Origin: Bacteroidota bacterium
Lineage (GTDB): Bacteria > Bacteroidota > Bacteroidia > Bacteroidales > Rikenellaceae
Direction of reading: 5' to 3'
DNA length: 59,797 bases
Assembly (NCBI GenBank): GCA_015222165.1
Contig: JADFUS010000056.1
Location: 1-59,797 of the forward strand
Below are positions 1 to 59,797 of the stretch, in pieces. Numbering within the stretch: position 1 is the first letter of the stretch; every line of letters starts with the position of its first letter. Made by a program: the position numbers and the translations under genes. The notes under the pieces were generated by a model, which was given only the letters and a program-made list of their open reading frames with translations, did not search any database and was not told the origin of the DNA.

Positions 1-271
1 CTTTAATCATTAATCGGCAGGCTTCGCCGTTAATGCTTTCAGCTACATTTCTGCTTCGCCTTTTATTACGCTTCGCTGAGATTCCCTTTTCTGAAGAAAA
101 GAGAAGTAAAAAACTTTTAGCGAGAAACTTTTAGTTTCTCTTTGGGAAGAGCGTTTTTTGTGTTTTATAGGTGGTTTAATGTCAGTGTTGATATTGCGAT
201 TGGGTGCTGTGGAGGTATTGTCGTTAGTGTGGATATTGTGTGTAGTTATGTTTATACGAAGTATAAAGTAT
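1..271. other. Left-edge stretch without a supported gene
   Basis: I see no convincing coding region here. The octamer GCTTCGCC or GCTTCGCT occurs three times (21-28, 53-60, 70-77). Two small inverted repeats follow: CTTTTC/GAAAAG at 86-101, and a perfect 7-base stem GAGAAAC/GTTTCTC at 122-140. The repeated GCTTCGC words look unlike the AT-rich neighbours. This may be the edge of a repeat or of a gene outside the window. Confidence 0.3.
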
Positions 272-310
272 AAAAAAAGAGGTCACGGCAATATTAATTG
301 CTGTGACCTC
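272..310 (-). terminator. Terminator of glutamine synthetase
   Basis: A 12-base stem (279-290 with 299-310, one mismatch) has an 8-base loop. Read on the minus strand it is followed by a run of seven T. It lies 19 bases past the glutamine synthetase stop. Confidence 0.85.
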
Positions 311-328
311 TTAGGAGATATTATTTTA

Positions 329-1834
329 TTATCCGCAGTGGATAAATGTTTTTACATATTCAAGCATCTTATTGCAGTCACCTTCAAGCTCTGCACGAAG
401 ATTTGTATCTTCAAAAGCTCTTAGCTTAGCAATTTGTCCGTCAATCATACCTTTACTAAATACATTATATGCTTCGTAGATGTCTCTCTGACGATCAAGT
501 TGATTAGCAGACTCAGCACATGATGTAGGAAGTTGATTGAATTTACTAGATAAATCTTTGTTCTTTTCATCGTGGATATTAACACCAATATATCTGTCTT
601 TAGCATATTGTACGCTATTTTCCATTTCAAAACCATGACGTGCCGCAATAGCTAAACTTGCAAGAAGAAGATATATATCTGCAGAGCCATCTGGACAACG
701 GAACTCAACAGTTTGCTTGATGCTGAAATCTTTCTCTTCCTCATTAGCTAAACCATTAGCGATGTTTGTCATGTTTGATGCGTTCTTAACCCAACCAAGT
801 GGAACACGTACAAGAGCTGAACGGTTCATATCTCCCCAAACAATAGTTGTAGGAGCTTCTTGATGTGGTACTAAACGGAAATATGATGTTGGATTTTGAT
901 TTCCATAAGCAGAGATACTTGGAGCAAGCTCTAGGTATCCAGAAATAGCTTTATAGGCTGCATCAGTAAGTTTACCGTTTTCGATAACTACATTTTTACC
1001 ATCTTTCATCAAACGAGTATGAACGTGCATTCCGCTACCTGCTTTGCCAGCAGTGATTTTTGGTGCGAAAGTAACATCAAGTCCATATTGATATGCTAGA
1101 TTACGGATGATATATTTTGCTATAAGAAGTTGGTCAGCAGCATCTTCTAGTTTTGTAGGAAGAAATTCTATTTCGTTTTGTTCATATAGTGTTTTTCCGA
1201 CTCTGAAATTACCTACCTCAGCATGTCCGTATTTTATTACGCCACCAGCTTTAGCAATCATTTGCATAACTTCTGCACGGAATTGTTCTGTTTTATTAAA
1301 AGGTGCAGATTCATGATATCCTCTTTGATCAGGAATCTCGAAAGCTTCCTCCTCTTCAGAAATAACATAATATTCTAGTTCACCCATGACTTCATAGTCA
1401 AGACCTGTAACTTTTTTTAGTGCTTTGTGTGCCTTGCGAAGAACATGTTCTGGAGCTGATTCTAAAGGTAATCCGTCTTTAGTGAAAAAACTACATAGTA
1501 TGTCTACAGTAGGAATTTCAGAAAATGGATTTACAAAAGTTGTATTAAAACGTGGAATAACATATAGATCACTGCAATCTGCATCAATGAAAGGGAAAAT
1601 ACTCGATCCATCAACACGTTCTCCAGTAGTTAAAACTTGATCTAGATATGCAAGATCGTTTATAACAAAACTTAATGTTTTAAGACGACCGTCACCTGCA
1701 CAGTAGCGGAAATTAACCATTTCTATATCATTGTTAGAAATATAGTCAATAATATCTTGCTTTGTAAATTGACTATTGTGTTTACCCAAATATTTAACGA
1801 TAGGATTTGGGTTTAAAGCTATATTTTTATCCAT
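329..1834 (-). CDS. glnA: Glutamine synthetase, type I-like
   Basis: Glutamine synthetase joins ammonia to glutamate using ATP, in the cytoplasm. The 501-residue protein has the beta-grasp segment with ERVDGSSIF (72-80), the catalytic GSGMHVH motif (266-272), and the ATP/glutamate-binding stretch NPTSYFRLVP followed by NRSALVRVP (337-345). The length fits the ~500-residue GS found in Bacteroidales. The NLYDLP-type loop that carries the adenylylated tyrosine in enterobacterial GS is not visible near the C-terminus (about 410-460), so control by adenylylation is unlikely (inference). The gene stands alone, with a good Bacteroidota promoter upstream and its own terminator. The family call is firm; the exact GS subclass is not. 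Confidence 0.95.
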   Translation of the reverse strand: MDKNIALNPNPIVKYLGKHNSQFTKQDIIDYISNNDIEMVNFRYCAGDGRLKTLSFVINDLAYLDQVLTTGERVDGSSIFPFIDADCSDLYVIPRFNTTFVNPFSEIPTVDILCSFFTKDGLPLESAPEHVLRKAHKALKKVTGLDYEVMGELEYYVISEEEEAFEIPDQRGYHESAPFNKTEQFRAEVMQMIAKAGGVIKYGHAEVGNFRVGKTLYEQNEIEFLPTKLEDAADQLLIAKYIIRNLAYQYGLDVTFAPKITAGKAGSGMHVHTRLMKDGKNVVIENGKLTDAAYKAISGYLELAPSISAYGNQNPTSYFRLVPHQEAPTTIVWGDMNRSALVRVPLGWVKNASNMTNIANGLANEEEKDFSIKQTVEFRCPDGSADIYLLLASLAIAARHGFEMENSVQYAKDRYIGVNIHDEKNKDLSSKFNQLPTSCAESANQLDRQRDIYEAYNVFSKGMIDGQIAKLRAFEDTNLRAELEGDCNKMLEYVKTFIHCG

Positions 1835-1874
1835 TTTTTTATTTAATTGATGGTAATATGAATTAATGTCACGG

Positions 1875-1904
1875 CAAAGTTAGAGATTTTAAGATATTAA
1901 ACAA
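1875..1904 (-). promoter_or_regulatory. Promoter of glutamine synthetase
   Basis: On the minus strand TTG (1902-1904) and TAACTTTG (1875-1882) are separated by 19 bases, matching the Bacteroidota -33/-7 consensus (TTG, TAnnTTTG). The start codon lies about 40 bases downstream. Confidence 0.75.
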
Positions 1905-1943
1905 GTAAAATGATGATAAAAATGGAAATCATTATCAAATAGT

Positions 1944-2570
1944 TTAAAATTTACTATTATTATCTTTAAAAGAGGGAAAATGCCAACTATATCTAACCAC
2001 TAAAACTCGAATAAGTATTATTGAGATGATAGTTACAATTTGTGTTAGGATATATGGGGCATTGAAAAAGTGCATACACGCAAATATTAAACCTCCAGCA
2101 ATAGAAGCTGTGGCATAAATATCTTCTCTGAAAACAAGAGGTAACTCGTTTATAAGGACATCTCGAATGATACCTCCAACACTTCCAGTGATAGTTCCCA
2201 TGATTATAGCCATAAACATAGAATATCCTGCATCAAGAGTGACGACAATTCCTGTTAAGGTGAAAAGCCCTAGTCCTGCGGCATCAAAAATGAAAAATGT
2301 ATAATCAAGTTTTATGACTATTCTCTTAAAAACAATAACCATAAACATACCTATGAGGGTACATAAAAAATATGAGGGGGACGTTAACCAAAAAACCTCT
2401 TTTTGTATTAATAGATCCCTTACGGTACCTCCTCCGATTGCCGTAATGAAACCTATAACAAAAGCTCCGAAATAATCGAAGTGTTTTCGAGAGGCCATAC
2501 GGATACCACTTATGGCAAAAGCTACTGTGCCTAAGTACTCTACAACGTCTGTAAAATTTATTCCTTTCAT
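1944..2570 (-). CDS. TRIC/UPF0126 family membrane protein (YadS-like)
   Basis: This is a 208-residue inner-membrane protein built of two tandem UPF0126 repeats. Each repeat holds a glycine-rich turn: TAIGGGTVRDLL in the first, GSVGGIIRDVLI in the second. Seven hydrophobic segments are apparent, as expected for the trimeric intracellular cation channel-like family, whose prokaryotic members conduct K+ or other cations. I chose the ATG at 2570 over an upstream in-frame TTG at 2594, because that TTG lies inside the -7 box of a likely promoter (2592-2599). It is divergent from selU. No physiological role can be read from the context. Confidence 0.88.
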   Translation of the reverse strand: MKGINFTDVVEYLGTVAFAISGIRMASRKHFDYFGAFVIGFITAIGGGTVRDLLIQKEVFWLTSPSYFLCTLIGMFMVIVFKRIVIKLDYTFFIFDAAGLGLFTLTGIVVTLDAGYSMFMAIIMGTITGSVGGIIRDVLINELPLVFREDIYATASIAGGLIFACMHFFNAPYILTQIVTIISIILIRVLVVRYSWHFPSFKDNNSKF

Positions 2571-2591
2571 AGTTAATTTTAGATTTGGCGC

Positions 2592-2599
2592 CAAAGATA
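2592..2599 (-). promoter_or_regulatory. -7 box for the TRIC gene
   Basis: TATCTTTG on the minus strand lies 21 bases before the ATG at 2570. It overlaps the alternative TTG start and argues against that start. A second minus-strand TATCTTTG lies at 2631-2638. Confidence 0.5.
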
Positions 2600-2622
2600 G
2601 AAAATCTTTAAATAAGAATAAC

Positions 2623-2638
2623 TATCTTTGCAAAGATA
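2623..2638. promoter_or_regulatory. Palindromic divergent promoter element
   Basis: TATCTTTGCAAAGATA is a perfect 16-base palindrome made of two TAnnTTTG -7 boxes back to back. The plus-strand box (2623-2630) is 30 bases before the selU start. The minus-strand box (2631-2638) points to the TRIC gene. No good -33 TTG is visible for either direction. Confidence 0.55.
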
Positions 2639-2660
2639 AAATAATTTTTTTAAAATTTTT

Positions 2661-3707
2661 ATGAAAGAAAACATTTCTGCTCAGCAATTTATAGCTGAAA
2701 GTAAAGATAATATTATTGTTGACGTTAGAACTCCTCTGGAGTATGAAAATGGACACATAATAGGAGCTTTCAATATTCCTCTTTTTTCAAATGAAGAAAG
2801 AGCTGTAGTAGGTACAATATATAAAAAAGTTAATAAAGAAAAAGCTGTAGAAAAAGGACTTGAGTTTGTTGGGGTGAGAATGGCAGATATGGTGAAGAGT
2901 GCCCGCAAACTTTTGAAAAAAAAAGGCTGTTCTAAAATATATATTTATTGTTGGAGAGGCGGTATGCGTAGCAATAGTGTCGCATGGCTTTTCCAAACTG
3001 CTGGAATGGATGTAGAGGTTCTTAAAGGCGGATATAAGGCCTATAGAGGTTCTTTTATTGAGCTATTAAAACAAGAAGCATGGAAGCTGATTGTTGTTGG
3101 AGGTCCTACGGGCTGTGGAAAAACTACGCTTCTAAATGCCTTAATAGAAAAAGGTGAGCAAGTGGTAGATTTAGAAGGGATAGCAAACCATATGGGTTCT
3201 GCTTTTGGAAAATGCCGAATAAAAGAACCTCAGCCAACATCAGAACATTTTGCAAATTTACTTTACGATGAATTGTTGAAATTCGATAAAAATAGGTATA
3301 TTTGGTGTGAAGGGGAGAGTTTATCTATAGGTAGAGTATTTATGCCTCAAGAATTTTTCTTAATAATGCAAAAATCACCTTTTATATATTACGAAATACC
3401 TCGTGAAGATAGGCTTGATAATATAATGTTAGATTATGGGCAGTGTTCTAAAGAGTTTCTTATAGAGTGTTTTGATAGAATAAAAAAACGACTTGGTTTT
3501 GATAATGCTAAAAATGCAATAGAGCTTGTAGAAAATGGAGATATTAGAGGTGCAGCAGATATAGCAATGAAATATTATGATAAAGGTTATGCTAAATCTA
3601 TAGGTGACAAAGAAAAAACAGCAATAGCAAAAGTGGAAATGGAGAGTAGCGATATTGCTTTGGCAGTGGCTAAAGTGATTGAGATAAAAATAAAAAATAA
3701 CTTATGA
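2661..3707 (+). CDS. selU: tRNA 2-selenouridine synthase
   Basis: SelU (MnmH/YbbB) replaces the sulfur of 2-thiouridine at wobble position 34 of certain tRNAs with selenium, using selenophosphate, via a geranylated intermediate. The 348-residue protein has an N-terminal rhodanese domain (about 1-130) with the essential cysteine in YCWRGG (Cys97, the same number as in E. coli). A P-loop domain follows, with Walker A GPTGCGKTT (148-156). Length is close to the E. coli protein (364). It is the first gene of a five-gene operon; its stop overlaps the next start by four bases. The selenium donor enzyme SelD is encoded at the operon's end. Confidence 0.95.
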   Translation: MKENISAQQFIAESKDNIIVDVRTPLEYENGHIIGAFNIPLFSNEERAVVGTIYKKVNKEKAVEKGLEFVGVRMADMVKSARKLLKKKGCSKIYIYCWRGGMRSNSVAWLFQTAGMDVEVLKGGYKAYRGSFIELLKQEAWKLIVVGGPTGCGKTTLLNALIEKGEQVVDLEGIANHMGSAFGKCRIKEPQPTSEHFANLLYDELLKFDKNRYIWCEGESLSIGRVFMPQEFFLIMQKSPFIYYEIPREDRLDNIMLDYGQCSKEFLIECFDRIKKRLGFDNAKNAIELVENGDIRGAADIAMKYYDKGYAKSIGDKEKTAIAKVEMESSDIALAVAKVIEIKIKNNL

Positions 3708-4324
3708 AAATAGTTGACGCGAGGGGTAAATTATGTCCTCAACCTTTAATGATGACCAGAAAAGCTATAATGGGTTCGTCGAAAAATGAGGAGATAGAAA
3801 TTGTTATGGATAATGAGACAGCGTGTTCTAATGTTGAAACTTATCTTACAGAATCTAATGTTAAATATTCTGCATCAATAAATAATGGAGAGCAACATAT
3901 TTCTTTTGTGGTAGATGGGGAAGAGAAAATAGATGTAAATAAAGAGATAGTATGTCCAATACCTGAAAAAATAAATAATAATATTAGAGAGGGATATGTC
4001 GTTGCTATAAAGTCAGAATATATGGGAGATGGCGATATAGAGCTTGGAGCATTACTTCTAAGAGCATACATAAATACTCTTTCAGAAACAGATTTTTTAC
4101 CTACTTCTATTATTTTATACAATAGTGGCGTGAAAATTGCACTTAGTGATCGAGACACTTCAAAAAGTCTTGAAGAAATGGAGAAAAAAGGCGTAGAATT
4201 AATACTATGCGGAACTTGTATTGACTTTTATAAACTCAAACAAAAAGTCAAAATTGGAAAAATTAGCAATATGTTTGTCATTGCTGACAAATTATCTAAA
4301 GCTATTAATATTGTATATCCATAA
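3704..4324 (+). CDS. yedF: YedF-like selenium-metabolism protein (TusA + DsrE-like)
   Basis: This 206-residue protein has two parts. An N-terminal TusA/SirA-like domain (1-75) carries the CPQP motif with the persulfide-type cysteine Cys11. A C-terminal DsrE-like domain (about 100-206) has a CGTC pair (Cys169, Cys172) and an ISNMF-type ending. The architecture matches the family described as sulfurtransferase-like selenium metabolism protein YedF, which co-occurs with selD. The likely job is carrying sulfur or selenium as a persulfide or perselenide (inference from family and operon). It overlaps selU by four bases and precedes the desulfurase-like gene by eight bases. Confidence 0.88.
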   Translation: MKIVDARGKLCPQPLMMTRKAIMGSSKNEEIEIVMDNETACSNVETYLTESNVKYSASINNGEQHISFVVDGEEKIDVNKEIVCPIPEKINNNIREGYVVAIKSEYMGDGDIELGALLLRAYINTLSETDFLPTSIILYNSGVKIALSDRDTSKSLEEMEKKGVELILCGTCIDFYKLKQKVKIGKISNMFVIADKLSKAINIVYP

Positions 4325-4332
4325 TATAAGGA

Positions 4333-5439
4333 ATGAATAAATATTTTGACAATGGAAGTACTAGTTACCCTAAACCCAAAAAGGTAGCAGAGGACATCTA
4401 CGATTATATCGTAAATTTAGGAGGAACTTATGGTAGGGCAGCTTACGAAAGAGTGATTAAATGCACTTCTATGGTAGAGAGTTGTCGCGATAAAGTTGCT
4501 CAAATTATTGGCGCTTCGGACGGTGCTAATATTTTTTGGTGTCAGAATGCCACGATGGGTTCTAACACAGTGTTAAATAGTCTTAATTTAGAAGGTAAGA
4601 GAGTTCTTATCTCCCCGATGGAACATAACGCAATAACACGACCTCTTCATCATCTTAATGTTGAGTGGGAAGTTATGCCATGTTTTGATGATGGTTTTGT
4701 AGATGTTGAAAAATTAAATCAAATATCAAAAGATAATCTATCATTGATTATTGTAAATCATCAAAGTAACGTGAATGGAATTATTCAGCCGATAGAAGAG
4801 ATATGTAAATGGGCTGGAGATACAGAAGTTATGGTAGATACTTCACAATCTTTAGGTCATATAAATATAGATGTAGAAAAAAATAATATAGATTATTTGA
4901 TTTTTACAGGACATAAAGGTCTGCTAGGAGTTTCTGGAATCGGTGGATATTATTCTAAAAATCCCCGAAAAATGAAACCTCTTATTTATGGAGGTACAGG
5001 AACAAGTTCCGAATCTTATTCTATGCCAAATAGTTATCCAGATACTCAAGAAGCTGGAACTCCTAATATGGTTGGTATTGTAGGGCTGAATTCGGCTATA
5101 GAAAATAGGCCAAAATCACAACATACTAAAAAAGAAGTCTTTGATTTTTTGGTTGAGTTAAAGAAAATTAAAGGACTTAGGGTGTTATGTGCAAATGATT
5201 TTAAAAATCAAGGAGAATTGCTCTCTTTTTATAGTACAGAAATTAGTGGTTCAGAGTTCGTTTTACGTTTAAATAGAGATTTTGGAATTGAGTGTAGGTA
5301 TGGAGTTCATTGTGCTCCTCTTGCACACAGAACTTTAAAAACGTTAGAGCTGGGAACAATTAGAGTGGCTTTTTCTCCTTATCATACCCATGAAGATTTA
5401 GAATATCTATTACAATCAATAAAAAAGGCGTTAATATGA
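4333..5439 (+). CDS. Cysteine-desulfurase family aminotransferase (class V)
   Basis: This is a 368-residue PLP enzyme of fold type I. The PLP lysine sits in FTGHKGLLG (Lys195). A probable catalytic cysteine lies in GVHCAPLAH (Cys327), a motif of the selenium-linked cysteine desulfurase subfamily. The reaction would be removal of S or Se from cysteine or selenocysteine to leave an enzyme-bound persulfide or selenide. Its place between yedF and selD suggests it supplies or channels selenium for SelD (inference). The stop overlaps the next gene by four bases. The start ATG follows yedF by eight bases. It is not a standard IscS/NifS, being shorter and with a different C-terminal cysteine loop. 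Confidence 0.88.
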   Translation: MNKYFDNGSTSYPKPKKVAEDIYDYIVNLGGTYGRAAYERVIKCTSMVESCRDKVAQIIGASDGANIFWCQNATMGSNTVLNSLNLEGKRVLISPMEHNAITRPLHHLNVEWEVMPCFDDGFVDVEKLNQISKDNLSLIIVNHQSNVNGIIQPIEEICKWAGDTEVMVDTSQSLGHINIDVEKNNIDYLIFTGHKGLLGVSGIGGYYSKNPRKMKPLIYGGTGTSSESYSMPNSYPDTQEAGTPNMVGIVGLNSAIENRPKSQHTKKEVFDFLVELKKIKGLRVLCANDFKNQGELLSFYSTEISGSEFVLRLNRDFGIECRYGVHCAPLAHRTLKTLELGTIRVAFSPYHTHEDLEYLLQSIKKALI

Positions 5440-5645
5440 AATTAGCAATATTTGAGAGTGTTCGCAACGTAACTAAAGCGGATACAGCATGTACAGAACA
5501 AAAAATAGACGTTACAATTGTAGCCATTCCCAAGGAAATATCCTCAGATTGTGGAATAGGAATTAAACTAGATGATGATATCGTAAAAGATTTTGATGCC
5601 TGCATGGTTGAAAAAGGGATATCATATATATTATATAATTACTAA
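5436..5645 (+). CDS. DUF3343 small putative Se/S carrier
   Basis: This is a 69-residue cytosolic protein. It contains a SSDCGIGI motif (cysteine at about 32) plus further cysteines at about 20 and 54. The motif matches the DUF3343 family, named a putative Se/S carrier-like family because it accompanies selenium genes. It overlaps the preceding desulfurase-like gene by four bases and is followed by selD after 17 bases, so translation is probably coupled. The carrier function is an inference; I know of no firm biochemistry. Confidence 0.82.
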   Translation: MKLAIFESVRNVTKADTACTEQKIDVTIVAIPKEISSDCGIGIKLDDDIVKDFDACMVEKGISYILYNY

Positions 5646-5662
5646 AATTTTTCACCCAAACT

Positions 5663-6709
5663 ATGAATAATAAATTTGATTTGTTGTCAACTGTTGAATA
5701 TGGCGGTTGCTCGGCAAAACTTTCTCCTAAGGAACTTTCAGAACTTTTGAAATCTATACCTTTAGTGAAAGATTCTAATATAATGGTAGATATTGAAACT
5801 CATGACGATGCTGGAGTTTATAAATTAAATGATGAAACAGCATTAATAGTCACTACCGATTTTTTCCCACCAGTTTGTTCAGATGCTGAGGAATTTGGTC
5901 AGATAGCTGCGGCAAATGCTTTAAGTGATGTTTATGCTATGGGAGGAAAACCTCTTCTTGCTCTTAATTTAAATATGTTTCCTTCAAAAAATATTCCTCT
6001 TACAGTTTTAAAAGACATATTGATTGGTGGACAGAGTAAAATTACGGAGTCTGGAGCTTTCATTATGGGAGGACATACTATTGACGATGCACCACCAAAA
6101 TATGGTTTAGCTGTTGTTGGTACTATTCACCCTGATAAACTTATAAAAAATAGCGGATTAAGAGAAGGTGATGTTATGATTCTTACGAAACCGCTTGGTG
6201 TAGGTGCTCTTATAGCGGGTCAACGTATGGGAATTGCTAATCAAGATGCCTATAAAGAGGCTTTGGAGCAAATGAAAATTCTTAACAAAAGAGGTGCTGA
6301 ACTTATGCAGAAATATAATGTTAAGGGAGCAACAGATGTTACAGGATTTGGACTTGTAGGTCATGCACAAAAAATGGCTGAGGCAAGTGGAGTAACAATG
6401 GAAATTGAGAGTAAATGGTTGCCTGTTTTGCCTCAAGTTATGGATTTGATAAATCAAGGCTGTATTGGAGGAGCAACTTTTAGAAATCTTGACTATTCAA
6501 AAGGACAAGTTAGGTTTATGGATAGTTGTTCTACAGATTTCAAAATGCTGTGTTGTGATGCTCAAACTTCTGGAGGATTGCTTATGGGTGTTGAAAAACA
6601 ATATGTTTCACAAATATTAAGTGAATTGCATAATGATAGCCCTTTTACTCAGTCTGCTGTTGTAGGTGAAGTTACAAAACTTCAAGATGTATATTGTATA
6701 GTTAAATAA
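5663..6709 (+). CDS. selD: Selenide, water dikinase
   Basis: SelD makes selenophosphate, the selenium donor, from selenide and ATP, releasing AMP and phosphate. The 348-residue protein has the glycine-rich N-terminal loop with active-site cysteine and lysine in GGCSAKLSP (Cys16, Lys19). The position occupied by selenocysteine in some SelD proteins is cysteine here, with no in-frame TGA. Conserved TTDFFPPV and GGHTIDD segments follow. It closes the selenium operon. The only selenium user visible in the window is SelU; genes for selenocysteine insertion may lie elsewhere. Confidence 0.96.
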   Translation: MNNKFDLLSTVEYGGCSAKLSPKELSELLKSIPLVKDSNIMVDIETHDDAGVYKLNDETALIVTTDFFPPVCSDAEEFGQIAAANALSDVYAMGGKPLLALNLNMFPSKNIPLTVLKDILIGGQSKITESGAFIMGGHTIDDAPPKYGLAVVGTIHPDKLIKNSGLREGDVMILTKPLGVGALIAGQRMGIANQDAYKEALEQMKILNKRGAELMQKYNVKGATDVTGFGLVGHAQKMAEASGVTMEIESKWLPVLPQVMDLINQGCIGGATFRNLDYSKGQVRFMDSCSTDFKMLCCDAQTSGGLLMGVEKQYVSQILSELHNDSPFTQSAVVGEVTKLQDVYCIVK

Positions 6710-6808
6710 AAAAAGTGATATATAGTGATAATAAATGCTTTTTTAATTACTAAAAAGATGTTTAAAAAGTATTATTATGTTATATTTATGTTTTTTTACT
6801 CATTTTTC

Positions 6809-6839
6809 TTGCATATTAAAATAAAACAACATATATTTG
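6809..6839 (+). promoter_or_regulatory. Promoter of small RNA gene 1
   Basis: TTG (6809-6811), a 20-base spacer and TATATTTG (6832-6839) form a full Bacteroidota promoter. The layout, including the start of the spacer (CATATTAAAATA), is the same as upstream of the second RNA. Confidence 0.75.
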
Positions 6840-6844
6840 CATTC

Positions 6845-6942
6845 GAAAGGTAACAAATTCTTTTTGGATTTGCTTTTAATAGAGTTAATATTAGGTTGGT
6901 TAAATACCGTTTATCTTAGGATAAGCGGTATTTGTTTTTTTT
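6845..6942 (+). ncRNA. Small RNA 1 of a tandem pair (unassigned)
   Basis: This is a predicted transcript of about 100 nt starting just after the -7 box at 6832-6839. It contains a 5' stem-loop (CAAATTC with GGATTTG, T-rich loop, about 6854-6871), then the 19-base block AGTTAATATTAGGTTGGTT (6883-6901). It ends in a 14-pair terminator stem (6902-6915 with 6920-6933, loop TTAG, one G-U) and a T run. There is no plausible reading frame. The 19-base block and the terminator design recur in the neighbouring copy. I cannot assign it to a named RNA family. Both ends are inferred from the promoter and terminator. Confidence 0.7.
6902..6942 (+). terminator. Terminator of small RNA 1
   Basis: A 14-pair stem around a TTAG loop is followed by TTTGTTTTTTTT. 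The stem begins with AAATACCG and ends with CGGTATTT. Confidence 0.9.
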
Positions 6943-7080
6943 AATAAATGATAATATTATTAATGATTTGTAATTTTAATAAAAATAATCATATAGAACA
7001 TATTTTAGCCTAAAATTAACACAATAGAAAGCGTTTTTTGCTATAATGATAATATCTATATAAAATAATTGCTATTTTAT

Positions 7081-7111
7081 TTGCATATTAAAATATAAGT
7101 CCATATATTTG
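7081..7111 (+). promoter_or_regulatory. Promoter of small RNA gene 2
   Basis: TTG (7081-7083), a 20-base spacer and TATATTTG (7104-7111). The -33 and -7 boxes are identical to those of the first copy, and the first 12 spacer bases are the same. Confidence 0.75.
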
Positions 7112-7116
7112 CAGTG

Positions 7117-7219
7117 AAGGAAATTTTATATTCGTCGGATTGTTTATAAAAATTTCATAGAAAGTTAATATTAGGTTGGTTGAATACCGTTTTAGCATGC
7201 TAAAGCGGTATTCTTTTAT
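7117..7219 (+). ncRNA. Small RNA 2 of a tandem pair (unassigned)
   Basis: This is a predicted transcript of about 100 nt. It has a 5' stem (GAAATTTTATA with TATAAAAATTTC, one bulge, about 7120-7156), then the same 19-base block AGTTAATATTAGGTTGGTT (7163-7181). A 14-pair terminator stem follows (7182-7195 with 7200-7213, loop CATG) with a short T run. The 5' stem has a different sequence from copy 1 but the same position. The upper half of the terminator stem differs from copy 1 with pairing kept. This supports a real structured RNA rather than a chance repeat. Confidence 0.7.
7182..7218 (+). terminator. Terminator of small RNA 2
   Basis: A 14-pair stem (GAATACCG... to ...CGGTATTC, one G-U) with CATG loop is followed by TTTTA. 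The T run is weaker than in copy 1. Confidence 0.8.
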
Positions 7220-7367
7220 ATATATTATAATGAAACTAAATTTTTTGATTTAAAATAGTAGGTATTATTGTTAATGTGTAACTAATCTATCTATAAATAT
7301 ATTATATTTAAAAATGGGATTATCTATCATATAATTTATACAATTGTTTAATATTCATCTTATTATA

Positions 7368-7398
7368 TTGTAGTTATCAAATAAAATATTTATCTTTG
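7368..7398 (+). promoter_or_regulatory. Promoter of the glycosidase genes
   Basis: TTG (7368-7370), a 20-base spacer and TATCTTTG (7391-7398) lie 45 bases before the beta-galactosidase start. Confidence 0.7.
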
Positions 7399-7437
7399 GC
7401 AGTGATATTTTGAAAATAAAATAACCTTATATATTAA

Positions 7438-10584
<3,147 letters not shown>

Positions 10585-10605
10585 GAAAATAATAATATTA
10601 AACTT

Positions 10606-10631
10606 ATGGTGTCGGCTTATGTCGGCACCAT
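10606..10631 (+). other. Intergenic hairpin between the glycosidase genes
   Basis: ATGGTGTCG (10606-10614) pairs with CGGCACCAT (10623-10631), including one G-U, around an 8-base loop. No T run follows. It could be a weak attenuator or a processing or stability element rather than a full terminator. Confidence 0.5.
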
Positions 10632-10646
10632 ATTATATTTATAAAT

Positions 10647-12587
10647 ATGAAAAAAATAATTTCTCTATTCTCTCTGTTGCTTACTATCGGATTTGCGAGT
10701 TGTGCAAGTCAAAATAGTGAAGATGGCATACTTAAAGATGGTGTTGCTCAAAGAACAGAAAGAATTACTCGTTTTGCAAATATCATAGATATTCGTAATA
10801 CACCGAAACATCTATATGAAGCTCAAGGTCAATTTCTTGATTGTGGTTCATGGTTAGGATACACTCCTACAGCTAAAAATCTTCCTATGGCAGGTTTTGC
10901 AGGTCCTCTTGAAATTCGTGATAATCGTTACTTTTCAAAAAGTATCGTAACACTTCAAGACACTTCAAATTTAGAAGCTAAAGCAGTAGTTGATACTTCA
11001 ATTTATTATCCAGGTAGTATCTATATGAAAGGTAGTATTGGCGAAGTTAAATTCGAACAAAATATCTATTTTATTGATGCAAATAATGCTATTATTAAAA
11101 TAGAAACTAACGATAAATCGTCTGTTGTTTATGGTGATTTGATTGGTGAGGTAGACTCTATGTATATCAATAACGGACATTTTGTTGCTGATATGGAACA
11201 AGGTTCAGGTATTGTTGTTAGCTTATCTAATGGCAATAAAATAGAACTTACAGAAGATGGTTACAAATCTTCTCCAAAAGAGAATACTACTACTTATGCA
11301 GTTGTTTCATTCTATGATACTCCAGAGCTTTTAAAATCTTTACTTGATAATCAAGTGAAAGATATCCTTTCTTCTCCAGAAGAGATGATAGCAAAAAGTA
11401 TAAGACGTTGGAATGGTTATATCCAAAAAACTCTTCGTGATAGTATGCCTCCAGTTTTTGATAGAGTAGCAGTAAAATCTATTGTTACACTTATGAGTAA
11501 CTGGAAACGTGAAAGAGGACATTTATACCATGAAGGTATTGTTCCATCTCACGCAGTTTCATATTTCGATGGTTTTTGGGCTTGGGATTCTTGGAAACAC
11601 GCAGTTGCTATTGCTCCTTTAGAGCCAGAACTTGCGAAGAATCAAATACGTACAATGTTCGATTTCCAAAACGAGCGTGGTATGGTAATCGATTGTATCT
11701 ATATCGATTCTTCTGAAAATAACCCTCGTGATACAAAATCTTCATTAGCAACATGGGCTGTTCAAGAAGTTTTCAATCAAACTCAAGATACTGCTTTTGT
11801 TCGTGAGATGTTCCCAAAATTAGTTCGTTATTATAAATGGTGGTTCCAAGATAGAGATAGAGACGGTAATTCTATTTGCGAATTTGGTTCTACAGACGGA
11901 ACTCTTGTTGCTGCAAAGTGGGAGAGTGGTATGGATAACGCTGTTCGTTTTGATGACACTAAAATTTACAAAATCAACGATAAAGCATGGGCTTTTGGTC
12001 AAGAATCTGTTGATTTGAATGGTTTCTTAAATTTTGAACGTCAAGGTCTTTTAGCTCTTGCCGATTTAATAGGTGAAAAACTTGAACTTCAAGATAATAG
12101 CGATAGAATTAGAGATTATTTCTATGATGAAGAATCAGAATTTTTCTATGATAGAGATATGGAAAGTGGTAAGTTGATGACGAAGGTTCAAGGTCCTGAG
12201 TCGTGGATTCCTCTTTGGTCTAAACTTGCAACAAAAGAGCAAGCTGCTGGAGTTTTAAAATCTATTATGGATACAACAAAATTTTCAACATATATACCTT
12301 TTCCAACTTGTTCTTTTTCAGCTGATGGCTTTGATGCTCATGGCTATTGGAGAGGTGCAGTTTGGTTTGATCAAGCATATTTCGGTATTCATGGTCTACG
12401 TAACTATGGCTATAATAAAGAAGCTGATATGTTTACAGAGCAAATCTTTACACGTCCAGAAGGTTTAGCAACAGATGGTCCTATATATGAAAATTATGAG
12501 CCTATTCACGGTGGAATTGCCAAAGCGCCACATTTCAGTTGGTCGGCAGCTCACTTGTTAATGTTATACAAAGAGTATAATCGTTAA
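10647..12587 (+). CDS. GH63/trehalase-like glycosidase lipoprotein
   Basis: This 646-residue predicted lipoprotein has lipobox cysteine Cys19 in FASC. After an N-terminal beta-rich region (about 30-230) comes an (alpha/alpha)6 barrel (about 260-646) of the GH63/GH37 clan. Typical signatures are FWAWDSWKHA, ESGMDNAVRFD (candidate acid Asp430), GYWRGAVW, and ENYEP with HFSWSAAH near the end (candidate base Glu615). Such enzymes cleave alpha-glucosidic bonds by inversion; the exact substrate (trehalose, mannosylglycerate, glucosylated glycans) cannot be read. It follows the beta-galactosidase by 62 bases and probably shares its promoter. No SusC/SusD pair or regulator lies nearby. Confidence 0.85.
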   Translation: MKKIISLFSLLLTIGFASCASQNSEDGILKDGVAQRTERITRFANIIDIRNTPKHLYEAQGQFLDCGSWLGYTPTAKNLPMAGFAGPLEIRDNRYFSKSIVTLQDTSNLEAKAVVDTSIYYPGSIYMKGSIGEVKFEQNIYFIDANNAIIKIETNDKSSVVYGDLIGEVDSMYINNGHFVADMEQGSGIVVSLSNGNKIELTEDGYKSSPKENTTTYAVVSFYDTPELLKSLLDNQVKDILSSPEEMIAKSIRRWNGYIQKTLRDSMPPVFDRVAVKSIVTLMSNWKRERGHLYHEGIVPSHAVSYFDGFWAWDSWKHAVAIAPLEPELAKNQIRTMFDFQNERGMVIDCIYIDSSENNPRDTKSSLATWAVQEVFNQTQDTAFVREMFPKLVRYYKWWFQDRDRDGNSICEFGSTDGTLVAAKWESGMDNAVRFDDTKIYKINDKAWAFGQESVDLNGFLNFERQGLLALADLIGEKLELQDNSDRIRDYFYDEESEFFYDRDMESGKLMTKVQGPESWIPLWSKLATKEQAAGVLKSIMDTTKFSTYIPFPTCSFSADGFDAHGYWRGAVWFDQAYFGIHGLRNYGYNKEADMFTEQIFTRPEGLATDGPIYENYEPIHGGIAKAPHFSWSAAHLLMLYKEYNR

Positions 12588-12604
12588 TATATAAGTTATA
12601 ACTT

Positions 12605-12642
12605 AAAAAGATGTTATCCATACTTTGGGTAACATCTTTTTT
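12605..12642 (+). terminator. Terminator of the glycosidase pair
   Basis: AGATGTTATCC pairs with GGGTAACATCT (one wobble) around a 7-base loop, flanked by A and T runs. It lies 18 bases after the GH63-like stop. Confidence 0.85.
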
Positions 12643-12759
12643 GTATTATAGTGATATTTATTGTTTTTTTAATTGTATTTTGTTAGTTATTGTTAGTTTC
12701 TAATGTAAAAAATAATTACATTGCTAAAATATTATAATTAATCAAAAGATATTTAGTTT

Positions 12760-13152
12760 ATGAAAAAAACAATGATTAAAACCGTGAAGAGTTTGGTTTT
12801 TATTGCTCTTGTATTTTTATCGAGTTCTTGTACGAAGCTTGACCCTCTTAAAATGGAGGAAAGTCCTATTGTTTTTACTTCCGAGGCTCAAATAAAAGTA
12901 ACTCATATTAAAAATCTTATGGGTATTTCTTCCAACGATCCTAATGATGAGAATAAATCGGGTAATGGATGGTCTACTGTAAAAAATGGATGGATTTATT
13001 GTTATTTTAATAGGTGTAAAAATGTAACTCAGGACTTAAAAATAGAAGTAAAAGAGAATACATCTATAGAAAATCGTACTTTAAAATTAGTTATAGGTTC
13101 AAAAATTTACGGGGATACTTTAATAATAACGCAATTGGGGAAAACAGAGTAA
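12760..13152 (+). CDS. Small lipoprotein with BACON-like C-terminus
   Basis: This 130-residue predicted lipoprotein has a positively charged start, a hydrophobic segment and a lipobox ending at Cys24 (SSSC). The last ~60 residues end in the pattern TLKLVIG...GDTLIITQLG, typical of the final strands of BACON domains (Bacteroidota surface-protein modules thought to bind carbohydrate or mucin). It is monocistronic with its own terminator. Its final 12 codons and terminator recur in decayed form at 20667-20748. The function is unknown; the BACON assignment is based on the terminal strand pattern only. Confidence 0.7.
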   Translation: MKKTMIKTVKSLVFIALVFLSSSCTKLDPLKMEESPIVFTSEAQIKVTHIKNLMGISSNDPNDENKSGNGWSTVKNGWIYCYFNRCKNVTQDLKIEVKENTSIENRTLKLVIGSKIYGDTLIITQLGKTE

Positions 13153-13158
13153 ATATAA

Positions 13159-13197
13159 AAACTGCCGTAAGAATATATTATTTCTTACGGCAGTTTT
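13159..13197. terminator. Bidirectional terminator
   Basis: A 13-pair perfect stem (13161-13173 with 13182-13194, ACTGCCGTAAGAA) has an 8-base loop, an A run before and a T run after. It serves the lipoprotein gene on the plus strand and could end the leftward operon arriving from 13224. Confidence 0.88.
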
Positions 13198-13223
13198 ATT
13201 TTTAAAGTTAATTATTAAAAAAT

Positions 13224-13844
13224 TTAATTTATATTCTCAAGTCCTTCGAGGGCTGAAATGTCATTCGGGTGGTTCAAAAGAACTTTGTGGAAAAGAACTT
13301 TTGCGTTTGTCATGTTTTTAAGTTGATAGTGATTCCAAGCTGACATCAACATAGTTTCATAATCAAAAGGATATAAATTTAGGACTATATCAAGGTGTTT
13401 CTTTGCTGTTGTATAATCTTTTCTATAATAGTAAATAACACCCAATTCATAGTTAGCTTTTGTGTTTTTAGAGTCTAATTCGAGGATAGATAGATATATA
13501 CTTTCTACATTCAACCAGCTTTCTATTTTCTTTTGTGCCATAGCTTCTCCAAGAAGTGGCTCTATAGCTTTTGGCATTATGTTCTTGGAAATGCTATAAT
13601 ATTCTATGCTTTTTTCATATTTCTGTGCCGATAGATTAAGCCAGCCTAAGCGTAAATTTATCTCATAGCTGTTTTTATCATATACGTTTGCAATTTCTTT
13701 AATAGCTTCAGAAAATTGTTCTTTATCTTCAAGAACATATGATTTAGAAAATGCTTTTTGAAGAATAGATTGTGTGTTTTGGGCGTAGGCGTTAGCTCCG
13801 TAAAAACTTAATATACAGATTATTATTATAAGTTTATTATGCAT
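13224..13844 (-). CDS. Secreted tetratricopeptide-repeat protein
   Basis: This 206-residue protein has a signal peptide (cleavage near AYAQ, about residue 22). Four to five TPR-like helical pairs follow, for example NLRLGWLNLSAQKYEKSIEYY, ANYELGVIYYYRKDYTTAKKHL and MLMSAWNHYQLKNMTNAKVLF. It is probably a periplasmic scaffold for protein contacts. It is the last gene of the six-gene operon and overlaps the beta-barrel gene by 19 bases, so it probably works with it (inference). No enzymatic motif is seen. Confidence 0.85.
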   Translation of the reverse strand: MHNKLIIIICILSFYGANAYAQNTQSILQKAFSKSYVLEDKEQFSEAIKEIANVYDKNSYEINLRLGWLNLSAQKYEKSIEYYSISKNIMPKAIEPLLGEAMAQKKIESWLNVESIYLSILELDSKNTKANYELGVIYYYRKDYTTAKKHLDIVLNLYPFDYETMLMSAWNHYQLKNMTNAKVLFHKVLLNHPNDISALEGLENIN

Positions 13845-15145
13845 TGTAGTAAAATTTGATGGTTGTTATATTTAGTTTTTTCTATTTTTATTTCTGTTGT
13901 TGTTGGCATATACATATAGCTACCATTGCTTTGAATATATGAATATTGAGGTATTAGTTGTATGTTTTTGATGTTGAAAATAAAAAATGCCGAGGCTTTA
14001 AGTTTAATGTTATCTACAGTATTGTTCACAACAAATCCACTATTGGTCATCAATTTTTGGTGGTCGCCATAAGAGCAGTTAATTCCAAAATCTACGGCTT
14101 TGTGTAGCCTTATGCCAATATCTTCTCTTATAACATATTTGTTTTTTTTGTTATTATTCATATATGTAAAAGAGGAATTTAGATAGTAGTATGGATTACC
14201 CCAAGGGAAAACTTTTACCGCTCCCTCACCAAGATAGTTTATTTCTCCGAAAAAATTGCTTACCCCAGCTCTTATAAAAATGTTGGTGTAGGGAAGTTTT
14301 TTCGAAAGGCTAATATTTCCAAAAAACGAATCGTATTGTGATTTATTATCTATATAAATATATTTAGCATTTGTGGTTTCATATTTCGCTGTTGCACTTT
14401 GTGAGCTTTCACGATAATATCCTGCTGTAGCCATAAGCGTATAGCTTTTATTAAAAGTATAATCAAGCCCTATGACATATTGTAAATTCGTGTTTGTATA
14501 ATTTGAGGTATGTTCAGCTTCGATATTGCTTTGAACAACTCCTAAGGCATTTGTTTGAATATATGAGAATTGATTATATAAATTTATTCTTTTAGATAAT
14601 CTGTTTTTTATAAATAGTTCACCAAAATAATTCTCTTTTTGAAGAGTATTTTCTGCATAAATCCCACCGTTAAGAAAATCTTTGTTTTCTTGATTGTTAA
14701 ATGTAGTTCCTCCATCAACAATAATTTGTTTAAAAGAGTTTGCAAAGTTATTTTTTTTTGGATTTACTATTTTTAAAACTTTAGGGTGTTGGTTGGCAAA
14801 AAGTTCTGAGCTTACAGTTCTACCCGTATATAGATAGCAATAGTAAATGTACATTTGTAAATTAACATCGTAGTTGTATCGTTTATACGCTTTTTTGAAA
14901 TGTATAAGTGCTTGTTCATAATTTTTATGTTGGTACTCTATTATGCCCAGACGCATATCTAAATAGTAAAAGCTTATATCGTTTTTTTTAGCTATTTTTT
15001 TAGTTTTATGAAGTCCTTTAATATCGTTTTTCAAATATTGTTCATAGCTTAAACTGTCAATAAAATATGTCTTATTTTGAGCAAAAGAGAAAAACGATAT
15101 TATTGAAAAAAAACCTATTAAAATTAGTCGAATATGTATTTGCAT
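13826..15145 (-). CDS. Outer-membrane beta-barrel protein with N-terminal TPR-like part
   Basis: This 439-residue protein has a signal peptide (ending near FSFAQ, about 22). A short helical TPR-like stretch (about 60-115) carries LGIIEYQHKNYEQALIHF. From about 150 to the end, amphipathic strands rich in Tyr/Asn/Ser alternate in the manner of an outer-membrane barrel, and the C-terminus ends in a hydrophobic strand. It resembles YaiO-type barrels in layout, but I would not name it so. It overlaps the urea-transporter/peptidase gene by 22 bases. A role as the outer-membrane component of the operon's product pathway is inference. Confidence 0.78.
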   Translation of the reverse strand: MQIHIRLILIGFFSIISFFSFAQNKTYFIDSLSYEQYLKNDIKGLHKTKKIAKKNDISFYYLDMRLGIIEYQHKNYEQALIHFKKAYKRYNYDVNLQMYIYYCYLYTGRTVSSELFANQHPKVLKIVNPKKNNFANSFKQIIVDGGTTFNNQENKDFLNGGIYAENTLQKENYFGELFIKNRLSKRINLYNQFSYIQTNALGVVQSNIEAEHTSNYTNTNLQYVIGLDYTFNKSYTLMATAGYYRESSQSATAKYETTNAKYIYIDNKSQYDSFFGNISLSKKLPYTNIFIRAGVSNFFGEINYLGEGAVKVFPWGNPYYYLNSSFTYMNNNKKNKYVIREDIGIRLHKAVDFGINCSYGDHQKLMTNSGFVVNNTVDNIKLKASAFFIFNIKNIQLIPQYSYIQSNGSYMYMPTTTEIKIEKTKYNNHQILLQCIINL

Positions 15146-17295
15146 ATTTTTTCTTTATTATTTATTGATAGCGATTTTAGCTTATTATCTTTTACTATAA
15201 TTTCAAAATTACGTTCTTTTAATTTTTTAGAAAAAGTTACGTTTGCTACACTGCTTTTAATAGTCTCTTCTTTAGAAAAAATATTATCGCTAGAATATGA
15301 ATTTGATATATATTTTGATTTTGTGAAGTGTCCAAAAGGAGCTATGAAATCTTGAAAAAAGAGAACGAAAGAGTTGCAAAAATACATGGTAGGGAAAAAA
15401 TCCTCAACTTTAAGATTTTTATATGATGCGAGTAAAATTTTGTGTGTGGCAAGATAAAAATCAAATAATAAAGATTTTGTATCGCCTTCAAAATCATAAG
15501 TAGAAAAAATTGCACCATCATAATTGAACCATACCGTAGAATTGGTTTGTTCACATTTTATATATTTATTATTATATGAATCTGTATTTATTTTCCATGT
15601 TATCGCATTGTCTAAATCTTTTTCATTTCTTAAAATTATTTCAGAATTTGGCTTTAAATTAAATGCTTCGGAGAGATTTTTTGAAACGTCAATACGGCTT
15701 ATAATATCGTTTTCTTTTGGTGTCTCAAATGTTTTTAGAGATATTTCGTTATTCTTATAAAGTATATAATTTGTTAAAGGGTAGGCTAATGTTTTGCTTC
15801 CTTTAACGGGTGATAGCTGAATTTGAAAATGTATGTGTGGCTCTGGCGAACGTCCAGAATTTCCACAGTTTGCGAGTTGTGTGTCCTTTGTTATAAAATT
15901 ACCGATATCTACTTTAATACTATCTTTTTTTAGATGTGAAATTTGTGAGAAAATACCATTCATATGGTTAATAATAATGGTGTTACCCCAATTATTTTCT
16001 GTATCAACATCTCCTATATTATTATCGTTTACATTATTTGTAATGTCGTAAACATATCCTTCGGCAGAAGCTAGAACAGGTTTATCGTAGGCGTAAAAAT
16101 CTGTTGTTTTTTCGCCATAATTCATATAGGTTTTTTCCTTTTTATCAACAATAGAAAAATCTAAAGCATTTGCCCAATCTCCTAAATGTGTGATTTTTCC
16201 AAAATAACCTTGAGTGATTTTCCATTTCCCCCAGCATGGTATTTCGAATTTTTTTATAAGCGTATTTTTCAAATGTTTTGCATTTGAGAGTGTCTTATAG
16301 AGTGCTTTCTCAGGTGAATAATATTGTATAGCAATTAGTTTAAAATGATTTTGCGTATATCTATTTTTAACGAAAATTAAAAATAAAATAGTTACTAAAC
16401 TAAAAGATAAAGTGAATGTTTTAAGTTGAAATACATTGAATATTTTTTCTCCCGTTATTAAAAATAAAACAACTATTGGAGCGAGAAAAAATACAGCTAA
16501 ATAGCTTTTGTAATTTGGCAGTATAAAAAAACTCCCTAAAGCTATAGCCATAAAAATAAAGTTTGTCCCCTGCAAATTCTGAACTAAAATATTCAGGTCT
16601 AGTCCTAATAAAATTAGCCAGTAATATGCCGCTGCAAAGCCAATTATTGTTGTTGAAAAAGCTATGCGTGATGTATATAAAATTCCTAAAGACAGCACTA
16701 ATCCTACGAGAACAGAGCTTTGAAAAAAGACACTCGAAAGAGTTTTAAAATAGGCACTTACTATTTGTGGCAGTTGCAGACTATCTAGGCAATGAACGAA
16801 ATTGTATATTGCCGATAATTGCTCTTTACTTTGGTAGTTGTCAAGATATATAAGTTTATCTTGATACTCTATAAAACTAACATTTCCTAAGGATAAAAAT
16901 ATTATCCAATAAGTTATTAAAAAAGGAAATGTTAGAAAAGGCAACCCTTTGTTGTTTAGTCTGTTTTGGAAATAAACGGTTAATAGAAAAAGTAGGATTA
17001 TTGATATAAAAAAAATAGGTAGAAAAATCCCATTAAATTTATATTCAAAAGTAAAAGCCATAGATAGCAGTACGGCATTAAAACCGAAAATCCCGTTATC
17101 TATATCACTTTTGTAACAACCAAAAATTTTGGCAAGGAAATTTATAAATAATACACCTGTCAAGGTGCATATTCCCGTGAATATATCAATAAAAGTTATT
17201 AGAAAAATGATAAGTCCAATAATTTTATTTACTGAAAAAAAAATTTGAGAATATGACCTTACGGTGCTATTAATTAAAGATTTAACTTTATCCAT
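15124..17295 (-). CDS. Urea-transporter-like membrane domain fused to M23 peptidase
   Basis: This 723-residue fusion starts with a urea-transporter-like membrane domain (about 1-310, roughly ten hydrophobic segments). It shows the paired half-motifs GIFGFNAVLLSMA (68-80) and LQGTNFIFMAIALGSFF (241-257). A LytM/M23 domain (about 355-500) keeps all zinc ligands: His370 and Asp379 in THLGDWANALDF, and His489 in PHIHF, plus the accessory His454. The remaining ~220 residues are unassigned and end in basic beta-rich sequence. M23 enzymes cut peptidoglycan cross-bridges or Gly-rich peptides. The membrane part could move urea or a small amide or amine. It sits 5 bases after the decarboxylase gene. 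Confidence 0.85.
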   Translation of the reverse strand: MDKVKSLINSTVRSYSQIFFSVNKIIGLIIFLITFIDIFTGICTLTGVLFINFLAKIFGCYKSDIDNGIFGFNAVLLSMAFTFEYKFNGIFLPIFFISIILLFLLTVYFQNRLNNKGLPFLTFPFLITYWIIFLSLGNVSFIEYQDKLIYLDNYQSKEQLSAIYNFVHCLDSLQLPQIVSAYFKTLSSVFFQSSVLVGLVLSLGILYTSRIAFSTTIIGFAAAYYWLILLGLDLNILVQNLQGTNFIFMAIALGSFFILPNYKSYLAVFFLAPIVVLFLITGEKIFNVFQLKTFTLSFSLVTILFLIFVKNRYTQNHFKLIAIQYYSPEKALYKTLSNAKHLKNTLIKKFEIPCWGKWKITQGYFGKITHLGDWANALDFSIVDKKEKTYMNYGEKTTDFYAYDKPVLASAEGYVYDITNNVNDNNIGDVDTENNWGNTIIINHMNGIFSQISHLKKDSIKVDIGNFITKDTQLANCGNSGRSPEPHIHFQIQLSPVKGSKTLAYPLTNYILYKNNEISLKTFETPKENDIISRIDVSKNLSEAFNLKPNSEIILRNEKDLDNAITWKINTDSYNNKYIKCEQTNSTVWFNYDGAIFSTYDFEGDTKSLLFDFYLATHKILLASYKNLKVEDFFPTMYFCNSFVLFFQDFIAPFGHFTKSKYISNSYSSDNIFSKEETIKSSVANVTFSKKLKERNFEIIVKDNKLKSLSINNKEKICKYIFD

Positions 17296-17300
17296 TTATA

Positions 17301-18659
17301 TTATAAATCAAAGTTTTTAAGGTGTTCAGGGACTCTCTCTTGTGAAGTTACAATTGTAACGTCTTCTTTCTCACGTACCAAGTGAATAGCTCCTTTTGTG
17401 TCTATTAATACAATATTCGGACGAGTTTCTATAAATTGCATCCATTGAGTCATATTATATGCGCCAATACGATGAACAACTAAATTATCGCCTCTATTTA
17501 GAAGTGGTAAATTTATGTTTTCACGAATAATATCAATATTCATACAAAGAGGTCCATAAAGGACAACATCTTCTGTTTGGTAGCTAAATTCTTGTGCTGG
17601 AGAAATTTTGTGATTATACCAAAAAGAGGTGAAAAGTATGTTTACTCCAAAGTTTGCTACTATAGCTTTTCTTCCGTCAGTAAGTCTTTTATTAGCTAAA
17701 ACTGAGCCAAGAAGATATCCTGCATCGTCAATCAGTGCTCGTCCAGTTTCTAAAAATAGAGTAGGGAGTTCTGAAGATTCGAAACCTGCATTTAAAAGAC
17801 CTTCAGAAATTGAACGTGCATAATCTTCAAAATGAGGAATGGTATCTGAGCCTTGTAGATAAGCTCCTTTAAGAGAATTTGCCGATGCAAAACCACCGCC
17901 AAGATCTATATAACTTATGTTTTTATTAAATTTTTCTTTTATTTTTAAAGCTAAATCGCTAAGTTTTTGAGATGCAATTTTGTAGGCATCAGCAGTTAAA
18001 ATATATGTTCCAATATGAGTGTGAAGTCCTACTAATTCTAATTCAGGGTGAGAAAATATTTTATTTATAGCTGTCCATGCATTTCCATTTTCATAATTAA
18101 AACCAAATCTATCCCACATAGGATATATTCCAGAGTCCAAATTTACTCTTATAGCTACTCTTGCTTTGCTTTTTATCTCTTTTAGCAAATCCACTAAAAC
18201 ATACATCTCATCGTAATGGTCAATATGAATTAAAGCATTATTTTCGACAGCTAAAAGAAGAGCTTCTTTAGTTTTTCCTGGTCCATTAAAAATTATTTTA
18301 TCTCCAGGAACACCATTCGCAAGTGCTTTTTTAAATTCAAAAGAAGATACAACTTCTGCCCATGAGCCTTCGGAGTGAAAAATGTTGCATACGGCATTAA
18401 GGTAGTTTGTTTTATAACTCCAAGCAAATTGAACTTTAGGGTAGTAGTTCTTAAATATATGTTCAGCTGTTTTATATGTATTTCTTATAGTTTTTTCGGA
18501 AAGGACAAAACATGGAGAGCCATATTCTTTAATAATTTTTTTTATAGGAACTCCATCTATTTGTAATACAGGAGTTAAAGTTGTTTTAGTACCAAATTTA
18601 TTTAAACAGCCTGTGTTAAGCTTTGTTATTACAGGTCTTTCGTATTTTAGTTTTTCCAT
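17301..18659 (-). CDS. Fold-III PLP-dependent decarboxylase (DAP/ornithine decarboxylase-like)
   Basis: This 452-residue enzyme is of the alanine-racemase-fold decarboxylase family. The PLP lysine is Lys83 (SYKTN). Further hallmarks are HTHIG (213-217), GGGF (254-257), ETGR (304-307, usually EPGR) and the catalytic cysteine in GPLC (Cys372). Members decarboxylate diaminopimelate, ornithine, lysine, arginine or carboxynorspermidine; the substrate here is not readable. The N-terminus carries an extra ~25 residues with Tyr6-x-x-Pro9-x-Ile11 and a later TGCLNKFG. This resembles the YxxPxL leader element bound by PqqD-like RRE domains in lasso-peptide systems. A PqqD-like gene lies two genes upstream in the same operon. 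It is unlikely to be the housekeeping LysA. Confidence 0.88.
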   Translation of the reverse strand: MEKLKYERPVITKLNTGCLNKFGTKTTLTPVLQIDGVPIKKIIKEYGSPCFVLSEKTIRNTYKTAEHIFKNYYPKVQFAWSYKTNYLNAVCNIFHSEGSWAEVVSSFEFKKALANGVPGDKIIFNGPGKTKEALLLAVENNALIHIDHYDEMYVLVDLLKEIKSKARVAIRVNLDSGIYPMWDRFGFNYENGNAWTAINKIFSHPELELVGLHTHIGTYILTADAYKIASQKLSDLALKIKEKFNKNISYIDLGGGFASANSLKGAYLQGSDTIPHFEDYARSISEGLLNAGFESSELPTLFLETGRALIDDAGYLLGSVLANKRLTDGRKAIVANFGVNILFTSFWYNHKISPAQEFSYQTEDVVLYGPLCMNIDIIRENINLPLLNRGDNLVVHRIGAYNMTQWMQFIETRPNIVLIDTKGAIHLVREKEDVTIVTSQERVPEHLKNFDL

Positions 18660-18661
18660 AA

Positions 18662-19711
18662 TTATTTTTCACCTAATATTGCAATTTTTTCAAATTCAGA
18701 AATATCGACAATTAAGTCATAGCTATATCTGATAAATAATTTACCTACTTCATAGTTTTCAAAACATGGGACATCTTCTCCTAAAGCTATTTTTATCATT
18801 GCCTCGGGGTGGTTTTGTCCTGCACCGTTTGCTAAATATACCCATGCTGGAAAACGAGGATTCATCTCTAAAAGATAGTATTTACCCTCTTTAGATTTTA
18901 TGTATTCTAATTCACAACCTCCTGCCCATTTTAGATTTTCGACAGTTTTTTTAGATATTTCGAGTAATTTTTTATCGTCTAGAGTTATTCCTGCCCATGC
19001 TTTTCCTTTGTCGGTAATATACATTTTACGCATAGGAACAGCACCTATACAATTACCTTTTCCATCGCCTAAGGCTGTCACGTTAACTTCTGTTCCACTA
19101 ACAAATTGTTGTAATATTATCGGTAAACCCCATTTGTTAGAGATTTTGTGGAAGTAACTTATTGCTTGTTCTCGAGTCGCAGCTATCGATGCATCATAAT
19201 ATTGTCCTTTGACAACCATAGGATATTCAAATTCTTTTTCGTTGTCTATAAGTTCATTTACAGAAAAAATCATTTTAGATTTAGGAACAAGAATATCATA
19301 TTTCTCTCCAAATTCACAAAGTTTAGATTTATGTCTTGATTCAAATAAATCTATATCAGGAAGAAGCGAGCTTATGCCCAATTCATTTTTTAAAATAGAT
19401 GATAACTTTATAAAATTATAAAGCTCAGCATCAAAATTTGGGATAACAACATCTATATTTTCTTTATAATTTATATATCTTAGTCGCTCTAAAAGCGGTT
19501 CCATTCCTGCTGAAGGAAGAGGAATTTGGTAGCTTTTATCTACGAGGTCATTCATATAAATACCTGGTTCCATAGTCTCATAGCTTAATCCAATAATTCT
19601 AAAATCAAATTCTTTAGAATCTTTAAGACCTCTGATGACAGGAATTCCAGGGCCGGGAGAATCGATATTATTCAATCCAGTTACGGCAACTGTTATTTTT
19701 CTTTTAGTCAT
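18662..19711 (-). CDS. ATP-grasp ligase
   Basis: This 349-residue protein has an N-terminal Rossmann-like preATP-grasp region (about 1-115) and an ATP-grasp fold (about 120-320) of the carbamoyl-phosphate synthetase/biotin carboxylase type. ATP and metal residues are visible in VVKGQ (Lys168), ELEYI (about 267-271) and YLLEMNPRF (Glu282, Asn284, Arg286). Such enzymes activate a carboxylate as acyl phosphate and join it to an amine. With a decarboxylase and a PqqD-like protein alongside, amide-bond formation on a peptide or amino acid is a reasonable guess (inference). It overlaps the PqqD-like gene by 8 bases and precedes the decarboxylase by 2. Confidence 0.9.
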   Translation of the reverse strand: MTKRKITVAVTGLNNIDSPGPGIPVIRGLKDSKEFDFRIIGLSYETMEPGIYMNDLVDKSYQIPLPSAGMEPLLERLRYINYKENIDVVIPNFDAELYNFIKLSSILKNELGISSLLPDIDLFESRHKSKLCEFGEKYDILVPKSKMIFSVNELIDNEKEFEYPMVVKGQYYDASIAATREQAISYFHKISNKWGLPIILQQFVSGTEVNVTALGDGKGNCIGAVPMRKMYITDKGKAWAGITLDDKKLLEISKKTVENLKWAGGCELEYIKSKEGKYYLLEMNPRFPAWVYLANGAGQNHPEAMIKIALGEDVPCFENYEVGKLFIRYSYDLIVDISEFEKIAILGEK

Positions 19712-19949
19712 TTTCTAAGATTTGATAATTACTTAACATCATTTTAAAATCTTCAACATCTTTTTCTAAAATGTTTCTACTGACATCAAATTTCTTTTCT
19801 ATTTCTTTATATAAAGTTTCTCCGTCTTTGCCCTCTTGTAATAATTTTATTACTTCTTTTCCAAGAAAATTAGTAGTGAAAGAGTCTCCCGTTGTAGGAT
19901 TGAAAACAAATCCAGATTCGCTCACAGCAATGTTTTGATTTAATTTCAT
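19704..19949 (-). CDS. PqqD-like peptide-binding protein (RRE fold)
   Basis: This 81-residue protein matches the PqqD / RiPP recognition element pattern. A beta-hairpin start (SESGFVFNPTTGDSFTTN) is followed by three helices (EVIKLLQEGKDGETLYKEI, then NILEKDVEDFKMMLSNY). PqqD-like proteins bind leader peptides and deliver them to modifying enzymes. It is the first gene of the operon, with a candidate promoter about 30 bases upstream. No separate precursor peptide gene is evident nearby. The leader-like stretch I see is at the N-terminus of the decarboxylase. The family call is good; the partner is inferred. Confidence 0.85.
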   Translation of the reverse strand: MKLNQNIAVSESGFVFNPTTGDSFTTNFLGKEVIKLLQEGKDGETLYKEIEKKFDVSRNILEKDVEDFKMMLSNYQILEND

Positions 19950-19974
19950 ATTATAATATTAATAGATTTATACT

Positions 19975-20003
19975 TACTATACCGTTTGAAAGTAATCATA
20001 CCC
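19975..20003 (-). promoter_or_regulatory. Candidate promoter or operator of the PqqD operon
   Basis: On the minus strand GGTAT occurs twice, 19 bases apart (ATACC on plus at 19979-19983 and 19998-20002), about 30-50 bases before the PqqD start. No TAnnTTTG box is present in this spacer. The arrangement could be a -35/-10 pair for the neighbouring ECF sigma factor, or a repeated operator. This is a weak, inferred call. Confidence 0.3.
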
Positions 20004-20007
20004 TACG

Positions 20008-20043
20008 AAAAAAGCAATAAATTATTAAAATTTATTGCTTTTT
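20008..20043. terminator. Terminator after the ECF sigma gene
   Basis: A perfect stem of about 13 pairs (AAAAAGCAATAAA with TTTATTGCTTTTT) has a 9-base loop and A/T flanks. It separates the sigma factor from the PqqD operon, so the operon needs its own promoter. Confidence 0.85.
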
Positions 20044-20045
20044 AT

Positions 20046-20531
20046 TTACAAAATAGTTTTTCTTAGAAAGGTTAATGCTAAGGTCATTCTTTTTTCGACC
20101 GTTTTAATGCTTATCCCAAGAAGCTCGGCTATTTCTTTATATTTTAGATTATCTCGTCTATTTAGTAAAAAAGTAGTCTTTATATTTTCAGGCATTTTTT
20201 TCAAAGCGTTTGTGTAGTCTCTTTTCAGATTTGTGCAATCTATTCGTTCATCAATATAAATTGTATCATAACTATTAGAATATATGCTTTTTTCGAATTC
20301 ATTTTGAATAACATTTTTTCGATATTCACTGATTACTATATCATTCGCTATTTTATATAAAAGAGATTTTATTTGTGAAGTATATATACTATCTTTTTTC
20401 TCCCAAATTTTTGAAAATACGTCATGCAGAATATCTTGAGCAATATTTTTATTTTTACATTTTTTTGAGATGTAATTTAATATATCGCTTGAATACTCTT
20501 TATATATTTCTTCAAATTCAAGGTTATTCAT
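20046..20531 (-). CDS. ECF RNA polymerase sigma factor
   Basis: This 161-residue sigma-70-family ECF factor has region 2 (about 8-70: FEEIYKEYSSDILNYI, AQDILHDVFSKIWEKK) and region 4 with a helix-turn-helix (about 105-155: MPENIKTTFLLNRRDNLKYKEIAELLGISIKTVEKRM). No anti-sigma gene lies next to it. It is immediately upstream of the PqqD operon, in the same direction, but ends in its own terminator. A role in switching on that operon is inference. A -7 box TATATTTG lies at 20568-20575 on the minus strand. Confidence 0.92.
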   Translation of the reverse strand: MNNLEFEEIYKEYSSDILNYISKKCKNKNIAQDILHDVFSKIWEKKDSIYTSQIKSLLYKIANDIVISEYRKNVIQNEFEKSIYSNSYDTIYIDERIDCTNLKRDYTNALKKMPENIKTTFLLNRRDNLKYKEIAELLGISIKTVEKRMTLALTFLRKTIL

Positions 20532-20567
20532 TCTTATAAAAAGATTGATTTCTTCGTGCTATAGTAA

Positions 20568-20575
20568 CAAATATA
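20568..20575 (-). promoter_or_regulatory. -7 box of the sigma factor gene
   Basis: TATATTTG on the minus strand lies 36 bases before the start codon. No -33 TTG is seen at the expected distance. Confidence 0.5.
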
Positions 20576-20645
20576 TTATAATTATTTTAATATATGATAT
20601 TTTCATATTAAATTTTTAATATAAACATCTTTTTAATATAAATAA

Positions 20646-20705
20646 ATTTTTTCGGCAAGACAAGATGATATTTTAATAATAACTCAATTGGAAAAAAAGG
20701 AATAG
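20646..20705 (+). pseudogene. Relic of a BACON-like lipoprotein gene end
   Basis: After a stop codon at 20643 an open frame runs to the TAG at 20703. Its last 12 residues, DILIITQLEKKE, match DTLIITQLGKTE at the end of the lipoprotein gene at 12760-13152, with the stop at the same place. The DNA match is 23 of 25 bases at 20667-20691 against 13114-13138 by hand alignment. The body of the gene is missing. A similar terminator follows in both places. This looks like a decayed copy of a related gene. Confidence 0.7.
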
Positions 20706-20709
20706 ATAT

Positions 20710-20748
20710 AAAAATGCCGTAATAATATTATTTATTACGGCATTTTTT
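20710..20748. terminator. Bidirectional terminator
   Basis: ATGCCGTAATAA (20714-20725) pairs perfectly with TTATTACGGCAT (20732-20743), with A and T runs on the two sides. It is related in sequence to the terminator at 13159-13197 and ends the leftward guanine deaminase gene. Confidence 0.88.
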
Positions 20749-20752
20749 ATGT

Positions 20753-21223
20753 TTAATATTCTATTTTATCGGTTTTGGAACTCCACATTTTAAAAGTTTC
20801 TATAGATTCTTCTCTTAAAAAATTTTCTGTTGGAAGTTTTCTATCGTCGAGTTTTAACGATATTTCATCATAAATAAATGAGTCGTCAAAACCTATATCT
20901 TTTGCATCTGCTTTAGTGTTACCAAAATATAATTTATCTAGGTGAGCCCAATATATAGCTCCTAAACACATAGGGCATGGTTCGCATGAAGAGAAAATAT
21001 TGTAATTGCTTAAATCAAAAGTTTTTAATTTGTCGCAAGCATTTCTTATAGCCATAACCTCGGCGTGAGCTGTTGGGTCGTTAGAAGAAGTAACTCTGTT
21101 TACTCCCGTAGCTAAAATTTCACCCTCTTTAGAAGCTATGACAGCTCCAAAAGGTCCTCCGCCATTTTCTATGTTTTTTGTGGCAAGGTTTATCGCCTCA
21201 CGCATCAACTCTTTTTCAGTCAT
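20753..21223 (-). CDS. guaD: Guanine deaminase, cytidine-deaminase fold
   Basis: This enzyme hydrolyses guanine to xanthine and ammonia. The 156-residue protein has the zinc site of the family: HAEVMA (His and catalytic Glu) and PCPMC (two Cys). The flanking stretches SSNDPTAHAE, SCEPCPMCLGAIYWA and GFDDSFIY, the length, and the end K-x-x-Y closely follow Bacillus subtilis GuaD. It is less like TadA, which lacks the FDDSFIY segment. The gene is monocistronic between two terminators. Confidence 0.88.
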   Translation of the reverse strand: MTEKELMREAINLATKNIENGGGPFGAVIASKEGEILATGVNRVTSSNDPTAHAEVMAIRNACDKLKTFDLSNYNIFSSCEPCPMCLGAIYWAHLDKLYFGNTKADAKDIGFDDSFIYDEISLKLDDRKLPTENFLREESIETFKMWSSKTDKIEY

Positions 21224-21256
21224 AATGTAGTATGTTTATATTATATTTTCAAGGTA

Positions 21257-21296
21257 CAAAAAAACTGCCGACAATTTACACTGTCAGCAGTTTTTT
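21257..21296 (-). terminator. Terminator of the rarA-kdsA-maf-DPP11 operon
   Basis: CTGCCGACA (21265-21273) pairs with TGTCAGCAG (21282-21290) with one wobble, flanked by A and T runs. It lies just past the DPP11 stop on the minus strand. Confidence 0.82.
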
Positions 21297-21309
21297 ATAT
21301 TTGTGGTGT

Positions 21310-23412
21310 CTATTTAATGTTCATTTCGTCTATTAGATATGGTGCTCCACAAACTTTATCAGTGATGAAAAGCACAAATCTTATGTTTACAATGATATTT
21401 CTACACATATCATCGCTATAAATTATATCACTCATTGTCGATTCCCAGCAACGGTCAAAATTTAAACCTATAAGTTCGCCATTTCCATTTAATACGGGGC
21501 TTCCAGAATTTCCTCCCGTTGTGTGGTTCGTAGCAATAAAACATACTGGCATATAACCGTCAATAGCCCAACGTCCAAAATCTTTATTGTTATAAAGTTC
21601 TTTCATCTTAGGGTCTACTTGATAGTCATAGATGTTAGGGTTCTCTTTTTCCATAAATCCTTCGATAGAAGTTTGGAAGTTGTAAACAACGCCGTCTGAA
21701 GGCTCGAAACCAGCTATTTTACCATAAGCTATACGTAAAGTTCTGTTTGCATCAGGATAGAATGTTCTGTCTTTCTGCATAGTCATCAGACCTTTCATAT
21801 AATCTTTATATAAATATTGAATAGCTAAATTCAAACTTTTATATTTAGGTTCTACTTTCTGTTTAAAGATAGTGTTAAATTCTTTAAACACTTTGAAAAT
21901 AGGGTCATTATATACTAGGTCAATAATTGTTAGTGAAGGTTCGTCAAAAAGTTTATCCATCTCTTTTTCGGAAGTGAAAATAGAGCTGTCAAAAAGTTGG
22001 TCTACAAAATCATCAAGTTTCCAAATATTATCTGTAAGAACTTTTGGGTGAAATTGTGCAGGGACTTTTTCATAATAAGCTTTCAACATCGCTTTAGCAA
22101 CTTCTCTGTCTATAGGCTCATAATAATCTTTAAAAAAGAAATCTTTATTATTGTCGTATATATCTTTTTTAGCTTCAATATTTTTTGTGTTTACGTCTAA
22201 AAGAAAACGTATAGAGTTAAATATCTCTATTGATTGAATAGATTCATAATAATATGAACGAGTAAGAGAGTAGTCGGTAAGCTCTTTATAGTTTTTAGCA
22301 AGGTCTGCAACAACGTTTTCATATTGAGGTTTATTCTTAGCCCATTCGTTAAATTTTGCTTCAAGAGCTTCTTTTTTCTCTATAGCTTTTAATTTTTTAA
22401 CGCCACGGCTCTCGCCTTTCCAACGTTTCCAAGAATTCGAAATATTAGCTTGTTTTGCAGAATATTGAATACGTACTTTGTCGTCTTGTTTTTGATATTT
22501 ATCAATAATATCAAGTCTTGTTGTACGAAGAGCTATTTTATTAGGGTTTCCACTTTCTATAATATACTTAACAGCTGAAGAGTGAAGATATTCGTTTGTG
22601 CTTCCAGGACTTCCATAAACAAAAGTGAAATCGCCCTCTTTTAAAGGAGCAGTATTTATTGTTAATGATTTTTTAGGAGTTAAAGGAATATTATCTTTTG
22701 AATATTTTGCAGGCTTATTATCTTTATTTGCATAAATTCTAAACATTGTAAAATCTGCAACATGACGTGGCCACATCCAATTGTCAGTGTCACCGCCGAA
22801 TTTCCCTATTGATGATGGTGGTGCAATAACTAAACGTACATCTTTGTAGCTTTCATAAACAAAAATAAAATATTGATTATTATAGTATAAAGATTCTATT
22901 TTTGCGTTGTAGTTAGTGCCTTTTATAGTTTTTGCAACAATAGCATCACTATTTTTATTTATAAGTTTGTTACGTTGTTCACGAGACATTTTCTCTGTAA
23001 CACCTTTTAAAACAGCTTTCGAAACATCGTCCATACGTACAAGAAAATCGGCACTCGCATTATATGATGGAAGTTCCTCTTGTTGGCTCATTGCTGCGAA
23101 ACCATTTGTAAGATAGTCATGGTCGATATTACTATGATATTGGACTTGATCATAGCCACAATGATAGTTTGTTAAGATTAGCCCTTTGTCAGAGATTAAC
23201 TCTGCTGTACAGCCTTCAAAACGAACAACAGCATCTTTCAACGATGCTTGGTTAACACTATATAAATCTTCTGCAGAAAGCTTTAGCCCTTTTTCCTGCA
23301 TATCGTTTAGTTTAGTATATTTTATTATCGAAGGAATCCACATTCCTTCGTCTGCTCTTGCACCTAAACAGCTGAAGAGCATCACAAATAAAGTGAGAAT
23401 TATTTTTTTCAT
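21310..23412 (-). CDS. S46 family dipeptidyl-peptidase, DPP11-type
   Basis: This 700-residue periplasmic serine peptidase has a signal peptide ending near ARAD (about 20). It releases dipeptides from peptide N-termini and feeds amino acids to asaccharolytic metabolism. The catalytic triad is His84 (NYHC), Asp220 (WPRHVADF) and Ser636 (GGNSGSP). Arg654 lies 18 residues after the serine in NFDR, the same spacing as Ser655/Arg673 in Porphyromonas gingivalis DPP11, where this Arg selects Asp or Glu at P1 (DPP7 has Gly). DPP11 specificity is therefore likely. It starts one base after the maf stop. Confidence 0.92.
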   Translation of the reverse strand: MKKIILTLFVMLFSCLGARADEGMWIPSIIKYTKLNDMQEKGLKLSAEDLYSVNQASLKDAVVRFEGCTAELISDKGLILTNYHCGYDQVQYHSNIDHDYLTNGFAAMSQQEELPSYNASADFLVRMDDVSKAVLKGVTEKMSREQRNKLINKNSDAIVAKTIKGTNYNAKIESLYYNNQYFIFVYESYKDVRLVIAPPSSIGKFGGDTDNWMWPRHVADFTMFRIYANKDNKPAKYSKDNIPLTPKKSLTINTAPLKEGDFTFVYGSPGSTNEYLHSSAVKYIIESGNPNKIALRTTRLDIIDKYQKQDDKVRIQYSAKQANISNSWKRWKGESRGVKKLKAIEKKEALEAKFNEWAKNKPQYENVVADLAKNYKELTDYSLTRSYYYESIQSIEIFNSIRFLLDVNTKNIEAKKDIYDNNKDFFFKDYYEPIDREVAKAMLKAYYEKVPAQFHPKVLTDNIWKLDDFVDQLFDSSIFTSEKEMDKLFDEPSLTIIDLVYNDPIFKVFKEFNTIFKQKVEPKYKSLNLAIQYLYKDYMKGLMTMQKDRTFYPDANRTLRIAYGKIAGFEPSDGVVYNFQTSIEGFMEKENPNIYDYQVDPKMKELYNNKDFGRWAIDGYMPVCFIATNHTTGGNSGSPVLNGNGELIGLNFDRCWESTMSDIIYSDDMCRNIIVNIRFVLFITDKVCGAPYLIDEMNIK

Positions 23413-23994
23413 TTATAGAATTTTTTTAAGTAGTGTATACAATTTCTGTAAAGGAAGACCCATGATGTTATAATAACAACCATTAATACTTTTTATACCA
23501 ATAAACCCTATCCACTCTTGAATAGCGTAAGAACCAGCTTTATCAAAAGGTTTGTACTCGTCAATATAATGATCTATTTCGTCTATAGAAAGTTCATTAA
23601 AATTAACTGTAGAGGTTTCGCTAAAAGTGTATGTTTTACCGTTGAAAACCACTGTAACACCTGTGATAACTTTATGTTCACGTCCCGAAAGTCGCTCGAG
23701 CATATCTTTAGCATCTTCACAAGTTTTAGGTTTCCCAAAAATGATATTATCACAAACAACTATAGTGTCTGCAGCAATCAAAATTTCGTTATCTAAAAGT
23801 CTATGAGGGCAAGAGTCAGCTTTTATATTTGCTAAATATCCCGCTATTTCTTCTTTAGGAAGATTTTTAGGATATGATTCACAGACATGAAATTTATCGA
23901 CAACTTGCAGTCTTAAACCTAAGCCCTTAAGGAGTTCTCTACGGCGAGGTGAGCTTGAAGCGAGTATAAATGTATATTTGTCGAAAAGGTACAT
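23413..23994 (-). CDS. maf: Maf-like nucleoside triphosphate pyrophosphatase
   Basis: This 193-residue cytosolic house-cleaning enzyme hydrolyses non-canonical or selected NTPs (dTTP/UTP type in the YhdE subgroup) to NMP and pyrophosphate. The signature ASSSPRRRELL (12-22) and the IAADTIVVCD segment are present, and the YAIQEW and YYNIMGLPL ends are typical. It follows kdsA by two bases. KdsA, Maf and RarA as neighbours is ordinary housekeeping synteny. Confidence 0.93.
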   Translation of the reverse strand: MYLFDKYTFILASSSPRRRELLKGLGLRLQVVDKFHVCESYPKNLPKEEIAGYLANIKADSCPHRLLDNEILIAADTIVVCDNIIFGKPKTCEDAKDMLERLSGREHKVITGVTVVFNGKTYTFSETSTVNFNELSIDEIDHYIDEYKPFDKAGSYAIQEWIGFIGIKSINGCYYNIMGLPLQKLYTLLKKIL

Positions 23995-23996
23995 AC

Positions 23997-24830
23997 TTAA
24001 AATTTATTAATTGTTTGTCTTATTGCTACAAGGCGTGTTAACATACCTTCTAAAAGGTTGATTTGTAACATATTTGCACCGTCAGATTTTGCTTTTGCAG
24101 GTTCTGGGTGAGTTTCTAAAAATAGTCCGTCAGCACCAACTACAACCGATGCACGAGCTATTGTTTCAATCATATCTGGAGCTCCTCCAGTTACACCACT
24201 TGTTTGGTTTGGCTGTTGAAGAGAGTGTGTAACGTCCATAACAACAGGAAGCCCTGTACGTTGCATGATAGGAATAGAGCGATTGTCAACAATAATATCT
24301 TGATAGCCAAAAGAAGTTCCTCTGTCTGTCAAAATTATTTTTTCATTTCCAGAATCTATAACTTTCTGAGATGCAAAACGCATAGCATCAGGAGCTAAAA
24401 ACTGACCTTTCTTAATGTTAACAACTTTTCCTGTTTTTGCCGCAGCAACTAAAATATCTGTTTGACGACATAAAAAAGCTGGTATTTGTAAAACATCTAC
24501 ATATTCCGCAGCCATTTCAGCTTCTATAGCAGAGTGGATATCCGTAACTACTGGTAAACCAACTTCACGGCGTACTTTATCCAATATTTTAAGTGCTTTA
24601 ATATCTCCTATTCCGCTAAAAGAGTCTATACGAGATCTGTTTGCTTTTCTATATGATGCTTTAAAAATAAATGGAATATCTAATTTCTCAGTTATCTTTT
24701 TTATTTCTGTAGCAATATTCATCGCCATAGCTTCATTTTCTAAAACACAAGGTCCAGCAAGTAAAAAAAAGTTGTCGCTTTTAGATTGCTTAATTTGTGG
24801 AATTGATGCTATAATATCTTTTTTATTCAT
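23997..24830 (-). CDS. kdsA: 3-deoxy-8-phosphooctulonate synthase
   Basis: KdsA condenses phosphoenolpyruvate with arabinose-5-phosphate to KDO-8-phosphate for the lipopolysaccharide core. The 277-residue TIM-barrel protein shows LLAGPCVLEN, FKASYRKANRSRIDSFSG, VVTDIH, CRQTDILVAAA and LTDRGTSFGYQD, all classic KdsA segments. It indicates a Gram-negative envelope with KDO. It sits in an operon 5 bases after rarA and 2 before maf. Confidence 0.97.
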   Translation of the reverse strand: MNKKDIIASIPQIKQSKSDNFFLLAGPCVLENEAMAMNIATEIKKITEKLDIPFIFKASYRKANRSRIDSFSGIGDIKALKILDKVRREVGLPVVTDIHSAIEAEMAAEYVDVLQIPAFLCRQTDILVAAAKTGKVVNIKKGQFLAPDAMRFASQKVIDSGNEKIILTDRGTSFGYQDIIVDNRSIPIMQRTGLPVVMDVTHSLQQPNQTSGVTGGAPDMIETIARASVVVGADGLFLETHPEPAKAKSDGANMLQINLLEGMLTRLVAIRQTINKF

Positions 24831-24835
24831 ATCTA

Positions 24836-26113
24836 TTATTTATATTTGTCTTTCCATTGATTTTCTATTTGACGAGATATTTGTTCTTCTTTTGAATTAT
24901 GTTGAGGTTCGTAGAAAGTAGTTTTTTCGAGACCTTGAGGCATAAATTCTTGATAAACAAAATGATTTTTAAAATCATGTGAATATTTGTATTCTCCACC
25001 ATAACCAATATCTTTTAATAATGCTGTCGGAGCATTTCTTAAATTTAAAGGTACAGGACGAGGAACATTATCTTTTTTTATAAAGCTCATAGCTTTATTT
25101 ATTGCTAAATATGCGGAGTTACTTTTAGCTGATGTTGCAAGATATATAGTTGCTTCAGCTAACGGAATTCGAGCTTCGGGCATTCCTATTTTAGAAACTG
25201 CATCAAAGCAAGCATTTGCTATTAATAGCGAGTTAGGATTTGCAAGTCCAATATCTTCACTTGCCGAAATTATTAGTCGTCGAGCAATAAATTTTACATC
25301 TTCACCTGCATTTAACATCATAGCAAGATAATATATCGATGCATTTGGATCGCTACCTCTTATAGATTTTATAAAAGCAGAAATATAATCGTAATGTTGT
25401 TCTCCGCCTTTGTCATAACTTATAATGTTATCTTTAAGAGCTTTTTCGATAAACTCATTTGTTACAATTATCTTTCCTTGTTCACTATTACTTATAATAT
25501 CAAGAATATTTAGAAGCTTTCGTGCGTCTCCACCAGAAAAACGATATAGTGCTTCATACTCTTTTATTTCTATTTCACGTTCCTTTAATATAACATCTTT
25601 TGTTAATGCTCGCTCCACAAGTTCTTTGATATTTTCAAGAGATAATGGATTTAAAATATATACTTGACAGCGAGAAAGAAGAGGACGAATAACTTCAAAA
25701 GAAGGATTTTCGGTAGTTGCTCCGATAAGAGTAAAAATACCTTGTTCAACAGCTCCCAACAAAGAGTCTTGTTGTGATTTTGAGAAGCGATGAATTTCGT
25801 CAATAAATAAAATAGGTTTTTGTGTATTGAAAAATTGTTTATCTTTGGCTTTTTCAATAATATCTCGAATATCTTTAACACCAGAATTAATGGCACTAAG
25901 AGTGTAGAATGGTCTTCCGAGAGTTAATGCAACAATATTAGCAAGTGTAGTCTTCCCTATACCAGGAGGACCCCACAATATAAACGATGGTATGTTCCCA
26001 TGCGTCAACATCTTAGCAAGTACTCCTTCTTTTCCGAGCAAGTGCTTTTGACCTATATACTCTTCAAAGTTTTTAGGTCTTAATCGTTCAGCTAATGGAA
26101 TATTTGTTTGCAT
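24836..26113 (-). CDS. rarA: Replication-associated recombination protein A
   Basis: RarA/MgsA is a clamp-loader-like AAA+ ATPase acting at stalled replication forks. The 425-residue protein has the N-terminal AERLRPKNFEEYIGQKHLL, Walker A GPPGIGKTTLA, Walker B LFIDEIHRF, sensor ATTENPSF and the C-terminal tetramerisation domain with AMLNAGEDVKFIARRL and EYKYSHDF. It is the first gene of the operon. A -7 box (TACTTTTG on the minus strand, 26130-26137) lies 16 bases before the start. Confidence 0.97.
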   Translation of the reverse strand: MQTNIPLAERLRPKNFEEYIGQKHLLGKEGVLAKMLTHGNIPSFILWGPPGIGKTTLANIVALTLGRPFYTLSAINSGVKDIRDIIEKAKDKQFFNTQKPILFIDEIHRFSKSQQDSLLGAVEQGIFTLIGATTENPSFEVIRPLLSRCQVYILNPLSLENIKELVERALTKDVILKEREIEIKEYEALYRFSGGDARKLLNILDIISNSEQGKIIVTNEFIEKALKDNIISYDKGGEQHYDYISAFIKSIRGSDPNASIYYLAMMLNAGEDVKFIARRLIISASEDIGLANPNSLLIANACFDAVSKIGMPEARIPLAEATIYLATSAKSNSAYLAINKAMSFIKKDNVPRPVPLNLRNAPTALLKDIGYGGEYKYSHDFKNHFVYQEFMPQGLEKTTFYEPQHNSKEEQISRQIENQWKDKYK

Positions 26114-26129
26114 ATAACAAAATTTTAAA

Positions 26130-26147
26130 CAAAAGTAACTATATTTG
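26130..26147. promoter_or_regulatory. Closely spaced divergent -7 boxes
   Basis: On the minus strand TACTTTTG (26130-26137) points to rarA. On the plus strand TATATTTG (26140-26147) points to the outer-membrane gene. Only two bases separate them, so the two promoters probably cannot be occupied together. No clear -33 box is visible for either. Confidence 0.5.
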
Positions 26148-26189
26148 TGAGTAGTGACAAATAAAATACAAAATTTCTATATATTTTTT

Positions 26190-28046
26190 ATGAGTATTAA
26201 ATTAAAATCCTATTATTTTATTGCTGTATTAACCTTTATGTTGATGCAATTAGGTGCCTATGGTCAGGTTAAAGACACCTTGGACATTAATAATAATAAA
26301 CTCACAAATATTAATATCCAAGATAAAATTATTCAAGATACTTCAAAAAAAGATCATGTTAAAATAGATACTTCTTTAAGTAAACATTCTATTAAAAATT
26401 TAATTATTAAAAATTTATTTAGTCAAAATTTTTCTGAAGAGAAAGATATAGCACCAATAAATAAATTTGAAAAATATGAAGGTAAAATAATAGATTCTAT
26501 TTTTATACTCAGAGAACGACCTTTTAATCCAGATAAAGCAAAGAAAAAGTTTGAGAAATTCCTTCTTCAAACTGCAAATGCAATGCATACAGCTACGAGA
26601 GAATCGGTTATTGATAATGAACTTCTTTTTAGTTCGGGAGAACGAGTACGTGAACAAAATTTAAGTAATACGCTTTCTCGTCTTCGAGATTTAGGTATTT
26701 TTTCAAGTGTAGAGATAGAAATTCAAGAAACCAGTAAAAATATAGTAAATGTTTATATTTTCACTCACGATAATTTTCCAGAACGTGTAGGGCTTAACTA
26801 CCGCTATTCACGAGATGCCGATTTTTTTCTTAATGATAAAAATTTCTTAGGTTATGGTAATAGTCTAACTTTTAGATATTTCGTAAATTTTGCTCAAAAA
26901 GATTATGCTAAAGGATTTTCATTAGGACATTATGTAAATAACTTTTTAAATACTAAGGCAGGTTTAGAAACTGTTGGTTCTTATGGTAAGGATTTTTATT
27001 TAGCTAAGGCTATGATAGATAAGCCTTTTCTTGTAGATGGCGATTTTGCTGTTGGAGCAGGTTATTTAATAGAAAGAACAAATAGTGAGTATATAGATTT
27101 ACCAGATTCTGACCATATAGATATGAGACGTCAATATGCTAAATTATGGGGTGGAAAATCTTTTCCTGTTGGTGATTATAATAATAATATTTATTTTAAT
27201 GCGGGGACTTTTTATACAAAATATTTTAAAAGACCAGAAGTTGCTCCTCAACTAAACCCATATTTTCATAATACTGTAGATTTTATATGTTCAGCTGGTT
27301 TTTATCGTCAGAAACATTATTCTGGTAACCTTATTTACGGTTATGGAAATACCGAGACCATTCATTATGGTTATCAATTAGAAATGACTGGAGGTTTAAG
27401 AATTGATGAGTTTGAAAATCTTCCATATCTTGGTCTAAGATTTAAAATGGGTAATCTTATAAAAATAGGTTATTTATATGGTGATTTTAATTTTGGCTCG
27501 TTTTATTCTTTAGAGCGTAAAGTGTTGGAAACCACAGTTGCGAAAGTGAAATTATCTTATTTTTCGCCACTTATAAGATTAAGTGGGTCAGGTTATAAAC
27601 TTAGACAATTTTGGAATATAAGCTATACTTCGGGATTTAATTTAAGCAAGGGAGAGAGAAATAGTATTGTCTTTAATAATTATTATGGTTTAATTAGTGT
27701 AAGTCATGACAGAAAGGGTAATACTTGTTTAGAAGCCTCTGGAGAGAGTGTGCTTTTTACTCCATTACAACTTTATGGTTTTCGTTTTGCATTTTTTGGT
27801 TTTATGAATATAGGTAATGTCGGTTATTATAATAATCCTTTTAAAAATGAATTTTATGGCATAATGGGTGTAGGAGCAAGAATGAGAAATGAAAAACTTG
27901 TTTTAAGCACATTACAAATACGTGTTGGTGTTGCCATAAGAAGCAGTAGCGAATGGCGTAATTCATTATATAAGATATCTTCAGAATCTAAGCTCGTTTC
28001 AGAGAAATTTATACCTCAAGAGCCTTATTTCTTAAATATTTATTAG
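26190..28046 (+). CDS. Outer-membrane protein with POTRA-like part and 16-strand-type barrel (BamA/TamA-like)
   Basis: This 618-residue protein has a signal peptide (MSIKLKSYYFIAVLTF..., cleavage near GAYGQ). A linker rich in Asp/Asn/Lys follows, then a POTRA-like segment (about 110-205: SRLRDLGIFSSVEIEIQE) and a C-terminal surface-antigen-type barrel with Gly/Tyr-rich strands. It probably inserts or exports proteins or lipids at the outer membrane; it is shorter than BamA and not the main one. I chose the ATG at 26190 rather than a GTG at 26154: the GTG lies where transcription should begin after the -7 box at 26140-26147, and the ATG starts a clean signal peptide. Confidence 0.8.
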   Translation: MSIKLKSYYFIAVLTFMLMQLGAYGQVKDTLDINNNKLTNINIQDKIIQDTSKKDHVKIDTSLSKHSIKNLIIKNLFSQNFSEEKDIAPINKFEKYEGKIIDSIFILRERPFNPDKAKKKFEKFLLQTANAMHTATRESVIDNELLFSSGERVREQNLSNTLSRLRDLGIFSSVEIEIQETSKNIVNVYIFTHDNFPERVGLNYRYSRDADFFLNDKNFLGYGNSLTFRYFVNFAQKDYAKGFSLGHYVNNFLNTKAGLETVGSYGKDFYLAKAMIDKPFLVDGDFAVGAGYLIERTNSEYIDLPDSDHIDMRRQYAKLWGGKSFPVGDYNNNIYFNAGTFYTKYFKRPEVAPQLNPYFHNTVDFICSAGFYRQKHYSGNLIYGYGNTETIHYGYQLEMTGGLRIDEFENLPYLGLRFKMGNLIKIGYLYGDFNFGSFYSLERKVLETTVAKVKLSYFSPLIRLSGSGYKLRQFWNISYTSGFNLSKGERNSIVFNNYYGLISVSHDRKGNTCLEASGESVLFTPLQLYGFRFAFFGFMNIGNVGYYNNPFKNEFYGIMGVGARMRNEKLVLSTLQIRVGVAIRSSSEWRNSLYKISSESKLVSEKFIPQEPYFLNIY

Positions 28047-28124
28047 ATATTCTGCTATAAATAGTGTTATTTTAGAAATTATTGCATATCTTTACCTCAA
28101 ATATAAATATAATACAATATAATT

Positions 28125-28559
28125 ATGAAATTTTTTAATAAAATCCTATTGTTCTTTTTAGCTATGCTTGGATTCACAGCTTGTGAAGAGACAGGTTCTT
28201 GTGAATATGGAACTCCTAATGCAGATTATAAAATCTTAGGAGCTGTAGTAAATGAAAGCAAAGAACCAATAAAAGGTATTGAAGTCAGTGTAGTTAATAA
28301 TAAGGGTATTGAAAAACGAGTTACCGATGACAAAGGTAATTTTGTTATTGAAGACCCAAATGCTTTTCCAAATGAAGAGTATAAACTTTCGTTAAAAGAC
28401 ATAGATGGAAAAGATAACGGCGGAGAATTTGAAGCTGTTGATGAAACTGTCTCTTTTAAAGGAGTTGATCATAAAGATGGAGATGGCAACTGGAATTCTG
28501 GTTCTGCAGAAAAAAGCGTTACTGTCGTAATGAAAGAGGTTAAAGAAGTAGAAAAATAA
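28125..28559 (+). CDS. Radical-SAM-associated lipoprotein, copy 1
   Basis: This 144-residue predicted lipoprotein has lipobox Cys20 (GFTAC). A short CEYGTPNADY motif (26-35) comes next, then a carboxypeptidase-regulatory-like beta domain (about 37-140). It belongs by pattern to the putative lipoprotein family that co-occurs with a dedicated radical SAM/SPASM enzyme (rSAM/lipoprotein system). It is 21 bases upstream of a paralogue; the two share long identical stretches such as KLSLKDIDGKDNGGEFEAV. It is the probable substrate or partner of the radical SAM protein two genes on (inference). A near-consensus -7 box TATCTTTA lies about 30 bases upstream. Confidence 0.85.
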   Translation: MKFFNKILLFFLAMLGFTACEETGSCEYGTPNADYKILGAVVNESKEPIKGIEVSVVNNKGIEKRVTDDKGNFVIEDPNAFPNEEYKLSLKDIDGKDNGGEFEAVDETVSFKGVDHKDGDGNWNSGSAEKSVTVVMKEVKEVEK

Positions 28560-28580
28560 TTATTAATTAAAAATATTATT

Positions 28581-29051
28581 ATGAACTTTTATAAAAAATT
28601 TCTAAGTTTAATTCTGTGTTCTCTTGGTTTTGTAGCTTGTTCATCAACTGATGCTTTACCTCCAGATCGCATAGATGGCACTGTAACAGATGAGACTCTT
28701 TGTGAATATGGTTGCCCCTATGCTGTCTATAAAGTTTTAGGTTCTGTTGTTAATGAAAAAAATGAACCGATAAAAGGTATTGAGGTTGAGGCTGAAAACA
28801 TATATGAGTTTAAAAAAATCATTACCGATGACAAAGGTAATTTTGTTATTGAAAAAAGTGAAATTCCTAATGATGAGTATAAACTTTCGTTAAAAGATAT
28901 TGATGGAAAAGATAACGGTGGAGAATTTGAAGCTGTTAAAGAAACAGTCTCTTTTAAAGGTGTTAACTTTACAGGAGGAGATGATAAATGGAATATGGGT
29001 ACAGCAGAAAAAGATGTTACCGTTGTAATGAAAGAAAAGACTGATAAATAA
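28581..29051 (+). CDS. Radical-SAM-associated lipoprotein, copy 2
   Basis: This 156-residue paralogue of the preceding gene has lipobox Cys20 (GFVAC). A 15-20 residue insert follows the lipobox, then CEYGCPYAVY and the same regulatory-like beta domain ending in VTVVMKE. Identity is highest in the segment ITDDKGNFVIE and in the YKLSLKDIDGKDNGG region. An extra cysteine replaces Thr in the CEYG motif. It ends one base before the radical SAM gene, so translation is probably coupled. It arose by tandem duplication. Confidence 0.85.
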   Translation: MNFYKKFLSLILCSLGFVACSSTDALPPDRIDGTVTDETLCEYGCPYAVYKVLGSVVNEKNEPIKGIEVEAENIYEFKKIITDDKGNFVIEKSEIPNDEYKLSLKDIDGKDNGGEFEAVKETVSFKGVNFTGGDDKWNMGTAEKDVTVVMKEKTDK

Positions 29052-29052
29052 A

Positions 29053-30123
29053 ATGTTGCAAAAATTAAGTTTAAGAAAAAGATTAGGACTAGAAGTTTTT
29101 AGATTATTACATAAAAGAGAAGTAAAAGAACACGTTTTAAAAGTTTTATTTTGGGAATGTACGGTTCGTTGTAATTTATCTTGCCGTCACTGTGGTAGTG
29201 ATTGTAAAAAAGTGGAGAAAACTCCTGATATGCCACTTGAAGATTTTATGAAAGTTATAGATGAGCTTACTCCTCATGTAAACCCAAATAAAACACTTAT
29301 TATTATTGGTGGTGGTGAAGCCTTAGTAAGAGATGATGTTGAACTTTGTGGAAAACAACTTTATGACAGAGGTTATCCTTGGGGTATGGTTACTAATGCT
29401 ATGCTTCTAGATCGTAAGCGTTTAGATTCAATGCTTGCAGCGGGACTTCGTTCTTTATGTATCTCTTTAGATGGTTTTGAAGATTTCCATAATGATTTTA
29501 GAGGTAATCCTCAAAGTTTTAAAAGAGCTGTTCGTGCTATAAAAATGCTTGTTCAAGAAAAAGAGCTTGCTTGGGATATTGTAACGTGTGCTACGAGTAT
29601 TAATTTCGATTCTTTGCCAGCTTTTAAAGAATATTTAATATCTTTGGGCGTTAAAAACTGGAGAGTTTTCACGGTGTTCCCTGCAGGAAGGGCTTTAACT
29701 GATAAGTCACTTCAAGTTTCTGACGACCAATATAAAAAACTTATGGAATTTATTGTCGAAACTCGTAAAGAGGGTAGAATAAAAGTAAGTTATGGTTGTG
29801 AGGGATTTTTGGGTAGTTATGAAACTGAGGTTAGAGATAGATTTTATAACTGTATGGCAGGTGTGAATATTGCGTCAGTTCTAGTTGACGGAAGCATTTC
29901 GGGTTGCACAAGTATAAGATCTAATTTTCATCAGGGCAATATATATAAGGACTCTTTCGTTGATGTTTGGAATAATGGTTTTCAAAAATACCGTCATAGA
30001 GAGTGGGCAAAAAAAGGTCAGTGTGCAAAATGTGATATGTTCCGTTACTGTGAAGGAAATGGAATGCACCTTTATGATGAAAATGAAAACTTAAAGATGT
30101 GTAATTATAAACGACTAAAATAA
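29053..30123 (+). CDS. Radical SAM/SPASM enzyme of the rSAM/lipoprotein system
   Basis: This 356-residue enzyme has the radical SAM cluster motif CxxxCxxC at Cys40, Cys44, Cys47 (CNLSCRHC) and a GGGEAL glycine motif. A C-terminal SPASM domain carries many cysteines (YNCMAG, SGCTSIR, GQCAKCDMFRYCEG, MCNYKR) for auxiliary Fe-S clusters. SPASM enzymes modify peptides or proteins. Genetic pairing with the two lipoproteins, and my recollection of a matching family pair (TIGR04133/TIGR04134), suggest it modifies them before export; the chemistry is unknown. It follows the second lipoprotein by one base. Confidence 0.9.
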   Translation: MLQKLSLRKRLGLEVFRLLHKREVKEHVLKVLFWECTVRCNLSCRHCGSDCKKVEKTPDMPLEDFMKVIDELTPHVNPNKTLIIIGGGEALVRDDVELCGKQLYDRGYPWGMVTNAMLLDRKRLDSMLAAGLRSLCISLDGFEDFHNDFRGNPQSFKRAVRAIKMLVQEKELAWDIVTCATSINFDSLPAFKEYLISLGVKNWRVFTVFPAGRALTDKSLQVSDDQYKKLMEFIVETRKEGRIKVSYGCEGFLGSYETEVRDRFYNCMAGVNIASVLVDGSISGCTSIRSNFHQGNIYKDSFVDVWNNGFQKYRHREWAKKGQCAKCDMFRYCEGNGMHLYDENENLKMCNYKRLK

Positions 30124-30129
30124 AAATTA

Positions 30130-30822
30130 ATGAGGAAATTATTTCTATCACTGGCTATTTGTTTGGTATCTATTACCGCAATGGCTCAAAATAAAATGGA
30201 TGTTCAACTTTCAGATATTAAAAAGTTGGAAGTTTCAGGAAATATTGTGTTGAAAATATCTAATGATGAACAAAGTTGGCTTAGTGGAGATGTAGATGCA
30301 GAGGTGTCAAAAGATTTATCTTGGCAAATTAATGATGTTAATACTCTTATTTTGAAATTGAAAAAAACAATGTTTCAATCAAAAGAAGATGTTAAGAGCA
30401 TCGTTTTATATCTTACTATTAATGATTTAAAAGAGTTAGATGTTACAAACGGAGCAACTATTTTAAGTGATAGCACATTAATTTTTGAATCTATAAAAAT
30501 AGATGTTGATGGAAAAAGTACAGTTAGAATGGATATGGAAGCTTTGGCTACTGTAATAAATTGTTCTAACAAGTCAAAAGTAGTTCTAAAAGGAACTTCA
30601 AATTTTGTTTCTGTTAAATCTAGATATTCATCAACTGTTCAGATAGAAAAATTGAAAGCGGAGTATGCTGTTGCAGATGCTTCTGTTAGTGCAGAAATTT
30701 TTGTTAATGCTAGTCAAGTTGTTACTCCAATAGTTTCGACTAATGGAAATATTTTTTATAAAAAACATGCAAAAGTAGTTATTCCTTTATCTGGAAATAC
30801 AGAAAATATAGTTGCTTATTAG
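30130..30822 (+). CDS. GIN-domain (DUF2807) secreted protein
   Basis: This 230-residue protein has a signal peptide ending near TAMAQ (about 20). A single beta-solenoid-like GIN domain follows (repeated short strands such as LKELDVTNGATILSD, IKIDVDGKSTVRMD and CSNKSKVVLKGTSN). DUF2807 proteins are common putative surface or periplasmic proteins of Bacteroidota with no settled function. It lies 6 bases after the radical SAM gene and ends at a strong terminator, so it is part of the same transcript. Whether it belongs functionally to the system is open. Confidence 0.85.
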   Translation: MRKLFLSLAICLVSITAMAQNKMDVQLSDIKKLEVSGNIVLKISNDEQSWLSGDVDAEVSKDLSWQINDVNTLILKLKKTMFQSKEDVKSIVLYLTINDLKELDVTNGATILSDSTLIFESIKIDVDGKSTVRMDMEALATVINCSNKSKVVLKGTSNFVSVKSRYSSTVQIEKLKAEYAVADASVSAEIFVNASQVVTPIVSTNGNIFYKKHAKVVIPLSGNTENIVAY

Positions 30823-30835
30823 TAACATATTATAT

Positions 30836-30875
30836 AAAAAAAAGTTCGTTCAAAATATTTTGAACGAACTTTTTT
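30836..30875. terminator. Bidirectional terminator
   Basis: A long perfect inverted repeat (AAAGTTCGTTCAAAAT and its complement, centre near 30856) has A and T runs outside. It ends the radical SAM operon on the plus strand and the heme operon on the minus strand. Confidence 0.92.
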
Positions 30876-30888
30876 GTGTTTAAAGGTT

Positions 30889-31083
30889 TTATTTTTTGAA
30901 GATTTTAAATCTTAAAAAAGATATCAAAAATGAAATAGCAAGAATTATAGCTACACCTATCATTGCAGTAATGCCACCTTCGTGTGTTCCATGTTCTATG
31001 GGAATTATATTTCCAGTTAAAAATATAATAGTGACAATAACTGTAAAACTACTTAAAATTATAATTGATGTTATTTTTTTCAT
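30889..31083 (-). CDS. Small two-helix membrane protein
   Basis: This 64-residue protein has two hydrophobic helices (about 4-26 and 40-58) joined by a short polar loop EHGTHEGG with two histidines, and ends with a basic tail FKIFKK. I recognise no family. It lies 6 bases after hemG in the same direction and before the shared terminator, so it is probably a genuine last gene of the operon. The histidine loop could bind metal or heme (speculative). Confidence 0.65.
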   Translation of the reverse strand: MKKITSIIILSSFTVIVTIIFLTGNIIPIEHGTHEGGITAMIGVAIILAISFLISFLRFKIFKK

Positions 31084-31089
31084 GAAATT

Positions 31090-32454
31090 TTATTTTTCCC
31101 AAAAAGGAAGATTTGAAATATTTTTTCCTTGTTTTACTCTGTCAGACATACCTACGCCATCTCTAATATTTCCTGCAAGGAATATGCCTTTATATTTATT
31201 CTCTATAATATTTATTGCTTCAAAACGTGCTTTGCAATCTTCTTGATATTGAGGAATAGCATTTTCATGTTTATATATTTCTATAAATGAAGGCTTGATA
31301 TCGTCTGGCATATTTAACATTGTCTTAAATTGCTCACGAACATATTCTTCAATTTTTTTGTTGCTCCATTCAAATAAATCTGGTCTGCGACTTCCTCCCA
31401 TAAAAAAGGCATATAGCATACCCTCTTTAGGTGCACGTCTGTTAAAACAACATGAAGGGTAGAGTATACCTAAAATATCTTTTTTCTCACATGAAGGAAT
31501 TAATCCTCCAAAAGCCATAGGGTTGTTGCCTTTGACATCTTTAACACCAACAATAATTTGAATAATGTTTGAATAAGGGAGAATATTTATTTTATCCATG
31601 TTCTTTTTCTCAATAAAAGGGAACATTTCTGGAAGAGAGAATGCTGTGGCTGTAGAAATTACAGCATCACAATTTATAGAAGAAGTTATTCCGTTTTTAG
31701 AGTAATTAACACACCATTTGTCGCCTTTAGAAACGACTATATCAGTAGCTGAGGTAACTATATTTTCTTTTCCTATTCTATTAACAAGAGCCGTTACAAG
31801 CATTTCGAGACCACCTTCGCAAGTGAAAACATCTTTAGTGATTTTTTTTGAATCGGCATCTTTTTTGGCAGATGCTTTTTTTATTGCTCCACCTACTAAA
31901 CTTCCATAATCTTGTTCAAGATTATATAGTTTTGGTAAGGCATATTTCACAACTATTTTTTCAGGGTCTCCAGCATATACTCCCGAAACAAAAGGGTCTA
32001 CAGCATATTTTAAAAAAGAGTTTCCCATACGTCTACGTACAAAAGAAGCGATACTCTCGTTCTCTTCTGTTCCTTTTTTTCTAAAAGGTTCAAAGGTAAT
32101 ACGCATCTTATCTTTAAAAGAGAAAAGAGGAGTTGTTATGGCTTTTATCATTGAATTAGGCAAGGCGTGAAAAGAGTTTCCTTTCCAAATTAGTCGAAAT
32201 TTCGCCTCTTCATTTGCTGTTACAAGAGGACATTCTTCTCCGAGTTCTTCAAAAAGATTAACAATTTCTATATTATTAAGAACGCCAGTATTAGGTCCTG
32301 ATTCATAGATAAAACCCTCTTTTTTAAAAGAAGCAATTTTTCCACCTACTCTGTTTTCTTTTTCTAAAATGGTAACTTTATGACCTTTTTTATGAAGATA
32401 ATATGCAGTTGAAAGTCCTGAAAGACCTGCACCTATGATAACAATATTTTTCAT
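31090..32454 (-). CDS. hemG: Protoporphyrinogen oxidase, HemY/HemG-type flavoprotein
   Basis: This 454-residue FAD enzyme oxidises protoporphyrinogen IX to protoporphyrin IX (or coproporphyrinogen III, in the coproporphyrin route), a late step of heme synthesis. The N-terminal dinucleotide motif GAGLSGLSTAYYLHKKG and the KIASF...ESGPNTG stretch are typical. The C-terminus has IFLAGNIRDGVGMSD, the second FAD contact. It is four bases downstream of hemN in the same operon. Confidence 0.93.
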   Translation of the reverse strand: MKNIVIIGAGLSGLSTAYYLHKKGHKVTILEKENRVGGKIASFKKEGFIYESGPNTGVLNNIEIVNLFEELGEECPLVTANEEAKFRLIWKGNSFHALPNSMIKAITTPLFSFKDKMRITFEPFRKKGTEENESIASFVRRRMGNSFLKYAVDPFVSGVYAGDPEKIVVKYALPKLYNLEQDYGSLVGGAIKKASAKKDADSKKITKDVFTCEGGLEMLVTALVNRIGKENIVTSATDIVVSKGDKWCVNYSKNGITSSINCDAVISTATAFSLPEMFPFIEKKNMDKINILPYSNIIQIIVGVKDVKGNNPMAFGGLIPSCEKKDILGILYPSCCFNRRAPKEGMLYAFFMGGSRRPDLFEWSNKKIEEYVREQFKTMLNMPDDIKPSFIEIYKHENAIPQYQEDCKARFEAINIIENKYKGIFLAGNIRDGVGMSDRVKQGKNISNLPFWEK

Positions 32455-32457
32455 TTT

Positions 32458-33810
32458 TTATGCTTTAGAAAATATTTTAGTGTTTTTAAGCATCAACTTA
32501 TCAAACGATGAAGCTATGTTTCGTACATAAGGAACACCTTTTTCTGTAACAGAAATTGTGTCGCCGTCGAAAGTTATTATTTCGTCAGATACAAATTCCT
32601 TTATACGTTCAATATCATAGTTAATGTTTTGTTTAAGTTCTTCTACAGAGATGTTTAAGTGGTTAGCAACATTGCTAAAAGAGACTTTTGAGTTGCACAT
32701 AATACTCTCAATAACTTCACGAGTAATTTGTTCGCTTTCAGAAAGTTTATAACCTTTTAGTGTTGCAAATTCTCCGTTTTCTATAGACGACATATATTTG
32801 TCAATATCTTTTATATTCTGAGAATAAGCGCTATAAAGTTGAGAAATTGCTGTCACTCCAAATGCAAAAACATCACCAGTTGTGCGTCGTGTGCAGTAGC
32901 CTTGGAAATTTCTATGTAGCATACCATTAGAAACAGCATCGGCAAGTTCATCTTCTGGAAGAACAAAATGGTCAAAGCCAATACCTATATATCCTGCTTC
33001 ATGAAGTAATTTTGAAGCGGTTTCGAAAATCTCTATTTTTTCGTTATTTGTAGGAAAACCAAATTCTTCAAGTGCTCTTTGACGTGGATTTATGCTTGGC
33101 AGATGAGCATAGCAAAATGTTACTATTCTCTCTGGGCGAATTGCTATAGCTTTTTTTATAGATTCAGAAAAATTTTCTATAGTTTGATGTGGTAAGCCAT
33201 AAATAAAATCCATATTTATAGTAGCTCCTTTTGAACGAAGAAGTTCTACAACTTGTTCTACGGGAAGCAATGAAGGGGTACGTCCACAACATTTTAAAAC
33301 ATCGTCGTTGAAATCCTGAATACCCAAACTGAATCTCGTAAACCCTAAATTTAAAAGACTAGAGATATACTTTTTGTCCATATATCCTGGGTGACACTCA
33401 ATAGCTATTTCAGGTTTTTCTATCAATTTTAAATTCGAAAAGATATGATTATTTATCCTTTCAATATGTTTTATGTTTATAGATGTTGGGCTTCCTCCGC
33501 CATAATGTATCTGCGAGATTTTTCGTCCTTTGTCTAATTTAGCGAAAACCATATCCATCTCTTTAATAACTGCGTCAACATATTGTTGTACAGATTTTTC
33601 GGGACGCATACTATATGAGTTACAACCGCAATAATGGCAAATTCTATAGCAAAAAGGAATGTGTATATAAATAGAAAGGCTTCTGTTTGATGGGTCTTCT
33701 ATTGTAGAAACATAGTCCGAAGAAGTGAAATCTTCAGAAAAATAGTTCGCTGGAGGATAGCTCGTATATCGAGGTACAGGAACGTGATATTTTTTATGTA
33801 ATTTATCCAT
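32458..33810 (-). CDS. hemN: Oxygen-independent coproporphyrinogen III dehydrogenase
   Basis: This is a radical SAM enzyme converting coproporphyrinogen III to protoporphyrinogen IX anaerobically. It has 450 residues from the chosen start. The cluster motif is CYRICHYCGC and the N-terminus PVPRYTSYPPA is diagnostic of true HemN rather than HemW. GGGSPT and the C-terminal HemN domain are present. I chose the ATG at 33810 (MDKLHKKYH); the frame stays open 54 bases further up, but that part reads into the preceding gene and adds an unrelated hydrophobic stretch. It overlaps the MFS gene by 8 bases. Confidence 0.94.
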   Translation of the reverse strand: MDKLHKKYHVPVPRYTSYPPANYFSEDFTSSDYVSTIEDPSNRSLSIYIHIPFCYRICHYCGCNSYSMRPEKSVQQYVDAVIKEMDMVFAKLDKGRKISQIHYGGGSPTSINIKHIERINNHIFSNLKLIEKPEIAIECHPGYMDKKYISSLLNLGFTRFSLGIQDFNDDVLKCCGRTPSLLPVEQVVELLRSKGATINMDFIYGLPHQTIENFSESIKKAIAIRPERIVTFCYAHLPSINPRQRALEEFGFPTNNEKIEIFETASKLLHEAGYIGIGFDHFVLPEDELADAVSNGMLHRNFQGYCTRRTTGDVFAFGVTAISQLYSAYSQNIKDIDKYMSSIENGEFATLKGYKLSESEQITREVIESIMCNSKVSFSNVANHLNISVEELKQNINYDIERIKEFVSDEIITFDGDTISVTEKGVPYVRNIASSFDKLMLKNTKIFSKA

Positions 33811-34996
33811 TGTTTTTCTCTTTTTTAAAAAGAAGTAATATATATAAGAGCGATATAGCTCCAAGTATCATTTCAAAGACAAAAAGTCCTTCATAGTTAA
33901 ATATATCAGCTATTTTTCCTCCGCAGATAGCTACAATCATACCGCTAAAATGTGTTAGAACGGTTTGAATAGTGAAATCTGTGCCTTCACGTCCGCTCCT
34001 AACCATTTGCATTGAGGAAGTGTAAACAAGTACGGAAGCTAAGCCATAACTTGCCCAAAGAAGTATTACGCCGATATACATTAAAGGGGTAGTAGTTCCT
34101 ATTTGTGACAATATATAAAAATATACCGATGATAAAAATATTATCGTCGCATAAAGAATTCGTGAGTAATATATACCTATTTTTTTTATTATTTGTCCAC
34201 TGAAAAAAGCACATACACATGCCACAGAAGTTCCAACAACTCCCGACATTATACCTATCTCTTTCATGCTATATCCGTTATCCACAAAATAGGGTCTTAC
34301 CATTGCAAGCATACCTATAATTCCAGAGTAGAATAGTAGTAAAAAGCCGATTTGTTTATAAATATGTTTTTGTGAAAAGAAGATAAACATATCTAATTTA
34401 TTGGCTTTTTGTTTATGAAGAATTGGCGTTGTGCGATTTTTATAGAGTAGACATAATGGTGATATTGCTAAAAGAACTACCAACGATAACATAGGTAGCA
34501 TTTTAGTCCAGCCGATAGCATTATATACCAAAAGAAGTACTCCACTACCAATAAGTGCTCCAGCAAAGCTACCCATAGATTGCATGCTGTTTAGCATACT
34601 CATCTCCCCTTTTTTAAAGGAGACTATGGCAAAAGCATCTGTAGCAATATCTTGTGTCGCCGAAGCAAAAAAGGCAAATACTAAAAGTGCAATTATAATT
34701 GGGAAATGTATCTCCAAGTCGAAAAAGGAGATAAGAAGTATTGTCACAGCATAAAATATTTCAGAATATATAATCCAACGCTTATATGACAATACTGAAT
34801 TGGTGTTACGGTCTACCAATGGAGACCATAAAAATTTAATAATCCATGGAATTTTTATAAGCTGTAACAACCCTATAGATGCAAGGGAGTAACTATTTTG
34901 TCTCATTATTACAGGTATCGCCGTTGAGAAAAAACTCATAGGTATAGCTTGAATAATATAGAGACAAAAAAACGTTGACAGCTTTTTCCAGTTCAT
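33803..34996 (-). CDS. MFS permease, RhtX/AmpG-like
   Basis: This 397-residue inner-membrane permease has about 12 helices. The start (FLCLY-type IIQAIPMSFFSTAIPVIMR) and the LLQLIKIPWIIKFLWSPLVDR loop resemble RhtX/FptX siderophore importers and AmpG-type permeases. It sits between a TonB receptor and hemN, so it may bring a porphyrin or siderophore from the periplasm into the cell (inference). It starts 10 bases after the receptor stop and overlaps hemN by 8 bases. Confidence 0.85.
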   Translation of the reverse strand: MNWKKLSTFFCLYIIQAIPMSFFSTAIPVIMRQNSYSLASIGLLQLIKIPWIIKFLWSPLVDRNTNSVLSYKRWIIYSEIFYAVTILLISFFDLEIHFPIIIALLVFAFFASATQDIATDAFAIVSFKKGEMSMLNSMQSMGSFAGALIGSGVLLLVYNAIGWTKMLPMLSLVVLLAISPLCLLYKNRTTPILHKQKANKLDMFIFFSQKHIYKQIGFLLLFYSGIIGMLAMVRPYFVDNGYSMKEIGIMSGVVGTSVACVCAFFSGQIIKKIGIYYSRILYATIIFLSSVYFYILSQIGTTTPLMYIGVILLWASYGLASVLVYTSSMQMVRSGREGTDFTIQTVLTHFSGMIVAICGGKIADIFNYEGLFVFEMILGAISLLYILLLFKKEKNNG

Positions 34997-35005
34997 GATT
35001 ATTTT

Positions 35006-37162
35006 TTAAAAATGAAATAGTATGTTAGCACCGAACATTACGGGTTTTCCTTGTTGGATAAAACCTTTGCCCAAGCATTCAAGATAATATGCTATGTAAT
35101 CTTCGTTTGTTATGTTATTTGCCCAAATATCAAATTGGAAATCATCTTTCTCGAAAGATATTTTAGCGTTTAATATGCCGTATATGTCTTGTGAAGCAGA
35201 ATTTTTGTCGTTCCAATATATGTTTCCGTTTAATTTATATTGTGCAGAAACAATGATATCGTCAAGCCAAGAGTGAATCAAAGGAATAGTATAGTCAGCA
35301 GAAAGTGTTAAGGTGTGTTCTGGGACTAAAGGTAATCTGTTTCCAGAATAATCTATTTTTACATCTTTCATGCTTCCGTCCTTCAACCTTACTTTGCTAT
35401 CATATTCATAGCTCTTAAATTTGGCATTTGTATAACCATAAGCCAATTGAGCATTTAAGTTGTTTATAGGATTTATGCTCATAGAAAATTCAGCACCATA
35501 GCTACGAGTTTTACCTGCATTTGTAAGGTAAGGTCCATAACCACTAGCTAACATATGATAAACTTGTTGGTTTCTCCAATCTATATAAAACACCGAAGCA
35601 TCAAGGTTTATTCTATTATTCCAAAGAGAACAACGTCCGCCTATTTCATAGTTGTAGCTATATTCTGGGTCATAATTTTTCTCCCAATCATTATCAAAAG
35701 AAGTATTAAAACCACCAGTTTTATAACCTTTAGAAAATAGAGCATATACAAGAGATGTTTGGTTGAAATCATATTGAATAGATGCTTTTGGGCTAAATTG
35801 TCCAAATTCCATTTTTTCGTCAAATTTTCCAGCAGGAGTAGTTCCACTTGCTTTTTCTATGTCGTTAGAATACTTCATATTTATGTTTTCATAGTCATAT
35901 CTAGCACCAAGAGTTGCTGATAGACCTTCAACCAATATGTCATTGAAAATTATCTGACCATAGATAGCTCCACCGTAAGTAGGGTTGTCATAGTTTTTTA
36001 TAGTTTTTTGTAATTCAGGAACTCTTTTAGCATCTACAAGTCCTTGTTTAAAACTCATATCTACACGTCTATCCGAGCCGTTGTAAAATGCAAAAGCACC
36101 TACAAGCCAATCATATTTTTTGCCTTCTAAAGCTGAAAATTGAATGTCTTGAGATAAGGTGAATTCATTTTGACGTTGTTGTACAAAATATAAATCTGCA
36201 GAAGTAAAATCTTGATCTAGAGCTTGGTCGTCATCAAAATATTGTATAGAAGAACTTGAAGTAACACGGAATTTTTCAGCGTTATAGTCTATGTTTAAGC
36301 CGTGGTTCATAAGACGACGATTATATGTTGATTCGTCATTTTGTGAAGCAATACCTTTCTCTTTAGTTTCGTTGTTATACAATAAATATGGATAACCATC
36401 TTGGTCGTTGTTTTCAAAAGAAGATACAAAGTTAATATCCAAATTATCGTTAAATAACCAACGTAGGCGTATTCTTCCGAAGAAGTTTTTTTCTCCACCT
36501 AAAAGTTCATCATTATAAGCATTATGTTCAAAACCATCGATTGATTTATAGCCTAAAGATATAGAGTATCCAAAATTATCGTCAACAACTCCGTAGTATG
36601 AAGCCGATACATTATTGTTGTTATAGTTTCCAGCGCTTAATTTTACAGAACCTCCTTTATAATCTAATGGACGTTTTGTATATACATTTATTACTCCACC
36701 CATAGTATTACGACCATATAATGTTCCTTGAGGACCTCTTAATACTTCAACTCTTGCAACATCTATCATATCAAAATTAAATGTTGATTTGCTGAAATAA
36801 GGGATATTATCAACATTAAGACCTATTGAGGGAGAGTTTATTTTTGAACCTATACCTCTTAAATATACTGGTGATGTTAGCTTAGAACCATAATCTGGCA
36901 TATAAAAGTTAGGGATAAGTGATGCAAAATCTCTCAGATTAGAAATTTGCTTTCGTTCAATTTCCTTACCTCCAGTGATAGAATATGATAGTGGACTTAG
37001 CTTCATTGAAGAACGCTGCTTCGAAGAGAGAACGACGACATCGTCTAAATCCATGTTTGTTTTAGAATAGGCTGAGGAGTCTATGGCTTCAACATCAACC
37101 TTTGCAAGTGCGATATTTGCATTGCATAATACAAGAAGAATTATAAGTAACCTTTTTTTCAT
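35006..37162 (-). CDS. TonB-dependent outer-membrane receptor
   Basis: This 718-residue receptor has a signal peptide (ending near IALAK), a plug domain (about 50-165, with VEVLRGPQGTLYGRNTMGGVINV) and a 22-strand barrel ending in an aromatic residue (ILFHF). It lacks the carboxypeptidase-like N-terminal domain of SusC, so it resembles iron-siderophore or heme receptors. It is the first gene of an operon with an MFS permease, hemN and hemG. The ligand may be a siderophore, porphyrin or heme; no histidine-rich heme motif is certain. Confidence 0.93.
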   Translation of the reverse strand: MKKRLLIILLVLCNANIALAKVDVEAIDSSAYSKTNMDLDDVVVLSSKQRSSMKLSPLSYSITGGKEIERKQISNLRDFASLIPNFYMPDYGSKLTSPVYLRGIGSKINSPSIGLNVDNIPYFSKSTFNFDMIDVARVEVLRGPQGTLYGRNTMGGVINVYTKRPLDYKGGSVKLSAGNYNNNNVSASYYGVVDDNFGYSISLGYKSIDGFEHNAYNDELLGGEKNFFGRIRLRWLFNDNLDINFVSSFENNDQDGYPYLLYNNETKEKGIASQNDESTYNRRLMNHGLNIDYNAEKFRVTSSSSIQYFDDDQALDQDFTSADLYFVQQRQNEFTLSQDIQFSALEGKKYDWLVGAFAFYNGSDRRVDMSFKQGLVDAKRVPELQKTIKNYDNPTYGGAIYGQIIFNDILVEGLSATLGARYDYENINMKYSNDIEKASGTTPAGKFDEKMEFGQFSPKASIQYDFNQTSLVYALFSKGYKTGGFNTSFDNDWEKNYDPEYSYNYEIGGRCSLWNNRINLDASVFYIDWRNQQVYHMLASGYGPYLTNAGKTRSYGAEFSMSINPINNLNAQLAYGYTNAKFKSYEYDSKVRLKDGSMKDVKIDYSGNRLPLVPEHTLTLSADYTIPLIHSWLDDIIVSAQYKLNGNIYWNDKNSASQDIYGILNAKISFEKDDFQFDIWANNITNEDYIAYYLECLGKGFIQQGKPVMFGANILFHF

Positions 37163-37185
37163 ATAACTTTTTTTTAAGAAAGCCC

Positions 37186-37193
37186 AAAGTTAG
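37186..37193 (-). promoter_or_regulatory. -7 box of the TonB-hem operon
   Basis: TAACTTTG on the minus strand lies 23 bases before the receptor start. A TTG lies only 14 bases further up, which is too close for a standard -33 box, so an activator may be needed. Confidence 0.5.
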
Positions 37194-37230
37194 TGTTTTT
37201 TCCTTAACAATAAAATTATATACCTAAAAT

Positions 37231-37272
37231 AAAAAAAAGAGTTGTCTTAAAATTAATTAAAACAACTCTTTA
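37231..37272 (-). terminator. Terminator of the M3 peptidase gene
   Basis: AAGAGTTGT pairs with ACAACTCTT around a 16-base AT-rich loop. On the minus strand a run of eight T follows. Confidence 0.82.
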
Positions 37273-37289
37273 CGATTATATTTATTTAC

Positions 37290-39392
37290 TTATTTTATAA
37301 AGCCTCTTTTTCTCATCAATGGTTTTACAGATGGTTCTTCTCCTCTAAATTTCAAGTATTGAACCATTCCTTCGTCATATCCACCTTCTGAAAGAACATT
37401 TTTGCGGAATTTTTTTGCTATTTCAGGATTGAAAATATCGCCACTCTCTTTAAATGCTGAAAAAGCATCGCTATCAAGTAGGGCAGCCCAAGTATAAACA
37501 TAGTAACCTGCAGAATAACCGTCGCAGAAAATATGTTTGAAGAAAGTTGTTCTGTATCTTGGATTTATCTCTTTTATAAGACCATACTTTTCCATACAAC
37601 TTTTTTCAAAAGCAAGAACATCTATATTTTCTTCGGCTTTTTCACGAGTATACCAATCCATATCAAGAAGTGCAGCAGCAACGTGTTCTGTAGTAGCCCA
37701 GCCTTGATTGAATTTTGTTATTTCGCCAATTTTTGCAATCATATCGTCTGGCATAACTTCTCCAGTTTTATAATTTAAAGCATATACTTTCATAACTTCA
37801 GGTTCTGAAGCCCAATTTTCCATAACTTGAGATGGTAGTTCTACCATATCCAAAGGAATTGTTCCGCACACTTTAGAATATTTTCCTCTAGAGAATAAAC
37901 TATGTAATGCATGACCAAATTCATGGAACATTGTTTCTGTGTCGTCAAAACTTAATAGAGCAGGTTTGTCGCCAACAGGTTTGCTGAAATTTCCTGTTAT
38001 TGTAACAAGTGGGAAAATCTCGTCTTCACCGTTCCAATCATAAGGTCTTATCTCTTCGCACCATGCACCGCCTTCTTTGCTTTCACGTGGAAAATAATCT
38101 AAATATAAAATTCCAAGATGTGAACCGTCGCTCTCTTTAACTTCATAAGTTTCTACATCTTCATGATATGTTTGAATATCTGAGCGACGTTCTAAAGTTA
38201 TACCATATAATTTATTAGCAACATAAAACATTCCGTCACGAACATTATCAACACTTAGATATGGACGCATCTCCTCTTCGTCAAAATTATATTTTTCACT
38301 TCTTAGTTTTTCGGCATAATACCACCAGTCCCATGCTTCGATAGTGACATTGTCTTTACTAGCTAATTTTTGAAGGTCTATAAGTTCTTTTTTAGCTTGT
38401 TTAAGTGCAGGACGCCATAACTCTAACATCAACTCATAAACTTTTTCAGGAGTCTTAGCCATGTTATTGTCAATAAGGTAGCTTGCATAAGAGTTGAAAC
38501 CTAATAGGTTAGCTTTTCTAATGTTTAAATTGATAATTTCATTAACAGCTTGAGTGTTGTTGTTATTATTATCGTTTATACCACGATTATAGTAAGCATT
38601 ATATATATCTTTTCTTAATTCACGTTTGCTAGAATATTGTAAAAAAGGAAGCATACTTGGTTTGTCAACAGTGAAAAGCCATTTTCCGTCAAGATCTGCG
38701 CTTTTAGCATCTTCTGCAGAAGATTTACACACACTTTCTGGAAGTCCTTCAAGGTCTTCTTCGTTTTCAATGATTAACTTATATGCTTTTGTATCTTTAA
38801 GAAGATTTTCTCCAAAAGTCAAAGATAACATTGCTAATTTAGAGTTTAACTTTTTAAGTTCCTCTTTTTGTTCACTATTTAATCCAGCACCTTTACGTTT
38901 ATAGCTATTATAATATTTTTCAATAGTACGAATAGATAGAGCGTCAAGATTTAGGTCATTTCTATTATCATAAACTGTTTTTATACGTCCAAACAGCTCA
39001 TCATTCATAGATATGTTGTCATAGTGAGAAGTTAAAATAGGAGTTATTTCCTTAGAAATATCCATCAACTCATCATTAGACATATTTGCTTTTAAAGTTG
39101 AAAATACTCTTTCTATTCTGTCTAACATTTTTCCAGAATTGTTTAGAGCAACAATAGTATTTTCAAAAGTTGGTGCTTCTTTTGTCGAAACTATAGCATT
39201 AATTTCTTTGGTGTTTTCGGAAATAGCTTTTTCAAAAGCAGGTTTGAAATTAGTAAGTTCAATTTCGTTAAAAGGTGGAGTTTGGAATGGAGTGTTAAAT
39301 TCTTGAAGAAGAGGATTCTCTTTTTGCTCGTTTCCTCCGCACGAGACTAATCCTATTCCTGCACACATCATCATTAAAATTTTCTTTTTCAT
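37290..39392 (-). CDS. dcp: M3 family peptidase, peptidyl-dipeptidase Dcp-like lipoprotein
   Basis: This 700-residue zinc metallopeptidase removes dipeptides from peptide C-termini. The zinc motif is HEFGH in TMFHEFGHALHSLF, with the downstream E in the helix after. Unlike cytosolic E. coli Dcp it begins with a lipoprotein signal (GLVSCGGNE), so it is probably anchored in the periplasm or outer membrane, next in function to secreted dipeptidyl-peptidases such as DPP11. It is monocistronic. Confidence 0.93.
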   Translation of the reverse strand: MKKKILMMMCAGIGLVSCGGNEQKENPLLQEFNTPFQTPPFNEIELTNFKPAFEKAISENTKEINAIVSTKEAPTFENTIVALNNSGKMLDRIERVFSTLKANMSNDELMDISKEITPILTSHYDNISMNDELFGRIKTVYDNRNDLNLDALSIRTIEKYYNSYKRKGAGLNSEQKEELKKLNSKLAMLSLTFGENLLKDTKAYKLIIENEEDLEGLPESVCKSSAEDAKSADLDGKWLFTVDKPSMLPFLQYSSKRELRKDIYNAYYNRGINDNNNNNTQAVNEIINLNIRKANLLGFNSYASYLIDNNMAKTPEKVYELMLELWRPALKQAKKELIDLQKLASKDNVTIEAWDWWYYAEKLRSEKYNFDEEEMRPYLSVDNVRDGMFYVANKLYGITLERRSDIQTYHEDVETYEVKESDGSHLGILYLDYFPRESKEGGAWCEEIRPYDWNGEDEIFPLVTITGNFSKPVGDKPALLSFDDTETMFHEFGHALHSLFSRGKYSKVCGTIPLDMVELPSQVMENWASEPEVMKVYALNYKTGEVMPDDMIAKIGEITKFNQGWATTEHVAAALLDMDWYTREKAEENIDVLAFEKSCMEKYGLIKEINPRYRTTFFKHIFCDGYSAGYYVYTWAALLDSDAFSAFKESGDIFNPEIAKKFRKNVLSEGGYDEGMVQYLKFRGEEPSVKPLMRKRGFIK

Positions 39393-39440
39393 ATGTTGTT
39401 TTTCTGTTTTTTAGTAGTTTTACAATATAATAATTTTAAA

Positions 39441-39490
39441 ATAAAAAATAGGGCTAACTCTAAAAAAATTAAAGTTAGCCCTATAAAAAT
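39441..39490 (-). terminator. Terminator of the efflux operon
   Basis: ATAGGGCTAACT (39448-39459) pairs with AGTTAGCCCTAT (39473-39484). On the minus strand the stem is followed by TTTTTTAT. It lies after the PII-like gene. Confidence 0.85.
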
Positions 39491-39499
39491 ATGTTAATT

Positions 39500-39793
39500 T
39501 TATAATTGATTAGTTATATCCCAAACAAAAGCACGAAGACCTTGTTCTTCTGTTTGTGAGTCAAGTTCACGTAAAGCATCTAATATAGGCTCAACTTTAT
39601 GATCTTCAACTATAGTTATTATTGTAGAGTTTATTGATGGCCAAGTGTGGTTTCCAAAGTGAGGTTCGCCTTTAAAAGAACCTCTACCCAAAGTATTATC
39701 TATTTGAGTATATCCACGAGAGCCAAATTTATCTATTATAGCCATAACAGATTCTGTCAGAGCCATATTGTATGATATAAAAACTGATTTCAT
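39500..39793 (-). CDS. PII-like transporter-associated protein (PG0541 family)
   Basis: This 97-residue protein has the ferredoxin-like alternation of a PII-like fold (MKSVFISYN..., then IITIVEDHKVEPILDALREL). It matches the small PG0541-type family that accompanies RND transporter genes in Bacteroidales. PII-like proteins usually form trimers that sense small ligands and control transporters. It is the last gene of the TetR-TolC-MFP-RND operon, 10 bases after the RND gene. A regulatory role on the pump is inference. Confidence 0.8.
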   Translation of the reverse strand: MKSVFISYNMALTESVMAIIDKFGSRGYTQIDNTLGRGSFKGEPHFGNHTWPSINSTIITIVEDHKVEPILDALRELDSQTEEQGLRAFVWDITNQL

Positions 39794-39803
39794 AGTCTTA
39801 ATA

Positions 39804-42800
39804 TTATTTATTTAATTTTTTGCAACGTTCTTTTTTTAAAGTTCGTGCGGCGAAAAGAGTATAAACTACTGGGACAACAATAAGTGTCAATATAGTAGAG
39901 AATGTAAGTCCTCCGATTACAGCGATACCCATAGGTTGCCAAGTTTCTGAACCTTCACCAGAACCTATAGCCATTGGTAACATACCAAGAATAGTTGTTA
40001 GTGAAGTCATAAGCACTGGACGAAGACGAGATTTACCAGCGTTGATTACAGAAGTTGATAGACCAGCTCCTCTCTCTCTTAGTAAATTCGCAAAATCGAC
40101 CATAACAATACCATTCTTAACAACAATACCTACTAGCATTATAGCACCTATTAAGGCTATGACACTCAATGGTGTATTTGTCAGATAGAGAGCTAAAAAT
40201 ACTCCCGTAAAGGCAAACGGTAGAGAGAATAATATTATAAATGGCATTCTGAAAGATTCAAATTGTGTTGCCATAACAATATAAACAAGAATTATTATCA
40301 GAATCATTAATGTTATCATATCAGTAAATGACTCTTGTTGATCTTCATAAGTACCACCAATCTCAACAAAAAGATCGTCTGGAATATCCATAGTTTCAAG
40401 ATTATCCTGAATTCCAGAAACAACCTCACTAAGTGCTGCTCCAGAAAGAGTAATATTTACCGCTATCATACGCTCACGATTTTCACGTTCGATAGTTGGA
40501 GGAGCAAATTCTTCTATAACATTACCAACGTCTTTGACTCTTATAGCTTTTCCAGCAGGGTTGTAAATAATAATATTTTCTATGTTTGCAACACTTTTAC
40601 GATACTCTTCAGCATATCTAACATATATATCATATTCATCTCCATCTTCACGATATTTTGAAGCTAACAAACCATTAACACGGTTACGTATAGCTGTAGA
40701 AACTTGTGCAGTGCTTAATCCATAATAGCTTAATTTTGTTCTATCAAAAATAACTCTATATTCAGGACGCATATCTTCACGACTAAGTTGAATGTCTGTT
40801 GCACCTTTTATAGTCTTAGCTTTTTCTTGGATTTCTTTAGCTATTTTTTCAGCTTTATTCATGTCATATCCAAAAACTTTCACTTGGATATCTGCCGTAG
40901 AACCCGAAGGTCCCGAGCTTCCCGTTGCTACTTTAAACTCTTTTATTTCAGGAATATTCTTGAAATCTTCACGTAATAAATCACCAATTTCAAAAACAGA
41001 ACGTTCTCTATCTTCAGAAGAAGTTAGTTTCAATATTAATTTTATGACATGTGTTCCAGAGTCTCCCATAAGGGCTGCATAAATATTTTTACCGTCTGCA
41101 ACACCAGTACTTGAAGATATGATTTTTACTTCTGGATATTTCTCTTTAATTAATGTCTCTATTTGTCGAGCTGTCTTCATAGAATACTCAACACTTCTTC
41201 CTTGGTCTAACTTTACTGTTGCATCTATACGTCCACTATCACTTTTTGGGAAAAATTCTGATGGAACAAGTCTCATTAAAAATATACTTGAAACAAATAT
41301 AGATATGGCAATACTTAAAATTAAAGTACGATGACGAACCGACCATGTAAGAACTTTAGCATACCAAGTATCAAGTCTATCAAGGAATCTTTCGATAGGT
41401 TTATAGCTGAAAAATGCTTTTTTATCTTTAAAATTAACTTTTGATTTTAGCATTAATGATGAAAGCATTGGAGTCAATGTAATAGCGGCAATAGTAGAAA
41501 CCACTGTTACAAGAGATACTATCCAACCAAGTTCTTTAAACATTATACCAGCCATACCTGTAAGCATTGTTAGAGGCATGAAAACTGCTACAATAACAAG
41601 AGTTGTAGCTATTACAGCAAGCCATACTTCGTTTGTTGCATATATAGCTGCTTGTTTAGGGCTACTTCCTCGTTCGATATGTTTTGTTATGTTTTCAAGT
41701 ACAACAATAGCATCATCAACCACCAGTCCTATAGCAATGGACAAGGAACTTAACGATATAATATTCAGTGTACTATCTGCAATGTTAAGATATATGAAAG
41801 AGACTATCAGAGAAACGGGAATAGTAAGAATTATTATAAATGTTGCTCTCCAACGTCCTAAAAAGAAGAACACTACGAGCATCACAAATAAGAATGCAAA
41901 TAAAACAGTTTCACTTAGTGAGTCAATACTATTTACGATATATTCAGATAAATCGACTACCACACCAATTTTAATATCTGGAGGAAGACTTGCTTGAATA
42001 TCTGGCAGTGCTTTAATTACATCTTTAGCGATGTTTACGGTGTTAGCTCCCGATTGTTTTTGTACAATAACACGAGCTGCTAATTTACCATTTATACGTT
42101 CGTCGAGGGTAAGCTCTTTAAGAGTATCTTTAACTACAGCAATATCTTTAAGATATATTTGTTTTCCTCCACGTGTTGCTACTACTAAATTATTTATTTC
42201 GTCACTAGAGGTGAATTCTCCTTTTCCACGAATACTTAGAGTTTGATTACCAACATCAATGCTACCACCGGGAACATCAATATTTTCCTTAGTTAGAACA
42301 TTACCTATAGCTTCAACACTAATTTTATATGCTTCTAATTTTCGAGGGTCAACATTTATTTGTATCTCTCGTTCTGTAGCACCCATAAGACTAACAGCAC
42401 CAACACCATCGATACGGTTAAGTGTGTTTACCAACTTATCATCAAGTATCTTTTTAAGTGCAGGATAACTCTCATCTGCTGTGGCATAAAGCACAATAAC
42501 AGGAATCATAGAAGAGCTAAACTTGAAAATAGTTGGAGTCTCTGATTCTTCAGGAAGAAGAGATTGTACTCTACCAACAACATCACGTACATCGTTCATT
42601 GCTTGGTCTATATCAGAACCCCATTTTAATTCTAGAGTTACCAAAGAGACATTGTCCGATGATTTTGATGTTATTTTATCTAAGTTATCAACAGTATTCA
42701 AGTTATCTTCAAGAATACGAGTTACGTTTGTTTCTATATCTGCTGCGTTAGCTCCTGGGTAAGAAGTCATTACCGAGACAACAGGAATATCCATCTCTGG

Positions 42801-42911
42801 ATATTGGTCAACAGCTAAATTATTTAGCGAGTAAAGACCAAAGACGATAACACCTACAAATATAAGTATCGTTGATATGGGCTTTTTGACCGAAGTTTCA
42901 TATATCTTCAT
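39804..42911 (-). CDS. RND efflux pump permease, HAE1/AcrB-like
   Basis: This 1035-residue inner-membrane transporter has 12 helices and two large periplasmic loops. Proton-relay acidic residues lie in IGLVVDDAIVVLENI (TM4). Characteristic stretches are VDQYPEMDIPVVSV, SYPGANAADIE, GVGAVSLMGA and GIVVKNGIVMVDFAN. It is the HAE1 (drug/lipophile) type rather than the heavy-metal type. It forms a tripartite pump with the adaptor and TolC-type protein encoded just upstream. The substrate is unknown. Confidence 0.95.
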   Translation of the reverse strand: MKIYETSVKKPISTILIFVGVIVFGLYSLNNLAVDQYPEMDIPVVSVMTSYPGANAADIETNVTRILEDNLNTVDNLDKITSKSSDNVSLVTLELKWGSDIDQAMNDVRDVVGRVQSLLPEESETPTIFKFSSSMIPVIVLYATADESYPALKKILDDKLVNTLNRIDGVGAVSLMGATEREIQINVDPRKLEAYKISVEAIGNVLTKENIDVPGGSIDVGNQTLSIRGKGEFTSSDEINNLVVATRGGKQIYLKDIAVVKDTLKELTLDERINGKLAARVIVQKQSGANTVNIAKDVIKALPDIQASLPPDIKIGVVVDLSEYIVNSIDSLSETVLFAFLFVMLVVFFFLGRWRATFIIILTIPVSLIVSFIYLNIADSTLNIISLSSLSIAIGLVVDDAIVVLENITKHIERGSSPKQAAIYATNEVWLAVIATTLVIVAVFMPLTMLTGMAGIMFKELGWIVSLVTVVSTIAAITLTPMLSSLMLKSKVNFKDKKAFFSYKPIERFLDRLDTWYAKVLTWSVRHRTLILSIAISIFVSSIFLMRLVPSEFFPKSDSGRIDATVKLDQGRSVEYSMKTARQIETLIKEKYPEVKIISSSTGVADGKNIYAALMGDSGTHVIKLILKLTSSEDRERSVFEIGDLLREDFKNIPEIKEFKVATGSSGPSGSTADIQVKVFGYDMNKAEKIAKEIQEKAKTIKGATDIQLSREDMRPEYRVIFDRTKLSYYGLSTAQVSTAIRNRVNGLLASKYREDGDEYDIYVRYAEEYRKSVANIENIIIYNPAGKAIRVKDVGNVIEEFAPPTIERENRERMIAVNITLSGAALSEVVSGIQDNLETMDIPDDLFVEIGGTYEDQQESFTDMITLMILIIILVYIVMATQFESFRMPFIILFSLPFAFTGVFLALYLTNTPLSVIALIGAIMLVGIVVKNGIVMVDFANLLRERGAGLSTSVINAGKSRLRPVLMTSLTTILGMLPMAIGSGEGSETWQPMGIAVIGGLTFSTILTLIVVPVVYTLFAARTLKKERCKKLNK

Positions 42912-42951
42912 TCTATTTCTTTTTACTTTTATAAAGTTTTTTTTTCAAAAA

Positions 42952-43962
42952 CTATTTTATTATAGTAACTTCTCCTTTATCAAGAAGACGTTGACCCCCA
43001 GCGATAACAACAGATTCGCCTTCGTTTATACCACTTAATATCTCTATTTTATCACCAACAATACGACCTCTTTTTATAACTCGTCTTTCGGCAATACTAT
43101 CTTTAATAACAAAAGAGTAGTGTTCGTTAGAACCAATTTGTTTTTGTACGGCAACATCTGGAATAAGAATTCTTTCTATATTTCCAAAGTTTAAAGAAAC
43201 TCGGCTATACATTCCTGGGCGTAGTGTTAAAGATTTATTTGGTATAGTTATCTCAACCATAAAAGTACGTGTTGTTGCGTCTAAGGCTGGATAAATTAAA
43301 GTAACATTTCCTTTAAAAATTTTATTAGGATAAACTTCTAAATGTATATTTACGGGCATACCCATTTTTACTCGTGGAAAATATTCTTCCGAAACATTAA
43401 CACGAACTTTAACTTTATTCATTTGCATAACTGTAAGAATTCTTCCTACAGAAGGAGAATATAAATCACCTTCATCATACATACGTTCAGTGACAACACC
43501 ATTTATTGGAGATACTAAATCAACATTTTCTTTTAGGTTGTTTAGAGCGTGTCTAGCAACATCAAGTTGAGTCTTTAATTGGTCAAGTTGTTGTTTCGAA
43601 GCTCCTCCCTCTTCATAAAGTTTCTCTATACGAGAAAAATCTATTTCTAAATTTGAAAGTTGTATTGACGCTTGAAGATATTGTCTCTTATCCATCTTAA
43701 CAAGAAGCTCTCCTTTTTTTACTTTGTCGCCAACTTCCACATTTATATGTTCTATTCTCAAACCCATAGAAGAGCTTATTTTATTAACATAAAAAGGTCT
43801 TATTGTTCCAGTAAAGTCAGCTAACTGATTGACTTTCTCTTTTTGTGCAATTTCTACTTTTACTAATGTTTTTGTAGATTTTTCGCCTTTTTTCGCATTT
43901 TTCGAAGTACAGCTACAAAGTACTAAAACAGCTAGAAATATGCTCGTTAAAATCTTTTTCAT
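42952..43962 (-). CDS. RND efflux periplasmic adaptor lipoprotein
   Basis: This 336-residue membrane-fusion protein has a lipoprotein signal (LVLCSCTSK, Cys18 or so). Barrel-sandwich halves lie around a short coiled-coil hairpin (SNLEIDFSRIEKLYEEGGASKQQLDQLKTQLD). Lipoyl-like motifs are VEVGDKVKKGELLVKMD and LVSPINGVVTERMYDEGD. It links the RND permease to the outer-membrane channel. It is 40 bases upstream of the RND gene. Confidence 0.94.
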   Translation of the reverse strand: MKKILTSIFLAVLVLCSCTSKNAKKGEKSTKTLVKVEIAQKEKVNQLADFTGTIRPFYVNKISSSMGLRIEHINVEVGDKVKKGELLVKMDKRQYLQASIQLSNLEIDFSRIEKLYEEGGASKQQLDQLKTQLDVARHALNNLKENVDLVSPINGVVTERMYDEGDLYSPSVGRILTVMQMNKVKVRVNVSEEYFPRVKMGMPVNIHLEVYPNKIFKGNVTLIYPALDATTRTFMVEITIPNKSLTLRPGMYSRVSLNFGNIERILIPDVAVQKQIGSNEHYSFVIKDSIAERRVIKRGRIVGDKIEILSGINEGESVVIAGGQRLLDKGEVTIIK

Positions 43963-43970
43963 ATATTTTC

Positions 43971-45299
43971 TTATTTTATTTTTCCAATTATTTTTTCGTA
44001 ATCCGCCATAGCACTCTTATAGTCAAAAATAGACTGAGCATAGTTTAGTTTTGCACGTAGCAATGAAACTTGAGAGCTATTTAGTTCTATTATTGTTCCA
44101 GCACCAATGTCATATCTTGTTTTAGATATTATATAACCTTTTTTAGCTTGAGTTTTTGCGACAAAATTACTCTTCATTTGTCCACGAGATTTTATCATAT
44201 TACTCATAGACATCTCTATTTGGTAGTTTACATTTTCTTTCAAATAATCACGTTGCATAGATACTTGACCTATAGTATTTCTTATTTGATGTTCTTTGTT
44301 TACTTTTGAATTACCAGCGAAAATAGGAATGTTAAGTTGAAGCCCTGTGAAAGCAGTTCCCTTCCAATCATAACTTGATATTTTCCAATCATTGCTTTGA
44401 GTTAAAACTTGATATTGTAAGAAAGCGTTTAATGTAGGTAGTCTTAAAGATTTTTGAATCTTTAATTGATGTTCAAGAAGACCTATTTTTAAATCTAATT
44501 GTTTCAACTGACTATTTTCATCTGAACTATTACTTAGTTGAGAATTATTATTTATATCTTTTACAAAATCTTCTAGCTTTTCTTCCATGATAATTTTAGT
44601 GTCCATAGGTAAAGAAAGAAGCATATTCAAAAGAAGTCTAGCATTGCTAACACTATTCTCAGCAAGTATAAGTGTCGGAGTAAGATTGCTAAGTTGTACT
44701 TCCGCAGTTATAAGATCATATTCAGACATAATCCCTAATTCATAAGAGTTACGACTTGTCTCAACAACTTGTTTAGCAAGATCTATATTATCCTTTATTA
44801 CTTCTGCCGAATTTTCTCCTAAAAGAATTGCTAAATATGTTTTTTTAACTTGATTTGCTAATTCTATTTTTGAAGAGCGTGCAGATTCTACAGCAATGAG
44901 CATTTGTTGTTTGTTCATCTTCATTGTGCGGTAGATTGTCGGCATATACAATGGAAGTCCCAAATTTGCTCCAGCATTAAAACTATTGTCGAATCCCATT
45001 CGCATAGCACCTCCTGATCCAGGACCAAAAGCACCTTCGGGCAAAAACATTACTGGAGACATAATGTTATATGTATAGTTTCCAGTTCCATTTATACTAG
45101 GAAGCAGATTGCCTATTGTCTCTTTTTTTACATAATCTTGGCGTTGAATCTCCATCTCTGCAATCTTTATCGTTGGATTTTCATTTAGAGCAATATCTAC
45201 TGCTTGTTCTAAATTTACAGTAATAGTCTCTTGAGCGAATATGGGTATGCTCAAAATATTCAAGAAGACTATTAGACCAATTTTTCTTAATCGATTCAT
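43971..45299 (-). CDS. TolC-family outer-membrane channel
   Basis: This 442-residue outer-membrane efflux protein has a signal peptide (ending near IFAQE). Two repeats of long helices are present, with the family hallmarks LEQAVDIALNENPTI and YNI...NAGANLGLPLY, and the second-half GTAFTGLQLNIPIFAGNSK. It provides the exit duct for the RND pump. Its stop is 9 bases before the adaptor gene and its start 5 bases after the regulator. Confidence 0.95.
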   Translation of the reverse strand: MNRLRKIGLIVFLNILSIPIFAQETITVNLEQAVDIALNENPTIKIAEMEIQRQDYVKKETIGNLLPSINGTGNYTYNIMSPVMFLPEGAFGPGSGGAMRMGFDNSFNAGANLGLPLYMPTIYRTMKMNKQQMLIAVESARSSKIELANQVKKTYLAILLGENSAEVIKDNIDLAKQVVETSRNSYELGIMSEYDLITAEVQLSNLTPTLILAENSVSNARLLLNMLLSLPMDTKIIMEEKLEDFVKDINNNSQLSNSSDENSQLKQLDLKIGLLEHQLKIQKSLRLPTLNAFLQYQVLTQSNDWKISSYDWKGTAFTGLQLNIPIFAGNSKVNKEHQIRNTIGQVSMQRDYLKENVNYQIEMSMSNMIKSRGQMKSNFVAKTQAKKGYIISKTRYDIGAGTIIELNSSQVSLLRAKLNYAQSIFDYKSAMADYEKIIGKIK

Positions 45300-45303
45300 A
45301 TTG

Positions 45304-45930
45304 TTATACTATTTTATTGTTATTCATGTAGTTCTTTATATATTCATCTATCATTTTTATTCCTTTATCTGTAGCTATTCCTCTGAAAAAGAAGACGCTA
45401 ACATATTTGAAAGAGTCTATGAGAGATAAATTTGTTGCTGTTATTCTCTCTTTTTTAAAGACTAAATTATACATAGCTTCATTTAGCATGAAAATAGATA
45501 ATTCGGCATCTATATATTCAATAATTAAACCTTCATTAATTCCTCTTTTAAACCAGTTTGTGAAATTTTTGTGTGCTTTTTCATGATATGGTACTGCATA
45601 TTCTTTGAAAATATCAGGAAAAATTCTTTTTATTTCAAGTCCTAATTTACTAAGGTTGAAAAATTTTTCATCTAAATGTTTGAATTTAAAAAAGATTTCA
45701 TCTATGACAGATAAATTTTGATTTTTTAATTCTTCTTCCATTTCCATGTGCATGTTAATAATATATTTTACACACTCAGTGATAAGAGTTTTTTTGTCAG
45801 AAAAGTTTTCATATAGCGTTCGTTTTGATATGCCTACTTCCACAGCTATGTTATCCATAGTTGTTCCTTTAATGCCATACTCTGTGAATAAATATAACGC
45901 TCGTTCTATAATTTTATTCTTATTTTCCAT
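45304..45930 (-). CDS. TetR-family regulator of the efflux operon
   Basis: This 208-residue protein has an N-terminal TetR helix-turn-helix (about 8-54: ALYLFTEYGIKGTTMDNIAVEVGISKRTLYENFSDKKTLI) and a helical ligand-binding C-terminal part. It is the first gene of the efflux operon, co-directional, so it probably represses its own operon (inference). A full promoter lies just upstream. The efflux genes follow with gaps of 5, 9, 40, 41 and 10 bases or less. Confidence 0.93.
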   Translation of the reverse strand: MENKNKIIERALYLFTEYGIKGTTMDNIAVEVGISKRTLYENFSDKKTLITECVKYIINMHMEMEEELKNQNLSVIDEIFFKFKHLDEKFFNLSKLGLEIKRIFPDIFKEYAVPYHEKAHKNFTNWFKRGINEGLIIEYIDAELSIFMLNEAMYNLVFKKERITATNLSLIDSFKYVSVFFFRGIATDKGIKMIDEYIKNYMNNNKIV

Positions 45931-45947
45931 ATTTTTTGTTTGTGGTG

Positions 45948-45978
45948 CAAAAGTAACCTAAAAAACTAAATAAACAAA
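45948..45978 (-). promoter_or_regulatory. Promoter of the efflux operon
   Basis: On the minus strand TTTG (45975-45978), a 19-base spacer and TACTTTTG (45948-45955) form a full Bacteroidota promoter 18 bases before the tetR start. Confidence 0.72.
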
Positions 45979-46054
45979 AAAAGTTTTTATGTTTTTTATG
46001 TTTTTGTAAAAAAATAATTACTTTTAGGTATTCTTAATAAAAATATAATTTTAA

Positions 46055-46738
46055 ATGGAACTTAAAATAAGAGAAATATTTCTTAATCAAGCAGAATGTG
46101 GGTATCAAAAATTCACTGCAAAATTGATTCCAACTTCTCATAATATTATAGGAGTTCGTATGCCTTTTATGCGAAATTTAGCAAAACAAATTGTTAAAGA
46201 TGATTGGCAGGAGTATTTAAGAACAGCAGATGACTATTATTTTGAAGAGGTTATGCTTCAAGGACTTGTTATAGGGTTAGTAAAAATTGATGTGTCTATA
46301 CGTTTAGAATATATGCGAAAATTTATTTCTAAAATAGATAATTGGTCTGTGTGTGATAGCTTTTGTATAGGTTTGAAATTTGCTCAAAAAAATCAACAAG
46401 AGGTATGGGATTTTATAGAGCCTTATTCTTATTCAGAAAACGAATATGTGGTGCGTTTTTCAGTTGTTACAATGTTAGCTCATTTTATAAATGATAACTA
46501 TATAGATAGGGTTTTAGCAATTTGTTTAAATATTTCACATGATGAATATTATGCAAAAATGGGAGTTGCATGGGCTTTATCAGTATGTTTTGTAAAGTTT
46601 CCTCAAAAAACATTTGTCGTTTTTCAATCTAAAAAAGTTGAGAAATGGACGCATAATAAAGCGATTCAAAAATGCATAGAATCTTTTAGAGTAAAAGATG
46701 AAGATAAAATGGTTTTACGTGCATTAAAACAAAAATAA
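46055..46738 (+). CDS. DNA alkylation repair protein, AlkD-like
   Basis: This 227-residue all-helical HEAT-like repeat protein has VRMPFMRNLAKQI, FEEVMLQGLVIGL, IDNWSVCDSFC and HDEYYAKMGVAWALSVCFVKFP, which match the AlkD-like family. AlkD-type glycosylases remove bulky or cationic alkylated bases without base flipping. It has divergent orientation from the efflux operon and may stand alone. The catalytic residues of AlkD (Trp and Asp) map plausibly to DNWSVCD but I cannot confirm activity. Confidence 0.88.
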   Translation: MELKIREIFLNQAECGYQKFTAKLIPTSHNIIGVRMPFMRNLAKQIVKDDWQEYLRTADDYYFEEVMLQGLVIGLVKIDVSIRLEYMRKFISKIDNWSVCDSFCIGLKFAQKNQQEVWDFIEPYSYSENEYVVRFSVVTMLAHFINDNYIDRVLAICLNISHDEYYAKMGVAWALSVCFVKFPQKTFVVFQSKKVEKWTHNKAIQKCIESFRVKDEDKMVLRALKQK

Positions 46739-46742
46739 TTAT

Positions 46743-46750
46743 TATATTTG
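46743..46750 (+). promoter_or_regulatory. -7 box just before the next small gene
   Basis: TATATTTG ends five bases before the ATG at 46756, so an mRNA from it would be leaderless or nearly so. No -33 TTG is visible. Confidence 0.4.
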
Positions 46751-46755
46751 TGTAT

Positions 46756-47145
46756 ATGAAGAGAGGGATATTATACATATTATTGTTTGTTATAGGGTTG
46801 ATGAGTATTGAAAAATCAACTCCTCGCTTTAGTTGTGTAAATACTTCAGATTCTAGAGATAGTTCTGATATTTATGAAAATAAAATAGGTGGCAATGTAC
46901 AACAAATTTTTGAGGAAAGCAGATTCGATTTATCTGTTGTTTTAGAAACTGTTTTTAGTTTAGAAGATCAAGAATTAAATTTAAAAAATAGGAGTCAAAA
47001 TCCTTTTATAGGAGCAAATAGTACAAAATTCAAATACAAAACTTTATTAAGTCGTCTTATGCAGGAAACGATGCAAAATTTAGCATCTCGACACTCTTCT
47101 GCTATAAATTACTATGTCTATAGTTTTCATGAAATAATTGTTTAG
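46756..47145 (+). CDS. Unknown secreted small protein
   Basis: This 129-residue protein starts at the ATG (46756) after a GTG two codons earlier. The N-terminus (KRGILYILLFVIGLMSI) looks like a signal peptide or membrane anchor. The rest is Ser/Asn-rich and helical, with no family I recognise and one cysteine. It lies 17 bases downstream of the DNA repair gene in the same direction, so it could be co-transcribed or use the -7 box at 46743-46750. Confidence 0.6.
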   Translation: MKRGILYILLFVIGLMSIEKSTPRFSCVNTSDSRDSSDIYENKIGGNVQQIFEESRFDLSVVLETVFSLEDQELNLKNRSQNPFIGANSTKFKYKTLLSRLMQETMQNLASRHSSAINYYVYSFHEIIV

Positions 47146-47228
47146 AGAATAGTCAGTTATTAATTTTCACATCACTTAAATTTACGTGATGAATAATTTT
47201 ATACACTCACAACTCTAAAAATAACAAA

Positions 47229-47702
47229 ATGGAAAATATAAAAGATATAGACAAAGAAATAAAATGTAATAACGAGATTGAAGTAAAAAAACAAATTTCA
47301 ATATTCGGTATAGTTTTAATAATCATAGGCGTGATAGCTATGTTTTACTCAGAAAAATTAGAAAACTTAAATTTAGATTCTGCTTTAATGTTAGCTGGTG
47401 CTACTTTTGCAATATGCGGGATAGTTAAATTATTTATTTTTAAAAGAAAATATACTCTTAAAAGTACGAAAGAGGTATTACATAGAAAAGAATTATACTT
47501 TACTAATAGTGAAAGAGCTGAAATAGAAGATTTTATAAAGAATAAGAATGTAGATGGTATAATTAAATTATCTAAAGAAAGTTCTTCAGATATAATGATT
47601 GTTATCTATTACACCCCTTCAAATAAATATGCCTTTCTACAACTTAACGATTATATCACTTATCAATATATTCCTATGCAAGATCCATTTGTGATTTGCT
47701 AA
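47229..47702 (+). CDS. Unknown two-helix membrane protein
   Basis: This 157-residue protein has an acidic-basic N-terminus and two transmembrane helices (about 23-42 and 52-71). A cytosolic C-terminal domain (about 75-157) has a charged helix (TNSERAEIEDFIKNKNVDGIIKL) and a beta-rich end (MIVIYYTPSNKYAFLQLNDY). I do not recognise the family. It ends at a strong terminator. Confidence 0.72.
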   Translation: MENIKDIDKEIKCNNEIEVKKQISIFGIVLIIIGVIAMFYSEKLENLNLDSALMLAGATFAICGIVKLFIFKRKYTLKSTKEVLHRKELYFTNSERAEIEDFIKNKNVDGIIKLSKESSSDIMIVIYYTPSNKYAFLQLNDYITYQYIPMQDPFVIC

Positions 47703-47716
47703 TAGAATAAAATATA

Positions 47717-47757
47717 AAAACAACCCTCTTCAATATTGTTTTGAAGAGGGTTGTTTT
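47717..47757. terminator. Bidirectional terminator
   Basis: AAAACAACCCTCTTCAA pairs with its complement across a short loop (47717-47757), with A/T flanks. It is shared by the convergent genes at 47229-47702 and 47759-48349. Confidence 0.92.
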
Positions 47758-47758
47758 C

Positions 47759-48349
47759 TTAAAATTGGTATCGTGCACCCATTTGGCAGAATCCCATATC
47801 TCCGATTCCTGCTTCAACAAAGCCAGAAAAAGCACCTCCGACTTCTAGCCCTATTGGTGAAAGTTGAAAAGCAACTTGATTATCATTATATTTTTTATTT
47901 TTAAAATCTTTTGAATCTACAAATGCAAAGCCTAATGCAATTTTTGAATATAAATTAACAATACTTAAATTTAACCAAGTGAATTTTGCTGTTGGCATAA
48001 TAGCATGAAAATTATACTTTTCTTTTCCTAAAAAAGTTTCTTCATTTGCATCTGATGAAGAGTATACATCTTTTTTTATGTTTGAATAAGAATATGTTGC
48101 TCCAATAGTAAACCAATCTGCGACTTTATATCCATATCCTACATTTATTGCTCCGAAAGAGTAGCTATTTCTAGTTTCAGTATTTCCAAATAACATAGCG
48201 TAAGTCATAATATCTGTAAAACTATCAATGACTTGATTTATAGGTATTACTCCATAACTTATAGATACTTCATTAACTCTTTTTTGTTTTTGTGCCATAG
48301 CGAATGTAGGAATTATGGCTAAAATTAAAATCATTAGTGTCTTTTTCAT
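47759..48349 (-). CDS. Outer-membrane beta-barrel protein, small
   Basis: This 196-residue protein has a signal peptide ending near FAMAQ (about 19) and alternating strands typical of an eight-stranded barrel, ending in the outer-membrane signature ARYQF with a terminal Phe. There is no specific family beyond outer-membrane beta-barrel. It is probably monocistronic. Confidence 0.82.
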   Translation of the reverse strand: MKKTLMILILAIIPTFAMAQKQKRVNEVSISYGVIPINQVIDSFTDIMTYAMLFGNTETRNSYSFGAINVGYGYKVADWFTIGATYSYSNIKKDVYSSSDANEETFLGKEKYNFHAIMPTAKFTWLNLSIVNLYSKIALGFAFVDSKDFKNKKYNDNQVAFQLSPIGLEVGGAFSGFVEAGIGDMGFCQMGARYQF

Positions 48350-48400
48350 AATTAGAGTTTGTTTGTATTAGAATACAATGATAGAAAAAAAAATTTACAA

Positions 48401-48445
48401 AATAAAATAGCCAGCAGAAAAATTATTCATGCTGGCTATCAAAAA
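48401..48445 (-). terminator. Terminator of htpG
   Basis: ATAGCCAGCA (48407-48416) pairs with TGCTGGCTAT (48430-48439). On the minus strand a T-rich run follows. Confidence 0.85.
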
Positions 48446-48466
48446 ATATATATATTATGTTTATAA

Positions 48467-50530
48467 TTAGTGTGCAATTAAATCTACGCTACGGCTTATA
48501 AAGTTTGTTAAGGCTTCACCTTTCAACATTCCGTTTGATAGAAGTGCTAAATCTACAAGTTGACCGACAAGTTTTATATCATTACCTTCTTTTGTTAGTA
48601 ACTCATCTTTACTGCTACGTACGTTATCGATTTTTTTAGTGAAATCGTTACGCATATCTTTTTCTTCAGTAGATAAATCATCATCTTTTTTATCTTTGAT
48701 AACTTCGCTGAAATTCTTTTGTTGTTTTGTTAGATTGTCAAGTTTAGAGTTGAACTCTTTGACCTCTTTACCAACACTTCCGTCAATTTTATTGAAAACA
48801 TCAATCACTAAAGGGTGGTTTCCGTTTATAGATATATTATAGCTTTCTGGCATTTGAGCATAGAAAGTATAAGGATTGTTTTCACCACCAACAGCTGCCA
48901 TATCACGCATACGACGCATGAATTCATTTTGTGTGATAACTATAGGAGTATCTTTTTCTTGTAAAGGAACAAAAGATACAGTATAATTAATTTTTGCAAT
49001 AGAAGGAAGTTGACTTTGGAATACTGGAGTCAAAGTATCTTGTTGTTCTTTTGTTAAAGACATAGAAACTTGAACATCTTTTTCAATTAATTTCTCTGCG
49101 ATATCTGCATCAACACGAACAAATTTCATTTTGTCATGTTTTTGTTCAGACCAGCCGATAAAATGAGATTCTAGAGCTGTATCCATAACTAGAACATCAT
49201 AACCTTTATTTTGTGCTGCTTTTACAAAGCTGTGTTGTCTTTCAACATTGTTTGTGTATAGACAAATAACATTATCGTGTTTATCAGTTTGATTAGCTTT
49301 TATGACCTCTTTATATTCTTCAAAAGTGAAATATTTGCCATCTATATTTTTATGCAAATAGAATTTTTCTGCTTTCTCAGCAAATTTCTCATCGCTAATA
49401 ATACCATATTGCATGAACATCTTCATATCGTCCCACTTAGACTCAAAATCTTCTCTTTTAGTGTTGAAAATTTCTTGAAGTTTGTCAGCAACTTTTTTTG
49501 TTATATGTGAAGATATTTTTTTCACATTTGGGTCGCCTTGAAGATAACTACGAGATACGTTTAGAGGAATATCTGGAGAATCTATAACGCCGTTTAATAG
49601 TGTTAAGAAATCTGGAACTATTCCACTAACTGCGTCTGTAACGAATACTTGGTTGCAGTATAGTTGAATTTTATTTTTTTGAACGTCGAAGTTGTTATGT
49701 ATTTTTGGGAAATAAAGAATACCAGTTAAATGGAAAGGGTAGTCAACATTAAGATGAATATGAAACAAAGGAGCTTCAATTGATGGATAAAGTTGATTGT
49801 AAAATTCTAAATATTCTTCTTCTTTAATTTCTGAAGGTGTACGTGTCCATAATGGATTAGTGATATTAATAACTTTATCGTTATCAGTATCAATCATTTT
49901 GTCTTCTTTCCACTCTTGCTCTTTACCAAAAATTACTGGTATAGGAAGGAACTTACAATATTTATTTAGTAATTCGTTAATCCTGTTTTCTGTTGAGAAT
50001 TCTTCGCTATCATCATCAAGGAATAATTTTATCTCAGTACCTCTAGACTCTTTATCTGCTTCAACAAGAGTATATTCTGGAGAACCATCACAACTCCATT
50101 TTACCGCTTTACTTCCTTCACGATAAGATTTTGTTGTCATTTCTACATTTTTGGCAACCATAAAAGATGAGTAAAAACCTAAACCGAAGTGACCGATTAT
50201 AGCGTTTTCATCTTTATATTTTTCTAAAAATTCTTCAGCTCCCGAAAAAGCTATTTGATTTATATATTTTTCGACCTCTTCTTCAGTCATACCAATACCT
50301 CTATCTTCGATAGTGATAGTTTTGTTTTCAGCATCTACAGATACTCTTACAGAAGTATCTCCTAATTCTCCTTTGAAATCTCCAATAGAAGCAAGTGTTT
50401 TAAGCTTTTGTGTAGCATCAACACCGTTTGAAACAAGTTCACGTAAAAAGATATCGTGTTCAGAATATAAGAACTTTTTTATAATTGGAAATATGTTTTC
50501 CGTAGTAACTCCTATTTTTCCTTTTTGCAT
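48467..50530 (-). CDS. htpG: Molecular chaperone HtpG (Hsp90)
   Basis: This 687-residue ATP-dependent chaperone has the GHKL ATPase domain (about 1-220: RELVSNGVDAT, DRGIGMT, IGHFGLGFYSSF, SRGTEIKLFL), middle domain (VFVTDAVSGIVPDFLTLLNGVIDSPDIPLNVSRSYLQ) and C-terminal dimerisation domain. A region rich in Lys/Asp (about 620-650) precedes the end. It stands alone with a complex upstream region (50531-50640). Confidence 0.97.
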   Translation of the reverse strand: MQKGKIGVTTENIFPIIKKFLYSEHDIFLRELVSNGVDATQKLKTLASIGDFKGELGDTSVRVSVDAENKTITIEDRGIGMTEEEVEKYINQIAFSGAEEFLEKYKDENAIIGHFGLGFYSSFMVAKNVEMTTKSYREGSKAVKWSCDGSPEYTLVEADKESRGTEIKLFLDDDSEEFSTENRINELLNKYCKFLPIPVIFGKEQEWKEDKMIDTDNDKVINITNPLWTRTPSEIKEEEYLEFYNQLYPSIEAPLFHIHLNVDYPFHLTGILYFPKIHNNFDVQKNKIQLYCNQVFVTDAVSGIVPDFLTLLNGVIDSPDIPLNVSRSYLQGDPNVKKISSHITKKVADKLQEIFNTKREDFESKWDDMKMFMQYGIISDEKFAEKAEKFYLHKNIDGKYFTFEEYKEVIKANQTDKHDNVICLYTNNVERQHSFVKAAQNKGYDVLVMDTALESHFIGWSEQKHDKMKFVRVDADIAEKLIEKDVQVSMSLTKEQQDTLTPVFQSQLPSIAKINYTVSFVPLQEKDTPIVITQNEFMRRMRDMAAVGGENNPYTFYAQMPESYNISINGNHPLVIDVFNKIDGSVGKEVKEFNSKLDNLTKQQKNFSEVIKDKKDDDLSTEEKDMRNDFTKKIDNVRSSKDELLTKEGNDIKLVGQLVDLALLSNGMLKGEALTNFISRSVDLIAH

Positions 50531-50565
50531 AATATTATAAGATTATTGTTTTTAAGTTTTCAATT

Positions 50566-50626
50566 GATTGTTGTCAAAGAATATGCCATCAGCGAAATGT
50601 ACGACAGTATGTCATAATTTATGACA
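50566..50626 (-). promoter_or_regulatory. htpG upstream region with palindrome and sigma-54-like boxes
   Basis: A perfect 17-base palindrome, TGTCATAATTTATGACA, lies at 50610-50626. On the minus strand TGGCAT, five bases, then TTGA (about 50571-50586) resembles the sigma-54 consensus TGGCAC-N5-TTGC with the final GC broken. There is no exact TAnnTTTG box facing htpG. The operator or activator is unknown. Confidence 0.35.
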
Positions 50627-50675
50627 ATAGTGTTTTTTTATGTGACATTTATGCAGTTATTTCAGAATTTAATCT

Positions 50676-50683
50676 TATCTTTG
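50676..50683 (+). promoter_or_regulatory. -7 box of the ricT operon
   Basis: TATCTTTG on the plus strand lies 23 bases before the ricT start. No -33 box is visible. Confidence 0.5.
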
Positions 50684-50706
50684 TGTGAATAATTTTACAT
50701 TGACAG

Positions 50707-52245
50707 ATGAATAATAAAAAAAATGAAAATATAGCCGTAGGCAGAGGGTGTTCATTTAATGAAGATCCTGAAACTCATGAGTTAAAAGCAGAGAGTGTCG
50801 ATGGTTGCCATAAATTACATACATATAATTGGACTGAAAATTTAGAAAACGGTCAAAATCATATATTTGAAATACGTTTTAAAAATACAAGAAAAGGATT
50901 TTATGAAAATGTAAATAACTTATCTCTTAAACGTGGTGATATTGTAGCTGTGGAAAGTAGTCCAGGTCACGATATAGGAATCGTATCTCTTACTGGTGAC
51001 ATGGTAGGAAGACAAATGAGAACTGTAAATTTTGATTCAAATAAATTTGAATTTAAAAAAATATACCGTAAAGCAAAACCTTATGACATTGAAAAATGGC
51101 AGGAGTCAATAGCTCTAGAACATAGTACGATGATACGTTCTAGACAAATTACTTCTAGTCTCGGTTTAGATATGAAAATAGGTGATGTCGAATATCAAGG
51201 AGATCGTATAAAAGCTATTTTCTATTATATAGCAGATACTCGTATAGATTTCCGTGCACTTATAAAATTTCTTGCTGATGAATTCAAAATTCGTGTAGAA
51301 ATGAAGCAGATAGGTGCGAGACAAGAAGCTGGACGTATTGGTGGTATAGGTGGTTGTGGACGTGAATTATGTTGTTCAACATGGGTGACAAATTTCGTAT
51401 CAGTAACAACAAATGCTGCACGTCATCAAGAAATTCTTCTTAATCCTCAGAAACTTGCTGGACAATGTGGTAAATTAAAATGTTGTCTTAATTTCGAGGT
51501 GGATTCTTATATAGACGCTCGTAAAAATTTCCCTAAATTATATCAACCTCTTGAAACTTCAGATGCCACATATTATTTAGTGAAGTCTGATATTTTCAAA
51601 CGTGAGATGTCGTTTAGTAGTGAGCCAAATTCTATGGTAAATCTTATTACTATACCAGTAGATAGAGCTCGTGAAGTGATGTTCTTAAATAAAAAAGGTG
51701 TAAAACCTGAACAGTTAAGCAATGTTGTTGAAGAAAAAGCTCTTCCAGATTATCGTAATGTAATTGGTGATGATAGCATTACTCGTTTTGATAAGAAAGC
51801 AAAACCTAAAGCAAAACGTAAACCTAAATTTAAGGCTAAAGACGATTCTTTAAATCCTCGTCAAGAAAGACCAGAAAAAAATGGCGATAATAAGAAACTA
51901 CCACAAAGACCTCGTCGTCCAATTAAAGAAAATGTTACTCCAGCTGTTGAAAAACATCCTATACGTGAAAAACCTTTACGTGGAAGAATGCCAAGACAAA
52001 AACCACAAAAAACAGATAGTAAACCTTCTGTAAATGTTCCAAATGCAGATAAAAAAGTTGCTGTTGACGGTGTGAATAAAGCTAGACCGAATCGTCCTAA
52101 TGATAGAAAAAGACGTGAAGTTAACAATAATATAAAACCTAAAAATGGAGATGCTAAGGATAAGGTAGAGCCAAAAGCTCAACCAAAACCACAGCATAAA
52201 TCACATCCAAGACCTCCAAAAAAGGTAGTTAATAAACAAGAATAA
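50707..52245 (+). CDS. ricT: RicT/YaaT-like PSP1 domain protein
   Basis: This 512-residue protein has a PSP1 domain with the iron-sulfur-ligating cysteines of RicT (CGRELCCSTW and CGKLKCCLNFE at about 220-265). In Bacillus, RicT forms an Fe-S complex affecting RNA processing. Here, as is common in Bacteroidota, a C-terminal tail of about 145 residues (365-512) is highly basic and rich in Lys, Pro and Arg, probably disordered and nucleic-acid binding. It starts an operon with gldH and trmB; its stop overlaps the gldH start by one base. Confidence 0.9.
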   Translation: MNNKKNENIAVGRGCSFNEDPETHELKAESVDGCHKLHTYNWTENLENGQNHIFEIRFKNTRKGFYENVNNLSLKRGDIVAVESSPGHDIGIVSLTGDMVGRQMRTVNFDSNKFEFKKIYRKAKPYDIEKWQESIALEHSTMIRSRQITSSLGLDMKIGDVEYQGDRIKAIFYYIADTRIDFRALIKFLADEFKIRVEMKQIGARQEAGRIGGIGGCGRELCCSTWVTNFVSVTTNAARHQEILLNPQKLAGQCGKLKCCLNFEVDSYIDARKNFPKLYQPLETSDATYYLVKSDIFKREMSFSSEPNSMVNLITIPVDRAREVMFLNKKGVKPEQLSNVVEEKALPDYRNVIGDDSITRFDKKAKPKAKRKPKFKAKDDSLNPRQERPEKNGDNKKLPQRPRRPIKENVTPAVEKHPIREKPLRGRMPRQKPQKTDSKPSVNVPNADKKVAVDGVNKARPNRPNDRKRREVNNNIKPKNGDAKDKVEPKAQPKPQHKSHPRPPKKVVNKQE

Positions 52246-52652
52246 TGAGATATTTTGATTTTATATTTATCATCATGTTGTTTGTAACTTCTTGCGTAAC
52301 ACGAGAAGGAAACATAGAAGATTTTGACGGTGAAAAAGTTGAGGTTGAGTATAATAATATAGATACTCTAGCGAAGCATTTTGTAAGTCTATATCTTTCG
52401 ACAGATAGAGAATATAATCTTGAAAAAATAAAAACAGAGTTAAAAATAACTACTCCGCAAGGACAGTTTTTTGTAGATACTATAACAATTTTTCACGACC
52501 CAATGATAAAAAAAATGTCTGGAGTGTCAGAAAATGTTGCTGTTATATATGAAAATGCTGTTTTTAGCAGTAAAGGAAAATATATTTTTGAGATAAAACC
52601 TCTAGATATAGAAACTAAATTTCTTTTTAAAGGAGGAGTGATTATTAAATAA
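52245..52652 (+). CDS. gldH: GldH-like lipoprotein
   Basis: This 135-residue predicted lipoprotein has lipobox Cys17 (FVTSC) and a beta-sandwich-like body. The pattern and the place right after ricT fit GldH, a lipoprotein needed for gliding in Flavobacterium but widespread in non-gliding Bacteroidota. It is slightly short for the family (about 150-160). The identity rests largely on synteny and the lipobox. Confidence 0.7.
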   Translation: MRYFDFIFIIMLFVTSCVTREGNIEDFDGEKVEVEYNNIDTLAKHFVSLYLSTDREYNLEKIKTELKITTPQGQFFVDTITIFHDPMIKKMSGVSENVAVIYENAVFSSKGKYIFEIKPLDIETKFLFKGGVIIK

Positions 52653-52656
52653 TAAT

Positions 52657-53364
52657 ATGGGAAAAGACAAATTTAAAAGATTTCAAGAGTGTGAAACCTT
52701 TGAGTGTATGGTACAGCCAGAATTTGAAGAGATTTTTCATAAAGACCATAAATTAAAAGGTCATTGGAGAGAAGATTTTTTTAAAAATAATAATCCAATA
52801 ATTCTTGAATTAGGTTGTGGACGAGGCGAGTATACTATTGGTTTAGGTGAGAAGCACCCAGAAATTAACTATATAGGTGTCGATATTAAAGGGGCAAGAA
52901 TGTGGAGAGGTGCAAAAACTGCCACAGAAAATAATATGTCTAATATCGGTTTCGTAAGAACACGTATAGAATTTATAGACTCTTTTTTTGCAGAAAATGA
53001 AATTGATGAAGTATGGATAACATTCCCAGATCCTCAATTGAAAAAAGATAGAGCAAAAAAACGACTTACTGCTCCTCCATTTTTGGAAATGTATAGTAGA
53101 TTTTTAAATTCAGAAGGTGTAGTAAATTTAAAAACAGATAGTCAGTTTCTTCATAATTTTACTAAAAATGTTGCTAAAGAAAATGATTTAGATGTCGAAA
53201 TAAGTAATAATGATATTTATAAATTGAGAGATGTCCCAGAAGAACTACTTACAATACAAACAACTTATGAAGCAAAATTCTTGAAAGAGGGATTGCCCAT
53301 AACATATATTAAATTCAAATTGGGGAAGAAAAAAACTTTTGTTTTTCCAGATGAAGAAGAGTAA
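52657..53364 (+). CDS. trmB: tRNA (guanine-N7)-methyltransferase
   Basis: TrmB methylates G46 of tRNAs using S-adenosylmethionine. The 235-residue protein has the SAM-binding motif LELGCGRGEYTIGL, then IGVDIKGARMWRGAKTA, and the catalytic ITFPDPQLKKDRAKKRL stretch. It lies 4 bases after gldH. It is the last gene before a strong terminator. Confidence 0.95.
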   Translation: MGKDKFKRFQECETFECMVQPEFEEIFHKDHKLKGHWREDFFKNNNPIILELGCGRGEYTIGLGEKHPEINYIGVDIKGARMWRGAKTATENNMSNIGFVRTRIEFIDSFFAENEIDEVWITFPDPQLKKDRAKKRLTAPPFLEMYSRFLNSEGVVNLKTDSQFLHNFTKNVAKENDLDVEISNNDIYKLRDVPEELLTIQTTYEAKFLKEGLPITYIKFKLGKKKTFVFPDEEE

Positions 53365-53377
53365 TAAATTTTTTATT

Positions 53378-53418
53378 AAAAGAGTTAACTTTAATTTTAA
53401 GTTAACTCTTTTTTTTTA
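53378..53418 (+). terminator. Terminator of the ricT-gldH-trmB operon
   Basis: AAAGAGTTAACTT pairs perfectly with AAGTTAACTCTTT around a 7-base loop, followed by a run of T. Confidence 0.92.
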
Positions 53419-53637
53419 TTAAAAGAGAATGATATATTAGTTTTTTTGCCAAATATTTATTATATTTACAACATATTATTGGTTTTATCTAGCTTTCTTG
53501 TTGTTTTATAGTATAAAATAGAGAAATGTATTATATTATTTAATTATTAAAACAATATCCCTTAGATACTTACTGAGCCAAACAAAGATTATACCCATAA
53601 GAAATATAAAATGTAATTTTTTTTTAAAACCCAACCT

Positions 53638-54624
53638 ATGAAGAAAAAACTACTTTTCGCCTATTTGGCAGCTGTAGTAACTTTGAGTAGTTGCTCAAAT
53701 GATGCAACTATTAGTGTTAATCAGAATTTAACAAAAATAGATTTTGATGCTTATACTAATTCTTCTACCAAAGCTACTATTGTAAGCATGAATAATTTCA
53801 ATGACTTTGTTGTTTATGGTTATGTTACGCCCAAATCTTATGTCGGAAAAACAGATTTAGGTTCTCCATATATGGATGCCCTTGTTGTTTCGAGAGAAGA
53901 TAGTAATGTACCGTGGATTTATGAAGGTGAATATTATTGGCCTCAAGACGATTCTAAAATACAATTATTTGGTATATCTCCAAAAAATGATTTAGTTTCG
54001 GAATATATTACTTCTAAAGATTCATATCCCTCTTTCAAATATATTATTGGTGACGTTGGAAAAAATCAAAAAGACCTTATAGTTTCTAGTTTGTTAGATC
54101 AAGTGGAAACAGAAACGGTTAAAACGTTAAAATTAAATTTTAAACATATTTTATCTCAAATTAATTTCTCAGTAAAAGGAGAAGTTGCAGGTTTGGAATA
54201 TAATGTGACTAAAATAGAGTTAATCAATATTAAAAATGAAGGTAAATTCACGTTCGACACACCATTAAAAATTGGAAATTGGAGCGATGTTAAAGGAACG
54301 GCAACTTATGTTCATAATTTAGAGAACTTTGTTGTTGATGGTGTCTCTTTAAAACCTCTAGAAGGTGAAGATAGAACAATGATTCTTATGCCTCAGGAAA
54401 ATACCGAAAATGCCAAAATCAAAGTAACTTATTCAATAAGAGATAATGGTGGAAAATCATTAATATTTGATGGTTCAAAAGAGGTGGATTTGTCTTCTTT
54501 TGTTTGGGCTATAAATACAAAAACTAGATATACATTAACATTACCTGTTACGGCAGATAAAATTATATTTATAACAACAATTGATAAGTGGGTTGATGAA
54601 ACAGTACCCATTGTAATAAAATAA
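53638..54624 (+). CDS. Fimbrillin-family lipoprotein
   Basis: This 328-residue predicted lipoprotein has lipobox Cys19 (LSSCSND). The first third shows the fimbrillin pattern (NNFNDFVVYGYVTP, IYEGEYYWPQDDSKIQLFGISP, then LNFKHILSQINFSVKG). Fimbrillins are secreted as lipoproteins, cleaved by an Arg-specific protease and polymerised by strand exchange. It is the first gene of a three-gene fimbrial locus. About 220 bases of AT-rich sequence without a clear promoter precede it. Confidence 0.87.
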   Translation: MKKKLLFAYLAAVVTLSSCSNDATISVNQNLTKIDFDAYTNSSTKATIVSMNNFNDFVVYGYVTPKSYVGKTDLGSPYMDALVVSREDSNVPWIYEGEYYWPQDDSKIQLFGISPKNDLVSEYITSKDSYPSFKYIIGDVGKNQKDLIVSSLLDQVETETVKTLKLNFKHILSQINFSVKGEVAGLEYNVTKIELINIKNEGKFTFDTPLKIGNWSDVKGTATYVHNLENFVVDGVSLKPLEGEDRTMILMPQENTENAKIKVTYSIRDNGGKSLIFDGSKEVDLSSFVWAINTKTRYTLTLPVTADKIIFITTIDKWVDETVPIVIK

Positions 54625-54699
54625 ACAGTAATTTTTAGTATCCCCCATTCTTAAAAAATACGTAATGAAAAAATGTATAATAATTAATTTTAAAAGAGT

Positions 54700-55995
54700 A
54701 TGAAAAGAATAATAGTACTATCCATTTTTATACTGTCATTTGTCAATACTTTTGCTCAAGAAAAGCAACGATCAGCAGGAGTGTTCTTTAGACAAGGTGT
54801 TTCTGAGATTGAACTTAATTATAAAGATAATAAAGCAAATCTTGATGATTTTTTCGATTTTATAACAGTAATAAAAGAAGATTCTTCGTTGGTTATAACG
54901 AAGTTAGAATTGAAAGCGTCTGCATCTCCAGATGGAAGTAGAGCTAGAAATCAACAAATTTCGAAACAAAGAATAGCTTCTCTTAAAAAATATATTAAAG
55001 AGAATTTATCAGTCCCAGATAGTTTGATAGTAACGACAAACAAAGGTATCGCTTGGGGTAAGTTAAGAGATATGGTTGATACTTCACATATTGCATATCG
55101 GAAAGAGATATTAGATATAATAGATAATGTTCCTGATTATGTTTTTAAAAATGGAGTTATCATTACTGGTAAAAAGAAAGAGCTGATGGATTTAAAAGGT
55201 GGAAGACCATATAATTTTTTGGTTAAAAACTTTTTTTCAGATTTAAGAAGTGCAAATTTATTAGAATTATATTATATAGATGTTAAAACACTTCAGCTTA
55301 TGACAGAAGCAGAAGTTGTTGTTCCTACCAAAGAAGTTATGATTTTGGAAGAACCTCTTACCGAAGATATTGAAATTGAAGAAGTTGAAGAAGATATTGA
55401 AATTGAAGATGAAATGATAGTTGTTGAAAATCCACAATTATCAAATAAATCTCCTAAAAAAGAATTTCCTCTCATAGCTTTAAAAACTAATTTATTATAT
55501 GATTTAGCTCTTACACCAAATATAGGAATTGAAGTTCCCATTGGTGAAAAATGGAGTGTAGCTGCCGAGTGGGCTTATGCTTGGTGGAGCAATGATAGTA
55601 ATCATAGATACTGGCGTATGTATGGTGGTTCGTTAGAAGTAAGAAGATGGTTTGGTGGTAAGTCAAATAGATATCTTACTGGTCATCATGTCGGAGTTTA
55701 TGCTTCTGCTGGAACTTATGACGTAGAATTTAGCAATAAAGGTTATCAAAGTAAATTTAGTTATACAATAGGTGCATCTTATGGTTATTCTTTACCTATA
55801 GCAAAAGCTCTAAATCTTGATTTTGAAATAGGAGTAGGTTACTTAGCAGGTGAATATAAGGAGTATGAACCTAAAAATGGTGATTATTTACGTATAGCAA
55901 CTAAAAAGAGAAATTATTTTGGTCCAACAAAAGGACAAGTTTCTTTGGTATGGCTTATTGGAAATTCTAAAAATAAGAAAGGTGGGGTATTATGA
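54700..55995 (+). CDS. DUF3575 outer-membrane protein with OmpA-like N-terminus
   Basis: This 431-residue protein has a signal peptide (ending near NTFAQ). An OmpA-like peptidoglycan-binding-type region follows (about 20-125: KASASPDGSRARNQQISKQRIASLKKYI). Then come an acidic linker with near-repeats EIEEVEEDIEIED (about 222-240) and a C-terminal DUF3575 barrel (about 250-431: LKTNLLYDLALTPNIGIEVPIG, WAYAWWSNDS). DUF3575 proteins accompany fimbrial genes in Bacteroides. It probably anchors the fimbria to the outer membrane and cell wall (inference). The stop overlaps the next start by four bases. Confidence 0.85.
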   Translation: MKRIIVLSIFILSFVNTFAQEKQRSAGVFFRQGVSEIELNYKDNKANLDDFFDFITVIKEDSSLVITKLELKASASPDGSRARNQQISKQRIASLKKYIKENLSVPDSLIVTTNKGIAWGKLRDMVDTSHIAYRKEILDIIDNVPDYVFKNGVIITGKKKELMDLKGGRPYNFLVKNFFSDLRSANLLELYYIDVKTLQLMTEAEVVVPTKEVMILEEPLTEDIEIEEVEEDIEIEDEMIVVENPQLSNKSPKKEFPLIALKTNLLYDLALTPNIGIEVPIGEKWSVAAEWAYAWWSNDSNHRYWRMYGGSLEVRRWFGGKSNRYLTGHHVGVYASAGTYDVEFSNKGYQSKFSYTIGASYGYSLPIAKALNLDFEIGVGYLAGEYKEYEPKNGDYLRIATKKRNYFGPTKGQVSLVWLIGNSKNKKGGVL

Positions 55996-56999
55996 GAATA
56001 AAATTAAAGATTATAATTTCGTTATTATTCGTAGTTATGTTTAGTTCGTGTGTGCATAAAGATATAATAGAAGCTAGTGACGTTAATAACAATGTGATAG
56101 TTTGTGTCGATTTAAAAAATGTCGATACTAAATTTGATGAGTTAAAATCGTATATGGTCATTTTTTATCCTGCAGATGAAAATGGTAAGGTTATAGATAG
56201 TGAAAAACCTATTCACCATATAATTCAATCTACTTTAGATTATGAATTTAATTTACCTGTAGGGAAATATAAAGCTGTTTTATTTAATAATTATTCAGGA
56301 CAGAGTGAATTTTCAAATCTTGATGATTATGATAATTTATATGTTGAGGCTATCTCTTCAGATAGAATATATGATAATAAAGCGAAATTTGTGAATGTTC
56401 CATATATTCCTGAACCAGAGATGATAGTTTTTGATAAAATTGAATTGGTGGATATCGTTTATCAAGATAAAGATAATGAAGTTAATTTTACTCCTCATAT
56501 AGTTACTCAAAAATTAGAAGTAAATATTAAAGTTACTAATCTTATCAATTCATATAAATATGTTGCTGAGATAGGTAGATTTGATAAAAGATGTAATTTG
56601 GTTGCTGAAACAACATCTGAAGGTGGTTATGTGATGCCTTTTACCGACAGTAACTCGAATATAATTTTCGATGAAAACAAGAAAGATGGGCTTATCAAAG
56701 CAAATTTTTTAACTTTTGGTTTGACAGATTTAGCTAATATTGAAGATGCTCATAAGCACTATATTTATGTAGATTTCTTGCTTGTTGATAAAGAAACTCA
56801 CGTTGTGAAATCGTTTGATATTCTAGACCCTATTTATTCTCATGACGGTCATAGCGTTAAGCTTACTATTGATGTCGGTATTGATAATAAAGATCCTTTT
56901 GATCCTATTGTTCTGCCAGAGATACATGGTGAAAATTCTGATATAGATGCTGAAGTTGGTGATTGGGGTGAAGAAACAGATATCGAAATAGTATTTTAA
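55992..56999 (+). CDS. DUF5119/FimB-like fimbrial lipoprotein
   Basis: This 335-residue predicted lipoprotein has lipobox Cys20 (FSSCVHK). Two beta-sandwich domains follow (NVIVCVDLKNVDTKF...FELPVGKYKAVLFNNY-like; KLEVNIKVTNLINSYKYV). The pattern and context match DUF5119/FimB-Mfa2 anchor proteins encoded beside DUF3575 and fimbrillin genes. It probably anchors or limits the fimbria. It ends in an acidic stretch (DIDAEVGDWGEETDIEIVF). Confidence 0.8.
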   Translation: MRIKLKIIISLLFVVMFSSCVHKDIIEASDVNNNVIVCVDLKNVDTKFDELKSYMVIFYPADENGKVIDSEKPIHHIIQSTLDYEFNLPVGKYKAVLFNNYSGQSEFSNLDDYDNLYVEAISSDRIYDNKAKFVNVPYIPEPEMIVFDKIELVDIVYQDKDNEVNFTPHIVTQKLEVNIKVTNLINSYKYVAEIGRFDKRCNLVAETTSEGGYVMPFTDSNSNIIFDENKKDGLIKANFLTFGLTDLANIEDAHKHYIYVDFLLVDKETHVVKSFDILDPIYSHDGHSVKLTIDVGIDNKDPFDPIVLPEIHGENSDIDAEVGDWGEETDIEIVF

Positions 57000-57058
57000 A
57001 GTTGTTTTTGTTAAAATGATTTAGTTAGTTATAAAAAGTGTAATAAATATTTTTAAAT

Positions 57059-57099
57059 AAAAAACTACCATTGGTGTTAATCAATTGGTAGTTTTTTTG
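57059..57099 (+). terminator. Terminator of the fimbrial locus
   Basis: AAAAACTACCATTG pairs with CAATTGGTAGTTTTT (one bulge) around an 8-base loop, with A and T flanks. Confidence 0.8.
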
Positions 57100-57151
57100 T
57101 ATTTTTGTGATATATTGAAATATTAATAGTTCTTCTCATATAAACTTTTTT

Positions 57152-57607
57152 ATGGAAAATTTATTAGATTATGGTTATTGGGGCTTGTTTTTAGGCTCTT
57201 TTCTTTCAGCTACTATAATACCTTTTAGTTCGGATATATTGCTCTTAGGAATGCTTATGCTTGGAGGAGACATCTATGTTACCGTGATTGTTGCCACAGT
57301 TGGTAATTGGTTAGGTGGGTTATTGTCTTATTATATGGGCTTTTTTGGAAAATGGGAGTGGATAGAAAAGTGGTTTAGAGTGAAAGAAGAAACTCTTTTA
57401 AAACAAAAGAAGCTCATAACAAAATATGGCTCTTCTTTAGCTTTTTTGTCGTGGCTTCCTCTTGTAGGCGATGTTTTTGCAATAGGTCTTGGCTTTTACA
57501 AAACCAATCAATATAAAACTTCTGTTTTTATGTTTTTAGGTAAAGGAACTCGTTTTGTACTGTGGGCGTTACTCTACCATTACATAGGTTTTCAGGGTTT
57601 CTTTTAG
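57152..57607 (+). CDS. YqaA-like membrane protein (VTT/DedA-related)
   Basis: This 151-residue inner-membrane protein of the YqaA/DedA-like group has four to five helices, with IIPFSSDILLLGMLM, VGNWLGGLLSYYMG and FLSWLPLVGDVFAIGLGF. DedA-superfamily members move lipids or act in membrane homeostasis; YqaA itself is uncharacterised. The last four bases overlap the end of the convergent neighbour. Confidence 0.88.
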   Translation: MENLLDYGYWGLFLGSFLSATIIPFSSDILLLGMLMLGGDIYVTVIVATVGNWLGGLLSYYMGFFGKWEWIEKWFRVKEETLLKQKKLITKYGSSLAFLSWLPLVGDVFAIGLGFYKTNQYKTSVFMFLGKGTRFVLWALLYHYIGFQGFF

Positions 57608-58191
57608 TTAATTTTAGGATCTTCTATAGGAACATTAACTTTAACATATTTATATTTTAGACGTTTTAGTTCTATAGATATGCCGAGTTTATAAAAAACT
57701 TTTACTGTATACGAGTAAATATGAAAAGCATCGACACTTTGAGGTTCGATATTTTCTTTTCTTAACATATCTAATGCTGTTTGAGCACAACCTCTCCATA
57801 GATTTTCTATATCTGTAGCCTCTTTAGATTCTAAATTTAAGCCTAACATATCTTCGGTTATATGTTCGTCCATACAGTCAAATCCACGAGGATCACGCAT
57901 CAATTTATATATACTTTCTGCATCTTTAAATTTATCCCAAGATTTATCCCACATAACTACTGCACCCATTCCAATATATCCTGCCCATGCTATAGAAACA
58001 AGAGGGTAGTCAGGTATTTGGGGAACTGCATCTGCCATATATTCTGGAGCAAAAAGTTTCCATTTTTCGTCGAGTTCTTCAATTTCATAAACTCCTCCGT
58101 TCAAAAAACCTTTGCTCGAGCATTGTTCTATTAATCTGCTCGTTAATTTTTCTATATAATTATTAAAGTACTCTTTTTTATCATTTTCCAT
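57604..58191 (-). CDS. Unknown conserved-looking cytosolic protein
   Basis: This is a 195-residue protein from the ATG at 58191 (MENDKKEYF). The frame is open 30 bases further up, but the -7 box TATATTTG (58197-58204, minus) lies inside that part, so the downstream ATG is preferred. Its content is helical with several Trp and Tyr (IPDYPLVSIAWAGYIGMGAVVMWDKSWDKF). I do not recall a named family with certainty. No signal peptide. The mRNA would be leaderless. Confidence 0.72.
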   Translation of the reverse strand: MENDKKEYFNNYIEKLTSRLIEQCSSKGFLNGGVYEIEELDEKWKLFAPEYMADAVPQIPDYPLVSIAWAGYIGMGAVVMWDKSWDKFKDAESIYKLMRDPRGFDCMDEHITEDMLGLNLESKEATDIENLWRGCAQTALDMLRKENIEPQSVDAFHIYSYTVKVFYKLGISIELKRLKYKYVKVNVPIEDPKIN

Positions 58192-58196
58192 AGGTG

Positions 58197-58204
58197 CAAA
58201 TATA
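58197..58204 (-). promoter_or_regulatory. -7 box directly before the start at 58191
   Basis: TATATTTG on the minus strand is separated from the ATG by only five bases, implying an mRNA with almost no 5' leader. Confidence 0.5.
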
Positions 58205-58292
58205 CAACTTTTTCTTTTCAAAAAAAAGTTGTTTTTCTATTGTATTTATGTTATTTTATATTATTTTTATACATAAAATAATATAAATAATT

Positions 58293-58646
58293 ATGGAGAA
58301 CGAAGAGTTAGAAAAGGGAAAATCTGTAGATGGTGGTGTTATTCGTGCTAAGATTTTCTTTCATGAAGATTATTATGAATTAGATAAAGTTTTAGGTTTA
58401 TCTGAATATTCTGTTTCACGAAAACAACAAAAAGATGAGATTAAAGAATTTTTTAATTCGTCTAAAGATATGGATTATAATGAATTTCTTGAATTATATA
58501 ATGAAAAATATGGGAATATTATAAAACAATATAATGAAAGAAGTAAATTAAGAATGTTGAAAACGATAAAATTTTCGGCTGTATTATTAATAATTTCAAT
58601 AGTTCTATCATTTATTCTTATCTTTTTGGCAGTGATATTTGAATAA
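58293..58646 (+). CDS. Small tail-anchored membrane protein, unknown
   Basis: This 117-residue protein has a charged N-terminal part (MENEELEKGKSVDGG...), helices with many Glu/Lys (about 45-90) and one C-terminal transmembrane helix (about 92-115). No family is recognised. The opening MENEELE is shared with the small frame at 58690-58809, which suggests they are related. Confidence 0.62.
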   Translation: MENEELEKGKSVDGGVIRAKIFFHEDYYELDKVLGLSEYSVSRKQQKDEIKEFFNSSKDMDYNEFLELYNEKYGNIIKQYNERSKLRMLKTIKFSAVLLIISIVLSFILIFLAVIFE

Positions 58647-58689
58647 AATTGTGAAGGTAAATTATTAGCTAATTTTATAAATAAATATA

Positions 58690-58809
58690 ATGCAAAACGA
58701 GGAGTTAGAACCAAAAAAATATGTTATTAAATCTGGTGGTTTTTTTAAAAAGAAATTTGATGAGTTATTTGATGCTATAAGTGAAGATGATAGTTTTTTT
58801 TATCGATAG
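58690..58809 (+). CDS. Possible 39-residue protein, perhaps a truncated relative of the upstream gene
   Basis: The frame opens with ATG and encodes MQNEELEPKKYV..., ending at TAG (58807-58809). The first residues match MENEELEK of the gene at 58293. The rest (SGGFFKKKFDELFDAISEDD) is a plausible amphipathic helix but has no transmembrane part. It may be a small gene or a decayed copy; both remain open. Confidence 0.35.
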   Translation: MQNEELEPKKYVIKSGGFFKKKFDELFDAISEDDSFFYR

Positions 58810-58854
58810 TAGCATCTTTATTTTTGTTGTAAAATATATATATATAATTAATAA

Positions 58855-58890
58855 AATAACCCTTCAAAACTATGTCTTGAAGGGTTTTTA
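58855..58890 (-). terminator. Terminator of rpsO
   Basis: AACCCTTCAA pairs with TTGAAGGGTT around a 9-base loop. On the minus strand a T-rich run follows. Confidence 0.82.
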
Positions 58891-58910
58891 ATAATACTGC
58901 GTTAAGCAAA

Positions 58911-59183
58911 TTATTTACGAAGTTCCAATTGTTTAACAATTGTTCTATATCTTTCAATATCATCAGCTTTCAGGTAGTTCAAAAGAGAACGTCTTTTACC
59001 TACTAAACGAAGAAGAGAACGTTGTGTATTGTAATCTTTTTTGTTAGTTTTAAGGTGACCTGTAAGATGTTTGATACGGTATGAAAATAAAGCAATTTGG
59101 CTCTCTGGAGAACCAGTGTCAGTATTAGACTTTCCGTACGTGCTAAAAAGCTCCGATTTCTCTTCGCAAGAAAGGTAACTCAT
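58911..59183 (-). CDS. rpsO: 30S ribosomal protein S15
   Basis: S15 binds 16S rRNA early in small-subunit assembly. The 90-residue protein has the canonical [25 protein letters not shown] and [18 protein letters not shown] motifs and the usual length (89). It is monocistronic with a full promoter and terminator. Confidence 0.97.
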
Positions 59184-59215
59184 GATTTTTTATTTTTTAT
59201 TATTATTTAATTCCA

Positions 59216-59246
59216 CAAAGTTACTTCTTTTTTTTTATTAGCCAAA
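59216..59246 (-). promoter_or_regulatory. Promoter of rpsO
   Basis: On the minus strand TTTG (59243-59246), a 19-base spacer and TAACTTTG (59216-59223) match the full consensus. The 5' leader is about 27 bases. Confidence 0.78.
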
Positions 59247-59279
59247 TAATCAAAGTGTAAATGTCAAATTATTTTTCTA

Positions 59280-59741
59280 TTACTGTATAGATTTGATTAT
59301 ACCTATTTGGTAATTTGCTTCGCCACCAAGAGAAGTTAGCATAGTTGCAGTTTTAGCTGCTAACTTTACGTATTTTGCTTTTTTCATAGGGTTTGATTCT
59401 TTTTTACAATCTTCGATAATAGAATCGCCTTTTGAAGATAAATCAGCTATGCTTATTGGAAGTTTTGTTAGTGTAACTGTTAGCTCTTCTAAAGAAGAAC
59501 CGTTATTTTTTCCTTCTTCCATAGAATTAAGAACTTTGTTGCTTGATTTTAAAGTTGTTGCAATGTCTTTTGTTGCATTAACATATGAATCTAGAGATTT
59601 TAAACCACTATCTTTTGTTTTTTCAAAAGATTCAATTTTTTTCATACATTTTTCTGATACTTTTTTTGCGTCGTCTGTTTTAGCTATAGAAGTTCCGATA
59701 AATAAGAAAGAAACTGCTAACATTAGTATTGCTTTTTTCAT
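59280..59741 (-). CDS. Unknown secreted helical protein
   Basis: This 153-residue protein has a clear signal peptide (MKKAILMLAVSFLFIGTSIAK, cleavage near SIA). A Lys/Ser-rich helical body follows, with two cysteines (about 32 and 113) that could form a disulfide. I do not recognise the family. It precedes rpsO in the same direction, but rpsO has its own promoter. Confidence 0.72.
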   Translation of the reverse strand: MKKAILMLAVSFLFIGTSIAKTDDAKKVSEKCMKKIESFEKTKDSGLKSLDSYVNATKDIATTLKSSNKVLNSMEEGKNNGSSLEELTVTLTKLPISIADLSSKGDSIIEDCKKESNPMKKAKYVKLAAKTATMLTSLGGEANYQIGIIKSIQ

Positions 59742-59797
59742 TTTGTTTATTTTTTTAATTAATAATTAATGTATATTTATTTACAAAAGTATAATAA

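Follow-up and report, generated by a model that had tools for sequence, protein, structure and literature searches.

A conserved six-gene cassette of Bacteroidota in which a lasso-type RRE probably docks on the N-terminal tail of a PLP-dependent decarboxylase

Pairs formed by an RRE and a leader sequence are the means by which RiPP enzymes find their precursor peptides. The ligand motif of discrete lasso-type RREs is established as [Y/W]xxPx[L/V/I/F/A] (PMC13381572; PMC12710340), and their usual clients are precursors (PMC12710340). In the LppB complex, D70 hydrogen-bonds to the tyrosine of the leader and F74 packs on the proline, and N33, at the position of PbaB1 G42, fixes the proline kink of the leader (PMC13381572). 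We compare here with these pairs, and with systems related to its other genes, a locus that lies in a window (the whole stretch of DNA analysed) of 59,797 nucleotides, contig JADFUS010000056.1 of a Bacteroidota bacterium of the Rikenellaceae. From 19949 to 13224 the minus strand encodes, in this order, a PqqD-family protein (PqqD), an ATP-grasp ligase, a decarboxylase (DEC), a fusion of a urea-transporter-type domain and an M23 peptidase (UT-M23), a TPR-barrel protein and a TPR protein:

20046..20531, minus strand, ECF sigma factor, a neighbour, TIGR02985-like, no conserved orthologue in 70 loci
20009..20043, minus strand, terminator-like perfect 15-bp inverted repeat with a T run, between the ECF and PqqD genes
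19704..19949, minus strand, PqqD-family discrete RRE, 81 aa (PF05402, 5e-8)
19869-19871 (N27), 19758-19760 (D64) and 19746-19748 (F68), minus strand, PqqD clamp residues, from alignment to lasso-type RREs
18662..19711, minus strand, ATP-grasp ligase, CPSase/PylC-like (PRK12767-type), overlapping the PqqD gene by 8 bp
17301..18659, minus strand, DEC, fold-III (alanine-racemase-fold) PLP decarboxylase (PF02784/PF00278)
18561..18659, minus strand, N-terminal extension of DEC, residues 1-33, missing from the FigC/LysA alignments, which begin at residue 34-35
18627-18644, minus strand, leader-like motif YERPVI within that extension, DEC residues 6-11
15124..17295, minus strand, UT-M23 fusion, 723 aa (PF03253, 4.1e-46; PF01551, 3.3e-13)
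about 16372-17271, minus strand, UT domain (PF03253)
about 15817-16188, minus strand, M23 domain (PF01551)
about 15127-15798, minus strand, C-terminal domain of UT-M23, of no known family (no Pfam match)
13826..15145, minus strand, outer-membrane protein with signal peptide, TPR helices and a 14-stranded beta-barrel (residues 138-438), predicted by AlphaFold2
13224..13844, minus strand, predicted periplasmic TPR protein with a signal peptide (by eye; TPR domain match)
13158..13197, minus strand, terminator-like stem-loop with a 16 bp stem, downstream of TPR, the last gene

The six genes, all on the minus strand, and the spacings reported by the first-pass annotation were recovered: the PqqD and ATP-grasp genes overlap by 8 bp, gaps of 2 and 5 bp follow, and the last two junctions are overlaps of 22 and 19 bp. 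Its domain calls also held, through Pfam and NCBIfam matches (PqqD 5e-8; CPSase-type ATP-grasp; Orn_Arg_deC 1e-28; UT 4e-46; M23 3e-13; TPR) and, for the barrel, through AlphaFold2. The proposal of a single operon is confirmed by the recurrence of the same gene order in some 90 loci spread over many families and several classes, an arrangement far beyond chance; separation of the genes in relatives had been named as evidence against the proposal, and the opposite was found, as the genes stay linked. Nearly all of 70 loci keep the order PqqD-ATP-grasp-DEC-UT/M23-barrel-TPR as far as the contigs permit, the exceptions being a few with inserted genes and a few without the barrel. PqqD is present in 70/70 loci of this first set, a count that includes 10 recovered masked ORFs, and the TPR protein gene in 57/70. 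Loci from other classes carry the same six-gene cassette, with the TPR gene before the barrel-like gene in several of them.

The transcription unit probably extends from PqqD to TPR, to the exclusion of the ECF gene 96 bp upstream. Sigma factors beside the cassette amount to three weak matches in 70 loci, and the adjacent regulators vary (AraC-type, LytTR-type or none). Because the inverted repeat separates the ECF gene from the cassette and the gene is not conserved, we regard it as a mere neighbour; control of the cassette by the ECF factor was rejected, and the link that the first-pass annotation had drawn between the two fell away. Searches of PADLOC and PHROGs returned nothing useful.

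When the PqqD profile was compared with the PDB, the best match was the lasso RRE TbiB1 (1.2e-11), followed by PbaB1, TfuB1 and LppB. In an ungapped alignment with a constant offset, D64 and F68 of PqqD fall on LppB D70 and F74, and, again without gaps, N27, D64 and F68 fall on PbaB1 G42, Q79 and F83; among the clamp residues N27 is conserved in 176/176 sequences and F68 in 169/176. By these alignments PqqD is a lasso-type RRE. With the lasso pairs TbiB1-TbiA and TfuB1-TfuA and the LPP pair LppB-LppA it shares a discrete PqqD-type RRE, a YxxPx[ILV] ligand motif, the tyrosine clamp residue, the Asn and Phe contacts and the antiparallel strand register. Unlike in those pairs, the motif is here carried by an enzyme and not by a precursor, and there is no core peptide.

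The enzyme in question is DEC, whose fold is preceded by around 33 residues that FigC and LysA do not have in the alignment. Over 91 DEC sequences this tail has the consensus [Y/F]ExPx[I/L/V]...G..NKFG, with P9 and K21 in 91/91, G23 in 90/91 and E7 in 89/91, and in a set of 175 cassettes P9, [YF]6 and [ILV]11 are each found in 175/175. The tail fits the RRE motif [Y/W]xxPx[L/V/I/F/A] in 175/175, with Phe as an additional first letter. A search of the PDB with the 30-residue tail gave no match, the query being too short.

The covariation of this first letter with residue 64 of PqqD was noticed by eye, and the rank scan was done afterwards. Among the first 66 informative cassettes, Phe replaced Tyr in the tail of four, and precisely these four had Tyr in place of Asp at PqqD64. 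Across the 175 cassettes, DEC Tyr6 is partnered at PqqD64 by Asp (119), Asn (16) or His (1) and Phe6 by Tyr (23), Ser (12), Ala (3) or His (1), while the combination of Phe6 with Asp or Asn does not occur among them. Scanning all PqqD × DEC column pairs by mutual information with average-product correction placed the pair 64-6 first of 36,160 with 91 rows (z 8.0) and first of 35,840 with 175 rows (z 17.0, the next pair reaching 11.0). Phylogeny is the probable cause of the signal at the second-ranked pair, 64-20, and at several others. The third pair, PqqD53-DEC4, behaves as a salt-bridge pair (K/R with L/I/Q versus E/D with K), and in a published RRE-leader complex the N-terminal lysine of the leader lies near the region equivalent to PqqD53 (PMC13381572). 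Of 18 antidiagonals tested, the one on which PqqD and DEC positions sum to 37 gave the highest mean z (1.79), and this sum is the antiparallel strand register predicted from the published pairing. On the tree the Y/F state changes seven times, at least four of them on supported branches; the supported independent pairs (n=4) comprise three concordant, none discordant and one without change, too few for the sign test to reach significance.

As the 64-6 pair, the 53-4 salt-bridge pair and the strand register all covary, PqqD very probably docks on DEC's own N-terminal tail. We looked also for a separate precursor, with a scan that covered the YxxP-type motif only: no motif-bearing short ORF recurs in 94 loci (57 scattered matches among 20,199 short ORFs), so that DEC's tail alone emerged as a conserved candidate ligand. 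The cassette could in principle belong to an ordinary RiPP pathway whose precursor is encoded elsewhere, with the DEC tail borrowing the motif for co-recruitment, as PqqD is a genuine lasso-type RRE and such proteins usually bind precursors (PMC12710340). This is rather unlikely in view of the absence of a recurrent motif-bearing ORF in the 94 loci and the covariation of the RRE with the DEC tail. The conserved cassette also lacks a B2 protease, an Asn-synthetase-like lasso cyclase and a radical SAM enzyme; a lasso precursor with a YxxP leader was not found, the motif occurring on DEC and on no recurrent short ORF. Nor does the locus resemble a graspetide pathway, since its ATP-grasp enzyme is CPSase/PRK12767-like and no recurrent YxxP-type precursor adjoins it. 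With PqqD docked on DEC, a free modified peptide is unnecessary.

The two enzymes have intact PLP and ATP-grasp catalytic residues. In 69 orthologues of the ligase the E-x-N-P-R motif and most catalytic columns are at least 97% conserved, and in DEC K83, E304, R307 and C372 are invariant, as is the stretch C-M-N-I-D, in which M373 replaces the usual acidic residue. The best PDB match of DEC is the N-citrylornithine decarboxylase FigC (9.5e-59); LysA enzymes come after it. A free side-chain amine is bound by an acidic residue next to the catalytic cysteine; FigC (M355) and 64/64 DEC sequences (M373) have a methionine there. DEC therefore resembles FigC/FslC of the rhizoferrin pathway as its nearest solved relative and in this methionine, but differs in that the citrate contacts H357/R387 of FigC are replaced by I375/Q405, that no NIS synthetase is present and that DEC carries the additional RRE-tag tail. 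Against the FslC/FigC NCBIfam model it scores 235.9 bits (cut-off 500), the citrate-contact residues not being kept, and against the curated LysA model 216.5 bits (cut-off 297.9). The clade of FigC also holds SbnH, AcsE, MccE and BtrK, enzymes whose substrates are conjugated or carrier-bound amino acids (PMC7857480). These comparisons suggest that the substrate of DEC is likely to be an amino acid already conjugated through its side chain to a neutral group, a reading that fits the adjoining ATP-grasp ligase. We consider it highly improbable that the cassette is a lysine or polyamine operon with DEC as a diaminopimelate or ornithine decarboxylase and UT exporting a diamine or urea: the fold and the similarity to LysA (216 bits) would agree, but the lysA cut-off of 297.9 is not reached, DEC lies closer to FigC, an invariant methionine stands where the acidic residue would bind the amine of the substrate side chain, and members of the clade other than DAPDC or D-ODC are described as unrelated to polyamines (PMC7857480). 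An identity of DEC as LysA or ODC was rejected on the score below cut-off and the differing active-site residues.

In the butirosin pathway, a glutamate is loaded on a carrier protein by the ATP-grasp enzyme BtrJ, and a fold-III decarboxylase then acts on it. The cassette resembles BtrJ/BtrI/BtrK in combining an ATP-grasp enzyme with a fold-III decarboxylase of the same clade and a small helper protein, but it has no acyl carrier protein, its helper is an RRE, and membrane and outer-membrane genes are attached to it. By the same logic, with a built-in peptide in place of the carrier protein, the DEC tail might be a scaffold: PqqD would present it, the ATP-grasp enzyme would load an amino acid, with K21 as candidate attachment site, DEC would decarboxylate in cis, and M23 would release the product. 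The conservation of K21 and G23 beyond the RRE motif would be explained in this way, BtrK, which is among the PDB matches of DEC, is a carrier-bound glutamate decarboxylase of the fold-III clade of FigC (PMC7857480), and M23 is predicted to be cytosolic (see below). We nevertheless judge such a scaffold unlikely, as K21 and G23 may be structural, in a stretch leading into the fold's first strand, and cleavage at the tail by M23 is conjecture. If true, a leader peptide fused to its own enzyme would here serve the logic of a carrier protein.

The UT domain of UT-M23 is full length, and its whole fold aligns to dvUT. The pore Gln of the first repeat (Q17) is kept in 49/58 sequences, and the polar pore position of the second repeat, 188, is Ala/Ser/Gly, so that one of the two pseudo-symmetric residues is lost. 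This second position aligns with E187 of dvUT, a residue with a role in urea binding, and because the Gln/Glu is lost a plain urea specificity appears doubtful. The protein thus resembles the urea transporters dvUT and UT-B in its fold and in the mostly kept first-repeat Gln, but departs from them at the second repeat, in its fusion to M23 and a further domain, and in scoring below the yut cut-off. Pores of the UT type are narrow, which counts against the export step proposed below.

The M23 domain had been described as active-looking, and its zinc and catalytic residues (H370, D379, H454, H487 and H489) are indeed invariant in 58/58 sequences. The density of Lys and Arg in the loops is 0.147 inside and 0.043 outside, a bias of the same sign throughout the 58/58 sequences, which places both termini of UT-M23 inside, and there is no hydrophobic segment between UT and M23; the M23 domain is thus predicted to lie on the cytosolic side. 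A cytosolic M23 fused to a UT channel, if the prediction holds, is odd for both families. A mostly co-occurring pair of cysteines in M23, C402/C477 (40/58), has no explanation if the domain is cytosolic. An AlphaFold2 model of UT-M23 built with four sequences reached a pLDDT of 54, too low to rely on, and Foldseek recovered from it the UT and M23 folds only. The topology bears on the suggestion of the first-pass annotation that the cassette is an envelope-stress device. Such a device under the ECF factor, or one remodelling peptidoglycan with M23 acting on the cell wall, could call on the intact M23 residues, the adjoining ECF gene and the periplasmic and outer-membrane partners; it is very unlikely, because the ECF gene is unconserved and lies behind a terminator-like palindrome, the K+R bias points to a cytosolic M23, and the ligase, decarboxylase and RRE would be left unexplained.

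The AlphaFold2 model of the barrel protein (pLDDT 80.3) shows a TPR part and 14 strands. Its Foldseek matches were FadL, OmpG and CymA and, lower, BcsC and a polysaccharide outer-membrane secretin; the predicted barrel resembles small-molecule outer-membrane channels. In having a periplasmic TPR part followed by an outer-membrane barrel the predicted structure recalls the exporters BcsC and PgaA, but the TPR part is short, the predicted strands number 14 and no polysaccharide synthase accompanies it.

Eight genomes have UT-M23 without the cassette ATP-grasp, a second type of locus. In the six loci with enough contig, UT-M23, TPR and barrel genes diverge from a set of enzyme genes consisting of a VOC-like gene (so labelled from its sequence, with no Pfam match), a fold-I OKR decarboxylase (PF01276) and a different ATP-grasp enzyme (PRK06524). 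The nearest solved relative of the fold-I decarboxylase, Rv2531c of Mycobacterium, is itself without known activity. The UT-M23 proteins of the second type form one clade (support 100) inside a supported set that holds the window's protein, and PqqD and the tail are absent together with DEC. The presence of an unrelated pair of ligase and decarboxylase on the same envelope module supports the view that this module handles amide- or amine-type products.

Taken together, these data lead us to favour, with moderate confidence, a cassette for biosynthesis and export in which PqqD, docked on the DEC tail, is an adaptor and an amide-bearing amine is exported. In the cytosol PqqD, as an RRE, would bind the leader-like tail of DEC and, being a small adaptor translated with the ATP-grasp enzyme, may bring ligase and decarboxylase together. 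The ligase would couple the side chain of an amino acid to a second group, after which DEC would remove the free alpha-carboxylate, giving a small amine that bears an amide; the DEC clade, its pocket and the swap of enzymes in relatives point to such a product. The product, after possible trimming by the M23 domain in the cytosol, would enter the periplasm through the UT-type channel and leave through the TPR-barrel, the TPR protein acting as a partner in the periplasm, a route suggested by the anatomy of the envelope genes. Of the earlier idea that a modified peptide or amino-acid product is made in the cytoplasm and passed through the envelope, the coupling of amide and decarboxylation chemistry to the envelope stands, while the free peptide is not needed.

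That no named pathway has this gene set, as first remarked, agrees with our comparison, in which every known system considered departs from the cassette as a whole in one or more defining features. No description of the gene set, of a UT-M23 fusion or of a natural leader-tagged enzyme was found in the open-access literature; the individual parts have known folds. It appears that an RRE/leader pair is used between two proteins of a pathway, one of them a catalytic enzyme that bears the leader motif, and that this has been kept across several classes. If this is true, genome mining for precursors beside RREs misses such systems, and the RRE/leader pair offers a natural docking tag that is ready for use. 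The cassette points to an undescribed route for building and exporting a small molecule.

An orthologue of the ATP-grasp gene is present in 76/395 genomes sampled from the window's class (19%), in 152/393 sampled from its order (39%) and in 30/345 genomes of the phylum sample, most of the 30 lying outside the window's class; it occurs also in Ignavibacteria contigs. With the cassette so common, its product may be a small molecule that is widespread among environmental Bacteroidota. A plasmid search with the ATP-grasp protein gave no match. All 36 other sampled members of the window's family lack the orthologue (36/36), the window's ATP-grasp and DEC group in the tree with other lineages of the class and not with its own order, and a flanking gene for an S46-type peptidase is native to the family; these observations suggest that the window's lineage gained the cassette horizontally.

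The cassette of PqqD, ATP-grasp, fold-III PLP decarboxylase and envelope genes (window 13224-19949, minus strand) is present in 39% of the sampled genomes of the window's order, and the gene tree suggests that it was gained horizontally. Within the family, 36 further genomes were sampled and none of them has it. At L120-L127, loci of relatives, the PqqD, ATP-grasp and fold-III decarboxylase genes beside the envelope module (UT-M23, a urea-transporter/M23 fusion, with TPR and barrel genes) are replaced by a VOC-like gene, a fold-I OKR decarboxylase, which is Rv2531c-like, and a PRK06524 ATP-grasp.

L121:11738-16435, example of the module with replacement enzymes
L125:5902-7092, strand opposite to the module, TPR protein, tandem-duplicated 396-aa fusion

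In genome G211 (L135) the cassette is split over two contigs, with ATP-grasp separate from UT-M23, barrel and TPR, upstream of which the genes differ from the usual cassette genes.

The C-terminal domain of the window's UT-M23 (15124-17295) returned zero Pfam matches.

15127-15798, minus strand, UT-M23 C-terminal domain, ~220 residues, conserved DFEG..S motif

The M23 cysteine pair (residues 402 and 477) is complete in 40 of 58 sequences; the window protein has only one of the two.

No anti-sigma gene was recognised immediately adjoining the small ECF sigma factor gene (20046-20531, minus strand), which has terminator-like palindromes on both sides. Two strong stem-loops in the window have near-identical stems (ACTGCCGTAAGAA and AATGCCGTAATAA).

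13158-13197, bidirectional terminator-like stem-loop, first
20710-20747, bidirectional terminator-like stem-loop, second
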